Below, one piece after another: positions 1 to 35,455 of a stretch of DNA of 35,455 nucleotides. Below the pieces are notes generated by a model. It had not been told where the DNA came from, ran no database searches, and saw nothing but the letters and a program-made list of their open reading frames with translations. Location: positions 1 through 35,455 of the IMG/VR virus record IMGVR_UViG_3300023179_000286, one strand, 5' to 3'. The DNA comes from a virus. A program made the translations under genes and the position numbers. Numbering within the stretch: the stretch's first letter is position 1; the number at the start of each line of letters is the position of its first letter.

Positions 1-1
1 C

Positions 2-304
2 GAAACCCTTGCGTCTCGGTGTGGGGGACTCAAACTGGTTTTGGATATTCATCACCACCGCTTCTGCCAGCGGGAAACCCTTGAGACTGCTGCCAATATG
101 GCATTCAGTACTTGGGACGGGTTCTGTGAAATTCCTAAAGTGCACTACTCGGAATCTGCGGACGGCAAGCGTCCCCAAGCACACTCGGACTACATAAAGG
201 GAGAGATACCGCTTCTTGACACCGTGCGTGAATACGATGTCATGCTTGAAGCCAAAGCAAAGGATTTGGCTCTTCTTGAATACCGTGAAAGGGTTCTCGC
301 GTGA
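2..304 (+). CDS. uvdE: UV damage endonuclease (UvdE/UVDE-like), C-terminal part
   Basis: Only the last ~100 residues lie in the window; the frame is open from base 2, so the start is upstream. UVDE enzymes are TIM-barrel, metal-dependent endonucleases that nick DNA 5' of UV photoproducts and start an alternative excision repair. Visible family features are the metal-binding DIHHHRFC segment (encoded at ~44-67), the KVHYSE strand, the HSDYI segment and the terminal DVMLEAKAKDLALL helix, whose Glu is a metal ligand in the family. The stop overlaps the GTG of the next gene, so the two are probably cotranscribed. Family assignment is strong from these ordered motifs; which lesions this phage enzyme cuts is unknown. 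Confidence 0.85.
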   Translation, partial: ETLASRCGGLKLVLDIHHHRFCQRETLETAANMAFSTWDGFCEIPKVHYSESADGKRPQAHSDYIKGEIPLLDTVREYDVMLEAKAKDLALLEYRERVLA

Positions 305-684
305 TTGCTGCTGTAATTATGACTGCTGTTTTGAGTGTTCCGCCTACTGTTCCCACCGACCGCCTGTTGGATGCCATGTACACCGTGGAGTCCTCGCGTG
401 GCAAGGTGCTGGTTGGTGACGGGGGCAAGGCAATTGGCCCGTATCAGATTTGGTACAAGTATTGGCGGGACGCTGTGGAGTACGATCCGTCTATTGGTGG
501 CGTGTACCGTGACTGTATGCGTAAGGACTACGCAGAGCGGATTGTGTGGGCGTATTGGTGTCGCTACGCTCCGCAGGGTGCAACGGTGCAAGACTTGGCT
601 CGTATCCACAACGGTGGCCCTAGTGGACACAAGAACGCAAAGACTCTAAAGTATTGGGATAGAATCAAACAAGCACTAAAGTGA
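301..684 (+). CDS. Small lysozyme-like protein (destabilase/i-type or SLT-like)
   Basis: 127 aa from a GTG at 301; an ATG at 319 is an alternative start. The protein shows TVESSRG (candidate catalytic Glu), GPYQIWYKYW, and near the C-terminus ARIHNGGPSG followed by TLKYWDRI. This order (E, GPYQI, HNGG, YW) is characteristic of small lysozyme-fold muramidases, best matching destabilase/i-type lysozymes but without their cysteine array. The first ~15 residues are hydrophobic and could be a short export or signal-anchor segment. It overlaps the uvdE stop by 4 bases and precedes the Mom-like gene. Likely role is peptidoglycan cleavage, either as endolysin or at entry. No holin is adjacent; the only holin-like gene is far to the right on the other strand. 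Confidence 0.6.
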   Translation: MIAAVIMTAVLSVPPTVPTDRLLDAMYTVESSRGKVLVGDGGKAIGPYQIWYKYWRDAVEYDPSIGGVYRDCMRKDYAERIVWAYWCRYAPQGATVQDLARIHNGGPSGHKNAKTLKYWDRIKQALK

Positions 685-691
685 CCATGTA

Positions 692-1609
692 ATGGAAGCA
701 GAAACAGAAAACCCGTGCCTACGGGAATACAACAAAGACCACTGTTGGCAGTACGATATTCGTCTCCGTAACCGCGAAGACGATCTACAAGCCGCAGGGC
801 TAACCGAAGCAGCCGCACAGGCACTTCGGGTTTCTGATTTTATATTCCGACCCCTAAACACTCCTGAAGACCGTGCAGAAGCGGTAGCGTTCATCAAGCG
901 GCACGAGTGGTTGGGCAACCTGTCACAATACACTACCCATTGGTTTGGTGCGTACTACCACGATCCCCATCAGGGGTTGGTAGGCAAGGACATTATGGCA
1001 GGGGTGATCCTGATGAACATGCCCAACGCATTTTCCAAACTGCTTGGCGAAGACACCAAAACCATTGAGCGGTTGGTGAGTCGTGGTGCGTGTGTGTCGT
1101 GGAGTCCCAAGAATCTTGCAAGTTCATTCCTTATGTGGTGCTGCGGGTGGATGGTAAAGCACACACCGTACCGCTTGTTTACTGCGTACTCTGATCCCAC
1201 CGCAAAAGAGTTGGGAACCATTTACCAAGCGTGTAACTGGTACTACTTGGGGCAAGAGTCGGGAACCACCACACGGTACATAAACCCATACACAGGCAAG
1301 GTTGTAAGCGACCGATTTTTTCGTGTGCGTAGTGCGTACAAGAAATACGCCAAAGAGTTGGGCATCAAATGGGAGCGGGATTGGAACAACGATCAGCGTA
1401 TGTTGTGGGAGAATGTGCCTGCGGAAGTGGAAGCACAACTCCGTGCCCACAGCAAGAAAAAGCAGAGCGAATCCCAAAAGATCCATATGCCCAGCAAGCA
1501 CAAATACGCTTTTGTGTTGGGTGCAACCAAAGCCGAAACTAAAAAGTTGAGACGGGAGTTTACTACTCGCAATCCGCCCAAGCCGTATCCAAAAGAAAGG
1601 GGGAAGTGA
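692..1609 (+). CDS. Mom-like GNAT-fold protein (putative DNA adenine modification)
   Basis: 305 aa. The central segment (residues ~125-190) contains SWSPKNLASSFLMW, then LFTAYSDPTAKELGTIYQ followed by CNWYYLGQ. In the Mom/GNAT-like family the pattern 'N..S..L ... YaDp..g..GtIYQA.nW.Y.G' is diagnostic. Mu Mom converts adenine to a carbamoylmethyl-type base and protects phage DNA from restriction. The C-terminal ~90 residues are basic and Lys-rich, which would suit DNA contact. The start at 692 is only 8 bases after the previous stop and has a weak Shine-Dalgarno. A DNA methyltransferase lies ~1 kb downstream in the same operon, which supports a DNA-modification role. It could instead be another GNAT acyltransferase; the substrate cannot be read from the sequence. 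Confidence 0.6.
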   Translation: MEAETENPCLREYNKDHCWQYDIRLRNREDDLQAAGLTEAAAQALRVSDFIFRPLNTPEDRAEAVAFIKRHEWLGNLSQYTTHWFGAYYHDPHQGLVGKDIMAGVILMNMPNAFSKLLGEDTKTIERLVSRGACVSWSPKNLASSFLMWCCGWMVKHTPYRLFTAYSDPTAKELGTIYQACNWYYLGQESGTTTRYINPYTGKVVSDRFFRVRSAYKKYAKELGIKWERDWNNDQRMLWENVPAEVEAQLRAHSKKKQSESQKIHMPSKHKYAFVLGATKAETKKLRREFTTRNPPKPYPKERGK

Positions 1610-1610
1610 T

Positions 1611-2591
1611 ATGTTTGATAAGAAAAAATGGCGAGAGGATAACAAAGAAAAACTAAAAGCCCAAAAAGCGGAATACTATCAAGCAAACAGAGATAAAATT
1701 TTGGCTAGAGTAAAGAAGTGGTCAAAAAAGAACAGAGAGCAGAAGTTAGAGTATCAAAAGGCTTGGTATCGGGCTAACAAGGAAAAACAAGCAAAAGAAA
1801 GAAAAGAGAGATACGAAGCCAACAAGACTGATATTTTGGCTAAACAAAAAAAATACTACGAGAAGAACAAAAAGAGAATATCAAAACGGAAAAGAGAATA
1901 TTGTCGTAAAAACAAGTCTTTGATTTCCATAAAAGCAAAAGCATACAGACAAGCCAACAAAGAAAAACTAAAAGCCCAAAAAGCGGAATACTATCTGAAA
2001 AATAGAGAAACTCTGCTACAAAAAGGCAAAATAATCCTAAAGAAGTGGAAAGAAAAAAATAGAGAGTGGGTAAAGATCAGGGATAAAAAATATCGCTTGG
2101 CTAACATAGAAAGAATACGAGAAAAAAACAAAGAGTATAAGAAAAATAATCCAGAAAAAATTATAATGAAAGGCAGAAAGCGTCGTGCCGTTCAAAAAAT
2201 GGCATCGGTTGTTCTTACCGATAAAGAAAACCAAATGATGGAACAGTTGGAACTCACTCGTGTAGCCCTTCAAAAAGAAACAGGAAAAAAGTATCATCTT
2301 GACCATGTTTTGCCGTTGGCTCATGGTGGTATTCACCATCCCTGTAACATTAGAATATTGGAAAGCATTGAAAATATTTCAAAAGCCGCCTCTATTCTCC
2401 CTGAATCTGTTGCACTTGCACCAGAGCACTTCCGACTGTATAGTGAGCGAATCAGCCTCAAGCGGGCACACCAATTTGTTCGGCAACTAGCCAATGGGCT
2501 TGGAATTACAACAAAAGAACTGAAAACTCTTATGGAAAATAAGACACAAAAAACTAAAACCAAACCCACACTAGAGGATTTCATGGCATGA
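1611..2591 (+). CDS. HNH endonuclease with Lys-rich repeated N-terminal region
   Basis: 326 aa. The first ~200 residues are a degenerate repeat of roughly 20-25-residue units built on 'YY..N+.K..A+.K+W..KN', extremely rich in Lys, Asn, Tyr and Arg. The C-terminal ~110 residues carry an HNH nuclease core: YHLDHVLPLAHGG followed by HPCNIRIL. This architecture is common in free-standing phage HNH (homing-type) endonucleases. The gene is visibly more A-rich than its neighbours, suggesting separate acquisition. It has a good ribosome site (GGGGGAAG) before ATG 1611 and overlaps the methyltransferase start by ATGA, so it sits cleanly inside the operon. Its target is unknown; insertion between two DNA-modification genes is typical of a mobile endonuclease. 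Confidence 0.8.
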   Translation: MFDKKKWREDNKEKLKAQKAEYYQANRDKILARVKKWSKKNREQKLEYQKAWYRANKEKQAKERKERYEANKTDILAKQKKYYEKNKKRISKRKREYCRKNKSLISIKAKAYRQANKEKLKAQKAEYYLKNRETLLQKGKIILKKWKEKNREWVKIRDKKYRLANIERIREKNKEYKKNNPEKIIMKGRKRRAVQKMASVVLTDKENQMMEQLELTRVALQKETGKKYHLDHVLPLAHGGIHHPCNIRILESIENISKAASILPESVALAPEHFRLYSERISLKRAHQFVRQLANGLGITTKELKTLMENKTQKTKTKPTLEDFMA

Positions 2592-3625
2592 ACACACACC
2601 GCATCATTCTTGGCGACTGCATCACAGGCATGAAGACTCTGCCTGACGGCTGCGTTCAAACCATTATTACTTCACCCCCGTATTACGGGCTTCGTGACTA
2701 CGACGGTGGTGATGCAGAGATTGGTGGCGAAGAAACCCCTGACCAGTATGTGCAGAAAATGGTGGAGGTGTTCCGCGAGGCTCGTCGCATTCTGCGTGAT
2801 GACGGTACTCTATGGCTAAACTTGGGCGACTCGTATGCCACCACAAGTGGAGGCATGGAGCAGTTGCGTAAGATGGGTGGAGCCACCCCTGCATACGGCA
2901 AGATCAAGTACGCTGAAGGCTACAAGGGTGCTAGCCAAAAGGGCAAGGCAGGAGCAAGGCGTAGTGGACTCAAGCACAAGGACTTGATTGGTATTCCGTG
3001 GCGAGTGGCTCTTGCTTTACAGGCTGACGGTTGGTATCTGCGTCAAGACATTATTTGGAACAAGCCCAACCCCATGCCCGAGAGTGTGACTGACCGCTGC
3101 ACCAAGTCGCATGAGTACATTTTCATGTTGACCAAGAAACCCAAGTACTACTACGACCACGAGGCTATCAAGGAACCGCTTGCAGAAGCATCAATCGGAC
3201 GAGCACAAAGAAAGCAAAAACTGATTGATCGTGAAGGCGTTGGAACTCTTGGAAAGCAGATTCAAAATGGGGTTGATGCCACACACGGTTACGCTGGTCT
3301 TGCTATGGGTAGAAACGGAAAAACAGGATATTCAGAAGACGGCAAGCGGAACAAGCGTTCGGTGTGGACGGTGACTACCAAGGCGTACAAGGGTGCACAC
3401 TTTGCCACTTACCCAAAGGACTTGATCCTGCCGTGTGTGTTGGCAGGATGCCCTGTGGGTGGCACGGTGTTTGATCCGTTCACAGGCAGCGGCACAACTG
3501 CTGTGGTGGCATTGACCAACGGACGGCACTATATCGGCACAGAACTAAATCCTGAATATGTGAAACTGGCAGAAGCACGAATTGCTGAAGAAGTGCCTAA
3601 TACTTTAGAAGGAGCGTTACAATGA
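2588..3625 (+). CDS. DNA methyltransferase (N6-adenine or N4-cytosine, SPPY type)
   Basis: 345 aa. Near the N-terminus is ILGDCITGMKTLPDG, then TSPPYYGLRDY (catalytic motif IV, SPPY at residues 29-32). The C-terminus has FDPFTGSGTTAVVAL (SAM-binding motif I) and RHYIGTELNPEYVKLAEAR (motif II). Motif IV before motif I is the beta-class order of the N6_N4_Mtase family. These enzymes methylate the exocyclic amino group of adenine or cytosine in a specific duplex sequence. No cognate restriction gene is visible, so protection of phage DNA or regulation is more likely than a restriction-modification pair. It shares ATGA overlaps with the HNH gene upstream and the GroES-like gene downstream. SPPY hints at m4C but does not settle the base. 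Confidence 0.9.
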   Translation: MNTHRIILGDCITGMKTLPDGCVQTIITSPPYYGLRDYDGGDAEIGGEETPDQYVQKMVEVFREARRILRDDGTLWLNLGDSYATTSGGMEQLRKMGGATPAYGKIKYAEGYKGASQKGKAGARRSGLKHKDLIGIPWRVALALQADGWYLRQDIIWNKPNPMPESVTDRCTKSHEYIFMLTKKPKYYYDHEAIKEPLAEASIGRAQRKQKLIDREGVGTLGKQIQNGVDATHGYAGLAMGRNGKTGYSEDGKRNKRSVWTVTTKAYKGAHFATYPKDLILPCVLAGCPVGGTVFDPFTGSGTTAVVALTNGRHYIGTELNPEYVKLAEARIAEEVPNTLEGALQ

Positions 3626-3888
3626 AAAAGAAACTCAAGCCAATCGGAAAATGGGTACTAGTCGCAACCAAACTGGGTGGACAAAAAACCACAGAAGCAG
3701 GAATCATTTATACCGAAAAGGTTACTTGTAAAATGGTTTGGGGTGAAGTTGTGGATATTGGTCCCGATCTGACCGAAGACATTAAAATAGGCGACAAGGT
3801 GATGTGGGACTTGACAAAGAACCTTGGTCGCGGGTATGATGGCAAGGACTTGGTGCATCAGGACTGGATCGCAATGGTGGAACGATAA
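3622..3888 (+). CDS. GroES-like co-chaperonin homologue
   Basis: 88 aa, close to the usual ~95 aa of Cpn10. The pattern KPIGKWVLVATK, TTEAGIIYTEKV, WGEVVDIGPDLTE, IKIGDKVMWD and DWIAMVER follows the GroES fold order: N-terminal strand, mobile loop, 'G.VV.vG' strand, 'GD.V' strand and a C-terminal strand. GroES homologues cap GroEL; T4 gp31 substitutes for GroES during capsid protein folding. The candidate mobile loop (around residues 20-33) is short. Start overlaps the methyltransferase stop, and its stop overlaps the polymerase ATG. Whether it still works with host GroEL cannot be judged. Confidence 0.75.
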   Translation: MKKKLKPIGKWVLVATKLGGQKTTEAGIIYTEKVTCKMVWGEVVDIGPDLTEDIKIGDKVMWDLTKNLGRGYDGKDLVHQDWIAMVER

Positions 3889-6434
3889 TGGACTTCTATA
3901 CAAGCGTTGATCTTCGTGGCAAGAATGTGCTGTATCGCGGATGGCGAAACGGATGTCGTGTACACGAAGCAGTTCCGTTCTGCCCAACGCTGTATATCAA
4001 GTCCAAGCAGCCCACAGGGCTAACAACCATCTACGGCAACCCTGTGGAAGCCATAGACTTTGAAAGCGTCCACGAGGCTCGTGAGTTCCTTGAGAAGTAC
4101 AAGGATGTCAGTAACTTTGAGGTGTACGGCAACACAGGTTTCGTATATCAGTACTTGTATAAAGAGTTTCCACACGAAGTGGAGTACGATTTCTCCCGTC
4201 TGCGTGTAGCCTTCTTGGATATTGAGACTTCGTGTGACGGCGGATTCCCGTCTGTGGATTCGCCCACCGAACGAATCATTGCCATCACGCTGACTGTGGG
4301 TAAGAACACCTATGTGCTTGGGCTTGGAGACTTCTCTCTTGAAGGCGTGGAAGCAGAGTGCTTTGCAGATGAAGAGTCCCTGCTGCGACGATTCGTGGAG
4401 ATTTGGAAGCACGAAGACCCTGACATTGTGACAGGATGGAACATCCGATTCTTTGATATTCCGTACTTGGTGGCTCGCATGAATTGGATTGCCGAAGAAT
4501 GGGGCAATGCCCTGTCACCGTGGGGGCGGTTGCGTGAAATGGTTGTGAACCGAATGGGACGCGACCAAAAGGTGTTTACTATTGCAGGCATTTCCACTCT
4601 TGACTATTTGGAACTGTACATGAAGTTCACCTATGTCAAGCAGGAGTCGTACTCCCTGAACCATGTGTGTTCGGTTGAATTAGGTGAGGAAAAGGTTTCG
4701 TATAACGAGTACGATACCCTCCAAGAGTTCTACACACAGAACTTTCAAAAGTTCATGGAGTACAACTACAAGGATGTGGAACTGGTTGCCAAACTGGAAG
4801 AGAAACTAAAACTGCTTGATCTTGCTGTAGCCCTTGCGTATTCTGCTCGTGTAAACTTTGAGGATGTGTTCTCCCAAGTCCGTACATGGGATGCAATTAT
4901 TCACCACCACTTGATGAGCAAGGGCATGGTGGTTCCGCAGAAGCGTGAAGCAGAAAAGAAGGAACAGTACGCGGGTGCGTATGTTAAAGACCCCCTTGTG
5001 GGAATGCACGATTGGGTGGTGAGTTTTGACTTGAACTCTCTGTATCCCCACCTTATCATGCAGTACAATATTTCACCTGAAACCAAAGACACCAATCCCA
5101 TATGGAAGCGAAATCTCATTTCGCCTGATTCCATCTTGAGCAGGAATCGTGGTGAAGTGGTAAAAACATTTATTGATCCTGCTGAATACTTGAACGATGC
5201 CAAGACGCACAATTTGTCGGTTGCAGCAAACGGCGTAGCGTTCCGCAAGGATCGTCACGGCTTCCTGCCTGAACTCATGGAAATCATGTACGAGGAACGC
5301 AAGCGGTACAAGGGACTCATGTTGGGCAAGCAGAAGGAATTGGAAGCACTTCCGCCTGATGCTCCCGCAAGCAAGCGTAAAGCCATTGAGTACGAGATTT
5401 CCAAATACAAGAACTTTCAGATGGTGCGAAAGATTCAGTTGAACTCCGCATACGGAGCAATCGGAAACGAGTACTTCCGTTTCTTTGATGTGGCACTTGC
5501 AGAGGCTATCACCCTGTCTGGGCAGTTGAGCATTCAATGGATTGGCGAAGCACTTAATCGGCATCTAAACAAACTGTTCAAGACCACAGGCGAAGACTAT
5601 GTTATTGCCAGCGATACTGATTCCGTGTATCTGAAACTTGGTCAAGCGGTGCGGCAAGGCTTCAAGACCACGCCTGAACCCGAAAAGGTTGTGCCGTTCT
5701 TGGACAAGTTCTGTGAGCGTGTGCTGCAACCGTTCATTGACAAGGAGTTTGCCGAGTTGGCTAGCGTGACCAATGCGTATGCCAACAAGATGTTCATGGG
5801 GCGAGAAGTAATTGCACAGAAGGGCGTGTGGACTGCCAAGAAGCGGTACATGCTGTCGGTGTGGAACAGCGAAGGTGTGCAGTACAAGACTCCCAAGTTC
5901 AAGATCATGGGCATTGAAACCACACGGTCTAGCACTCCTGCGTATGTGCGAAAGGCGTTGAAGAAAGCAGTTGAGATGGTGCTCCTAAAGGACGAGTCTA
6001 CTCTACAGCAATTTGTGAAAACTACTCGTGAAGAATTCAAGGGGTTGCCGCCTGAAGCAATGGCATTTCCCCGTTCAGTAAATGGAATGGGTGAATACAA
6101 GGACGCAAAAACCGTATATCGTAAATCCACACCCATTGCGGTCAAGGCAGCACTACTACACAATCAGTTGGTGCACGCAAAGGGCTTGGGCAAGAAGTAC
6201 AAGAGTATTGGTGAAGGCGAAAAGATTAAATTCATCTATTTACGAACACCCAATCCTATCCATGAGCATGTGATTGGTTTCACATCCACTCTGCCTCCTG
6301 AATTTGAATTACAGAAGTATGTTGATTGGGAAATGCAGTTTGAAAAATCATTCTTGGAACCACTCCGCAGTATTACAAATTCGGTGGGGTGGAAAACAGA
6401 ACAAGAGAATACTTTAGAATCACTTTTCGTGTAA
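3888..6434 (+). CDS. 43: DNA polymerase, family B (T4 gp43-like)
   Basis: 848 aa, slightly shorter than T4 gp43 (898). The 3'-5' exonuclease has Exo I DIE (D111, E113), Exo II GWNIRFFD (N185, D190) and Exo III NYKDVE (D296). Polymerase motif A is SFDLNSLYP (D381), motif B KIQLNSAYGAIGNEYF (~515-530) and motif C SDTDSVY (576-578). All catalytic acidic residues are present, so it should be active in both synthesis and proofreading. The extreme C-terminus, TLESLFV, resembles the C-terminal clamp-binding tail of gp43. Its ATG overlaps the GroES-like stop. No sliding clamp, clamp loader or SSB gene is in the window; they should lie elsewhere in the genome. Confidence 0.97.
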   Translation: MDFYTSVDLRGKNVLYRGWRNGCRVHEAVPFCPTLYIKSKQPTGLTTIYGNPVEAIDFESVHEAREFLEKYKDVSNFEVYGNTGFVYQYLYKEFPHEVEYDFSRLRVAFLDIETSCDGGFPSVDSPTERIIAITLTVGKNTYVLGLGDFSLEGVEAECFADEESLLRRFVEIWKHEDPDIVTGWNIRFFDIPYLVARMNWIAEEWGNALSPWGRLREMVVNRMGRDQKVFTIAGISTLDYLELYMKFTYVKQESYSLNHVCSVELGEEKVSYNEYDTLQEFYTQNFQKFMEYNYKDVELVAKLEEKLKLLDLAVALAYSARVNFEDVFSQVRTWDAIIHHHLMSKGMVVPQKREAEKKEQYAGAYVKDPLVGMHDWVVSFDLNSLYPHLIMQYNISPETKDTNPIWKRNLISPDSILSRNRGEVVKTFIDPAEYLNDAKTHNLSVAANGVAFRKDRHGFLPELMEIMYEERKRYKGLMLGKQKELEALPPDAPASKRKAIEYEISKYKNFQMVRKIQLNSAYGAIGNEYFRFFDVALAEAITLSGQLSIQWIGEALNRHLNKLFKTTGEDYVIASDTDSVYLKLGQAVRQGFKTTPEPEKVVPFLDKFCERVLQPFIDKEFAELASVTNAYANKMFMGREVIAQKGVWTAKKRYMLSVWNSEGVQYKTPKFKIMGIETTRSSTPAYVRKALKKAVEMVLLKDESTLQQFVKTTREEFKGLPPEAMAFPRSVNGMGEYKDAKTVYRKSTPIAVKAALLHNQLVHAKGLGKKYKSIGEGEKIKFIYLRTPNPIHEHVIGFTSTLPPEFELQKYVDWEMQFEKSFLEPLRSITNSVGWKTEQENTLESLFV

Positions 6435-6477
6435 TGACGGCATAGATACAGTAACCCCTTACAATGGAGATTTACAA

Positions 6478-6813
6478 ATGGCAACACTAATTTTGAAGAT
6501 GCGTAGTGGCGAAGAGATTATCTCAAAGGTGACTGAAAAGTTTACTGGTGAGAATGTAACTGGATATCATCTAAAGAATCCGTGCATGTTGATTCCTGTT
6601 CCCGGTCGCAACGGTCAGGGTGCAAGCCTTGCCATCGTGCCGTGGATGGCTTCAGTCAAGCAGGATCAGGGCTTTGAGATTCCAAAAGACGCTGTTCTAT
6701 TTACTGCTGAACCCGCTGACGATCTAGCAAATGAATTTAATAGTGCGTTTGGTTCGGGACTTGTTGTGCCTAGCAAGGAGATGGCGGTTCCCTCGCTCAA
6801 GTTGACTACTTGA
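6478..6813 (+). CDS. Conserved small protein, possible Sm-like fold
   Basis: 111 aa, preceded by a clear GGAG ribosome site. It begins ILKMRSGEEIISKVTE and continues GYHLKNPCMLIPVP and IVPWM. A short beta-strand start with 'sGeeIi.kV', then strands with an NPC turn, recalls the Sm/LSm pattern; a small Sm-like protein of putative cyanophage origin has been structurally described, but homology to it is my inference. The last ~30 residues look unstructured (AEPADDLANEFNSAFGSG). It sits between polymerase and uvsX, with a 59-aa gene following, so it is expressed with replication genes. RNA binding or regulation is possible; no catalytic motif is visible. Confidence 0.6.
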   Translation: MATLILKMRSGEEIISKVTEKFTGENVTGYHLKNPCMLIPVPGRNGQGASLAIVPWMASVKQDQGFEIPKDAVLFTAEPADDLANEFNSAFGSGLVVPSKEMAVPSLKLTT

Positions 6814-6814
6814 G

Positions 6815-6994
6815 ATGGCACTAACTGAATTAAATAAGCAGTACATTTGCAACCTCCTTCGTGAGAGGAAGGAGTGGTTGCAAACTGAAGTAAGAAGATT
6901 GATGCTTGACAAAGGCTCATCTTCGGTTATGATTGAGGCGTACATCCGTGAGATGGAAACCATTGACACACAACGAAAGGCATTAGGCAAATGA
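6815..6994 (+). CDS. Small helical protein of 59 aa, unknown function
   Basis: An unbroken 60-codon frame begins with ATG one base after the preceding stop (TGAG-ATG) and ends in an ATGA overlap with the uvsX start at 6991. The product is charged and helical ([10 protein letters not shown], then [10 protein letters not shown], ending TQRKALGK), with no signal or membrane segment. Tight coupling on both sides and an amphipathic, codon-consistent sequence support it as real. No family is recognised. It sits where T4-like genomes often carry tiny recombination/replication accessory proteins, but no role is assigned. Confidence 0.7.
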
Positions 6995-8040
6995 ATCTAA
7001 AGGACATTCTGAAGGCATCAGGCAACAAGTACGGCAAGATTGCTATTGAAGGGCTGGACGGCAGCGACACCCAATCGTACATTTCCACTGGCTCGTATTC
7101 GTTCAACGCTCTGGTGAGTGGTTCCCTGTACGGTGGTCTGCCTGACAACAAGATTGTAGCCCTCGCAGGCGAGCAAGCCACGGGTAAGACCTACTTTGCC
7201 CTGAATGTGGTTCGTGAGTTCCTGAACGCTGGCGAGAACAGCATGGTGCTGTACTTTGATTCTGAGCAGGCAATCACTAGCGAAATGCTAGACTCTCGTG
7301 GCATTGATCGGCAGCGGGTTGCGGTTCTGCCTGTGGCTACCGTTGAAGAGTTCCGCCACCAGTGCATTTCAGCCATTGACAAGTATCTGGAAACCGATGA
7401 AGCCAAGCGTCCACGCATGATGATCGTGCTTGACTCGCTTGGAATGTTGAGCACCGAAAAGGAAATGAACGACACCGCAGAAGGCAAGAACACCCGTGAC
7501 ATGACCCGTGCACAGGTGGTCAAGGCTGCGTTTCGTGTGCTTACCATCAAGTTGGGACACGCTCGTATTCCCATGATTATGACCAACCACACTTACGATG
7601 TGGTGGGTGCGTATGTGCCAACCAAGGAAATGGGTGGCGGTGCAGGACTAAAGTACGCTGCGTCCACCATCATCTACCTGTCCAAGAAGAAGGACAAGGT
7701 GGACAATGAAGTGGTTGGCAATATCATCCATTGCAAGACCTACAAGAGTCGCAAGACCAAGGAAAACAAGATGGTGGATGTGCAGTTGAACTTTGATACG
7801 GGGCTGAATCCGTATTACGGGCTGCTAGACATTGCCATCAAGTACGATATTTTCAAGAAGGTGTCCACCAAGGTTGATGTGGGTGGTGGCAAGACTGCGT
7901 TTGAATCGCAGATCATCAAGAATCCTGAAAAGTATTTTACCAAGGAAGTCATGGACAAGTTGGAGGTTGCAGTTGCCAAGGAGTTCTGCTACGGCAAGGA
8001 CGAACCACAGCCTGTGAGCGAAACCGATACGGAGGAATAA
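6991..8040 (+). CDS. uvsX: UvsX/RecA-like recombinase
   Basis: 349 aa (T4 UvsX is 391). Walker A GEQATGKT is at residues 60-67 and Walker [10 protein letters not shown] ends at D148 region; YFDSEQAIT supplies the expected acidic residue after the second strand. [19 protein letters not shown] resembles the L2/DNA-binding loop of UvsX. Family role is ATP-dependent filament formation on ssDNA and strand exchange for recombination-dependent replication and repair. The C-terminal ~25 residues are acidic ([13 protein letters not shown]), as in other RecA-type proteins where the acidic tail tempers DNA binding. It overlaps the 59-aa gene and is followed directly by the helicase, whose ribosome site (GGAGGAATAA) lies in the uvsX end. 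Confidence 0.95.
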
Positions 8041-9450
8041 ATGAGTACGATTGAACAAACAGTTATTGCAGGACTCCTAAACAACGACGAGTTCTGCAAG
8101 AAGGCTGTTCCATTCCTTCAGGAAGAGTACTTTGCTAATCGCCCTGATCGTGCGGTGTTTCGTGAGATCAAGGGATTCATTGAGAAGTATAAGGGGGTTC
8201 CCTCCAAGGAAGCCCTCCTTATCTCTTTGGAAGGCGACAAGGCTCTTACCGAAGACGAGATCAAGCGGTGCAGGGAAACCGTGGACGCGGTGTGTCGGGG
8301 TGAAAAGCAAGACACCCAATGGCTGCTAGACACCACAGAAAAGTTCTGCAAGGACAAAGCCATCTACAATGCCATTCTTGAATCCATTCATATTATTGAC
8401 GGCAAGGACAAGGTGCGTACACCCAATGCTCTGCCTGATATTTTGAGCAAGGCACTGGCGGTTTCGTTTGACACAAATATTGGTCACGATTACCTTGAAA
8501 ACTACGAATCCCGTTACGAGGTGCTGCACCGCGAAGAAGACAAGATTCCGTTTGACTTGGAAATGTTTAACCTGATTACCAAGGGAGGTGTGGCTCCCAA
8601 GACTTTTAATGTGATTATGGCAGGCACAGGCGTTGGCAAGTCCTTGTTCATGTGTCACCACGCAGCGTGTTGTCTCATGCAGAACAAGAATGTGCTGTAC
8701 ATCACGCTGGAAATGGCAGAAGAGCGTATTGCAGAACGCATTGACGCAAATATTATGGACATCACGATGGATGAACTCCACGATCTACCTCTTGACATGT
8801 ACGAGAAGCGGTTGCAAGCGTCCACACGGGGCGTGAGTGGCAAACTTATTATCAAGGAGTATCCCACTTCGGTGGCTAATGCCAACCACTTCCGTGTGCT
8901 GATGGATGAACTCAAACTCAAGAAGGGATTCACTCCTGATATTGTGTTTATTGATTACATCAACATCTGCTCGTCTGCTCGTCTCAAGAGCGGTGGCAGT
9001 AATGTGAATTCGTATAGTTATATCAAGGCTATTGCAGAAGAGTTGCGTGGGCTTGCAATGGAACGAAATGTGCCCCTATTCACAGCCACACAGGTGAATC
9101 GTTCAGGATATTCGTCAACTGATGTGGAACTCACCGATACTTCAGAGTCATTTGGTCTGCCCCATACCGCAGACTTCATGGCAGCACTCATTACAACTGA
9201 AGAATTGGAAAAGGCAGGGCAGATCATGGTGAAGCAGTTAAAGAACCGCTACAACACCAAGGCTGCAAACAAGAAGTTTATTGTGGGCTTGAACTACGCC
9301 AAGATGAAGTTCTACGATGTCAAGAAGGAAGAGTTTGAGGAATTAAGCGAAGCGGCTACAACCAAAGAGGAAGGGTTTGGTAGTGGTTACGGCAAGAAAG
9401 ATTTTGCCAAGAAGTTTGGTAGCAAAGACGCAAGTGACTGGAATTTCTAA
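8041..9450 (+). CDS. 41: Replicative DNA helicase (DnaB family, T4 gp41-like)
   Basis: 469 aa, matching gp41 (475). Walker A AGTGVGKS is at 194-201, followed by NVLYITLEMAEERIAERIDANIMDI, which closely mirrors gp41. Walker B IVFIDYINIC has D305, and FTATQVNRSG is the helicase motif with the arginine/glutamine sensor. Family role is the 5'-3' hexameric helicase on the lagging strand, working with primase. The N-terminal ~150 residues correspond to the DnaB-like collar domain. The C-terminal Lys/Gly/Phe-rich tail (GYGKKDFAKKFG...DWNF) is likely a flexible partner-binding element. The stop codon is immediately followed by the primase ATG, suggesting coupled translation. Confidence 0.95.
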   Translation: MSTIEQTVIAGLLNNDEFCKKAVPFLQEEYFANRPDRAVFREIKGFIEKYKGVPSKEALLISLEGDKALTEDEIKRCRETVDAVCRGEKQDTQWLLDTTEKFCKDKAIYNAILESIHIIDGKDKVRTPNALPDILSKALAVSFDTNIGHDYLENYESRYEVLHREEDKIPFDLEMFNLITKGGVAPKTFNVIMAGTGVGKSLFMCHHAACCLMQNKNVLYITLEMAEERIAERIDANIMDITMDELHDLPLDMYEKRLQASTRGVSGKLIIKEYPTSVANANHFRVLMDELKLKKGFTPDIVFIDYINICSSARLKSGGSNVNSYSYIKAIAEELRGLAMERNVPLFTATQVNRSGYSSTDVELTDTSESFGLPHTADFMAALITTEELEKAGQIMVKQLKNRYNTKAANKKFIVGLNYAKMKFYDVKKEEFEELSEAATTKEEGFGSGYGKKDFAKKFGSKDASDWNF

Positions 9451-10443
9451 ATGAGTATTTTGACGGACAAGAAATACATTAACTTGGTGTCTTCACAACT
9501 TCAGAAGTTTAAGTGGAAGGGGTCTGATCTTGCAAACTGTCGCTGCCCTCTTTGCGGAGACTCACAAAAGAACAAGAACAAGGCTCGTGGGTTTTTCTTT
9601 CCCAAGAAGAACGACTTTTACTACAAGTGCCACAACTGTGGAATTGGTCACACCGTATACAAGTTCTTGGAGATCATAGCCCCTGCTCTTTGCCGCGAAT
9701 ACGCACTAGAGCGGTGGCGTAACGGTGAGAACGGGCACAGCAACTACCCCAAGCCTGATGAAACCGCAATCATTAAGCCCAAAATAAATATTACACTTCC
9801 GCGTATTTCTGACCTGCCACCCGATCACGCTGCTCGCAAATATTGTGAAGGGCGACGCATTCCGTGTCTTGAACGGTTCTATTTTTGCGAAGGGTTTGGC
9901 AATTGGGTGCGTGGCATTGACCCTACATACACAACCGTGCCCAATGACGAGCGTATCGTTATTCCGTTCCTGAACAAGAGCGGAGAACTACTGGGAGTGC
10001 AAGGACGGGCTATTGGAGGCTCCAAGAACGCCATACGGTACATTACTGTGAAGTTCGTCAAGGACGGCAGAATGTTTTTCGGAGGCGATACAGTTGATTA
10101 CTCACGACGAGTTTACGCAACAGAAGGCCCGATTGATTCTGTATTTTTGGATAATGGCATTGCTTTCGCTGGCAGCGAATTGGGAGATGTGGTCAAGCGT
10201 TTCAATAATATTGTTGTTGTTTTGGACAACGAGCCACGCAACCGAGAAATTGTTGAAGCCACGCGGCAAGCCATTGAAGACGGGCACACGGTATGCGTCT
10301 GGGATTCTGGAGTACTAGAAAAAGATATAAACGATATGGTGCTTTCAGGCAAGTCCACAAAACAACTGCAAGCCGACATTGATAGATACTCGTGTAGCGG
10401 TATGGAAGCACGGCTCAAGTGGAGCAAATGGAAAAGGATCTAA
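9451..10443 (+). CDS. 61: DNA primase (T4 gp61-like)
   Basis: 330 aa. The N-terminal zinc-binding domain has CRCPLCGDS (C32, C35) and YKCHNCG (C60, C63), the CHC2-like finger of DnaG-type primases. The TOPRIM core follows: VYATEGPIDSVFL, with the catalytic Glu, then IVVVLDNEPRN (D-x-E/D element) and KDINDMVLSG. Family role is to make short RNA primers for lagging-strand synthesis in complex with the gp41-type helicase encoded just upstream. Length is close to gp61 (342). No spacer separates it from the helicase stop. All key residues appear intact. Confidence 0.93.
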   Translation: MSILTDKKYINLVSSQLQKFKWKGSDLANCRCPLCGDSQKNKNKARGFFFPKKNDFYYKCHNCGIGHTVYKFLEIIAPALCREYALERWRNGENGHSNYPKPDETAIIKPKINITLPRISDLPPDHAARKYCEGRRIPCLERFYFCEGFGNWVRGIDPTYTTVPNDERIVIPFLNKSGELLGVQGRAIGGSKNAIRYITVKFVKDGRMFFGGDTVDYSRRVYATEGPIDSVFLDNGIAFAGSELGDVVKRFNNIVVVLDNEPRNREIVEATRQAIEDGHTVCVWDSGVLEKDINDMVLSGKSTKQLQADIDRYSCSGMEARLKWSKWKRI

Positions 10444-10444
10444 T

Positions 10445-10687
10445 ATGGAACCAAAAGAAGAAGGTGGCGGGGAAAGTTTCAACCATCCAGTGATTGCATA
10501 CGCTTTTGCAATTCTTGAGTATGTCAAGAACACCAATCCTGAACTGTATAAGCGAGCGGTGGAGTACGCTGAAGACCTGACGGGTGTTGAACTTGAAGGG
10601 TTTGAGTTGGAAGAGATTGAACGGGAATTGGATGAAGAGAGCGAAGACGATACCGATCAGACTGAAGACGACGAATTTTACGGATAA
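10445..10687 (+). CDS. Acidic small protein of 80 aa, unknown function
   Basis: The ATG at 10445, one base after the primase stop and ~9 bases after AAAAGGA, is preferred to a longer in-frame reading from 10379 that would sit inside the primase gene. The first ~50 residues form a helical domain (HPVIAYAFAILEYVKN, then LYKRAVEYAEDL). The last ~30 residues are almost all Glu/Asp (ELDEESEDDTDQTEDDEFYG). Such acidic tails can mimic DNA or bind basic partners, but no family is recognised. The gene is embedded between primase and thyX, hence likely expressed with the replication functions. Confidence 0.75.
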   Translation: MEPKEEGGGESFNHPVIAYAFAILEYVKNTNPELYKRAVEYAEDLTGVELEGFELEEIERELDEESEDDTDQTEDDEFYG

Positions 10688-10693
10688 AACACC

Positions 10694-11374
10694 ATGCAAA
10701 CTCGTGAAACCTTTATTTCTGTACTGAACTGTGGTCATGTGGAATATGTGTCGCATATGGGCGACGATCTAACAGTAGTGAACGCTGCTCGTGTGTCGTT
10801 CAACAAGACCAGCACCGATTTCAACGGCAAAGACGAGAAACTAATTGCTTACCTTGCCAAGCACAAGCACTGGACTCCCTTTGCCCATCCACAGATCACC
10901 CTGCGTATCAAGGCTCCAATTTTTGTTCGCACTCAACTTTTCAAGCACAAGGTAGGGTTCACCGAGAACGAAGTGTCACGGCGGTATGTGGTGGACGAAC
11001 CACAGTTCTATACTCCTGATTGGAGAGCAGCACCCACCGATGGAGCCAAGCAAGGCAGCAGCGATTTCATGGACGGTGCAGACGCTTACGAATTAGATAA
11101 AATGTACAATCGTGTAGTACTGGAAGCACTGGATGTGTACAACCGTCTGCTAGCCGAAGGCGTTGCTCCCGAGCAGGCACGATCCATTCTGCCGCAGGGC
11201 ACATACACCGAATGGTGGTGGACAGGTTCACTGTCTGCTTACGCACGGGTTTACGCACAAAGGAGCGATGCCCACGCACAATGGGAAGTACAACAGTACG
11301 CCAAAGCAATTTCTGAAATAATTGCACCCTTGTTTCCCCACTCGTGGAAGGCACTAACGGGACTCCCTACATAA
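10694..11374 (+). CDS. thyX: Flavin-dependent thymidylate synthase ThyX
   Basis: 226 aa. ThyX makes dTMP from dUMP using FAD, NADPH and methylene-tetrahydrofolate. Evidence: VVNAARVSF near the N-terminus, LAKHKHWTPFAHPQ, then QLFKHKVGFTENEVSRRY (81-98), and SILPQGTYTEWWWTGSLSAYARVY with the substrate-binding Arg/Ser region. The signature is normally RHRxxSxNExSxRY; here it reads K84-H85-K86 with one extra residue before NEVSRRY, a variant I believe occurs in some phage ThyX. The gene follows the 80-aa acidic protein by 6 bases and precedes the collagen-like gene. It complements the ribonucleotide reductase downstream in dNTP supply. Confidence 0.93.
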   Translation: MQTRETFISVLNCGHVEYVSHMGDDLTVVNAARVSFNKTSTDFNGKDEKLIAYLAKHKHWTPFAHPQITLRIKAPIFVRTQLFKHKVGFTENEVSRRYVVDEPQFYTPDWRAAPTDGAKQGSSDFMDGADAYELDKMYNRVVLEALDVYNRLLAEGVAPEQARSILPQGTYTEWWWTGSLSAYARVYAQRSDAHAQWEVQQYAKAISEIIAPLFPHSWKALTGLPT

Positions 11375-11378
11375 TACG

Positions 11379-13058
11379 ATGGAACAGTTCAAGCGGTTTT
11401 CACAGTCCAAAGACTCGCAAGAGCCAGCCAAGCCTCTACCGTTTTCGGAGGGGCGTTACGGCTTTGGTTCACAGTTTACCCTGACACACCGCGTAAAGGG
11501 CACAGACTACAAGATTGGTGATCGGTTTACCTATATTTCACAAACCGAAGCGGTTGCCCACAATCCGTATATTTTGAAAATAGGTGACGGTATTGGTGAA
11601 CACTGCTTTGTTGATCCCAACGGTCGTGCTGTGGTGCTGTCTGCTGATCTTGGTGTGGTGGACACCTTGTTTGAGTGGATACGACCACAGCCTCAAACTG
11701 TGGTGTTGACGGAAGGCGAAGAATTTACTCCTCCACCTCCACAACCTGTTTACATTACTGAAGCACAGTTCACCGAATTCCGAAAGGGATTGGCTACTGT
11801 GCTTTCGGAAATTGCTGCTATTGTTCCCCAAAAGGGTGAGCGTGGCGAACGAGGTGAGAAGGGTGATCGCGGAGAAGCAGGCGAGCGTGGTGAGAGCGGA
11901 TGGACAGGCTGGCCAGGAGACAAGGGCGAACAAGGTGTACAAGGCGAAAAGGGTGACAAGGGTGAAAAAGGAGACAAAGGCGATGCAGGCGAAAAAGGTG
12001 AACAGGGCATCCAAGGCGAGAAGGGCGAAACAGGCCCGAAGGGCGAGCGTGGCGAAAAGGGCGAGAAAGGTGAGAAAGGCTCTCGCGGAGATCGTGGAGA
12101 AGTTGGCCCTCGTGGTGAGAAAGGGGAAAAGGGCGATAAAGGCGATAGAGGCGAGTCTGGAATACGAGGTCCAGCGGGCAAAGACGGAAAAGACGGCAAA
12201 GACGGTGCGGAAGGTAAAGCGGGAAGAGTGGGGGAGAAAGGACTAAAGGGAGACAAGGGAGAGAAGGGTGATCGTGGCGAAAAGGGAGACAAGGGCGACA
12301 GCGGACTGCTGACTGCCAAGTTTCCTCTTGTTTACGATCCACAAGAAAAATCTGTTGGCATTGACGAAGCCCGATTAGATAAAATCCTGAAGAAGATTTT
12401 GGGTGGCGGTAAGATTTCACCACAAGATATGGGATGGCTTGCGTCCACAGGCGGTGGTGGCAAGGTGGCTGTGTATGTGAACGGCACGAAAATTACTCCT
12501 GATGTTCGCACACTTGCGTTTACTAGTAGCGGAAACGCAAGCGTTTCTGCCACCAAAGTTGGTGGCAAAGTCACGGTAAATATCAATAGCACAGGCAGTG
12601 GCGGTGGTGGCATCGAAAACGATGCTTATGTGAGTTCATTCAACGGACTCACAGGTGCGGTTCAGGGTGTGTCTTCTGCTAATGGACTCACGGGTGCTGT
12701 AACATTCCGTGCAGGAGCAGGGATAACTCTTTCCACATCAGGTGGTGGAATATCTTTTGCAATACATTATGGAGCAACAGGTGCGGGTGCACCTTTCAGT
12801 ATTGCTTCTCCTACCAATCTTGATAAATTCTTGTTTCAGGACAATGAAACAGGACAAATGCAAATAGTATCGTACTCAACTATTTTAACAAAGGCTGCTC
12901 AAGTTGGAGATAATCTAAACACATCAGCAACATATACACCAAGCAATACTAATTTCGTGGTAAAAAACACCTCATCAGGACTCACAGAAATGGTGTCTGC
13001 TAATAATATATTTTCAAGTATTGATGGGGGCATTTACGACAATACAATTCCAGTCTGA
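11379..13058 (+). CDS. Collagen-like fibre protein
   Basis: 559 aa in three parts. Residues 1-152 form a non-repetitive N-terminal domain with a Pro stretch (TPPPPQPVYIT) and a helix before the repeat. Residues 153-308 are 52 uninterrupted Gly-X-Y triplets dominated by GEK, GDK and GER, with few prolines; such repeats form trimeric, salt-bridge-stabilised collagen helices. The C-terminal 250 residues are Gly/Ser/Thr-rich and contain FNGLTGAVQGVSS, a motif repeated in the next gene. This layout is typical of trimeric tail fibres or head decorations in phages. It starts 5 bases after the thyX stop, so a change from metabolic to virion genes occurs within one transcript; a late-type promoter follows only after this gene. 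Confidence 0.8.
   Translation: MEQFKRFSQSKDSQEPAKPLPFSEGRYGFGSQFTLTHRVKGTDYKIGDRFTYISQTEAVAHNPYILKIGDGIGEHCFVDPNGRAVVLSADLGVVDTLFEWIRPQPQTVVLTEGEEFTPPPPQPVYITEAQFTEFRKGLATVLSEIAAIVPQKGERGERGEKGDRGEAGERGESGWTGWPGDKGEQGVQGEKGDKGEKGDKGDAGEKGEQGIQGEKGETGPKGERGEKGEKGEKGSRGDRGEVGPRGEKGEKGDKGDRGESGIRGPAGKDGKDGKDGAEGKAGRVGEKGLKGDKGEKGDRGEKGDKGDSGLLTAKFPLVYDPQEKSVGIDEARLDKILKKILGGGKISPQDMGWLASTGGGGKVAVYVNGTKITPDVRTLAFTSSGNASVSATKVGGKVTVNINSTGSGGGGIENDAYVSSFNGLTGAVQGVSSANGLTGAVTFRAGAGITLSTSGGGISFAIHYGATGAGAPFSIASPTNLDKFLFQDNETGQMQIVSYSTILTKAAQVGDNLNTSATYTPSNTNFVVKNTSSGLTEMVSANNIFSSIDGGIYDNTIPV
11835..12305 (+). repeat. Collagen-type Gly-X-Y repeat region, 52 triplets
   Basis: Every third codon is Gly from residue 153 to 309 with no interruption. 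X and Y positions are mainly Glu, Asp, Lys and Arg; only four triplets contain Pro. At DNA level the units are near-repeats of GGCGAxAAGGG-like 9-mers, a substrate for slippage-driven length change. Confidence 0.95.
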
Positions 13059-13064
13059 TAAATA
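13057..13064 (+). promoter_or_regulatory. T4-late-promoter-like octamer GATAAATA
   Basis: The octamer overlaps the end of the collagen-like gene and lies 18 bases before the ATG at 13083 of the next fibre-like gene. It matches the late consensus TATAAATA at 7 of 8 positions. It shares the TAAATA core with nine other sites placed before genes in this window. Confidence 0.55.
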
Positions 13065-13082
13065 GTATAACAGGGATATCCA

Positions 13083-15626
13083 ATGGCAGTACAGATAAGC
13101 ATAGCAAAAGGCACTTCTAACCCCACATCGTCCACAGGACTAACACTGGGTGAGCCTGCTTTTAATTACGCCAACAATACTCTGTGGTTGGGTAAGGGTG
13201 CGGGCGTGTCTCCTGTATGGGTTGGTGCTGGTGTTTGCGGTGCATCAGGTGGAATTGCCGCTGGTATTACCACACAGATTCCCACACTTGGTGCAATCAA
13301 AGACTATTTTGCGGCTGTGTCCACAACTTTTGTTGGAACAACTTCTCCGTATATTTCAACTTTCAACGGACTCACTGGTGCGGTTCAAGGCGTATCAGCA
13401 GCAGTCGCAGGCACAGGTATTTCTGTTAGTGGTGCCACAGGATCGGTCACAATCACCAATATTGGTGTTCAGAGTTTCAACGGACTAACTGGCTCGGTTG
13501 GAGGCGTGTGTGCTGCACAAGCCAACACCTTTACCGCTCTCCAAACTTTCTCCGCAGGCATCTCTGCTGCGGGTGGCATTACATTTAACGGCGGAACCGT
13601 ATGGACTTCCGCTAATGATGGAGCCACATCAGGGCTAGACGCAGGTGCTCTGTACGGAATTAGCGGAGGGCTTTACGCTTCAAGCCTGTCCACTGGTCTG
13701 CTATACGGTGGGCTAGTCAGTATTAATGCAGGCAACAGTGCCGCGTTTGATATTACCGCAGGTGCAGGGTACATTGTGAGCACAGGAGCCACATACACTT
13801 CTGAACCGTCTCCTGCGATTACTCGTGTGTCGTGGACAGCCAAAACAGGTGTAACGCTGTCAGGATTAACCGCACAAGACACCACATGGATATATTTTGA
13901 CAGCAGCGGTAATCTACAGCAGCAGTCATCATACTACACAGATGCCCAAATCCAAAGCACCATTGCTGTTGGTGCACTGGTACACCCCACCCGTTCGTAT
14001 ATTTCACTTGCACGAAGCATTCCTAATGTGTCGTATGCCACAGACAAGCAGTACGAACAGTTTATTCGTGCATTTGGTCCCATGAAAGTATCGGGACACA
14101 CCATTCAAGCAAATGGTGCAAATCTAAGTCTGAATCGCACTTCAGGCACCGCATTCATCTTGGGTCGCAACTACTCAACAGACCCAAACAACCCAAGCGT
14201 AGTGTCTGATGCTGCAAAAACTAATGCTGATATTTGGCGGTACTATCGTGGTGTGACTGCTGGTAGTTTCGTGACAGTAACAGGATTCACAGGCATTGAT
14301 CCCACCAGATTTGATGACGGTAGTGGAACTCTTGCAACCGTTTCGCCGTCCACACCGTTCACCATTCAACGGGTATTTTTCTTCCCCAATACACCCAATG
14401 TGCTTGGTGTGTATTACGGACGGGCACAGTACGCAAGTTTGGCTGATGCGGCTAACAATATTCATCTTGAAGACTTTACAGAAATTACGAACACCGCGAC
14501 CAATGCTGTATTGGTAGCGTCCGTATTAGTGAAATACAATGTTACCAATCTGTCAACCTCTATTACTGCGGGAGACGCAAGAATTATTCAAGCAGGGCAG
14601 TTCCGTTCCACCACAAGCGGTGGTGGAACTGTGGCAACCAGACTGGACGATCTGACTGATGTTTCACTAACATCCATTGCAGACGACGATTTGATTATTT
14701 ACGATGTAACCACAAATCAATGGTTAAATACCCCACTACAGCACATTGGAGTGACACGAGTAAACGGAGCCACTGGTTCGGTGTCTGTGGTGTCTTCGTT
14801 CAACGGCTTGACTGGTGCAGTCACAGGTGTCACAGTTGGTGGAACCAATACATTCACTGCTCTAAACACCTTTAATGCAGGAATTTCTGCCGCAGGCGGA
14901 ACATTCTCGTCTCTGACCCGATTCACCGCAGGAATTACTGCTTCAACTCTGTATGTGTCGGGCGGGGCAACCATTGGGGCAAACACATCCGTAAACGGAA
15001 CAGTATACACAAAGGCTATTCAGCAATATTCAGGTTCAGGAAGCAGCACCACACTATTCATAAATGCAGATCCAAACGGAGACGGTGGTGGCAACACCAT
15101 AACAACTATTGGTGATTCGGCAGTAGAAATAAACGGAACCTATATTACAGTTGATGACAATGCTGGAGTTATAACTCTAAGTTCTCCAAATGGTGGAATA
15201 AACAACAGCGGAAATTTTAATTATAAAGTAACCGCTCCCTCATTTGGAGACTCTTATTCGTATTGCGAAACTTTCAGAGCCACCACAACGGCTACCACAG
15301 CCAATCAAACTATTGCCACGATTGAGAATGTTTACGATAATACGGTAATCCCCGCAGCAATGCACTATCCCGCGTTTGAAGTCACAATTTCTGCTCGTGA
15401 TACTGTGCTGAACAAGACTGAAATGTTGAAGATGTTGGTGGTGCAGGACGGAACCAATACTGTAAACACGCAATACGGTTTGATTCGCACAGGAGCAACT
15501 GGTCCTGTCTCTGCTTACAGCACAACATTGAGTGGTTCACCAAAGAACTTGCTGATTCGTGCCACTCCGCTTTCCACTAACAGCACCGTATTTACAACTA
15601 CCGTGCGTTCTCATAGCAATGGTTAA
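13083..15626 (+). CDS. Large fibre-like structural protein with FNGLTG repeats
   Basis: 847 aa, rich in Gly, Ser, Thr, Ala and Asn, no signal peptide, no cysteine framework. The N-terminal ~40 residues (IAKGTSNPTSSTGLTLGEPAF, ANNTLWLGKG) resemble the start of many marine phage fibre proteins. Motif FNGLTG(A/S)V recurs at ~94, ~132 and ~573, and a longer unit, 'NTFTAL.TF.AGISAAGG', occurs twice (around residues 150-170 and 590-610), indicating internal duplication. The C-terminus (NLLIRATPLSTNSTVFTTTVRSHSNG) looks like a beta-rich trimer end. Likely a tail fibre or baseplate appendage contacting the host. It pairs with the upstream collagen-like protein, which has the same FNGLTG motif. Confidence 0.7.
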   Translation: MAVQISIAKGTSNPTSSTGLTLGEPAFNYANNTLWLGKGAGVSPVWVGAGVCGASGGIAAGITTQIPTLGAIKDYFAAVSTTFVGTTSPYISTFNGLTGAVQGVSAAVAGTGISVSGATGSVTITNIGVQSFNGLTGSVGGVCAAQANTFTALQTFSAGISAAGGITFNGGTVWTSANDGATSGLDAGALYGISGGLYASSLSTGLLYGGLVSINAGNSAAFDITAGAGYIVSTGATYTSEPSPAITRVSWTAKTGVTLSGLTAQDTTWIYFDSSGNLQQQSSYYTDAQIQSTIAVGALVHPTRSYISLARSIPNVSYATDKQYEQFIRAFGPMKVSGHTIQANGANLSLNRTSGTAFILGRNYSTDPNNPSVVSDAAKTNADIWRYYRGVTAGSFVTVTGFTGIDPTRFDDGSGTLATVSPSTPFTIQRVFFFPNTPNVLGVYYGRAQYASLADAANNIHLEDFTEITNTATNAVLVASVLVKYNVTNLSTSITAGDARIIQAGQFRSTTSGGGTVATRLDDLTDVSLTSIADDDLIIYDVTTNQWLNTPLQHIGVTRVNGATGSVSVVSSFNGLTGAVTGVTVGGTNTFTALNTFNAGISAAGGTFSSLTRFTAGITASTLYVSGGATIGANTSVNGTVYTKAIQQYSGSGSSTTLFINADPNGDGGGNTITTIGDSAVEINGTYITVDDNAGVITLSSPNGGINNSGNFNYKVTAPSFGDSYSYCETFRATTTATTANQTIATIENVYDNTVIPAAMHYPAFEVTISARDTVLNKTEMLKMLVVQDGTNTVNTQYGLIRTGATGPVSAYSTTLSGSPKNLLIRATPLSTNSTVFTTTVRSHSNG

Positions 15627-15641
15627 TGACTAGGAGATAAA

Positions 15642-16008
15642 ATGGCAGACACAAAAGCACAATTCACAACCCCCCACAGTTTCTAATACAGAAGTCGCAG
15701 AATCGTCATTTCAAATAAATCCAACTACAGTATCACAAGTGTGGACTGTGCGAAACAAGACATCTGACGAACTGCGAAGCATTTGGACTGCATACGAATT
15801 TTTAAACCGCTTCACTTACTCTGAAAGAGCCGCATACAGAAATGCAGCAAAAACAGATGATCTTTTAGCAGATTTCATGGGGCTTGCTCAAGCAGCAAAT
15901 GAAATTATTTCTGATAATCCTGTCGTTATACAAGGCATGGATTATCTTGTGTCTATTGGTGTTCTGACACAACAGCGAAGAGATGAAATACTACAAATAA
16001 ACATTTAA
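15642..16008 (+). pseudogene. Small fibre-region gene with a +1 frame break in a C6 run
   Basis: A strong ribosome site (TAGGAGATAAA) precedes ATG 15642, but that frame stops after 14 codons at 15684-15686. Skipping one base within the six Cs at 15670-15675 joins it to the open frame that runs to 16008, giving a 121-aa protein (start MADTKAQFTTPTVSNTE, then WTVRNKTSDELRSIWTAYEF, ending RDEILQINI). The joined product has sensible composition across the junction. Either the sequence carries an extra C (sequencing error or real mutation) or a programmed +1 frameshift is used. No family recognised; the helical C-terminal half suggests a small structural or chaperone protein for the fibre above. 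Without the frame change, translation of the second part would need a GTG at 15739 without a ribosome site. Confidence 0.75.
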
Positions 16009-16074
16009 CTGAATTCAGAGACTAAACTAAAAATTCAAATCTATATTTGATCGCCTGTGAATCGCGTGGTAGGG

Positions 16075-16082
16075 GCTAAATA
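16075..16082 (+). promoter_or_regulatory. Late-promoter-like octamer GCTAAATA
   Basis: It lies in the 103-base gap between the frameshifted gene and the ribonucleotide reductase, 29 bases before ATG 16112. The TAAATA core is intact. The flanking GGTAG...CTACC (16068-16089) could pair around it. The rest of the gap is AT-rich with no clear terminator. Confidence 0.5.
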
Positions 16083-16111
16083 CTCTACCAACCCTAACAA
16101 TGGAGGCACGA

Positions 16112-18061
16112 ATGACCAAAACTCTTCCCAGTTTCTATCAGCAATTCATCCATCTTTCAAGGTACTCACGGTGGCTTGAAAGCGAAGGCAGACGAGAAAC
16201 ATGGGAAGAAACTGTTGCTCGTTATTTCCGTTTCTTTGACGGGCACTGGGCAGACAAGGGCGTAAAGATTCCCAAGTCTGTTCGTGAAGAATTGGAAGCC
16301 GCTATTCTTAATTTGGAAATAATGCCGTCCATGCGTTCACTAATGACCGCAGGCGAAGCACTACAGCGTGACAACACCGCAGGCTACAACTGCTCGTATG
16401 TGGCAGTAAACAAGGTGCGTGCGTTTGATGAAATCCTGTATGTGCTTATGTGCGGCACAGGCGTGGGCTTCTCTGTGGAGCGGCAGTATGTGGAGAAACT
16501 ACCCACTATTGCAGAGCAATTCAGCAACTCCGACACCGTGATTGTGGTCAAGGACTCCAAAGAAGGTTGGGCCAAGGCGTATCGTGAACTGGTTTCGCTC
16601 CTGATTGGCGGACAGATTCCGTCATGGGACACCAGTAAGATTCGTCCCGCTGGTGCTCGTCTCAAGACATTTGGCGGTCGTGCAAGCGGTCCTCGCCCAC
16701 TTGAAGAACTGTTCCGTTTCACTGTTGACACTTTCAAGCGAGCCGCAGGACGCAAACTCACTTCAATGGAATGCCATGACATTATTTGCAAGGTAGCAGA
16801 AGTGGTGGTTGTGGGTGGTGTGCGTCGTTCTGCACTCATCTCTCTGTCCAATCTGACAGACGAGCGTATGCGTAATGCCAAGAGTGGTGCGTGGTGGAAC
16901 GAGAATCCACAACGGGCACTGGCTAACAACAGCGTGGCGTACAAGGAGAAGCCCGAGATTGGCACATTCATGGAAGAGTGGCTGTCTCTGTACAACAGCA
17001 AGAGCGGTGAGCGTGGCATCTTTAACCGTGAGGCTGCACAGAAGACTGTGGAAAAGTTGGGTGAGCGTCGTGATGCCACTTACGAGTTCGGCACGAATCC
17101 GTGCTCTGAAATTATTCTGCGTGACAAGCAGTTCTGCAATCTGAGTGAAGTAATTGTTCGCAAAGACGATACAGAAGACACCCTGAAGCGTAAAGTGCGG
17201 CTTGCTGCCATTCTTGGCACATGGCAGGCTAGTCTGACCCATTTCCCGTACCTGTCTAGTGAGTGGAAGAAGAACTGTGAAGAAGAAGCACTGCTTGGTG
17301 TGTCACTCACAGGTATTCTTGACAATGCCATGATGCGAGACAACACCGAAAACTTGCAGCACATTCTTGAGTCGCTTCGTGACCATGCCGTGGCTACCAA
17401 CAAGGAGTGGGCAAAGCGGATTGGCATCAACCCCGCAGCGGCTATTACTTGTGTCAAGCCTAGTGGAACCGTATCGCAGTTGACTGATTCTGCAAGCGGC
17501 ATCCACGCTCGTCACAACGAGTACTATATTCGCACCGTTCGTGCGGATCGCAAAGACCCCCTGTGTCAGTTTATGATTGACAAGGGCTTCCCACACGAAC
17601 CGTGCAATATGCGTCCTGACCATACGATGGTGTTCTCGTTCCCCATGAAGGCTGTGGGTTCTGTGACCCGCAACGACATGACGGCTATTGAACACCTTGA
17701 ATTGTGGTTGGCGTATCAGCGGCACTGGACAGAACACAAGCCAAGTATTACAGTTAGTGTAAAAGAAGATGAGTGGATGGCTGTTGGAGCATGGGTATAC
17801 GAGAATTTTGATGAAATAAGCGGTGTTTCATTCTTGCCTATGGATCTCGGAACATATCGTCAAGCACCATATCAGGATTGCACAAAAGAAGAATACGAAA
17901 AACTGCTGTCTACCATGCCAAAAGAAATAGATTGGTCCGAACTTCAAAAATACGAAACCACAGATCATACATCAGGAACACAAACATTTGCCTGCACTGC
18001 TGGCTCTTGTGAGTTGGTTGATATTTCATCTTCTTCTACGGAATTCCCCACACAACGCTGA
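16112..18061 (+). CDS. nrdJ: Ribonucleotide reductase, class II (adenosylcobalamin-dependent)
   Basis: 649 aa from ATG 16112, chosen because GGAGG at 16102-16106 is ideally spaced before it; an ATG at 16100 overlaps that site. The N-terminus FIHLSRYSRW and GRRETWEETV match monomeric class II RNRs. Redox and radical residues are visible: C94 (GYNCSY), NPCSEI with C331 and E333, FCNLSE with C342, and the C-terminal CTAGSC pair (C628, C633). The 331/333/342 spacing is identical to C408/E410/C419 of the Lactobacillus triphosphate reductase. The enzyme reduces ribonucleotides to deoxyribonucleotides with a B12 radical, so it needs no oxygen or second subunit, but does need host cobalamin. The last ~100 codons are more A-rich than the rest, next to an HNH gene. 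Confidence 0.93.
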   Translation: MTKTLPSFYQQFIHLSRYSRWLESEGRRETWEETVARYFRFFDGHWADKGVKIPKSVREELEAAILNLEIMPSMRSLMTAGEALQRDNTAGYNCSYVAVNKVRAFDEILYVLMCGTGVGFSVERQYVEKLPTIAEQFSNSDTVIVVKDSKEGWAKAYRELVSLLIGGQIPSWDTSKIRPAGARLKTFGGRASGPRPLEELFRFTVDTFKRAAGRKLTSMECHDIICKVAEVVVVGGVRRSALISLSNLTDERMRNAKSGAWWNENPQRALANNSVAYKEKPEIGTFMEEWLSLYNSKSGERGIFNREAAQKTVEKLGERRDATYEFGTNPCSEIILRDKQFCNLSEVIVRKDDTEDTLKRKVRLAAILGTWQASLTHFPYLSSEWKKNCEEEALLGVSLTGILDNAMMRDNTENLQHILESLRDHAVATNKEWAKRIGINPAAAITCVKPSGTVSQLTDSASGIHARHNEYYIRTVRADRKDPLCQFMIDKGFPHEPCNMRPDHTMVFSFPMKAVGSVTRNDMTAIEHLELWLAYQRHWTEHKPSITVSVKEDEWMAVGAWVYENFDEISGVSFLPMDLGTYRQAPYQDCTKEEYEKLLSTMPKEIDWSELQKYETTDHTSGTQTFACTAGSCELVDISSSSTEFPTQR

Positions 18062-18089
18062 TTACTTTGGTACTGAAATGTACATGGAG

Positions 18090-18097
18090 CATAAATA
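18090..18097 (+). promoter_or_regulatory. Late-promoter-like octamer CATAAATA
   Basis: Located 15 bases before ATG 18113 of the HNH gene; the ribosome site TGGAGGG lies between them. T4 intron-free homing endonuclease genes are often under late control, which fits this arrangement. Confidence 0.5.
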
Positions 18098-18112
18098 TGT
18101 AATGGAGGGTTT

Positions 18113-18694
18113 ATGCTACCAAAACAAAAAGCCAAATTACACAGACATCATATAAAGCCCAAACACATGGGGGGAAGTGATGAAACAGAAAACATAGTGT
18201 TCTTATCTGTGGAAGAACACGCAGAAGCACATAGATTGTTGTGGGAACAACACAAAAAAGAAGAGGACTATATTGCTTGGAAAGCATTGTCTGGACAGAT
18301 ACAAAAGATGGAAGCAACAAGAATGGCTATAGTCAACAGCAACAAAACAAGAGTGATTAGTCAAAAGACAAGAACTCTGATAGGGAATAAGAGTAAGGGA
18401 AGACAGAGCAAGTTGAACTATGTTACCTCTGAGGAGACAAAGGACAAGATACGAAAAAGCGTAAAAAAAACGCACAGAGAAACAGACTATACCAAAGATC
18501 GTAGACAGACATATGAAATAGTTTTTCCAAATGGATCAAAGGAAACAACCAACAACATAGAAAAGTTCTGCGAAATGAACGCAAGTGTCCCTAGCCCATC
18601 TTGCATAAGAACTCAACATCATAGAGGAAAAATAATTTGGACAAAAGGAAAGTACTCTGGGTTTTGTATACAAAAGATTGACCTGACTACATAA
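18113..18694 (+). CDS. HNH homing-type endonuclease
   Basis: 193 aa. The N-terminus has HRHHIKPKHMGGSDETENIV, an HNH core (H-H ... N), followed by EEHAEAHRLLWE, the usual continuation in phage HNH enzymes. The middle segment SEETKDKIRKSVKKTH resembles NUMOD3-type DNA-binding modules, and the C-terminal YEIVFPNGSKET...FCEMN resembles the helix-turn-helix tails of Seg/homing enzymes. It is A-rich compared with nrdJ. It is free-standing: the upstream nrdJ gene ends with its normal C-terminal Cys pair, so no intron is evident. Homing endonucleases beside ribonucleotide reductase genes are common in T4-like phages; a cut site in nrdJ of related phages is the natural hypothesis. Confidence 0.85.
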   Translation: MLPKQKAKLHRHHIKPKHMGGSDETENIVFLSVEEHAEAHRLLWEQHKKEEDYIAWKALSGQIQKMEATRMAIVNSNKTRVISQKTRTLIGNKSKGRQSKLNYVTSEETKDKIRKSVKKTHRETDYTKDRRQTYEIVFPNGSKETTNNIEKFCEMNASVPSPSCIRTQHHRGKIIWTKGKYSGFCIQKIDLTT

Positions 18695-18714
18695 ACTTCG
18701 CAGGCTTGTGCCCC

Positions 18715-18735
18715 GCTAGAGATAGCATCTCTAGC
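18715..18735 (+). other. Hairpin, 9-bp stem with 3-base loop
   Basis: GCTAGAGAT and ATCTCTAGC pair perfectly around AGC, just after the HNH gene and four bases before the terminator palindrome. It has no T-run of its own. It may protect the mRNA 3' end or form a two-hairpin terminator with the next element. Confidence 0.6.
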
Positions 18736-18738
18736 CCG

Positions 18739-18769
18739 ACAACCCCCGTGCACGGGGGTTGTTTCTTTT
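18739..18769 (+). terminator. Rho-independent terminator with perfect 24-base palindrome
   Basis: Bases 18739-18762 are a perfect inverted repeat (ACAACCCCCGTG and its complement) followed by TTCTTTT. The GC-rich stem and U-tract make a strong terminator. It is immediately followed by TATAAATA, separating the HNH transcript from the next gene. Confidence 0.85.
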
Positions 18770-18770
18770 G

Positions 18771-18778
18771 TATAAATA
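18771..18778 (+). promoter_or_regulatory. Late promoter TATAAATA (exact T4 consensus)
   Basis: Exact match to the T4 late promoter consensus, directly after the terminator and 19 bases before ATG 18798, with GAGGAG between as ribosome site. Confidence 0.7.
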
Positions 18779-18797
18779 ATCGAAGAGGAGATGCTTA

Positions 18798-19343
18798 ATG
18801 GATAACCTACACGAACAAATAGACGAAATTCGGGAGTACACTGCTGCTCTTGAAGCAGTGCTGCTGTCCCTGTGCGAAGAACTGGGTCTTGATCCCCAAG
18901 CCTTGATGGAAGACATCCAAACACCAGAGCGAGCAGCAGAACTCAAAAGCAAAATAATGAAGTTGCGTACTAAATTTGCGAAGACGGGTGGCAGCCAGCG
19001 GGTCGCGGATGCACACCGTAAGGCAGAAGTACAAAGGCACAAAGAAGAAAAATCAAAAACCGTTTACGGCAAGGGCGGCAAGCCTGCTAAAAAGGGTTCA
19101 GAAGACTATAAAAAAGGCAAGCAGCGTGAAAGAGATTTGGCTGCTAAACGCCGAAATGAGGCTGAACTGCATAAGAAACAGAAAGCCAAAAGTGCAGCGT
19201 GGCACAAAAGCCAAGCAAACAATCCTGAACACCAACTTCAAATGGCAGGCTATCGTAATGAGGCAGGTAGAGATGGAGACACAGGCGAAAGTTTCATGCG
19301 TGCTATTGGGATTCGGCAAAGCAAAGGCAATCCTTTCAGATAA
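18798..19343 (+). CDS. Small basic protein, paralogue 1 of a tandem pair
   Basis: 181 aa. The N-terminal domain EYTAALEAVLLSLCEELGLDP...MEDIQTPER is shared nearly residue-for-residue with the next gene. A strongly basic, helical middle follows, containing VYGKGGKPAKKGSEDY, a module also present in the next gene and twice in the minus-strand protein at 25448-27337. The C-terminus has LQMAGYRNEAG and SFMRAIGIRQSKG. No signal or membrane segment and no catalytic motif. It has its own terminator and late promoter cassette upstream. Composition and late control fit an abundant virion-interior or DNA-associated protein; this is inference. Confidence 0.75.
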   Translation: MDNLHEQIDEIREYTAALEAVLLSLCEELGLDPQALMEDIQTPERAAELKSKIMKLRTKFAKTGGSQRVADAHRKAEVQRHKEEKSKTVYGKGGKPAKKGSEDYKKGKQRERDLAAKRRNEAELHKKQKAKSAAWHKSQANNPEHQLQMAGYRNEAGRDGDTGESFMRAIGIRQSKGNPFR

Positions 19344-19370
19344 AAATTGTACAAAATCTAAACAAAACCA

Positions 19371-19397
19371 AACCCCGTGCACGGCGGTTGTTTCTTT
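19371..19397 (+). terminator. Degenerate copy of the terminator palindrome
   Basis: AACCCCGTG pairs with CACGGCGGTT with one bulged C (19385), followed by GTTTCTTT. It is a diverged copy of the element at 18739-18769 and again leads straight into TATAAATA. Confidence 0.65.
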
Positions 19398-19404
19398 ATA
19401 AATA
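19397..19404 (+). promoter_or_regulatory. Late promoter TATAAATA (exact consensus)
   Basis: Exact consensus, fused to the T-run of the terminator copy, 20 bases before ATG 19425 with AAGGAG between. Confidence 0.7.
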
Positions 19405-19424
19405 CAGGACAAGGAGAAATTACC

Positions 19425-20033
19425 ATGTCCCGATTCAATACCAACACATTCCGTTCGCTCAACGAGAGCATTGCTCGCGTCCAAAACCCACAAGCCGCTC
19501 TTGATGAGGCTATGGAGTACACTGCTGCTCTTGAAACAGTGCTGCTGTCTCTTTGCGAAGAACTAGACCTTGATCCTAATGCTCTACTGGAAGATGTGCA
19601 GACTTTCGAGCGTAAAATAGAAACCCAAGCAGAGACTCGGAGACTACAACGACAACGCGATGCCGCCAGACGCAGGAATACTGCGGCAGGCGATAAACAG
19701 GAGAGAAGTGCATCCGCAAAGTTACGCCACCGCTACAAACGCGATATGAAAGAACTCGCTAGCAAACAACTCTACGCCAAAGGTGGCAAGGTGGTTCGCA
19801 AGGGTACGAAAAAGTACAATCAAGAAATGGAACGATCCAAGAAGCAAACAGCAGCCCATGAAAAGGCAACGCAGAAAAAATTCGATGCAGAAATGGCTCG
19901 TATAAGGAAAGATCCTGCGGCATATGAACTTTACAACGCACAGATGGCTGGTTATGGTGATGTACAGTCCTATCGCAGAGCAACACAGCCAAAAGGACCA
20001 GATCCGCATAATGGATATGCTGGTTGGTGGTAA
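19425..20033 (+). CDS. Small basic protein, paralogue 2 of the tandem pair
   Basis: 202 aa from ATG 19425, preferred because AAGGAG precedes it and the promoter lies just upstream; an earlier in-frame start would fall inside the terminator. It starts with FNTNTFRSLNESIARVQ, where L12-N13-E14|S15 fits the (I/L)xE cleavage pattern of T4-type prohead protease. Then EYTAALETVLLSLCEELDLDP aligns with paralogue 1. The Arg/Lys-rich middle contains LYAKGGKVVRKGTKKY. The C-terminus has AQMAGYGDVQSYRRAT, matching QMAGYRNEAG of paralogue 1. A short direct repeat of the SYRRAT coding sequence lies just beyond the stop. Probable internal virion protein; function unknown. Confidence 0.75.
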   Translation: MSRFNTNTFRSLNESIARVQNPQAALDEAMEYTAALETVLLSLCEELDLDPNALLEDVQTFERKIETQAETRRLQRQRDAARRRNTAAGDKQERSASAKLRHRYKRDMKELASKQLYAKGGKVVRKGTKKYNQEMERSKKQTAAHEKATQKKFDAEMARIRKDPAAYELYNAQMAGYGDVQSYRRATQPKGPDPHNGYAGWW

Positions 20034-20055
20034 CGAGTCCTATCGCAGAGCAACA
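19966..20055 (+). repeat. 20-bp direct repeat straddling the stop codon
   Basis: AGTCCTATCGCAGAGCAACA occurs at 19966-19985 (coding SYRRAT) and again at 20036-20055, 70 bases later and out of frame, just after the stop at 20031-20033. This suggests a duplication or recombination scar at the gene end. Confidence 0.9.
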
Positions 20056-20061
20056 ACACAC

Positions 20062-20082
20062 AACCCCCGCAAGGGGGTTTTT
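20062..20082 (+). terminator. Rho-independent terminator
   Basis: AACCCCC, loop GCAA, GGGGGTT, then TTT: a 7-bp stem with a GNRA tetraloop and U-tract after paralogue 2. The core stem resembles the two upstream terminators but the loop differs and no TAAATA follows. Confidence 0.85.
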
Positions 20083-20146
20083 CTTTTAGCACAAACCTTC
20101 AAGAAATTTTAACATTTTTGTGTTGGTGAGTGGGCTAGATATTTGT

Positions 20147-20917
20147 ATGCAGAGAGCGGGATTCATATCTCTTCTGCTAGCCCTCTCACTACTCTTCGGG
20201 GCATGTGACGAGGTATACCCGCCTCAAAAATCCGAATCAATTCCATCAGGGGAGCCTCTCACAACTCTACCGTGGTTCATGGAGGGGTTCTCCCTGATGG
20301 ACGAGCATACCGAAGACCTTGCTGTTGGACGCTTAGTCACAAATAAAGGCGAGGAAATTGGATCAGCAGTACTAATCGCTCCCACAGTGATCCTGACCGC
20401 AGGGCACTGTATGCAGGACGGCGATATTGCTGAATTTACCACAGGATGCGAGCGGTATAAGATTACCGCTTACAAGTTGCATCCGCTGTTCAAGGTGCAG
20501 GAACACATTTTAATGGACTTGGCTATTGCAGTATTGGATCGCCCGTGCTGTGCCCAACCTATCCATTTTCTAAATGCTGATACCAATCGTTACGAACGGG
20601 GCGAGCCGCTGACTGTTATTGGATTTGGTGGTGGCTACAAACGCCACAGCCATCCTGAAGTGTTTAACTACTACGGAACCCTAATTGAAGACCCCACCGC
20701 ATTCAAGTTCCTGCCGTTAGAAGGCACAGTATATTTTGGTGATTCGGGTGGGGCTGTACTGGACGGCAAAGGGGTTCTCGTGGGCATTGTTAGTGCTTTG
20801 GGCTACAGCAACGGGCACATTTACGAAAACTCTGCCACACGATTAGACTTGGCATCTGATTGGGTAAAAACCACAACACTAGAACTTTCTGGTGTTCCGC
20901 TGGAGGTGGCTCCATGA
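20147..20917 (+). CDS. Trypsin-like (S1) serine protease lipoprotein
   Basis: 256 aa from ATG 20147. The N-terminus is a lipoprotein signal: MQRAG, a hydrophobic stretch, then LFGAC with the lipidated Cys at residue 20 followed by Asp. The mature part has the S1 triad: H87 in TAGHC, D124 in MDLAIAVL, S200 in GDSGGAVL, plus GSAVLIAPTVILTAGHC and the late GIVSALGY strand. All three catalytic residues are present. The expected location is the cell envelope of the infected host, anchored by lipid. There is no obvious ribosome site; a GTG at 20120 would lengthen the N-terminus. It follows a terminator and overlaps a 26-aa membrane peptide by ATGA. Possible jobs are envelope protein cleavage at lysis, exclusion or virulence; none is proven. 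Confidence 0.85.
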   Translation: MQRAGFISLLLALSLLFGACDEVYPPQKSESIPSGEPLTTLPWFMEGFSLMDEHTEDLAVGRLVTNKGEEIGSAVLIAPTVILTAGHCMQDGDIAEFTTGCERYKITAYKLHPLFKVQEHILMDLAIAVLDRPCCAQPIHFLNADTNRYERGEPLTVIGFGGGYKRHSHPEVFNYYGTLIEDPTAFKFLPLEGTVYFGDSGGAVLDGKGVLVGIVSALGYSNGHIYENSATRLDLASDWVKTTTLELSGVPLEVAP

Positions 20918-20994
20918 GCAGACTTCAAAAGGTTCTAGTGTGTGCTTGCAGTTTTTGCGTTGGGCTACTGCTTGCCCGCCTTATGGGATTTTAG
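20914..20994 (+). CDS. 26-aa membrane peptide
   Basis: ATG overlaps the protease stop (ATGA) and GGAGG lies ~9 bases upstream. The peptide is MSRLQKVLVC then a single hydrophobic segment ending LLLARLMGF: a basic N-terminus and one membrane span, with three Cys. Its stop TAG overlaps the stop of the convergent minus-strand gene. Translational coupling suggests a partner of the protease, or a small lysis or envelope peptide. Confidence 0.5.
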   Translation: MSRLQKVLVCACSFCVGLLLARLMGF

Positions 20995-21212
20995 GCTCCG
21001 TCTTCTGTGTGAACAGGCTCAACGGCAGGTTGTGCTGCTGCCTGTGCTGCGTCCAACTGCTTTTGTAGTTCAGCCTTTTCCTTGAGGGCAATCTCAAGTT
21101 TGGCTTCGGCTAGAATCACCGAACTTGTAAGCGAGTGGACACGCTTCTCCAACAGGGGGATCAGCACGGTTTCATTGTAATTTTCAGTTTGCGGTTGTGG
21201 CATTGGAAACAT
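20991..21212 (-). CDS. Coiled-coil protein of 73 aa
   Basis: Start ATG at 21212 follows AAAGGAGGAATACAATT, a strong ribosome site, and a late-type octamer 21 bases further upstream. Residues ~20-58 form a heptad-like helix (LLEKRVHSLTSSVI, AKLEIALKEKAELQKQLDAAQ), then a Pro/Ala tail ending TEDGA. No membrane or signal sequence. It converges with the 26-aa peptide gene. Possibly a small virion or assembly protein; no family recognised. Confidence 0.75.
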   Translation of the reverse strand: MFPMPQPQTENYNETVLIPLLEKRVHSLTSSVILAEAKLEIALKEKAELQKQLDAAQAAAQPAVEPVHTEDGA

Positions 21213-21233
21213 AATTGTATTCCTCCTTTCCTG

Positions 21234-21241
21234 TATTTAGG
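21234..21241 (-). promoter_or_regulatory. Late-promoter-like octamer CCTAAATA (minus strand)
   Basis: Reads CCTAAATA on the minus strand, 21 bases before the ATG of the 73-aa coiled-coil gene. It is back to back with the plus-strand octamer at 21250-21257, forming a divergent late promoter pair. Confidence 0.55.
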
Positions 21242-21249
21242 CTAGCCAC

Positions 21250-21257
21250 CATAAATA
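21250..21257 (+). promoter_or_regulatory. Late-promoter-like octamer CATAAATA
   Basis: Only five bases separate it from the ATG at 21263. If it is used as in T4, transcription would start at or next to the start codon, giving a leaderless mRNA. Confidence 0.5.
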
Positions 21258-21262
21258 CCTGT

Positions 21263-21841
21263 ATGGTGATAGCAGGAATTGATTATTCGCTTTGTGGCCC
21301 AGCCGTCTGTTTGTACAACAACCCAGACGATTCGCTGCCGTGGAGCCACGAGTACTGCTCGTTTTATTTCTTGACCGAGAACAAGAAACAATCAGAAATT
21401 CGCACCATGAATATTTACGGCGAGCGGCTGTCTGATTGGAACTCCGATCAGGAACGCTACGAAAGCATTGCAGACTGGGCTATTGACATTGTGATGGGCT
21501 GCTCCCATGTAGCCCTTGAAGGATATGCGTACTCTGCAAGTGGGCGAGTATTTCATATTGCAGAAAACACAGGCATCCTGAAATACAAACTGTACCACTT
21601 GGGCATTCCTCTTACGGTTATTCCACCCACCGAAGTTAAGAAATTTGCAGCAGGCAAAGGCAACGCAGATAAAACTCAAATGTACGATGCGTTTGTGTGG
21701 GAAACAGGTATGCACCTGAAAGCAGTGCTTGCCCCCAACCGTAAGGAAGTGGCTAGCCCTGTTTCAGATATTGTGGACTCGTACTATATTTGCAAACGAA
21801 TGCACGAAACTCTTCGTGCCACAAGCCCTGATGGCGATTAA
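21263..21841 (+). CDS. RuvC-like Holliday junction resolvase / RNase H-fold nuclease
   Basis: 192 aa from ATG 21263, where the first beta strand begins directly: MVIAGIDYS, the usual RuvC opening with catalytic D7. Further family features are HVALEGYAYS (E86), LTVIPPTEVKKFAAGKGNADK and PVSDIVDSYYI (D169 and D172). This is the four-acid RuvC pattern. Family role is cutting four-way DNA junctions, which T4-like phages need before packaging; endonuclease VII does this in T4, so a RuvC-type enzyme would replace it. There is no Shine-Dalgarno. It is a lone plus-strand gene among minus-strand genes, and its stop overlaps the stop of the convergent lipoprotein gene. Confidence 0.8.
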   Translation: MVIAGIDYSLCGPAVCLYNNPDDSLPWSHEYCSFYFLTENKKQSEIRTMNIYGERLSDWNSDQERYESIADWAIDIVMGCSHVALEGYAYSASGRVFHIAENTGILKYKLYHLGIPLTVIPPTEVKKFAAGKGNADKTQMYDAFVWETGMHLKAVLAPNRKEVASPVSDIVDSYYICKRMHETLRATSPDGD

Positions 21842-22146
21842 GAGTTAGCAGGAGGCTGTGGAGGCTGAACTTCTGTAGCCTTTGGCTCTTCCTCTGCGTC
21901 TTCCTTGTCGTCAAGATGAATAGGCTTGTTGATGAATTCCTTCCAAGCCCACGCAAGCACCAAGAACATTACAGGCAGATACCACAGAATCCATCCCCAG
22001 TTCTGACTGATCTGATCGCCGTTGGTGATCTCGTGCTTGAGTTTCATCATAATGACACTATCGGTTGTGTCATCAGGAACAATCATGGGAGCAGTGCTGC
22101 ACCCAGCGAGAAGTAGTCCTGCAAGTAGTCCGTGTACTTTCTTCAT
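21838..22146 (-). CDS. Small lipoprotein with one membrane segment
   Basis: 102 aa, start ATG 22146 with AAAGGGG upstream. It opens MKKVHGLLAGLLLAGCS, a signal peptide with lipobox LAGC (Cys 16). A second hydrophobic segment (WGWILWYLPVMFLVLAWAW) lies at ~50-68, followed by an acidic, Pro-rich tail (DDKEDAEEEP, QPPQPP). A lipid anchor plus a transmembrane segment recalls one-protein spanins that span the periplasm and fuse membranes at lysis, though the space between the anchors is short. It sits 11 bases downstream of a holin-like gene, which supports a lysis role. Other envelope functions are possible. Confidence 0.6.
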   Translation of the reverse strand: MKKVHGLLAGLLLAGCSTAPMIVPDDTTDSVIMMKLKHEITNGDQISQNWGWILWYLPVMFLVLAWAWKEFINKPIHLDDKEDAEEEPKATEVQPPQPPANS

Positions 22147-22157
22147 GGTGTTCCCCT

Positions 22158-22595
22158 TTACGACTTGTTGGCAGCGGCAGCACTACCAAAGTAGAAGCCG
22201 ACAATGCTCACGAGGATTTGGCGAGTTTCAGAAGCAAACAGGAATCCGTTTACTTCCACGAAATACTTACGGGTAGTCTCAGGAAACAGCCCAAAGAACC
22301 CTTCAGGAGTTTTGGCATCCACTTCCACAAATGTGGGTAGTCCAAAGAACGGCAGGATGAATGGAGCAAGCAGGGTGGCAAACAGCACAGCCAGTACGAT
22401 GACTTGGCGGATACCCTTGCCCACATCAAGCGGAACACGCTCTGCGGCTTTGTCTTGGTTCTCGGTGGTCTGCTTGTTGGCAGCGATTAGCCGCTCAAAC
22501 ATTTCCTTTTGGTCTTGACGCTTCTCTGCCATGAAGCGGAACAGGAATCCTGTAGCCGATCCACCCACCAATGATAACAGTTCTGGACTAAACAT
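22158..22595 (-). CDS. Holin-like membrane protein
   Basis: 145 aa, ribosome site AGGAAG before ATG 22595. An N-terminal hydrophobic segment (LLSLVGGSATGFLFRF), a charged helix (EKRQDQKEMFERLIAANKQ), a strong membrane segment (IVLAVLFATLLAPFILPFFG) and a C-terminal one (ILVSIVGFYFGSAAA) give roughly three spans. The arrangement resembles 3TM holins of phages and gene transfer agents. Holins open the inner membrane so endolysin reaches the wall; the lysozyme-like gene in this window is far away at 301-684. A late-type octamer lies 44 bases upstream. Identification rests on topology and pattern only. Confidence 0.55.
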   Translation of the reverse strand: MFSPELLSLVGGSATGFLFRFMAEKRQDQKEMFERLIAANKQTTENQDKAAERVPLDVGKGIRQVIVLAVLFATLLAPFILPFFGLPTFVEVDAKTPEGFFGLFPETTRKYFVEVNGFLFASETRQILVSIVGFYFGSAAAANKS

Positions 22596-22616
22596 AAACC
22601 CACTTCCTTTCTAAAG

Positions 22617-22832
22617 TTAGTGACTTTCAATCACTCTATTATTTATGAGTTTAGCAGTCTTTCGGCGTTGAATATTGAATTTCTTTTTTGCGGGTACAGG
22701 TGGGATATCGCTGCCCAAACCCGCGATTTTACCCCCGCCAACGGTGTTTGTGGGTGCATTGGTGGGCAGACCGCCCCCACCACCCTCTTGTTCCACGAAT
22801 GTGGAGAAGCGTTGCAGTTTACGATGTGCCAT
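22617..22832 (-). CDS. Small basic protein of 71 aa, unknown
   Basis: Start ATG 22832 is chosen because GGAGG lies 11 bases upstream; a TTG at 22850 would add six residues. It overlaps the end of the upstream gene by 14 bases. The product begins MAHRKLQRFSTFVEQE, has a Gly-rich stretch, and ends basic (KKKFNIQRRKTAKLINN). No recognised family. The Gly/Pro-rich, basic nature suggests a disordered virion or scaffold-associated peptide. Confidence 0.6.
   Translation of the reverse strand: MAHRKLQRFSTFVEQEGGGGGLPTNAPTNTVGGGKIAGLGSDIPPVPAKKKFNIQRRKTAKLINNRVIESH
22640..22647 (-). promoter_or_regulatory. Late-promoter-like octamer CATAAATA (minus strand)
   Basis: Lies inside the last codons of the 71-aa gene, 44 bases before the holin-like ATG at 22595. 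It would let the holin/lipoprotein pair be transcribed separately from the structural genes upstream. Confidence 0.45.
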
Positions 22833-24360
22833 AGGCTGATAGTCCTCCAAACACCATGAAATGGATTTTTTGATTTAGTCCATTCGAATAGTGGGTGTTT
22901 CTGGTTTTAAAGGTTTTGTCGCTTGAGTCTTGACGAAGAGAAATTATTCTGAATCCGTTTACTGTTCGTTGATCGTCAACCGAACTCACATTTCTCATTA
23001 TGTTTAGAGTGTATTCTTGCGTGGGGGGAATGGTGAGTGCAGAACCAACTGCCGCAGTTTCAGGATACACCTGCTCTTGTTCTGTTGAGGTTACAACACA
23101 ATAGCCAGTGTTTCCCATAGTCTTGTTGAACAGCAATTCAAACACAGAGTTGTTCCCTGCACTTATTCCTTGAATATTGTACGAGTTTTCTGTGTACGCA
23201 TTCACGGTGCTGTTTCCGCTGATTCCTGGAATCACAATGGTTCCCCATGCTGTTGCTGCTCGCTTATTGCTGATCTGTGCTATGGCTGACGAATAGGTTG
23301 AACCTGACGCACCAAAACCACGAGTGCTTGGATATAGGGTAATGAGACTGTCTTGATTTCCGTATACTGGTCTGGTGCTGGTTGTTGCAATGTATTGAGA
23401 AGCCACCGAACCGTATTCTAGTTGAGCAGCAGCCATATACAGTCTCGTGCCAGAAGGGGGGGTGTTTATCACAGGGGCAGGAGAATGGGGAGTAGAAAAA
23501 GTAAGAATGCACCGCTTCCATCCGTTGCCAGCGTCCACAATTGAACCACTACGGCTTCCTCCGCTTGGAACTGATCCCACACCAATTAGTGCACCAGAAG
23601 ACAGATTGTATTGGTATCCAAAATTATTGTTGTCTCCACCACACAGGATTTGTGCTGTTACTCCTGTCACACTCTTGAAATATACTGAAAATGTGTGGAG
23701 TGTATTTACTGATCCAGCCCCTTGTGCAATATAATTTAATGATGGATATCCATCAATATAAAAAGCACTTGCTCCTGCAACGGGAGACGCGGCAACAGAG
23801 GGATCAACGGCTCCATAAAAACCTGGAGCAAGTACATATGTGGTGCCCCAACCAAGAGCGGTTGTGTCATCAAATCGGTCACTTCTGTATAAAAGATTTG
23901 AAACATGTGGTTTACGCAGATCGCTGTCGCTACGCAAACACACAAACGCTGCGTTTACTCGTGTTTTTGTGCTGCTGATATAGTCTTGAAGCAGTGAAGG
24001 ATTGGCGGTATTCGTTGGTTGAAACTGTAATATCGCTATATCCGCAGACGCACTTGCTCCGCTTGCTGTGGCGGAATTACTTGCTGTGGTGCCTTGTGCA
24101 ATACAGGTAAAATAGGTGGATGCGTTATTTCCAAATTCAGGCTGCACCATTGCAATATACGCACCACTAGAAAACTTGACAGGATCAGAAAAATTTACTC
24201 TGTACGCTCCCTGCTGTACTCTTTGAACAGACGACACGCCAACAGAGTCCACAATAACTGGAGTTCCGTTGCTGTTCAATTCAAACACACACCACGCATC
24301 AGCCGTTGGTTTGGGTGATGCTGCGTTTCCAAATCGTGTTGTGCTGTATCCGTATGCCAT
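22819..24360 (-). CDS. Structural protein, probable tail-fibre/adhesin
   Basis: 513 aa, Ser/Thr/Ala/Asn-rich, no signal peptide. Residues ~140-320 contain SNLLYRSDRFDD, GWG, FYGAVDPSVAA, TFSVYFKSVTG, GNGWKRCILTFSTP and MAAAQLEYGSVASQYIATT. The order 'yS..f....W', 'sVY.K', 'W.r......' and 'aQlE.G..at.yi.t' is the familiar carbohydrate-binding, jelly-roll module of phage fibres. The rest is beta-rich without repeats. The start follows directly on the stop of the 169-aa gene (TAA-ATG). Likely receptor-binding or accessory fibre. Confidence 0.65.
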   Translation of the reverse strand: MAYGYSTTRFGNAASPKPTADAWCVFELNSNGTPVIVDSVGVSSVQRVQQGAYRVNFSDPVKFSSGAYIAMVQPEFGNNASTYFTCIAQGTTASNSATASGASASADIAILQFQPTNTANPSLLQDYISSTKTRVNAAFVCLRSDSDLRKPHVSNLLYRSDRFDDTTALGWGTTYVLAPGFYGAVDPSVAASPVAGASAFYIDGYPSLNYIAQGAGSVNTLHTFSVYFKSVTGVTAQILCGGDNNNFGYQYNLSSGALIGVGSVPSGGSRSGSIVDAGNGWKRCILTFSTPHSPAPVINTPPSGTRLYMAAAQLEYGSVASQYIATTSTRPVYGNQDSLITLYPSTRGFGASGSTYSSAIAQISNKRAATAWGTIVIPGISGNSTVNAYTENSYNIQGISAGNNSVFELLFNKTMGNTGYCVVTSTEQEQVYPETAAVGSALTIPPTQEYTLNIMRNVSSVDDQRTVNGFRIISLRQDSSDKTFKTRNTHYSNGLNQKIHFMVFGGLSAYGTS

Positions 24361-24870
24361 TTACACCACCATTACTTGTATTTGATAGTCTGTAAGATTT
24401 GTAGAAATGTTCAAGATTTCTCCAACCAAAGGAGCGGTATTGGTGGGAGATGTGGTTGGGAGTGTGTCACCAATTTTGGTCAAAAACCCAAAACGAACCC
24501 AAAACCCATTAACTGTTTTTGGATACTTGGACGAATTCAGAGCGTGTGCAAAAAATGATCTGCCCCCATTCATATATCCAGAACTCACCACTTTAGGACT
24601 CACGAATATTTTATATTTGGTGTTCACCATCGGAGTTATAAATTTGAAAGGTATTGCACCAGTTGATAGTTTTTGTTCTGAAGTACCAGTGCTGTTCGCT
24701 GTTATTTGAGAATTAAACAGGGCATCATCAAAATTTAAATTATAGCAGTTCACCACATTTTGTAGAGTCATCGTGCTTTGAGCGGTGGAATTAAGCCCGT
24801 ACACCCCCCACGCCTTGACGGTGCCGCCATCACCGAAAAATGGATTGATTACGCCTGCACTATTGGGCAT
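24361..24870 (-). CDS. Structural protein, unknown, 169 aa
   Basis: Start ATG 24870 preceded by GGAGGCTATA. The product begins MPNSAGVINPFFGDGG and is beta-rich with many Thr, Asn and Val; no membrane or catalytic motif. It is packed between the 127-aa conserved gene (overlap of one base) and the 513-aa fibre-like gene, so it is probably a connector or accessory protein of the same fibre. No family recognised. Confidence 0.6.
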   Translation of the reverse strand: MPNSAGVINPFFGDGGTVKAWGVYGLNSTAQSTMTLQNVVNCYNLNFDDALFNSQITANSTGTSEQKLSTGAIPFKFITPMVNTKYKIFVSPKVVSSGYMNGGRSFFAHALNSSKYPKTVNGFWVRFGFLTKIGDTLPTTSPTNTAPLVGEILNISTNLTDYQIQVMVV

Positions 24871-25253
24871 TATAGCCTCCGTAAAACCTCTCCAAGCCGT
24901 CCGTCCATCGGAATGGTGTCCACAGGGGTTTCATCCAATACCATCCCTTCTCCTATGTAGTTCAGGTACAGCAGAGCGGTTTTCAGGCACGGGTACAGAT
25001 CGTGCTCCAATTTAAAAAATAGCATTCGTGCGGCTCCCATCGGGGTAAACACATTTCCCAAAACGGTCAGGTGGTTCAGCAGCAGAATAGGGCGTATCTT
25101 GCCGCTACGCTTGTATTTTTTAAGAAGCCGCTTCACATACTTGATGCGGTTCAGGTCTTCACTAAACTCTGCCATGCCTGTGCATTGGGGATTGGTGTAC
25201 CGCCCCATAGCGTAAAGAAGAAAATTGTCGCGTGTAAGAGTCTTGAAATCCAT
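24870..25253 (-). CDS. Conserved phage protein of 127 aa, unknown
   Basis: The pattern NFLLYAMGRYTNPQCTGMAEF, DLNRIKYVKRLLKKY, IRPILLLNHLTVLGNVF, ARMLFFKLEHDLYPCLKTALLYLNY is a helical protein that I recall as conserved in many marine T4-like phages without a known function. No signal or membrane segment. Its ribosome site is weak. It lies between a 60-aa gene and structural genes in the late minus-strand block, overlapping the next gene by one base. Confidence 0.7.
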   Translation of the reverse strand: MDFKTLTRDNFLLYAMGRYTNPQCTGMAEFSEDLNRIKYVKRLLKKYKRSGKIRPILLLNHLTVLGNVFTPMGAARMLFFKLEHDLYPCLKTALLYLNYIGEGMVLDETPVDTIPMDGRLGEVLRRL

Positions 25254-25268
25254 TACGAATACGGGTTG

Positions 25269-25451
25269 TTATTTTTTGAGTGCTCGCTTTTTCTTGAACT
25301 TGTTCTGTTTTTCTTTGGGCGACAGGTCGGTGTCGGTAATATTTGAACCTGGAACGGGCGATTGGAGTTCCACGCCCTGCCCAATAAAGATGTCCTCAAA
25401 CACTAGAGGTTTGGACGGACGCAGACGGATATATTCCCAAAAGCCTTTCAC
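25269..25451 (-). CDS. Small basic protein of 60 aa, unknown
   Basis: Starts in an ATGA overlap with the stop of the large modular protein upstream, indicating coupled translation. It begins MKGFWEYIRLRPSKPLVFED and ends in a Lys-rich tail (KEKQNKFKKKRALKK). No recognised family. The basic tail could bind DNA or a virion partner. Confidence 0.65.
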   Translation of the reverse strand: MKGFWEYIRLRPSKPLVFEDIFIGQGVELQSPVPGSNITDTDLSPKEKQNKFKKKRALKK

Positions 25452-27337
25452 TTGCCCTCGTACTTGGCTATTGGGCGAGGCGAACCCATCTTCTTGCCGT
25501 CCTGTACCTTTTGGGTCAGGATGGTTTTCTTGGGCTTGTGGGGCATAGTGTAGTCCACAGACTTTTCAACAGTCTTCTTTCCACCTGCTCCGATTGAAGC
25601 AACCTCGTAACCAATTTTCTTGTTAGGGTTCAGACCAATCTTAATCATGGGCTTTTTGGCTTCGCTCACAGCCTTCTTCTTGGCACGGAGCAGAGCAAAA
25701 TCTTGTGAATCAAGACGCTTGTTTTTGTTCAGGTCTAGTTTCTTCTGCCCGCCAATAAGTGCTTCGGCAACTTTCTGTCCCGTAGCACGCTTGAGTCCCT
25801 TGACAGCATTGGCTTGCTGCTTGCCTGTGAGCGAAGCGTAGTGCTTTCCAGAACCGTACATCATGGACGACAGTTGCGAACCACGCTTGGCAACATACGA
25901 GTCTTTGGTTGCCTTGCTCAACTCGTCAATCTGCTCAATCTCTTCCTTTACAGCATTTTTGGCACGACGAATTTCGTACTTCTTGTGGAGGGCTTCTAGT
26001 TCACGCCCCTTGTCAAAAGTACCTGCTGCAACTCGCTTGGCTTTGTTGGCTTCCACCTTTTCACGCTGCTTGTAGTACGCATCACGCATTTGCTGCTTTC
26101 GTTCAGGATTGTTTACGCCACGAGAACCGATTCGTGCACGGTCGTATGCGTATCCCATACGAGCCAGTTTGGCTGCTCCTGCTTCGTCAATCTGCTCCAT
26201 CTCTTCCTTTACTACTTTGCCACCAATACCGTAAACTTTACTGCTTTGCTTTTCTCTTGCATTTTTTTCTCTTGCTCTATTCAATTTATCTCCTAGTTTT
26301 CTGAGCCGTCTTTCTCCACGCTCCACTTCTCTAAAACCAAGATTGTGAGGACTTCTATCAAAATCTTCTACTTCAGAGTGAGTATCATCAATACGATTTT
26401 TCAATCTGGTTATTCTTCTCTTCATTTGTTTTTTGCGCTCTGGTGTTTGTAGGTCTTCTTTTACCTCTGCACGGCTACCACGCTTTACAAGTTTGCCACC
26501 GCGACCGTAGGTGCGAGGTGACGAATACTCTTTTTCATCACGCTTTAGCAAACTGACAAGTTTACGCTCGTGCTTGTCTTCCTGCTTGCTTGCACGAGAC
26601 GCAATTGTTCCTGTTTTTGTCATTCGTGTTTGGTAGGCACGCTGGGCAGCATCGTCTGCCTTGTCAATCTTACGCTTCATTTCCCGTTCACGAGCAGGAG
26701 TCTGTAGGTCTTCAGCCACTTCCACGCTTTCTGCTACAGTCGCGGCAGGAGACAGTTTGGCACTAACCACATACAAGGACTCGGGAGTAAGTTCCACATC
26801 CACATGCAGGTTGAGTTCGGTGTAGCCGCCTGTGGGGTTAGCCTTGCCGTCAAAGCGAATCTGTCCTGTTTGTGCGTCGTAGCCGTCAACGCGACCAAAC
26901 TGCACCACAGGAATATCATAAGAACCCACGCCACCGTCCCACGAACCTGGCTTCCACGCAAAATCTAGTTGCACCACATTCAGACGCACCTTCATCTTGA
27001 GGAACGCTTCATTGGGATCAAGGTAAGTGCCCTTGCCAATGGTAGCAAGCATGGCGTTGATGCCAGCAAGAGCACCCGCAGACTGTAGGTGGTGCAAGCC
27101 TGCATCGTCCTTATGAGCCGAGCGGTTGCCGTAACCTGTTAGAACTTCGCTGTACTCGCTCTCATTAAGAGTGCTGCGAAACGCCTTGAATGTTTTGTTT
27201 TCTTTCATGTGTTTTGCCTTTGAAATTTCAATTGCTGCGAGTTGCTTCTGTGCCTTTTCTTTTGAAGCGTGAGTTCCTAATACTTTGCTGCCTGCCTTGT
27301 CTGTTACTACAAACTTGTTGCCTTGCTTTTTAATCAT
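25448..27337 (-). CDS. Modular virion-interior-type protein with repeats and EF-hand-like loop
   Basis: 629 aa. Residues 1-43 form a small domain (GNKFVVTDKAGSKVLGTHAS, EKAQKQLAAIE). A second N-terminus-like segment follows (MKENKTFKAFRSTLNES, with L57-N58-E59), then a beta domain to ~200 and a long, basic, helical repeat region. Repeated elements are EDLQTP(A/E)R..(Q/E)MKR (twice), YG(R/I)GGK(L/V)VK (twice) and EQIDE (twice). Near ~545 is LDLNKNKRLDSQDFALLR, an EF-hand/dockerin-like loop. (I/L)xE sites fall between modules, as expected for cleavage by a T4-type prohead protease. It overlaps both neighbours by ATGA. Likely a capsid-interior polyprotein; function unknown. Confidence 0.7.
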   Translation of the reverse strand: MIKKQGNKFVVTDKAGSKVLGTHASKEKAQKQLAAIEISKAKHMKENKTFKAFRSTLNESEYSEVLTGYGNRSAHKDDAGLHHLQSAGALAGINAMLATIGKGTYLDPNEAFLKMKVRLNVVQLDFAWKPGSWDGGVGSYDIPVVQFGRVDGYDAQTGQIRFDGKANPTGGYTELNLHVDVELTPESLYVVSAKLSPAATVAESVEVAEDLQTPAREREMKRKIDKADDAAQRAYQTRMTKTGTIASRASKQEDKHERKLVSLLKRDEKEYSSPRTYGRGGKLVKRGSRAEVKEDLQTPERKKQMKRRITRLKNRIDDTHSEVEDFDRSPHNLGFREVERGERRLRKLGDKLNRAREKNAREKQSSKVYGIGGKVVKEEMEQIDEAGAAKLARMGYAYDRARIGSRGVNNPERKQQMRDAYYKQREKVEANKAKRVAAGTFDKGRELEALHKKYEIRRAKNAVKEEIEQIDELSKATKDSYVAKRGSQLSSMMYGSGKHYASLTGKQQANAVKGLKRATGQKVAEALIGGQKKLDLNKNKRLDSQDFALLRAKKKAVSEAKKPMIKIGLNPNKKIGYEVASIGAGGKKTVEKSVDYTMPHKPKKTILTQKVQDGKKMGSPRPIAKYEGK

Positions 27338-28350
27338 GGCTTACTCATATCCTTTTCAATCTTACGCCACTTCTCATGTTCACGCTTGTTGACCTGATAA
27401 GGACTGCCTTGTTTGTCAGACTTCTTTGACAGCCCCTTGAGTTCAAGGTAGTTGATTCGTGAGCCACGAGCGTATGCCTTGTTGCGTTCAGGTGTAGGAG
27501 TGCTGGCACGATTCATGGTTTCGGAAGCCTTCTTGCGTTCACGATCAATCACTGCTTGACGAGCAGGAGTTAGGGCTTCTTCAAGATCATTGACAAACTG
27601 GAAGAATGACTTGCCTTCGCTCACGCTCTTCCAACCACCGCCTTTGGAGTTGTACCACTTGACTGCCCATCCGTTGGCATACGCAGACGGGTACACATCA
27701 AACTTGCTCTTTGCCATGCTCTTGGCTTTTGACCACAGAGACGGATTGGTGGGTTTGTTGGCTTCAAGAATTTCTTGTGCGTCTTCGTGGAGTCCAACTA
27801 AACCAATAATGTCTTCGTCGCCACCTTCAAAGGCTTCTTCCACCACATCCTTGCCCATTGTGTACTTGAAAGCGTTGAACAGAGCGGGATTGCCAGTAAT
27901 TTTGCTTACCATTGAATCCAACATATTAATCATCATTTCACGATACACCTTGCCCATGCTCATCTGCTTCATGTTGCTCTTGGACTTTAGAGCCTTGCGA
28001 GCAGCGGTTAGTTGCTCTTTGTCCACCAGCCCTTTGCGTAGGAGTACATCCACGCGGCTAGACTCTGCACTTTCGCCCAACTTTTGGCTAGTAGCAGCAA
28101 CGGTTTCTGAAGCATCGGCGGCTCCTTTGGTTTTGGTTAGTGACGAGCGAAGAGCGGTGTACAGTACACGGTTCTTCAGGATGGTGTCTACCACATCCAC
28201 TAGAATTTCTTGCATCAGGGTGCGGTATGCAGGACTCTTGGCGTATCGTTCAGGATCAGAGAACAGCGTCATGGCACGACGCACATTGGTTTGGGAAACC
28301 AGTCCAAGACGAAGCAGGGCTTGTAGTTTTGATTTGATAGCGGTGTCCAT
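27334..28350 (-). CDS. Modular virion-type protein with internal duplication
   Basis: 338 aa from ATG 28350, chosen for its AAAAGGA ribosome site. Two related ~65-residue units start LLRLGLVSQTNVRRAM and LLRKGLVDKEQLTAAR and each ends in a similar helix (LVDVVDTILKNRVLYTALRS; MINMLDSMVSKITGNPALFNAF). Then comes an acidic linker, ILEANKP, and a domain with LWSKAKSMAKSKFDVYPSAYANGWAV and GGGWKSV, which I recall as widespread in marine phages. The C-terminus is basic with TPTPERNKAYARGS, like the TPxR elements of the neighbouring gene. (I/L)xE sites (ILE|A) again sit at a domain boundary. Probably a capsid-associated protein. Confidence 0.7.
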   Translation of the reverse strand: MDTAIKSKLQALLRLGLVSQTNVRRAMTLFSDPERYAKSPAYRTLMQEILVDVVDTILKNRVLYTALRSSLTKTKGAADASETVAATSQKLGESAESSRVDVLLRKGLVDKEQLTAARKALKSKSNMKQMSMGKVYREMMINMLDSMVSKITGNPALFNAFKYTMGKDVVEEAFEGGDEDIIGLVGLHEDAQEILEANKPTNPSLWSKAKSMAKSKFDVYPSAYANGWAVKWYNSKGGGWKSVSEGKSFFQFVNDLEEALTPARQAVIDRERKKASETMNRASTPTPERNKAYARGSRINYLELKGLSKKSDKQGSPYQVNKREHEKWRKIEKDMSKP

Positions 28351-28381
28351 TACGGGTTCCTTTTGCAAAATGCGTTTTCTA

Positions 28382-28389
28382 TATTTAGG
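28382..28389 (-). promoter_or_regulatory. Late-promoter-like octamer CCTAAATA (minus strand)
   Basis: Lies between the stop of the cytidylyltransferase-like gene and ATG 28350, 31 bases before the start. It would drive the modular virion protein genes. Confidence 0.55.
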
Positions 28390-28395
28390 TTCCTA

Positions 28396-29682
28396 TTACA
28401 TGCTGCGAACGGGGCCATAAACCGACCTACCGTTCTGTATTCTGTATATTTGAATTTTGCCGTTTCGGAGCGTAACATAGATTTCCTCGCCGTAACGGAT
28501 GGCTTGAACGGCATCCCCGTCTCCAAAAGTTTGGTACGGTTGGCTACACGAGCCAATATAGAAGTTTACACGCCCGTTTTTTACCGCTACCCATGTGTCT
28601 TCAGCAGTTCCTCGTGGGTTTCGTGGGCAAGACGAGCCTTCGTCCAAAGACTTGTGGCTGGTCATTACAGGCTTGTTGCCCTTGCCGCTCTTGGACGCTT
28701 TGGCTTCTGCTCGTCGCTTTTGTGCCACAGCAGCCTTGCGTTCTTTTGGCGACATCTCGCCCACAGTTTCAGGGGTCTTGCCCACTTTGTGCAGCGGACG
28801 GCATTTGGGATACGCACCGCCTTCGCTTGCGTCCTTGCGACCACAGGGCGGATACTGCCCTGTCTTTGGGTCTTTTTTGCCACCAATATTGACCCATTTC
28901 TGCTTGAACCAATCACCCAAGTCTTCGTCAATCTTGCACGGTGGGGTTGGGAACTGTGTGCTGTGCTTGGAGAATCCACCTGTTTGACCGGGTGTGGGTG
29001 GACGACGCTTATACTTGTCGCTTTCAATAATGTTGGCAGCAGCGGCGTGGTACAGTTCACTAAAGTCAAACTCTTCTTTCATGCCCTTCCGCATTCCACG
29101 CTGTAGTTCATCAAACAGGCGAACAGTATCGTCACGGCTTGCAGCAGAAGGCATTCCTTGTGCAAACGATTTCTTGTCGTCTTGTTCAACAGCGGCTCGC
29201 ATTTTGCTAGCACTCATGCCCTGCACACCTGTTGCCTTGGCATCACGCTTGCCTGCCATCACGAAATCGTAACGCTTTAGTTTTAGTCGGCGTTTAGGAT
29301 CAGAGTGCTTCATTAGTTTGCGGATGGTTTTGTCATCGTAGTCTTCGCTGCGATCTTCACCGCCCACAAACACCACATGATCGTACCCCATCTCTGCAAG
29401 CGTATACAGCAGATCAAATGGGGTCTTTATGTTTTCAGAGTTTAAAAAATGTACTCCCGGAAATAGGCGTTTCAACCAATAGTACTTACGAGATGGCGAC
29501 AACGGATTCTTTTTGGGATCGTGACTGCGACTAAAACCAATCGCGTGGTCTGCTCCCATTCTTTTCGCTGTGTCTACCACCTTGTTAAATAAGAGTTGGT
29601 GTCCCGAAGTTGGTGGCTGAAAACGACCAAAAGCAACCACAATGGTTTTGCTCTGTCGTGTATCTTTTACAGATTTAGCCAC
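28396..29682 (-). CDS. Cytidylyltransferase/NMNAT-like protein fused to Cys-containing modules
   Basis: 428 aa from GTG 29682. The N-terminal ~190 residues are a nucleotidyltransferase domain: VVAFGRFQPPTSGH (T25-x-G-H28, variant of HxGH), VVFVGGEDRSED, and GMSASKMRAA in place of ISSTxxR. Such enzymes transfer AMP or CMP to phosphate acceptors such as nicotinamide mononucleotide. Next is a module with W.KQKWVNIGGKKDPK, YPPCGRKDASEGG and YPKCRPLHK, found in many phages; its cysteines may bind metal. The C-terminus (WVAVKNGRVNFYIG, YVTLRNGKIQIYRI) is a small beta domain. Sites IIE|S, IDE|D and LDE|G mark the module edges. Its ribosome site is an 11-base match to the 16S tail. Substrate unknown. 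Confidence 0.75.
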   Translation of the reverse strand: MAKSVKDTRQSKTIVVAFGRFQPPTSGHQLLFNKVVDTAKRMGADHAIGFSRSHDPKKNPLSPSRKYYWLKRLFPGVHFLNSENIKTPFDLLYTLAEMGYDHVVFVGGEDRSEDYDDKTIRKLMKHSDPKRRLKLKRYDFVMAGKRDAKATGVQGMSASKMRAAVEQDDKKSFAQGMPSAASRDDTVRLFDELQRGMRKGMKEEFDFSELYHAAAANIIESDKYKRRPPTPGQTGGFSKHSTQFPTPPCKIDEDLGDWFKQKWVNIGGKKDPKTGQYPPCGRKDASEGGAYPKCRPLHKVGKTPETVGEMSPKERKAAVAQKRRAEAKASKSGKGNKPVMTSHKSLDEGSSCPRNPRGTAEDTWVAVKNGRVNFYIGSCSQPYQTFGDGDAVQAIRYGEEIYVTLRNGKIQIYRIQNGRSVYGPVRSM

Positions 29683-29685
29683 TTT

Positions 29686-29696
29686 GGATCACCTCC
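29686..29696 (-). promoter_or_regulatory. Exceptionally long Shine-Dalgarno, GGAGGTGATCC
   Basis: On the minus strand GGAGGTGATCC precedes GTG 29682. It is complementary over 11 bases to the canonical 16S rRNA 3' tail (GGATCACCTCC). The GGAGG core is spaced 9 bases from the GTG start, supporting that start. Confidence 0.8.
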
Positions 29697-29724
29697 CGTA
29701 ATGCACTCGCGGTACACCAACTCT

Positions 29725-30942
29725 TTACTGTTTCCACGATTTGGAAATCGTGAAGTTAGCCTTTGAAAACTCAATACGGTCAACCAGTTTCACCGCATCG
29801 TTGCTCAACCGATCTATGGCAACAAACCCTTCGGGAACTGTTGCCACATACTTGTCACCCTTCTGCACAAATGTTCCAAACTCTGTGCTCAGGGTTGCCA
29901 ATTTTGCTAGCACATGCTTTTTGAGTTGTGCTACACGATTATGTAGTGTGAACAGGCTATTGATCTGATTACGGTTCTTACGCACATAATCCAGTGTTGG
30001 CGTGGGTGTCTTGGCAGGAACTTTGGTTTTTCGTTCTTTACGCTTGGCATCAACCTTTGCAGACATAAACGAGAGTAATTCGTTTGTGTCGCCTAGTTCT
30101 CGTCCTGTGCGAATAATACTGTTGAAATAGGTTTTGATTTCGGATACGAGTGCAGGATTCTTGGCAACTCCGTTCATGGCTGTCCGCAGAGAGATGCCGT
30201 CTTTTATGATGCCATCTATTTGTGAGGTAATATGTGTAATCTCCCGTTCATTAAACAGCCCGTCACCACGAGAGAATCGGTAGGTGGCATTGTCGTACCA
30301 CACTGCTTTGCTTTTGGCTAATCCTTCAAGAGAGGGATTAAACTTGATAACCTTTAGATCACGCATGGTACTTCCACCGTATTCAGTATGAAACACGATT
30401 CCTATTTTGGCACCAGCGATTCGTGCTCCCAAGTGTGACTGTGGATCAATTGCGTATTTGATGGTGTTGGGTTGGAATGTAATGTACCGTTTACCGTCAA
30501 TGGTTTCTCGTTTCAGGGATTCGCTGTCAAACAGCATGTCCCCTTGCAGGATGCCTGTGATGCGTAACCCCTTGAGATACTTCAAGGCTAGTTTCAGTTT
30601 GGCGTTCAGCCCTTCGCCTTCGTGGTTGCGATCAATATCGGCTTCGGTGTAGTTAATCTTGGGTGTCACATTGAACACACTCTTGGTGCCCACAAAAAAC
30701 TTGCCGTTCTCGGGATCGGTTCCCACGATGATGGCAGGTGCGCCGTCCCACTTGACTGAAATATCGTATGGCACAGTATCGTTGCCGTGTAGTGACTGCA
30801 CCACGCCACGCAGAGAATTCATAGCCTTTGAAAACCCTGCAAAGCCACCGTTAAATATTTCGTCTTCAAGGTGCTCCAAGTGGACATTTTTGCCACCTGT
30901 GCTTTTCAGGGACTCTGCCAAGAATGGAATAAATGAATTCAT
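29725..30942 (-). CDS. Ligase-like nucleotidyltransferase-fold protein (KWDG motif)
   Basis: 405 aa from ATG 30942; GTG 30951 is an alternative. Residues HLEHLEDEIFNGG, then ISVKWDGAPAIIVG (K64-x-D-G67), GKFFVGTKSVFN, ITGILQGDMLFD (~128-139) and ITFQPNTIKYA follow the order of the covalent nucleotidyltransferase (ATP-dependent DNA/RNA ligase) fold: motif I KxDG, a motif III/IV-like acidic strand, and a later Lys strand. I recall this family as conserved in marine T4-like phages under a DUF label (DUF6267, from memory). The N-terminus MNSFIPFLAE|S resembles T4 internal-protein leaders cut by prohead protease. A promoter octamer lies just upstream. Ligase activity is not proven. Confidence 0.6.
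   Translation of the reverse strand: MNSFIPFLAESLKSTGGKNVHLEHLEDEIFNGGFAGFSKAMNSLRGVVQSLHGNDTVPYDISVKWDGAPAIIVGTDPENGKFFVGTKSVFNVTPKINYTEADIDRNHEGEGLNAKLKLALKYLKGLRITGILQGDMLFDSESLKRETIDGKRYITFQPNTIKYAIDPQSHLGARIAGAKIGIVFHTEYGGSTMRDLKVIKFNPSLEGLAKSKAVWYDNATYRFSRGDGLFNEREITHITSQIDGIIKDGISLRTAMNGVAKNPALVSEIKTYFNSIIRTGRELGDTNELLSFMSAKVDAKRKERKTKVPAKTPTPTLDYVRKNRNQINSLFTLHNRVAQLKKHVLAKLATLSTEFGTFVQKGDKYVATVPEGFVAIDRLSNDAVKLVDRIEFSKANFTISKSWKQ
29735..29752 (-). other. Perfect inverted repeat at the gene end
   Basis: CACGATTT and AAATCGTG flank a two-base centre, within the last codons of the KWDG gene. There is no following U-run on either strand, so it is not a classical terminator; it may be an mRNA 3' stabiliser or chance. 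Confidence 0.5.
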
Positions 30943-30956
30943 GGGTTTCACCCCAT

Positions 30957-30964
30957 TATTTAGA
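30957..30964 (-). promoter_or_regulatory. Late-promoter-like octamer TCTAAATA (minus strand)
   Basis: It overlaps the TAA stop of the upstream nuclease gene (30960-30962) and is 14 bases from ATG 30942. Expected transcripts would have a very short leader. Confidence 0.5.
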
Positions 30965-31625
30965 CCGTAGAAACCTGTTCAGACTTCCACAGGGCAATAG
31001 CGTCCACAAGGGGTTCCACCCAATCGCGGGTGTGGGCTTCAAACACTTGGCACTCGCCTGTGCTGGCTACACCCATGATGATTGTAATATTGTCCACTCG
31101 CTGCCCTGTCAGGTCTTGCCACATAAGAGCGTAAGCGGCTCCTTGAGTAAAATAATCACTAATTGCGTCTTCGCTCTTGGGATTCTTGGAAGTCTTGAAG
31201 TCCACCACGGACAGGTTGCCGTTGTATTCTGCAATACAGTCAGTGCGTCCTGCCAATCCAATTTTTTTTGACCACAGGGGCACTTCAACCGCACGAATAT
31301 TGTCAATACAGTCCAAATACGGCTGCATGGTGTTGAATATGTCTAGTTCTTCGGTGCCTGCGGCTTCTTGTAGCGAAGCCTCAAAACGGTTCTGTAAATA
31401 GTCCTCTATAAGAGCATGAACCCGAGTGCCACGAGACAGGATTCGCTTGGACTCTTCGGGATGCTCTCGCCGCCATTTTGCGAAGAACTTTCGCTTTGCC
31501 CATCCTGTAACAGTAGTCACAGACGGGAAAACTCCATCGGGTGTTGTGTACTGCCGAGAGCCGTTTGCCTCTGCGGCTGTTATATCCCCCGAAATATTCA
31601 CAAAAGCATGACGAAAAGATTTCAT
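30960..31625 (-). CDS. PD-(D/E)XK exonuclease, MGME1/RecB-like
   Basis: 221 aa. Family order is visible: PSVTTVTGWAKR, RGTRVHALIEDYL (H70, E74), VEVPLW (E114), GLAGRTDCIAEY (D129), LSVVDFKTSKNPK (D142-x-K144) and YFTQGAAYALMW (Gln). This is the MGME1-like branch of the PD-(D/E)XK superfamily; such enzymes degrade single-stranded DNA ends with a metal ion. T4-like marine phages commonly carry it. It may process recombination intermediates or host DNA. The start at 31625 follows the 55-aa gene by two bases, and its stop lies in the next gene's promoter. Confidence 0.85.
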   Translation of the reverse strand: MKSFRHAFVNISGDITAAEANGSRQYTTPDGVFPSVTTVTGWAKRKFFAKWRREHPEESKRILSRGTRVHALIEDYLQNRFEASLQEAAGTEELDIFNTMQPYLDCIDNIRAVEVPLWSKKIGLAGRTDCIAEYNGNLSVVDFKTSKNPKSEDAISDYFTQGAAYALMWQDLTGQRVDNITIIMGVASTGECQVFEAHTRDWVEPLVDAIALWKSEQVSTV

Positions 31626-31627
31626 AC

Positions 31628-31795
31628 TTACTCGTTTTCAGGCGGCTGCTCATCAATGGCTTCCACTTCGGGTTGAGCCTTGGGCTGTTCTGGTGCTGGA
31701 GTTTGGTTGCGATCTAGCCATCGCTTGGCAGCAGCGAATTCAGGCTTGTTTTGTTGCTGCTGCATCCACAGTAGCATGTCTCTCATGTTTGGCAT
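31628..31795 (-). CDS. Small protein of 55 aa, unknown
   Basis: Start ATG 31795 is preceded by TTAGGAGATTAAACC, a strong ribosome site. The product reads MPNMRDMLLWMQQQQNKPEF, then AAAKRWLDRN and a Pro/Glu-rich tail ending PPENE. The first ~30 residues look helical, the tail disordered and acidic. It is spaced two bases before the nuclease gene, so it is probably co-translated and may be a nuclease accessory protein. No family recognised. Confidence 0.7.
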   Translation of the reverse strand: MPNMRDMLLWMQQQQNKPEFAAAKRWLDRNQTPAPEQPKAQPEVEAIDEQPPENE

Positions 31796-31852
31796 GGTTT
31801 AATCTCCTAATAGTATCTAGGCGTGTAATTTATGAAATGTTCAACAAAGTAT

Positions 31853-32671
31853 CTAGTTTGAATACTTGAGTGCGGCTTCGTAGCCTTCTAGCAACTCTTC
31901 GGATATTCGTGCGTACTCCGCAGCACCACGAATAAATGATTCGGTCACAGCCTGTGTGAATGGATTGCTGCTGCCAAATAGCACGATTGCTGGCAAACAC
32001 ACTCCAACCACGACTTCACGCAGGTACGCGGTTTTTGCGTCAAACGAGCACGAGCCGCTCGCCTGTTTCGCTTCCAGTTCGTGTAGCACTTTTTGAAAAG
32101 CCGCCGAGTACGAGCCTGTGGCATTCAAGTTCTCCTTGCCGTGCTGAATGGTGTTGCGGGTTGCGTCCACACACGCGGTCTGTATATTGTAGTCACACTC
32201 TTCTTTCATGGAGATGAATTCCAGCGGTTTTAACGCTTTCCTAAACTTGGACAGTACGGCGTATCTGTCAAATATTTGCAGTTCTTCATTTACAGAACGA
32301 ACCAATGCGTAATTGCTCATGGCTTCTGCAAGGGAATAGATTCTGCTGAATGGTTTGCCGTCTGAAAATGGGCGGGTAAATAGCGACTGCTCGTGAACTG
32401 TGGAGTGCCTGTAGACTGAGTTTGAAATGTACGGCAAGTACCGCAACTCTGCATTACCTGTACGAAACCACACAACAGGAGGACTGTATCGCTCTACAAG
32501 ACTGTCAATGACTGCTAGTGTGAGGCGTGGATCGCTTCCAAACTCCTCCGTTATGGTCAGAGTTAATGGATTTTCGGTTTGGTCGGAAAGCAAAAAATCT
32601 ATTACTGCTTGCGAGTCTTTTCCACTAACTCGCACACGACCACCGTTTGGTGTCTTGTCACATTGAATCAT
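31853..32671 (-). CDS. Unknown protein of 272 aa
   Basis: Start ATG 32671 with CAGGAAAC upstream. The N-terminal ~90 residues (IQCDKTPNGGRVRVSGKDS, LTLTITEEFGSDPRLTLAVIDSLVERY) look like an alternating beta/alpha domain; the C-terminal half is helical with a hydrophobic stretch (VVVGVCLPAIVLFGSSNPF). No catalytic motif or signal recognised. It lies in the late minus-strand block between the nuclease pair and a core-like protein. Function unknown. Confidence 0.7.
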   Translation of the reverse strand: MIQCDKTPNGGRVRVSGKDSQAVIDFLLSDQTENPLTLTITEEFGSDPRLTLAVIDSLVERYSPPVVWFRTGNAELRYLPYISNSVYRHSTVHEQSLFTRPFSDGKPFSRIYSLAEAMSNYALVRSVNEELQIFDRYAVLSKFRKALKPLEFISMKEECDYNIQTACVDATRNTIQHGKENLNATGSYSAAFQKVLHELEAKQASGSCSFDAKTAYLREVVVGVCLPAIVLFGSSNPFTQAVTESFIRGAAEYARISEELLEGYEAALKYSN

Positions 32672-32689
32672 GGTGTAGTTTCCTGTTTG

Positions 32690-33235
32690 TTACTTACGCT
32701 TGCGTGGACGCAAGCCGAACGACAGCCGTTTACGCATAGACAGTTTACGCTTACGCTTTGCCACATTACGCTTTGAACGAGCCTTGCGAGCCGAACGCTT
32801 GGAACGCAATCTCATTTTTCGTAGTTGTGAACCCGGACGACGAACACACAGGCGAGGCCCACGCTTCATCATTCCTGGGCCACATTTGAAAATGATCCGT
32901 TTCTTGCCGCGACGAACCACAATTTTACGCTTGGCAGACGCTTCATTAATCATTTCGGTTTGCACTTCAACCGATTCTTCCACTTCATCAGCCTCTTCGG
33001 CTTCCACCTCTACTTCAATGTCAGCCTCTTCCACAGGATCAAGAATCTCAATCACTCCGTCCTTTTCTTCCCATTCTATACCTTCTTCGTCAAGATACGC
33101 AATCACATCTTCACGATCAAATTTGGGCATATCAAGAACTATTTTGCTTTCGGTTAGTTCAGCATCAAACTCTTCAAAGAATAACCTTTGAAGTGAGTTG
33201 AATGCGTGATCCCGTAAGTCCTTGAAGTCTTTCAT
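32690..33235 (-). CDS. Acidic-then-basic prohead core-like protein
   Basis: 181 aa with a sharp charge split. Residues 1-98 are acidic (DPVEEADIEVEVEAEEADEV); residues 99-181 are extremely Arg/Lys-rich (KRSARKARSKRNVAKRKRK). The junction is MINE|A (I96-N97-E98), fitting prohead protease cleavage. The basic part holds KKRIIFKCGPGMMKRGPRLC, a two-Cys segment I recall in marine phage head-interior proteins. A model consistent with T4 biology is a core protein whose acidic pro-part neutralises the basic part during assembly and is removed before packaging, leaving a DNA-binding peptide. There is no clear ribosome site. Confidence 0.6.
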   Translation of the reverse strand: MKDFKDLRDHAFNSLQRLFFEEFDAELTESKIVLDMPKFDREDVIAYLDEEGIEWEEKDGVIEILDPVEEADIEVEVEAEEADEVEESVEVQTEMINEASAKRKIVVRRGKKRIIFKCGPGMMKRGPRLCVRRPGSQLRKMRLRSKRSARKARSKRNVAKRKRKLSMRKRLSFGLRPRKRK

Positions 33236-33242
33236 TGGTTAA

Positions 33243-35117
33243 TTAATATGAAGTGGCGTATCGCAAACAACGCTTGATTAATAGTTCTGATATGTACGCA
33301 TAACCACCCGTAAATCCATCTATCAGATGACTACCTGCCGCACCATCCTGCCTATAAAAATTTTGATTGCCGTTAAAAGAATTTCCAACCGTCAGACCGC
33401 CTTGCGTTATTCCATTTGCACCTAGTTCGGTGATGTTCACAAATGTAATATTAGAATAAGGAGAAATAGTGCTGTAATCTGGAGAAGTTTGTGCGTATTG
33501 TTTTCCTTGTTCTCTGATTGAGTCCAAATTCCAATCGTAAACTCCACCTGATGTAGCAGGAGTCAAAAATGTTGGATGAGTGGTTGCCACTATAAACGCC
33601 AAATCATTTTCTGGGTATCCTAATTCATCCCATATTGTCTTGTAATCGCTTATTATATTTTTTATAGCAGGCTGATATTGTGCTGCACCCGTTACCTCAC
33701 CTGTTCCACTAGTTCCTGTTTCATTTATTCCGCTATAAATGACCACAATAAGATTACCACTACCACCTGCTTGTATTTGTCTTTCTCGCGTTTCTTGAAC
33801 AATTGTTTTTACAGCAGATGTCTTGTTGGTTCCATTTCCTGTTGCTGCTGAATCTATAACAGAAGATATAGCACCTGTTGTCGCACCAGAATGATACAAA
33901 ATAGGAGTAACACCCCATCCTTTTGTATTTCCATGCAAAGACTCCAAATAAACTGCTAATGGGCCCTGAATGGTTGTGTAACCATTTCCTAAACTTGACC
34001 AACTATAACCAATCGTCACTCCTATTCTTGTGCTGTCTGCGGGCCATGTTAAGAAAGATGATGTGATTCCAGTCGCTCCACTTACTGCAACACCAGACAC
34101 ACGATAACCAACTTTATTTGAAGTATTTACACCTAAAGATGGATGATATGTTGTTCCCGCTGGCAATCCCGCTACTGCATATCCTGTTGACAATCCCTCT
34201 AGCGTAAGAACAATACTTGCATTATGGGAACCGGGAATAATAGAATGCACTACTCTGTAGGTTAGAGAATTTCTTGTGTCTATACTACCTTCTGTCTGTA
34301 ATCCTACACCAGTCCAAGGATATAATTGACCTTTTTCATTTTGTGTATATGTTAATCCAGTGTTTGGCAACCAAGCAAAATCTGCGGTGTATGAACTGCC
34401 AAATCTAAAAGTAACGGTAGAGTCTACCTTGAAAAAGTTTTTCAAATCAGTTGGAGCATAGTAGTTTCCACTCTGTAAAGTTGCTCCACTTCCACTTACC
34501 GCACTTCTGTTACTCAACATCTTATCATATTGAAAGAAATTATCTAGTCTATATCCAAATCCATTAGCGATTGTAGTTTCTGTTCCAATCGTTTTATCTG
34601 TTGTTGATGTTGGGTGTAAAATCACCGGAAGAATTGGGCCACCGTACATCTCTGCACAACAACCACGAATTAGTCCTCTACAAATACCTTCATAAAGACC
34701 CTGTTTACTCGGATTTCCAATGTTTGAATCTCCAATTAAATGAACATCAACACTATCTAATCCTGCTTTTAATTTTGCAAGCATAACGAGAGCAGTAGAA
34801 GAACCATATAAACCAACAGGCATTTGCGACGGTATGTAAGTTGCAGCCACAAGTTGGTCTTGTGTGGCAGCGGTTGCACCGTTTGCAGTATCAATCACAG
34901 TAAAACTCAAAGCACTAGCATTCTCTCTACCCAAACTGTCAAGCGACACCTTTTTTCCCGCGATGCGATTTACTAGCACACTCACAGGAATTCCTGCTGA
35001 TGCACCTGCACCCACAGTTACACCAGTGAATACGCCATTACCAAACTTATGTGCCATGCGTGTAGCCACGCGAGACAGTCTGTCTTGAAGTGAACGCTTA
35101 TCGTTGGGTAATGCCAT
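33243..35117 (-). CDS. Large virion protein with SGNH/GDSL-hydrolase signature
   Basis: 624 aa. Residues 1-115 are Ala/Gly/Val-rich and could be an attachment domain. The hydrolase signature follows: HLIGDSNIG (S121 as candidate nucleophile), IYSGINETG (G463, N465) and QDGAAGSHLIDG (D591, H597). Order matches SGNH blocks I, III and V, with a ~340-residue beta-rich insertion and an unusual five-residue gap between D and H. SGNH enzymes remove acetyl or other ester groups from surface polysaccharide; on phage fibres or tail proteins they trim the host coat. The coding sequence is more AT-rich than its neighbours, suggesting a recently exchanged adhesin. Ribosome site AGAGGAAAC precedes ATG 35117. 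Confidence 0.65.
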   Translation of the reverse strand: MALPNDKRSLQDRLSRVATRMAHKFGNGVFTGVTVGAGASAGIPVSVLVNRIAGKKVSLDSLGRENASALSFTVIDTANGATAATQDQLVAATYIPSQMPVGLYGSSTALVMLAKLKAGLDSVDVHLIGDSNIGNPSKQGLYEGICRGLIRGCCAEMYGGPILPVILHPTSTTDKTIGTETTIANGFGYRLDNFFQYDKMLSNRSAVSGSGATLQSGNYYAPTDLKNFFKVDSTVTFRFGSSYTADFAWLPNTGLTYTQNEKGQLYPWTGVGLQTEGSIDTRNSLTYRVVHSIIPGSHNASIVLTLEGLSTGYAVAGLPAGTTYHPSLGVNTSNKVGYRVSGVAVSGATGITSSFLTWPADSTRIGVTIGYSWSSLGNGYTTIQGPLAVYLESLHGNTKGWGVTPILYHSGATTGAISSVIDSAATGNGTNKTSAVKTIVQETRERQIQAGGSGNLIVVIYSGINETGTSGTGEVTGAAQYQPAIKNIISDYKTIWDELGYPENDLAFIVATTHPTFLTPATSGGVYDWNLDSIREQGKQYAQTSPDYSTISPYSNITFVNITELGANGITQGGLTVGNSFNGNQNFYRQDGAAGSHLIDGFTGGYAYISELLIKRCLRYATSY

Positions 35118-35138
35118 CTGTGTTTCCTCTGTTTTTTA

Positions 35139-35455
35139 TTAGTCCCACAATAGGTCGTTGCCGCGATCCAATACCACCTTGCGAGTACGCTTGTCTAGAA
35201 CCTGTAGCCCTGTACCTGCGGCTTTAAGTTCAACCTCTCGGCTACCAGCAGTCTCGTAAGTATCTATGCCCATCTTCTTGATCTTCTTGACCTTGAGTGT
35301 GTACGGCTTTCCATTCTTTTCGCCGTATACTTCAAATTTGGTGCCAACAGGCTTGATACTCATGGTTGCAATTAGTTGCTGTGCCATTTCAATGGCATTG
35401 CCTGTCATGCGTTCGCTCTTTTCCCAAGCCTTGTCACTAGGCTTGCGGAGCACAT
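35139..35455 (-). CDS. Unknown protein, N-terminus beyond window edge
   Basis: The frame is open to the window edge; a GTG at 35453 is the first possible start but the gene may begin outside. The visible ~104 residues include LRKPSDKAWEKSERMTGNAI and a beta-rich part (GTKFEVYGEKNGKPYTLKVKK). It lies 21 bases upstream of the SGNH protein in the late block. No family recognised. Confidence 0.6.
   Translation of the reverse strand, partial: VLRKPSDKAWEKSERMTGNAIEMAQQLIATMSIKPVGTKFEVYGEKNGKPYTLKVKKIKKMGIDTYETAGSREVELKAAGTGLQVLDKRTRKVVLDRGNDLLWD

Follow-up and report, generated by a model that had tools for sequence, protein, structure and literature searches.

The sequence analysed here (the window) is the whole of IMG/VR record IMGVR_UViG_3300023179_000286, 35,455 nt, known here from sequence alone; its source is most likely a T4-like marine myovirus. 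A sequence-only reading had proposed that a suite of modular proteins at 25448-33235 carries prohead-protease-like sites and forms a packaged cargo system. The members of this class are present in that span, but two more genes of the same class lie outside it, at 18798-20033 on the plus strand. The features are as follows, with a slash marking each predicted cut.

18798..19343, plus strand: YGKGGKxxKKG-module protein, homologous to g19377-type proteins
19425..20033, plus strand: leader protein MSRFNTNTFRSLNE/S with a YAKGGKVVRKG module; leader conserved in relatives
25448..27337, minus strand: 629-aa modular protein with a 43-aa phrog_3684 domain, leader MKENKTFKAFRSTLNE/S and EQIDE-linked modules
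25922..25924, minus strand: Glu codon of EQIDE/L, edge of the LSKxTxxxY module
26183..26185, minus strand: Glu codon of EQIDE/A, a module edge
27161..27208, minus strand: leader MKENKTFKAFRSTLNE, with Glu codon 27161-27163 immediately before the predicted cut
27334..28350, minus strand: 338-aa modular protein (ATG start), DUF5872-related, phrog_27331, supported by the module-edge test
27763..27765, minus strand: Glu codon of ILE/A, edge of the FDVYPSAYANG module
28382-28387, minus strand: late-promoter-like TAAATA of the 338-aa gene
28396..29682, minus strand: cytidylyltransferase/NMNAT-like protein (T4-GC190 homologue; phrog_3041/395) with a DUF5872 module and a C-terminal beta domain
28639..28641, minus strand: Glu codon of LDE/G, predicted cut ahead of the C-terminal beta domain
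28924..28926, minus strand: Glu codon of IDE/D, predicted cut ahead of the DUF5872 module
29023..29025, minus strand: Glu codon of IIE/S, predicted cut separating the NTase domain from the SDKYKRR linker
29725..30951, minus strand: KWDG protein, DUF6267 (T4-GC71), assigned by PF19782 match, invariant-motif alignment and leader conservation
30913..30942, minus strand: leader MNSFIPFLAE, resembling a capsid targeting sequence, with Glu codon 30913-30915 immediately before the predicted gp21 cut
30957..30962, minus strand: TAAATA resembling a T4 late promoter, upstream of the KWDG gene
32690..33235, minus strand: 181-aa acidic/basic protein with INE/A, Glu codon 32942-32944

Every (I/L)xE site listed in the sequence-only reading was found in the protein named: LAE/S at residue 13 of the KWDG protein; LNE/S, IDE/A, and IDE/L at 59, 385, and 472 of the 629-aa protein; ILE/A at 196 of the 338-aa protein, counted from its ATG; IIE/S, IDE/D, and LDE/G at 220, 253, and 348 of the cytidylyltransferase; and INE/A at 98 of the 181-aa protein. 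Further sites were LGE/S, LHE/D, and LEE/A in the 338-aa protein, LAE/M in the NTase domain, and LTE/S and LDE/E in the 181-aa protein. The comparison with random expectation that had been suggested gave a divided answer. Plain (I/L)xE was not enriched (15 observed versus 15.7 by shuffling, P = 0.62), and its count was therefore discarded as evidence; with A/S/G/D in the next position, 12 sites were observed versus 4.4 by shuffling (P = 0.0015). The plain count is what would be expected if (I/L)xE were simply a common tripeptide from which suggestive instances had been picked, but the count with P1' restricted and the leader, orthologue, and module-edge tests disfavor this, and we regard it as very improbable. 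The evidential weight is in the position of the sites and not in their number. The orthologue counts given below, for all sites, are not independent observations.

The KWDG protein matched PF19782 over its full length (E = 9.6e-99, residues 22 to 404 on profile positions 1 to 376 of 376). Translation probably begins with the ATG at 30940-30942, which leaves a leader of 10 residues, MNSFIPFLAE/S, whose F4, F7, L8, and E10 match the key residues of the T4 IPIII capsid targeting sequence (CTS); a T4 internal-protein CTS reads MKTYQEFIAE/A. Mutagenesis of the IPIII CTS assigned residues 4 and 7 to targeting and residues 8 and 10 to cutting (PMC9026906). The leader is preserved in divergent DUF6267 orthologues, and in the structure model of the KWDG protein residues 1 to 24 have a pLDDT of about 32. 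In one clade (L048-L056) K replaces E (FITK), and G003 does not carry the exact leader. Longer variants are found on the 629-aa protein and g19377. Orthologues of the 629-aa protein in L087, L088, and L095 begin right at MKENKTFKAFRSTLNE, and the leader MSRFNTNTFRSLNE of the protein at 19425..20033 is conserved in L023, L012, L017, L085, L092, and L096.

Across six T4-like relatives, the exact 10-mer pattern, which was composed after the DUF6267 leaders had been seen, occurred at 18 of 1,023 N-termini versus 3 of 4,430 internal methionines (P = 5e-11); with DUF6267 removed it still occurred at 14 of 1,019 N-termini (P = 2e-8). The same pattern selects IPII, IPIII, and gp24 in T4 and gave 0 of 185 in the control phages SPO1, T7, and N4. 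P1 was Glu in 23 of 79 cases versus a background of 5.7%. A loosely defined leader pattern failed to reach significance in T4 or G001 and was dropped as a test, T4-register patterns alone being significant. Late-promoter-like elements were also found: TAAATA lies within 50 nt of the start in 21 of 37 DUF6267 genes versus 184 of 1,064 genes, and the gene at 18798..19343 (plus strand) has the late-promoter-like TATAAATA upstream.

Two nucleotidyltransferase-type enzymes had been claimed for the set, and one of them stands. The NTase domain of the cytidylyltransferase found its best fold matches in NadM and NadD (probability 1.00) and carries TSGH, of the form (T/H)xGH, and SASKMR, of the form SxSxxR; a PDB search by sequence returned no match. 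That this domain has an NMN/NaMN adenylyltransferase fold is well supported by the structure model, and the corresponding activity is predicted. In the KWDG protein, the DUF6267 motifs KxDG and EGxV are invariant in the alignment (K67xDG, E374GxV, K388xVDR), and ligase-type motifs I (KxDG) and IV (EGxV) and the motif V lysine are all present. Its sequence had zero matches in the PDB, and the fold search gave no meaningful match, which is weak evidence because the model has a pLDDT of 78.6. A ligase identity by fold was unsupported, the carbonic anhydrase matches (TM-scores near 0.1) being noise. The KWDG protein is thus a putative nucleotidyltransferase by its ligase-like motifs only, and we do not assign it as a member.

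The internal sites fall at module edges, as had been proposed, and (I/L)xE is preserved while the middle residue changes; among orthologues, exchanges at P3 were confined to I and L. Three sites of the cytidylyltransferase, IIE/S, IDE/D, and LDE/G, are conserved, fall between its domains, and lie in linkers that the structure model places below a pLDDT of 50. IIE/S is kept as (I/L)xE/S in 21/21 orthologues, and all 14 module contexts have (I/L)xE with an unconstrained P2 (I, L, V, W, A, or M). LDE/G is (I/L)xE in all 13 orthologues that possess the region, with P2 mostly altered. IDE/D is kept in 18/21 orthologues; at DUF5872 starts P1 is Glu in 60 of 65 cases and P3 is I or L in just 32, and we rejected this edge as strong proof because P3 is poorly constrained and the Glu may belong to the domain. 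LAE/M (residue 97) lies inside a folded domain and is retained by only 12 of 21 orthologues.

The other modular proteins behave similarly. In the 338-aa protein, the PTNPxLW...FDVYPSAYANGWA module follows QEILE/AN, and ILE/A is kept in 16/17 orthologues; in a scan with the FDVYPSAYANG pattern, (I/L)xE lay 0 to 3 aa from the module in 38 of 63 instances elsewhere versus 3.7 by chance. In the 629-aa protein, LNE/S is kept in 10/10 orthologues and EQIDE/A in 7/10, and all 26 instances of the LSKxTxxxY module follow (I/L)xE. Some lineages have V, M, or F at P3 (EQVDE; the NLFLE/K family). Among isolates, a search for relatives of the L100 polyprotein gave just one short match. It could be argued that EQIDE-type linkers are structural or recombination-friendly joints for module shuffling, unconnected with proteolysis, and that virion detection reflects contamination. 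Shuffling of the modules is evident, most copies of the LSKxT linker resemble one another, and carry-over is allowed by the authors of the virion proteomes, but across 24 contexts in which modules follow nonhomologous upstream sequences, N-terminal leaders included, only (I/L)xE is held in common and P2 is free. We consider the linker explanation improbable.

INE/A divides the 181-aa protein into a half of pI 4.1 and a half of pI 12 that has no acidic residues. The acidic-to-basic switch falls exactly at an (I/L)xE site in all 13 distinct orthologues, and LTE/S (Glu codon 33149-33151) is likewise kept in 13/13. These observations bear on whether the proteins might be packaged by their leaders and left uncut, the sites being relics or seldom used. 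In the literature that we searched, no marine T4-like phage was reported to have a new N-terminus following any of these Glu residues, and in T4 a CTS with Asp at position 10 packages while processing is blocked (PMC9026906). However, the selective keeping of I/L at P3 and Glu at P1 with P2 free, and the charge switch exactly at INE/A, argue for cutting, and packaging without processing seems unlikely to us, if marginally less so than the linker explanation.

The prohead protease gene, gp21, was not found within the 35-kb fragment; among relatives it was present in 7 of 9, namely the 147-kb relative G001 and six others. The head proteins of relatives carry the same kind of site (QMLVE/A in gp23), and gp22 is rich in them. 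Modules of the 629-aa type are fused to the prohead core protein gp67 in L099, L289, and L291, in a gene between gp20 and gp21, and module genes adjoin gp20/gp21 in many contigs. The gp67 fusions, this gene neighborhood, and the sites of gp22 would all suit parts of the prohead core or scaffold that gp21 shreds and that are mostly lost in maturation, like gp22, gp67, and gp68, in place of cargo. Intact active-site motifs and folded domains would be odd for a scaffold, however, and homologues of the cytidylyltransferase and modular proteins are found in mature virions; we think the scaffold reading rather unlikely for the set. The 629-aa and 181-aa proteins may nevertheless be core or DNA-condensing material and not delivered enzymes.

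Published mass spectrometry (MS) shows the packaging of homologues: cytidylyltransferases were identified in the virions of four isolated cyanophages, and all four have a CTS-like leader (S-SM1, MKKFSAFLNE/A; S-CREM2, MKNFSSFLTE/A; S-SCSM1, MKSFLQFLKE/A; S-SZBM1, MRFRQFIIE/A), which we found no paper calling a CTS. S-CREM2 gp160, also detected in virions, has the same modules after (I/L)xE. Broad leaders were found on 9 of 25 MS-detected genes versus 6 of 70 undetected ones (P = 0.003). DUF6267 was not detected in S-SZBM1 virions, where its copy has no leader. As the authors note, proteins seen in CsCl-purified virions may have been carried over (PMC10665884, PMC9602691). The proposal of packaged cargo is supported in part, by the T4-type leader, by selection on the sites, by gp21 in relatives, by the fusion of modules to a prohead core protein, and by these virion homologues.

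We consider it probable that these late proteins are targeted to the core of the prohead, where gp21 trims them, and that they form a marine and partly polyprotein-like variant of the T4 internal proteins; cleavage at (I/L)xE by gp21 is inferred from the site patterns. An N-terminal leader such as MNSFIPFLAE would steer the protein into the core, and a gp21-type protease would cleave after (I/L)xE and remove it. The same cleavage would free small modules from the modular proteins, leaving a polycationic peptide of 83 aa and the NMNAT-like enzyme with the DNA in the head, and these products would enter the host along with the DNA. More tentatively, one leader could import a whole chain of modules that gp21 splits in place, with a pre-made NMNAT and an acid-masked polycation; this is possible, although we would not favor it. 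If true, the NMNAT could act on the host NAD pool at entry, possibly against NAD-depleting defence, and the polycation would condense DNA only after cutting inside the head. The acidic/basic protein would then be a simple predicted example of maturation exposing a peptide that condenses DNA. T4-like phages are found throughout the ocean, and the leader offers a rule by which candidate head cargo could be picked out from the sequences of uncultured ones.

Several known systems resemble this one. In phiKZ and SPN3US, whose ejection proteins have prohead-protease propeptides, an S77-like protease cleaves many head proteins behind xxE and the cargo is large (PMC5694885), but there the propeptides are mostly long and the sites A/S/G-x-E, whereas here the CTS is short and the sites are I/L-x-E. 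In phage P1, an N-terminal signal sends the Dar anti-defence proteins to the capsid (PMC9024508), a likeness drawn by description; no T4-type leader is demonstrated there. The T4-GC190 cyanophage enzymes (S-SM1, S-CREM2, S-SCSM1, S-SZBM1, and S-CBWM1) are homologous, virion detected, and share a neighborhood near gp41 or primase/NrdA; in contrast, the enzyme here has extra modules and no leader of its own, the leader being on the neighboring DUF6267 protein. There is no accepted reason why cytidylyltransferase/NMNAT-like proteins appear repeatedly in the virion proteomes of cyanophages, carry-over being the standing doubt (PMC9602691, PMC10665884), and a T4-type leader on the tagged proteins would account for these recurrent enzymes in the heads of related ocean viruses. 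The closest likeness is to T4 IPI, IPII, IPIII, and Alt, with a ten-residue leader, aromatic or hydrophobic residues at 4 and 7, I/L at 8, and E at 10, together with gp21 (Peptidase S77) in relatives, late expression signals, and basic packaged products (predicted here). Unlike the T4 internal proteins, the cargo is unrelated (DUF6267, an NMNAT-like enzyme, DUF5872, and other small modules), single proteins have several internal sites in polyprotein-like fashion, and the leader genes of G001 and G002 are nearly adjacent and lie near the KWDG region.

A T4-like marine myovirus is the source of the window, a 35-kb fragment that encodes the DNA polymerase gp43, UvsX, gp41, gp61, ThyX and ribonucleotide reductase (all named from their sequences and from synteny with relatives), together with late genes. 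Its KWDG protein belongs to DUF6267 (PF19782) and adjoins a cytidylyltransferase homologue; the same pair lies between gp41 and the primase/NrdA genes in members of the Kyanoviridae such as S-PM2, Syn9, S-SM1, and DSL-LC02. The closest long relative is a 147-kb contig, G001, with a KWDG protein identity of 84%. The window also carries the following genes:

301-684, plus strand: destabilase-type (invertebrate-type) lysozyme domain (PF05497)
692-1609, plus strand: Mom-like DNA modification protein (PF25680, phrog_1384), which suggests that the phage DNA is modified
11379-13058, plus strand: collagen-like protein containing an extended G-x-x repeat (GEKGDKGE...)
20120-20917, plus strand: trypsin-like serine protease (PF00089) that appears to have a secretion signal, plus a lipobox-like Cys; unusual in a phage

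The sequence-only reading had proposed that proteins with (I/L)xE sites are packaged as virion cargo, and published mass spectrometry supports this for close homologues. The cytidylyltransferase was detected in virions of S-SM1 (PMC3037559), S-CREM2 (PMC10665884), S-SCSM1 and S-CBWM1 (PMC9602691), and S-SZBM1 (PMC9146016), with carry-over raised as an alternative source of detection by the mass spectrometry authors themselves. The cytidylyltransferases of four of these isolates begin MKKFSAFLNE|A, MKNFSSFLTE|A, MKSFLQFLKE|A, and MRFRQFIIE|A (the bar marks the predicted cut). In S-SCSM1, each of genes 89 to 93 in the cytidylyltransferase neighborhood is annotated as encoding a virion protein, and virion-detected gp160 of S-CREM2 has DUF5872-like, CWPGY, and YDVWPSAYASG modules, each preceded by [IL]xE. 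In regions of three isolates, broadly defined leaders occurred in 9 of 25 virion-detected versus 6 of 70 undetected genes (P=0.003); the S-SZBM1 DUF6267 protein has no leader and was undetected in virions.

These leaders resemble the capsid targeting sequence of T4 IPII and IPIII (MKTYQEFIAE|A), in which packaging is sensitive to residues 4 and 7, and cutting to residues 8 and 10 (PMC9026906). The window DUF6267 protein reads MNSFIPFLAE|S from its ATG, giving F4, F7, L8, and E10. Divergent orthologues have MRAFTEHLVE|A, MNSFKTFLTE|A, MKNFLTYLKE|S, MKSFKTYIAE|E, or MDNFKTFISE|A immediately ahead of where the invariant residues of the domain begin; exceptions are one clade with FITK and some without a leader (MKNTHLEH). 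Across six T4-like relatives, the T4-register pattern matched 18/1,023 N termini versus 3/4,430 internal methionines (P=5e-11), or 14/1,019 N termini without the four DUF6267 genes (P=2e-8), and there were no matches among 185 in SPO1, T7, and N4. Since the pattern was composed after the DUF6267 leaders had been seen, it is supported by its agreement with the T4 positions, by the control in T4, and by genes other than those for DUF6267. In T4 it matches IPII, IPIII, gp24, and gp61.1. The last (NC_000866, 18966-19130; 54 amino acids, annotated as hypothetical) begins MKTFKEFIKE|D, a near-perfect targeting sequence, and is a candidate further internal protein. Glu occupies P1, the residue before the cut, in 23 of 79 leader-like N termini (background, 5.7%). 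Four to five adjacent or nearly adjacent genes with leaders lie on the DUF6267 strand about 7 to 13 kb away in G001 and in a second contig, G002. Those in G001 (107831-112240) read MIDFRSYLTE, MKGFSNYLTE, MKSFRAHLHE, MKRFVSYLSE, and MKDIFAFLKE; G002 has a similar set at 79433-84341. A search of openly accessible papers found none naming the leader in cyanophages.

Every (I/L)xE site reported from the sequence was present in the window proteins. Their plain number matches composition (15 counted, 15.7 predicted; P=0.62), and an excess appears only when A/S/G/D comes next (12 versus 4.4; P=0.0015); the sites must therefore be judged by where they lie and how well they are conserved. Conservation supports selection on the sites. 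Retention was 214 kept and 53 lost in the five proteins versus 371 and 318 in 11 controls from the same phages, and where Glu was kept and P3 changed, I/L swaps versus other residues stood at 43:8 and 48:54 (P=9e-6), the cells of these comparisons being nonindependent. The cytidylyltransferase site at residue 220 varies among IIE, LLE, LIE, ILE, LVE, LME, LWE, and LAE, with S next in 21/21 orthologues. In the AlphaFold model of this protein, its three conserved sites fall in low-confidence linkers and the unconserved LAE|M inside the folded nucleotidyltransferase domain. At three loci (L034, L035, and L036), cytidylyltransferase homologues are part of fused single reading frames of 1,129 to 1,849 amino acids with many [IL]xE sites.

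The proposed placement at module edges held up. The FDVYPSAYANG module of the 338-amino-acid protein was located at 80 loci by a scan that ignored upstream sequence. Of 63 usable instances, 38 had [IL]xE 0 to 3 residues from the module start, against 3.7 expected; these spanned 24 different upstream contexts, the leaders MITFKQLLE|K and MVTFKQYITE|E among them. Exceptions are FLE in one large homologous family and stand-alone modules without a site. The module is a small stand-alone protein without a leader at L205, L228, L186, L199, L211, and L219; gp21 was not found on the L205 and L228 contigs. The LSKxT module is preceded by [IL]xE in 26/26 instances. The DUF5872 edge is weaker evidence because I/L occupies P3 in only 32 of 65, though Glu occupies P1 in 60. 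In 13/13 distinct orthologues of the 181-amino-acid protein, an acidic-to-basic switch falls exactly at INE|A, LGE|A, or LNE|V/A, with 27 to 30 acidic and 2 to 3 basic residues before it and 37 to 40 basic and 0 to 1 acidic residues after it. Cutting inside the head would release a polycationic peptide from an acidic mask.

The prohead protease sought outside the window, gp21, is present in 7 of 9 relatives. Its specificity appears conserved in G001 and G002, because the mature domain of gp23 is preceded by QMLVE|A or QMLVE|V and [IL]xE is abundant in gp22 (19 versus 10.7 expected in G001). At three loci (L099, L289, and L291), the gene following portal gp20 fuses the N terminus of core protein gp67 to modules of the 629-amino-acid protein, connected through EQIDE linkers; in L099 and L291, gp21 is the next gene. 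In further contigs, linker or module genes sit in the gp20-gp21 interval or immediately ahead of gp20. Late-promoter-like TAAATA accompanies 21/37 DUF6267 genes versus 184/1,064 other genes.

The cytidylyltransferase N-terminal domain matches NMN/NaMN adenylyltransferases (NadM, NadD); DUF6267 has ligase-like motifs (KxDG, EGxV, and KxVDR), and a fold search with it gave no match. These observations fit best with a marine variant of the packaging of T4 internal proteins, one with enzymes and polyprotein-like proteins as its cargo and with sites that, we infer, are cleaved.
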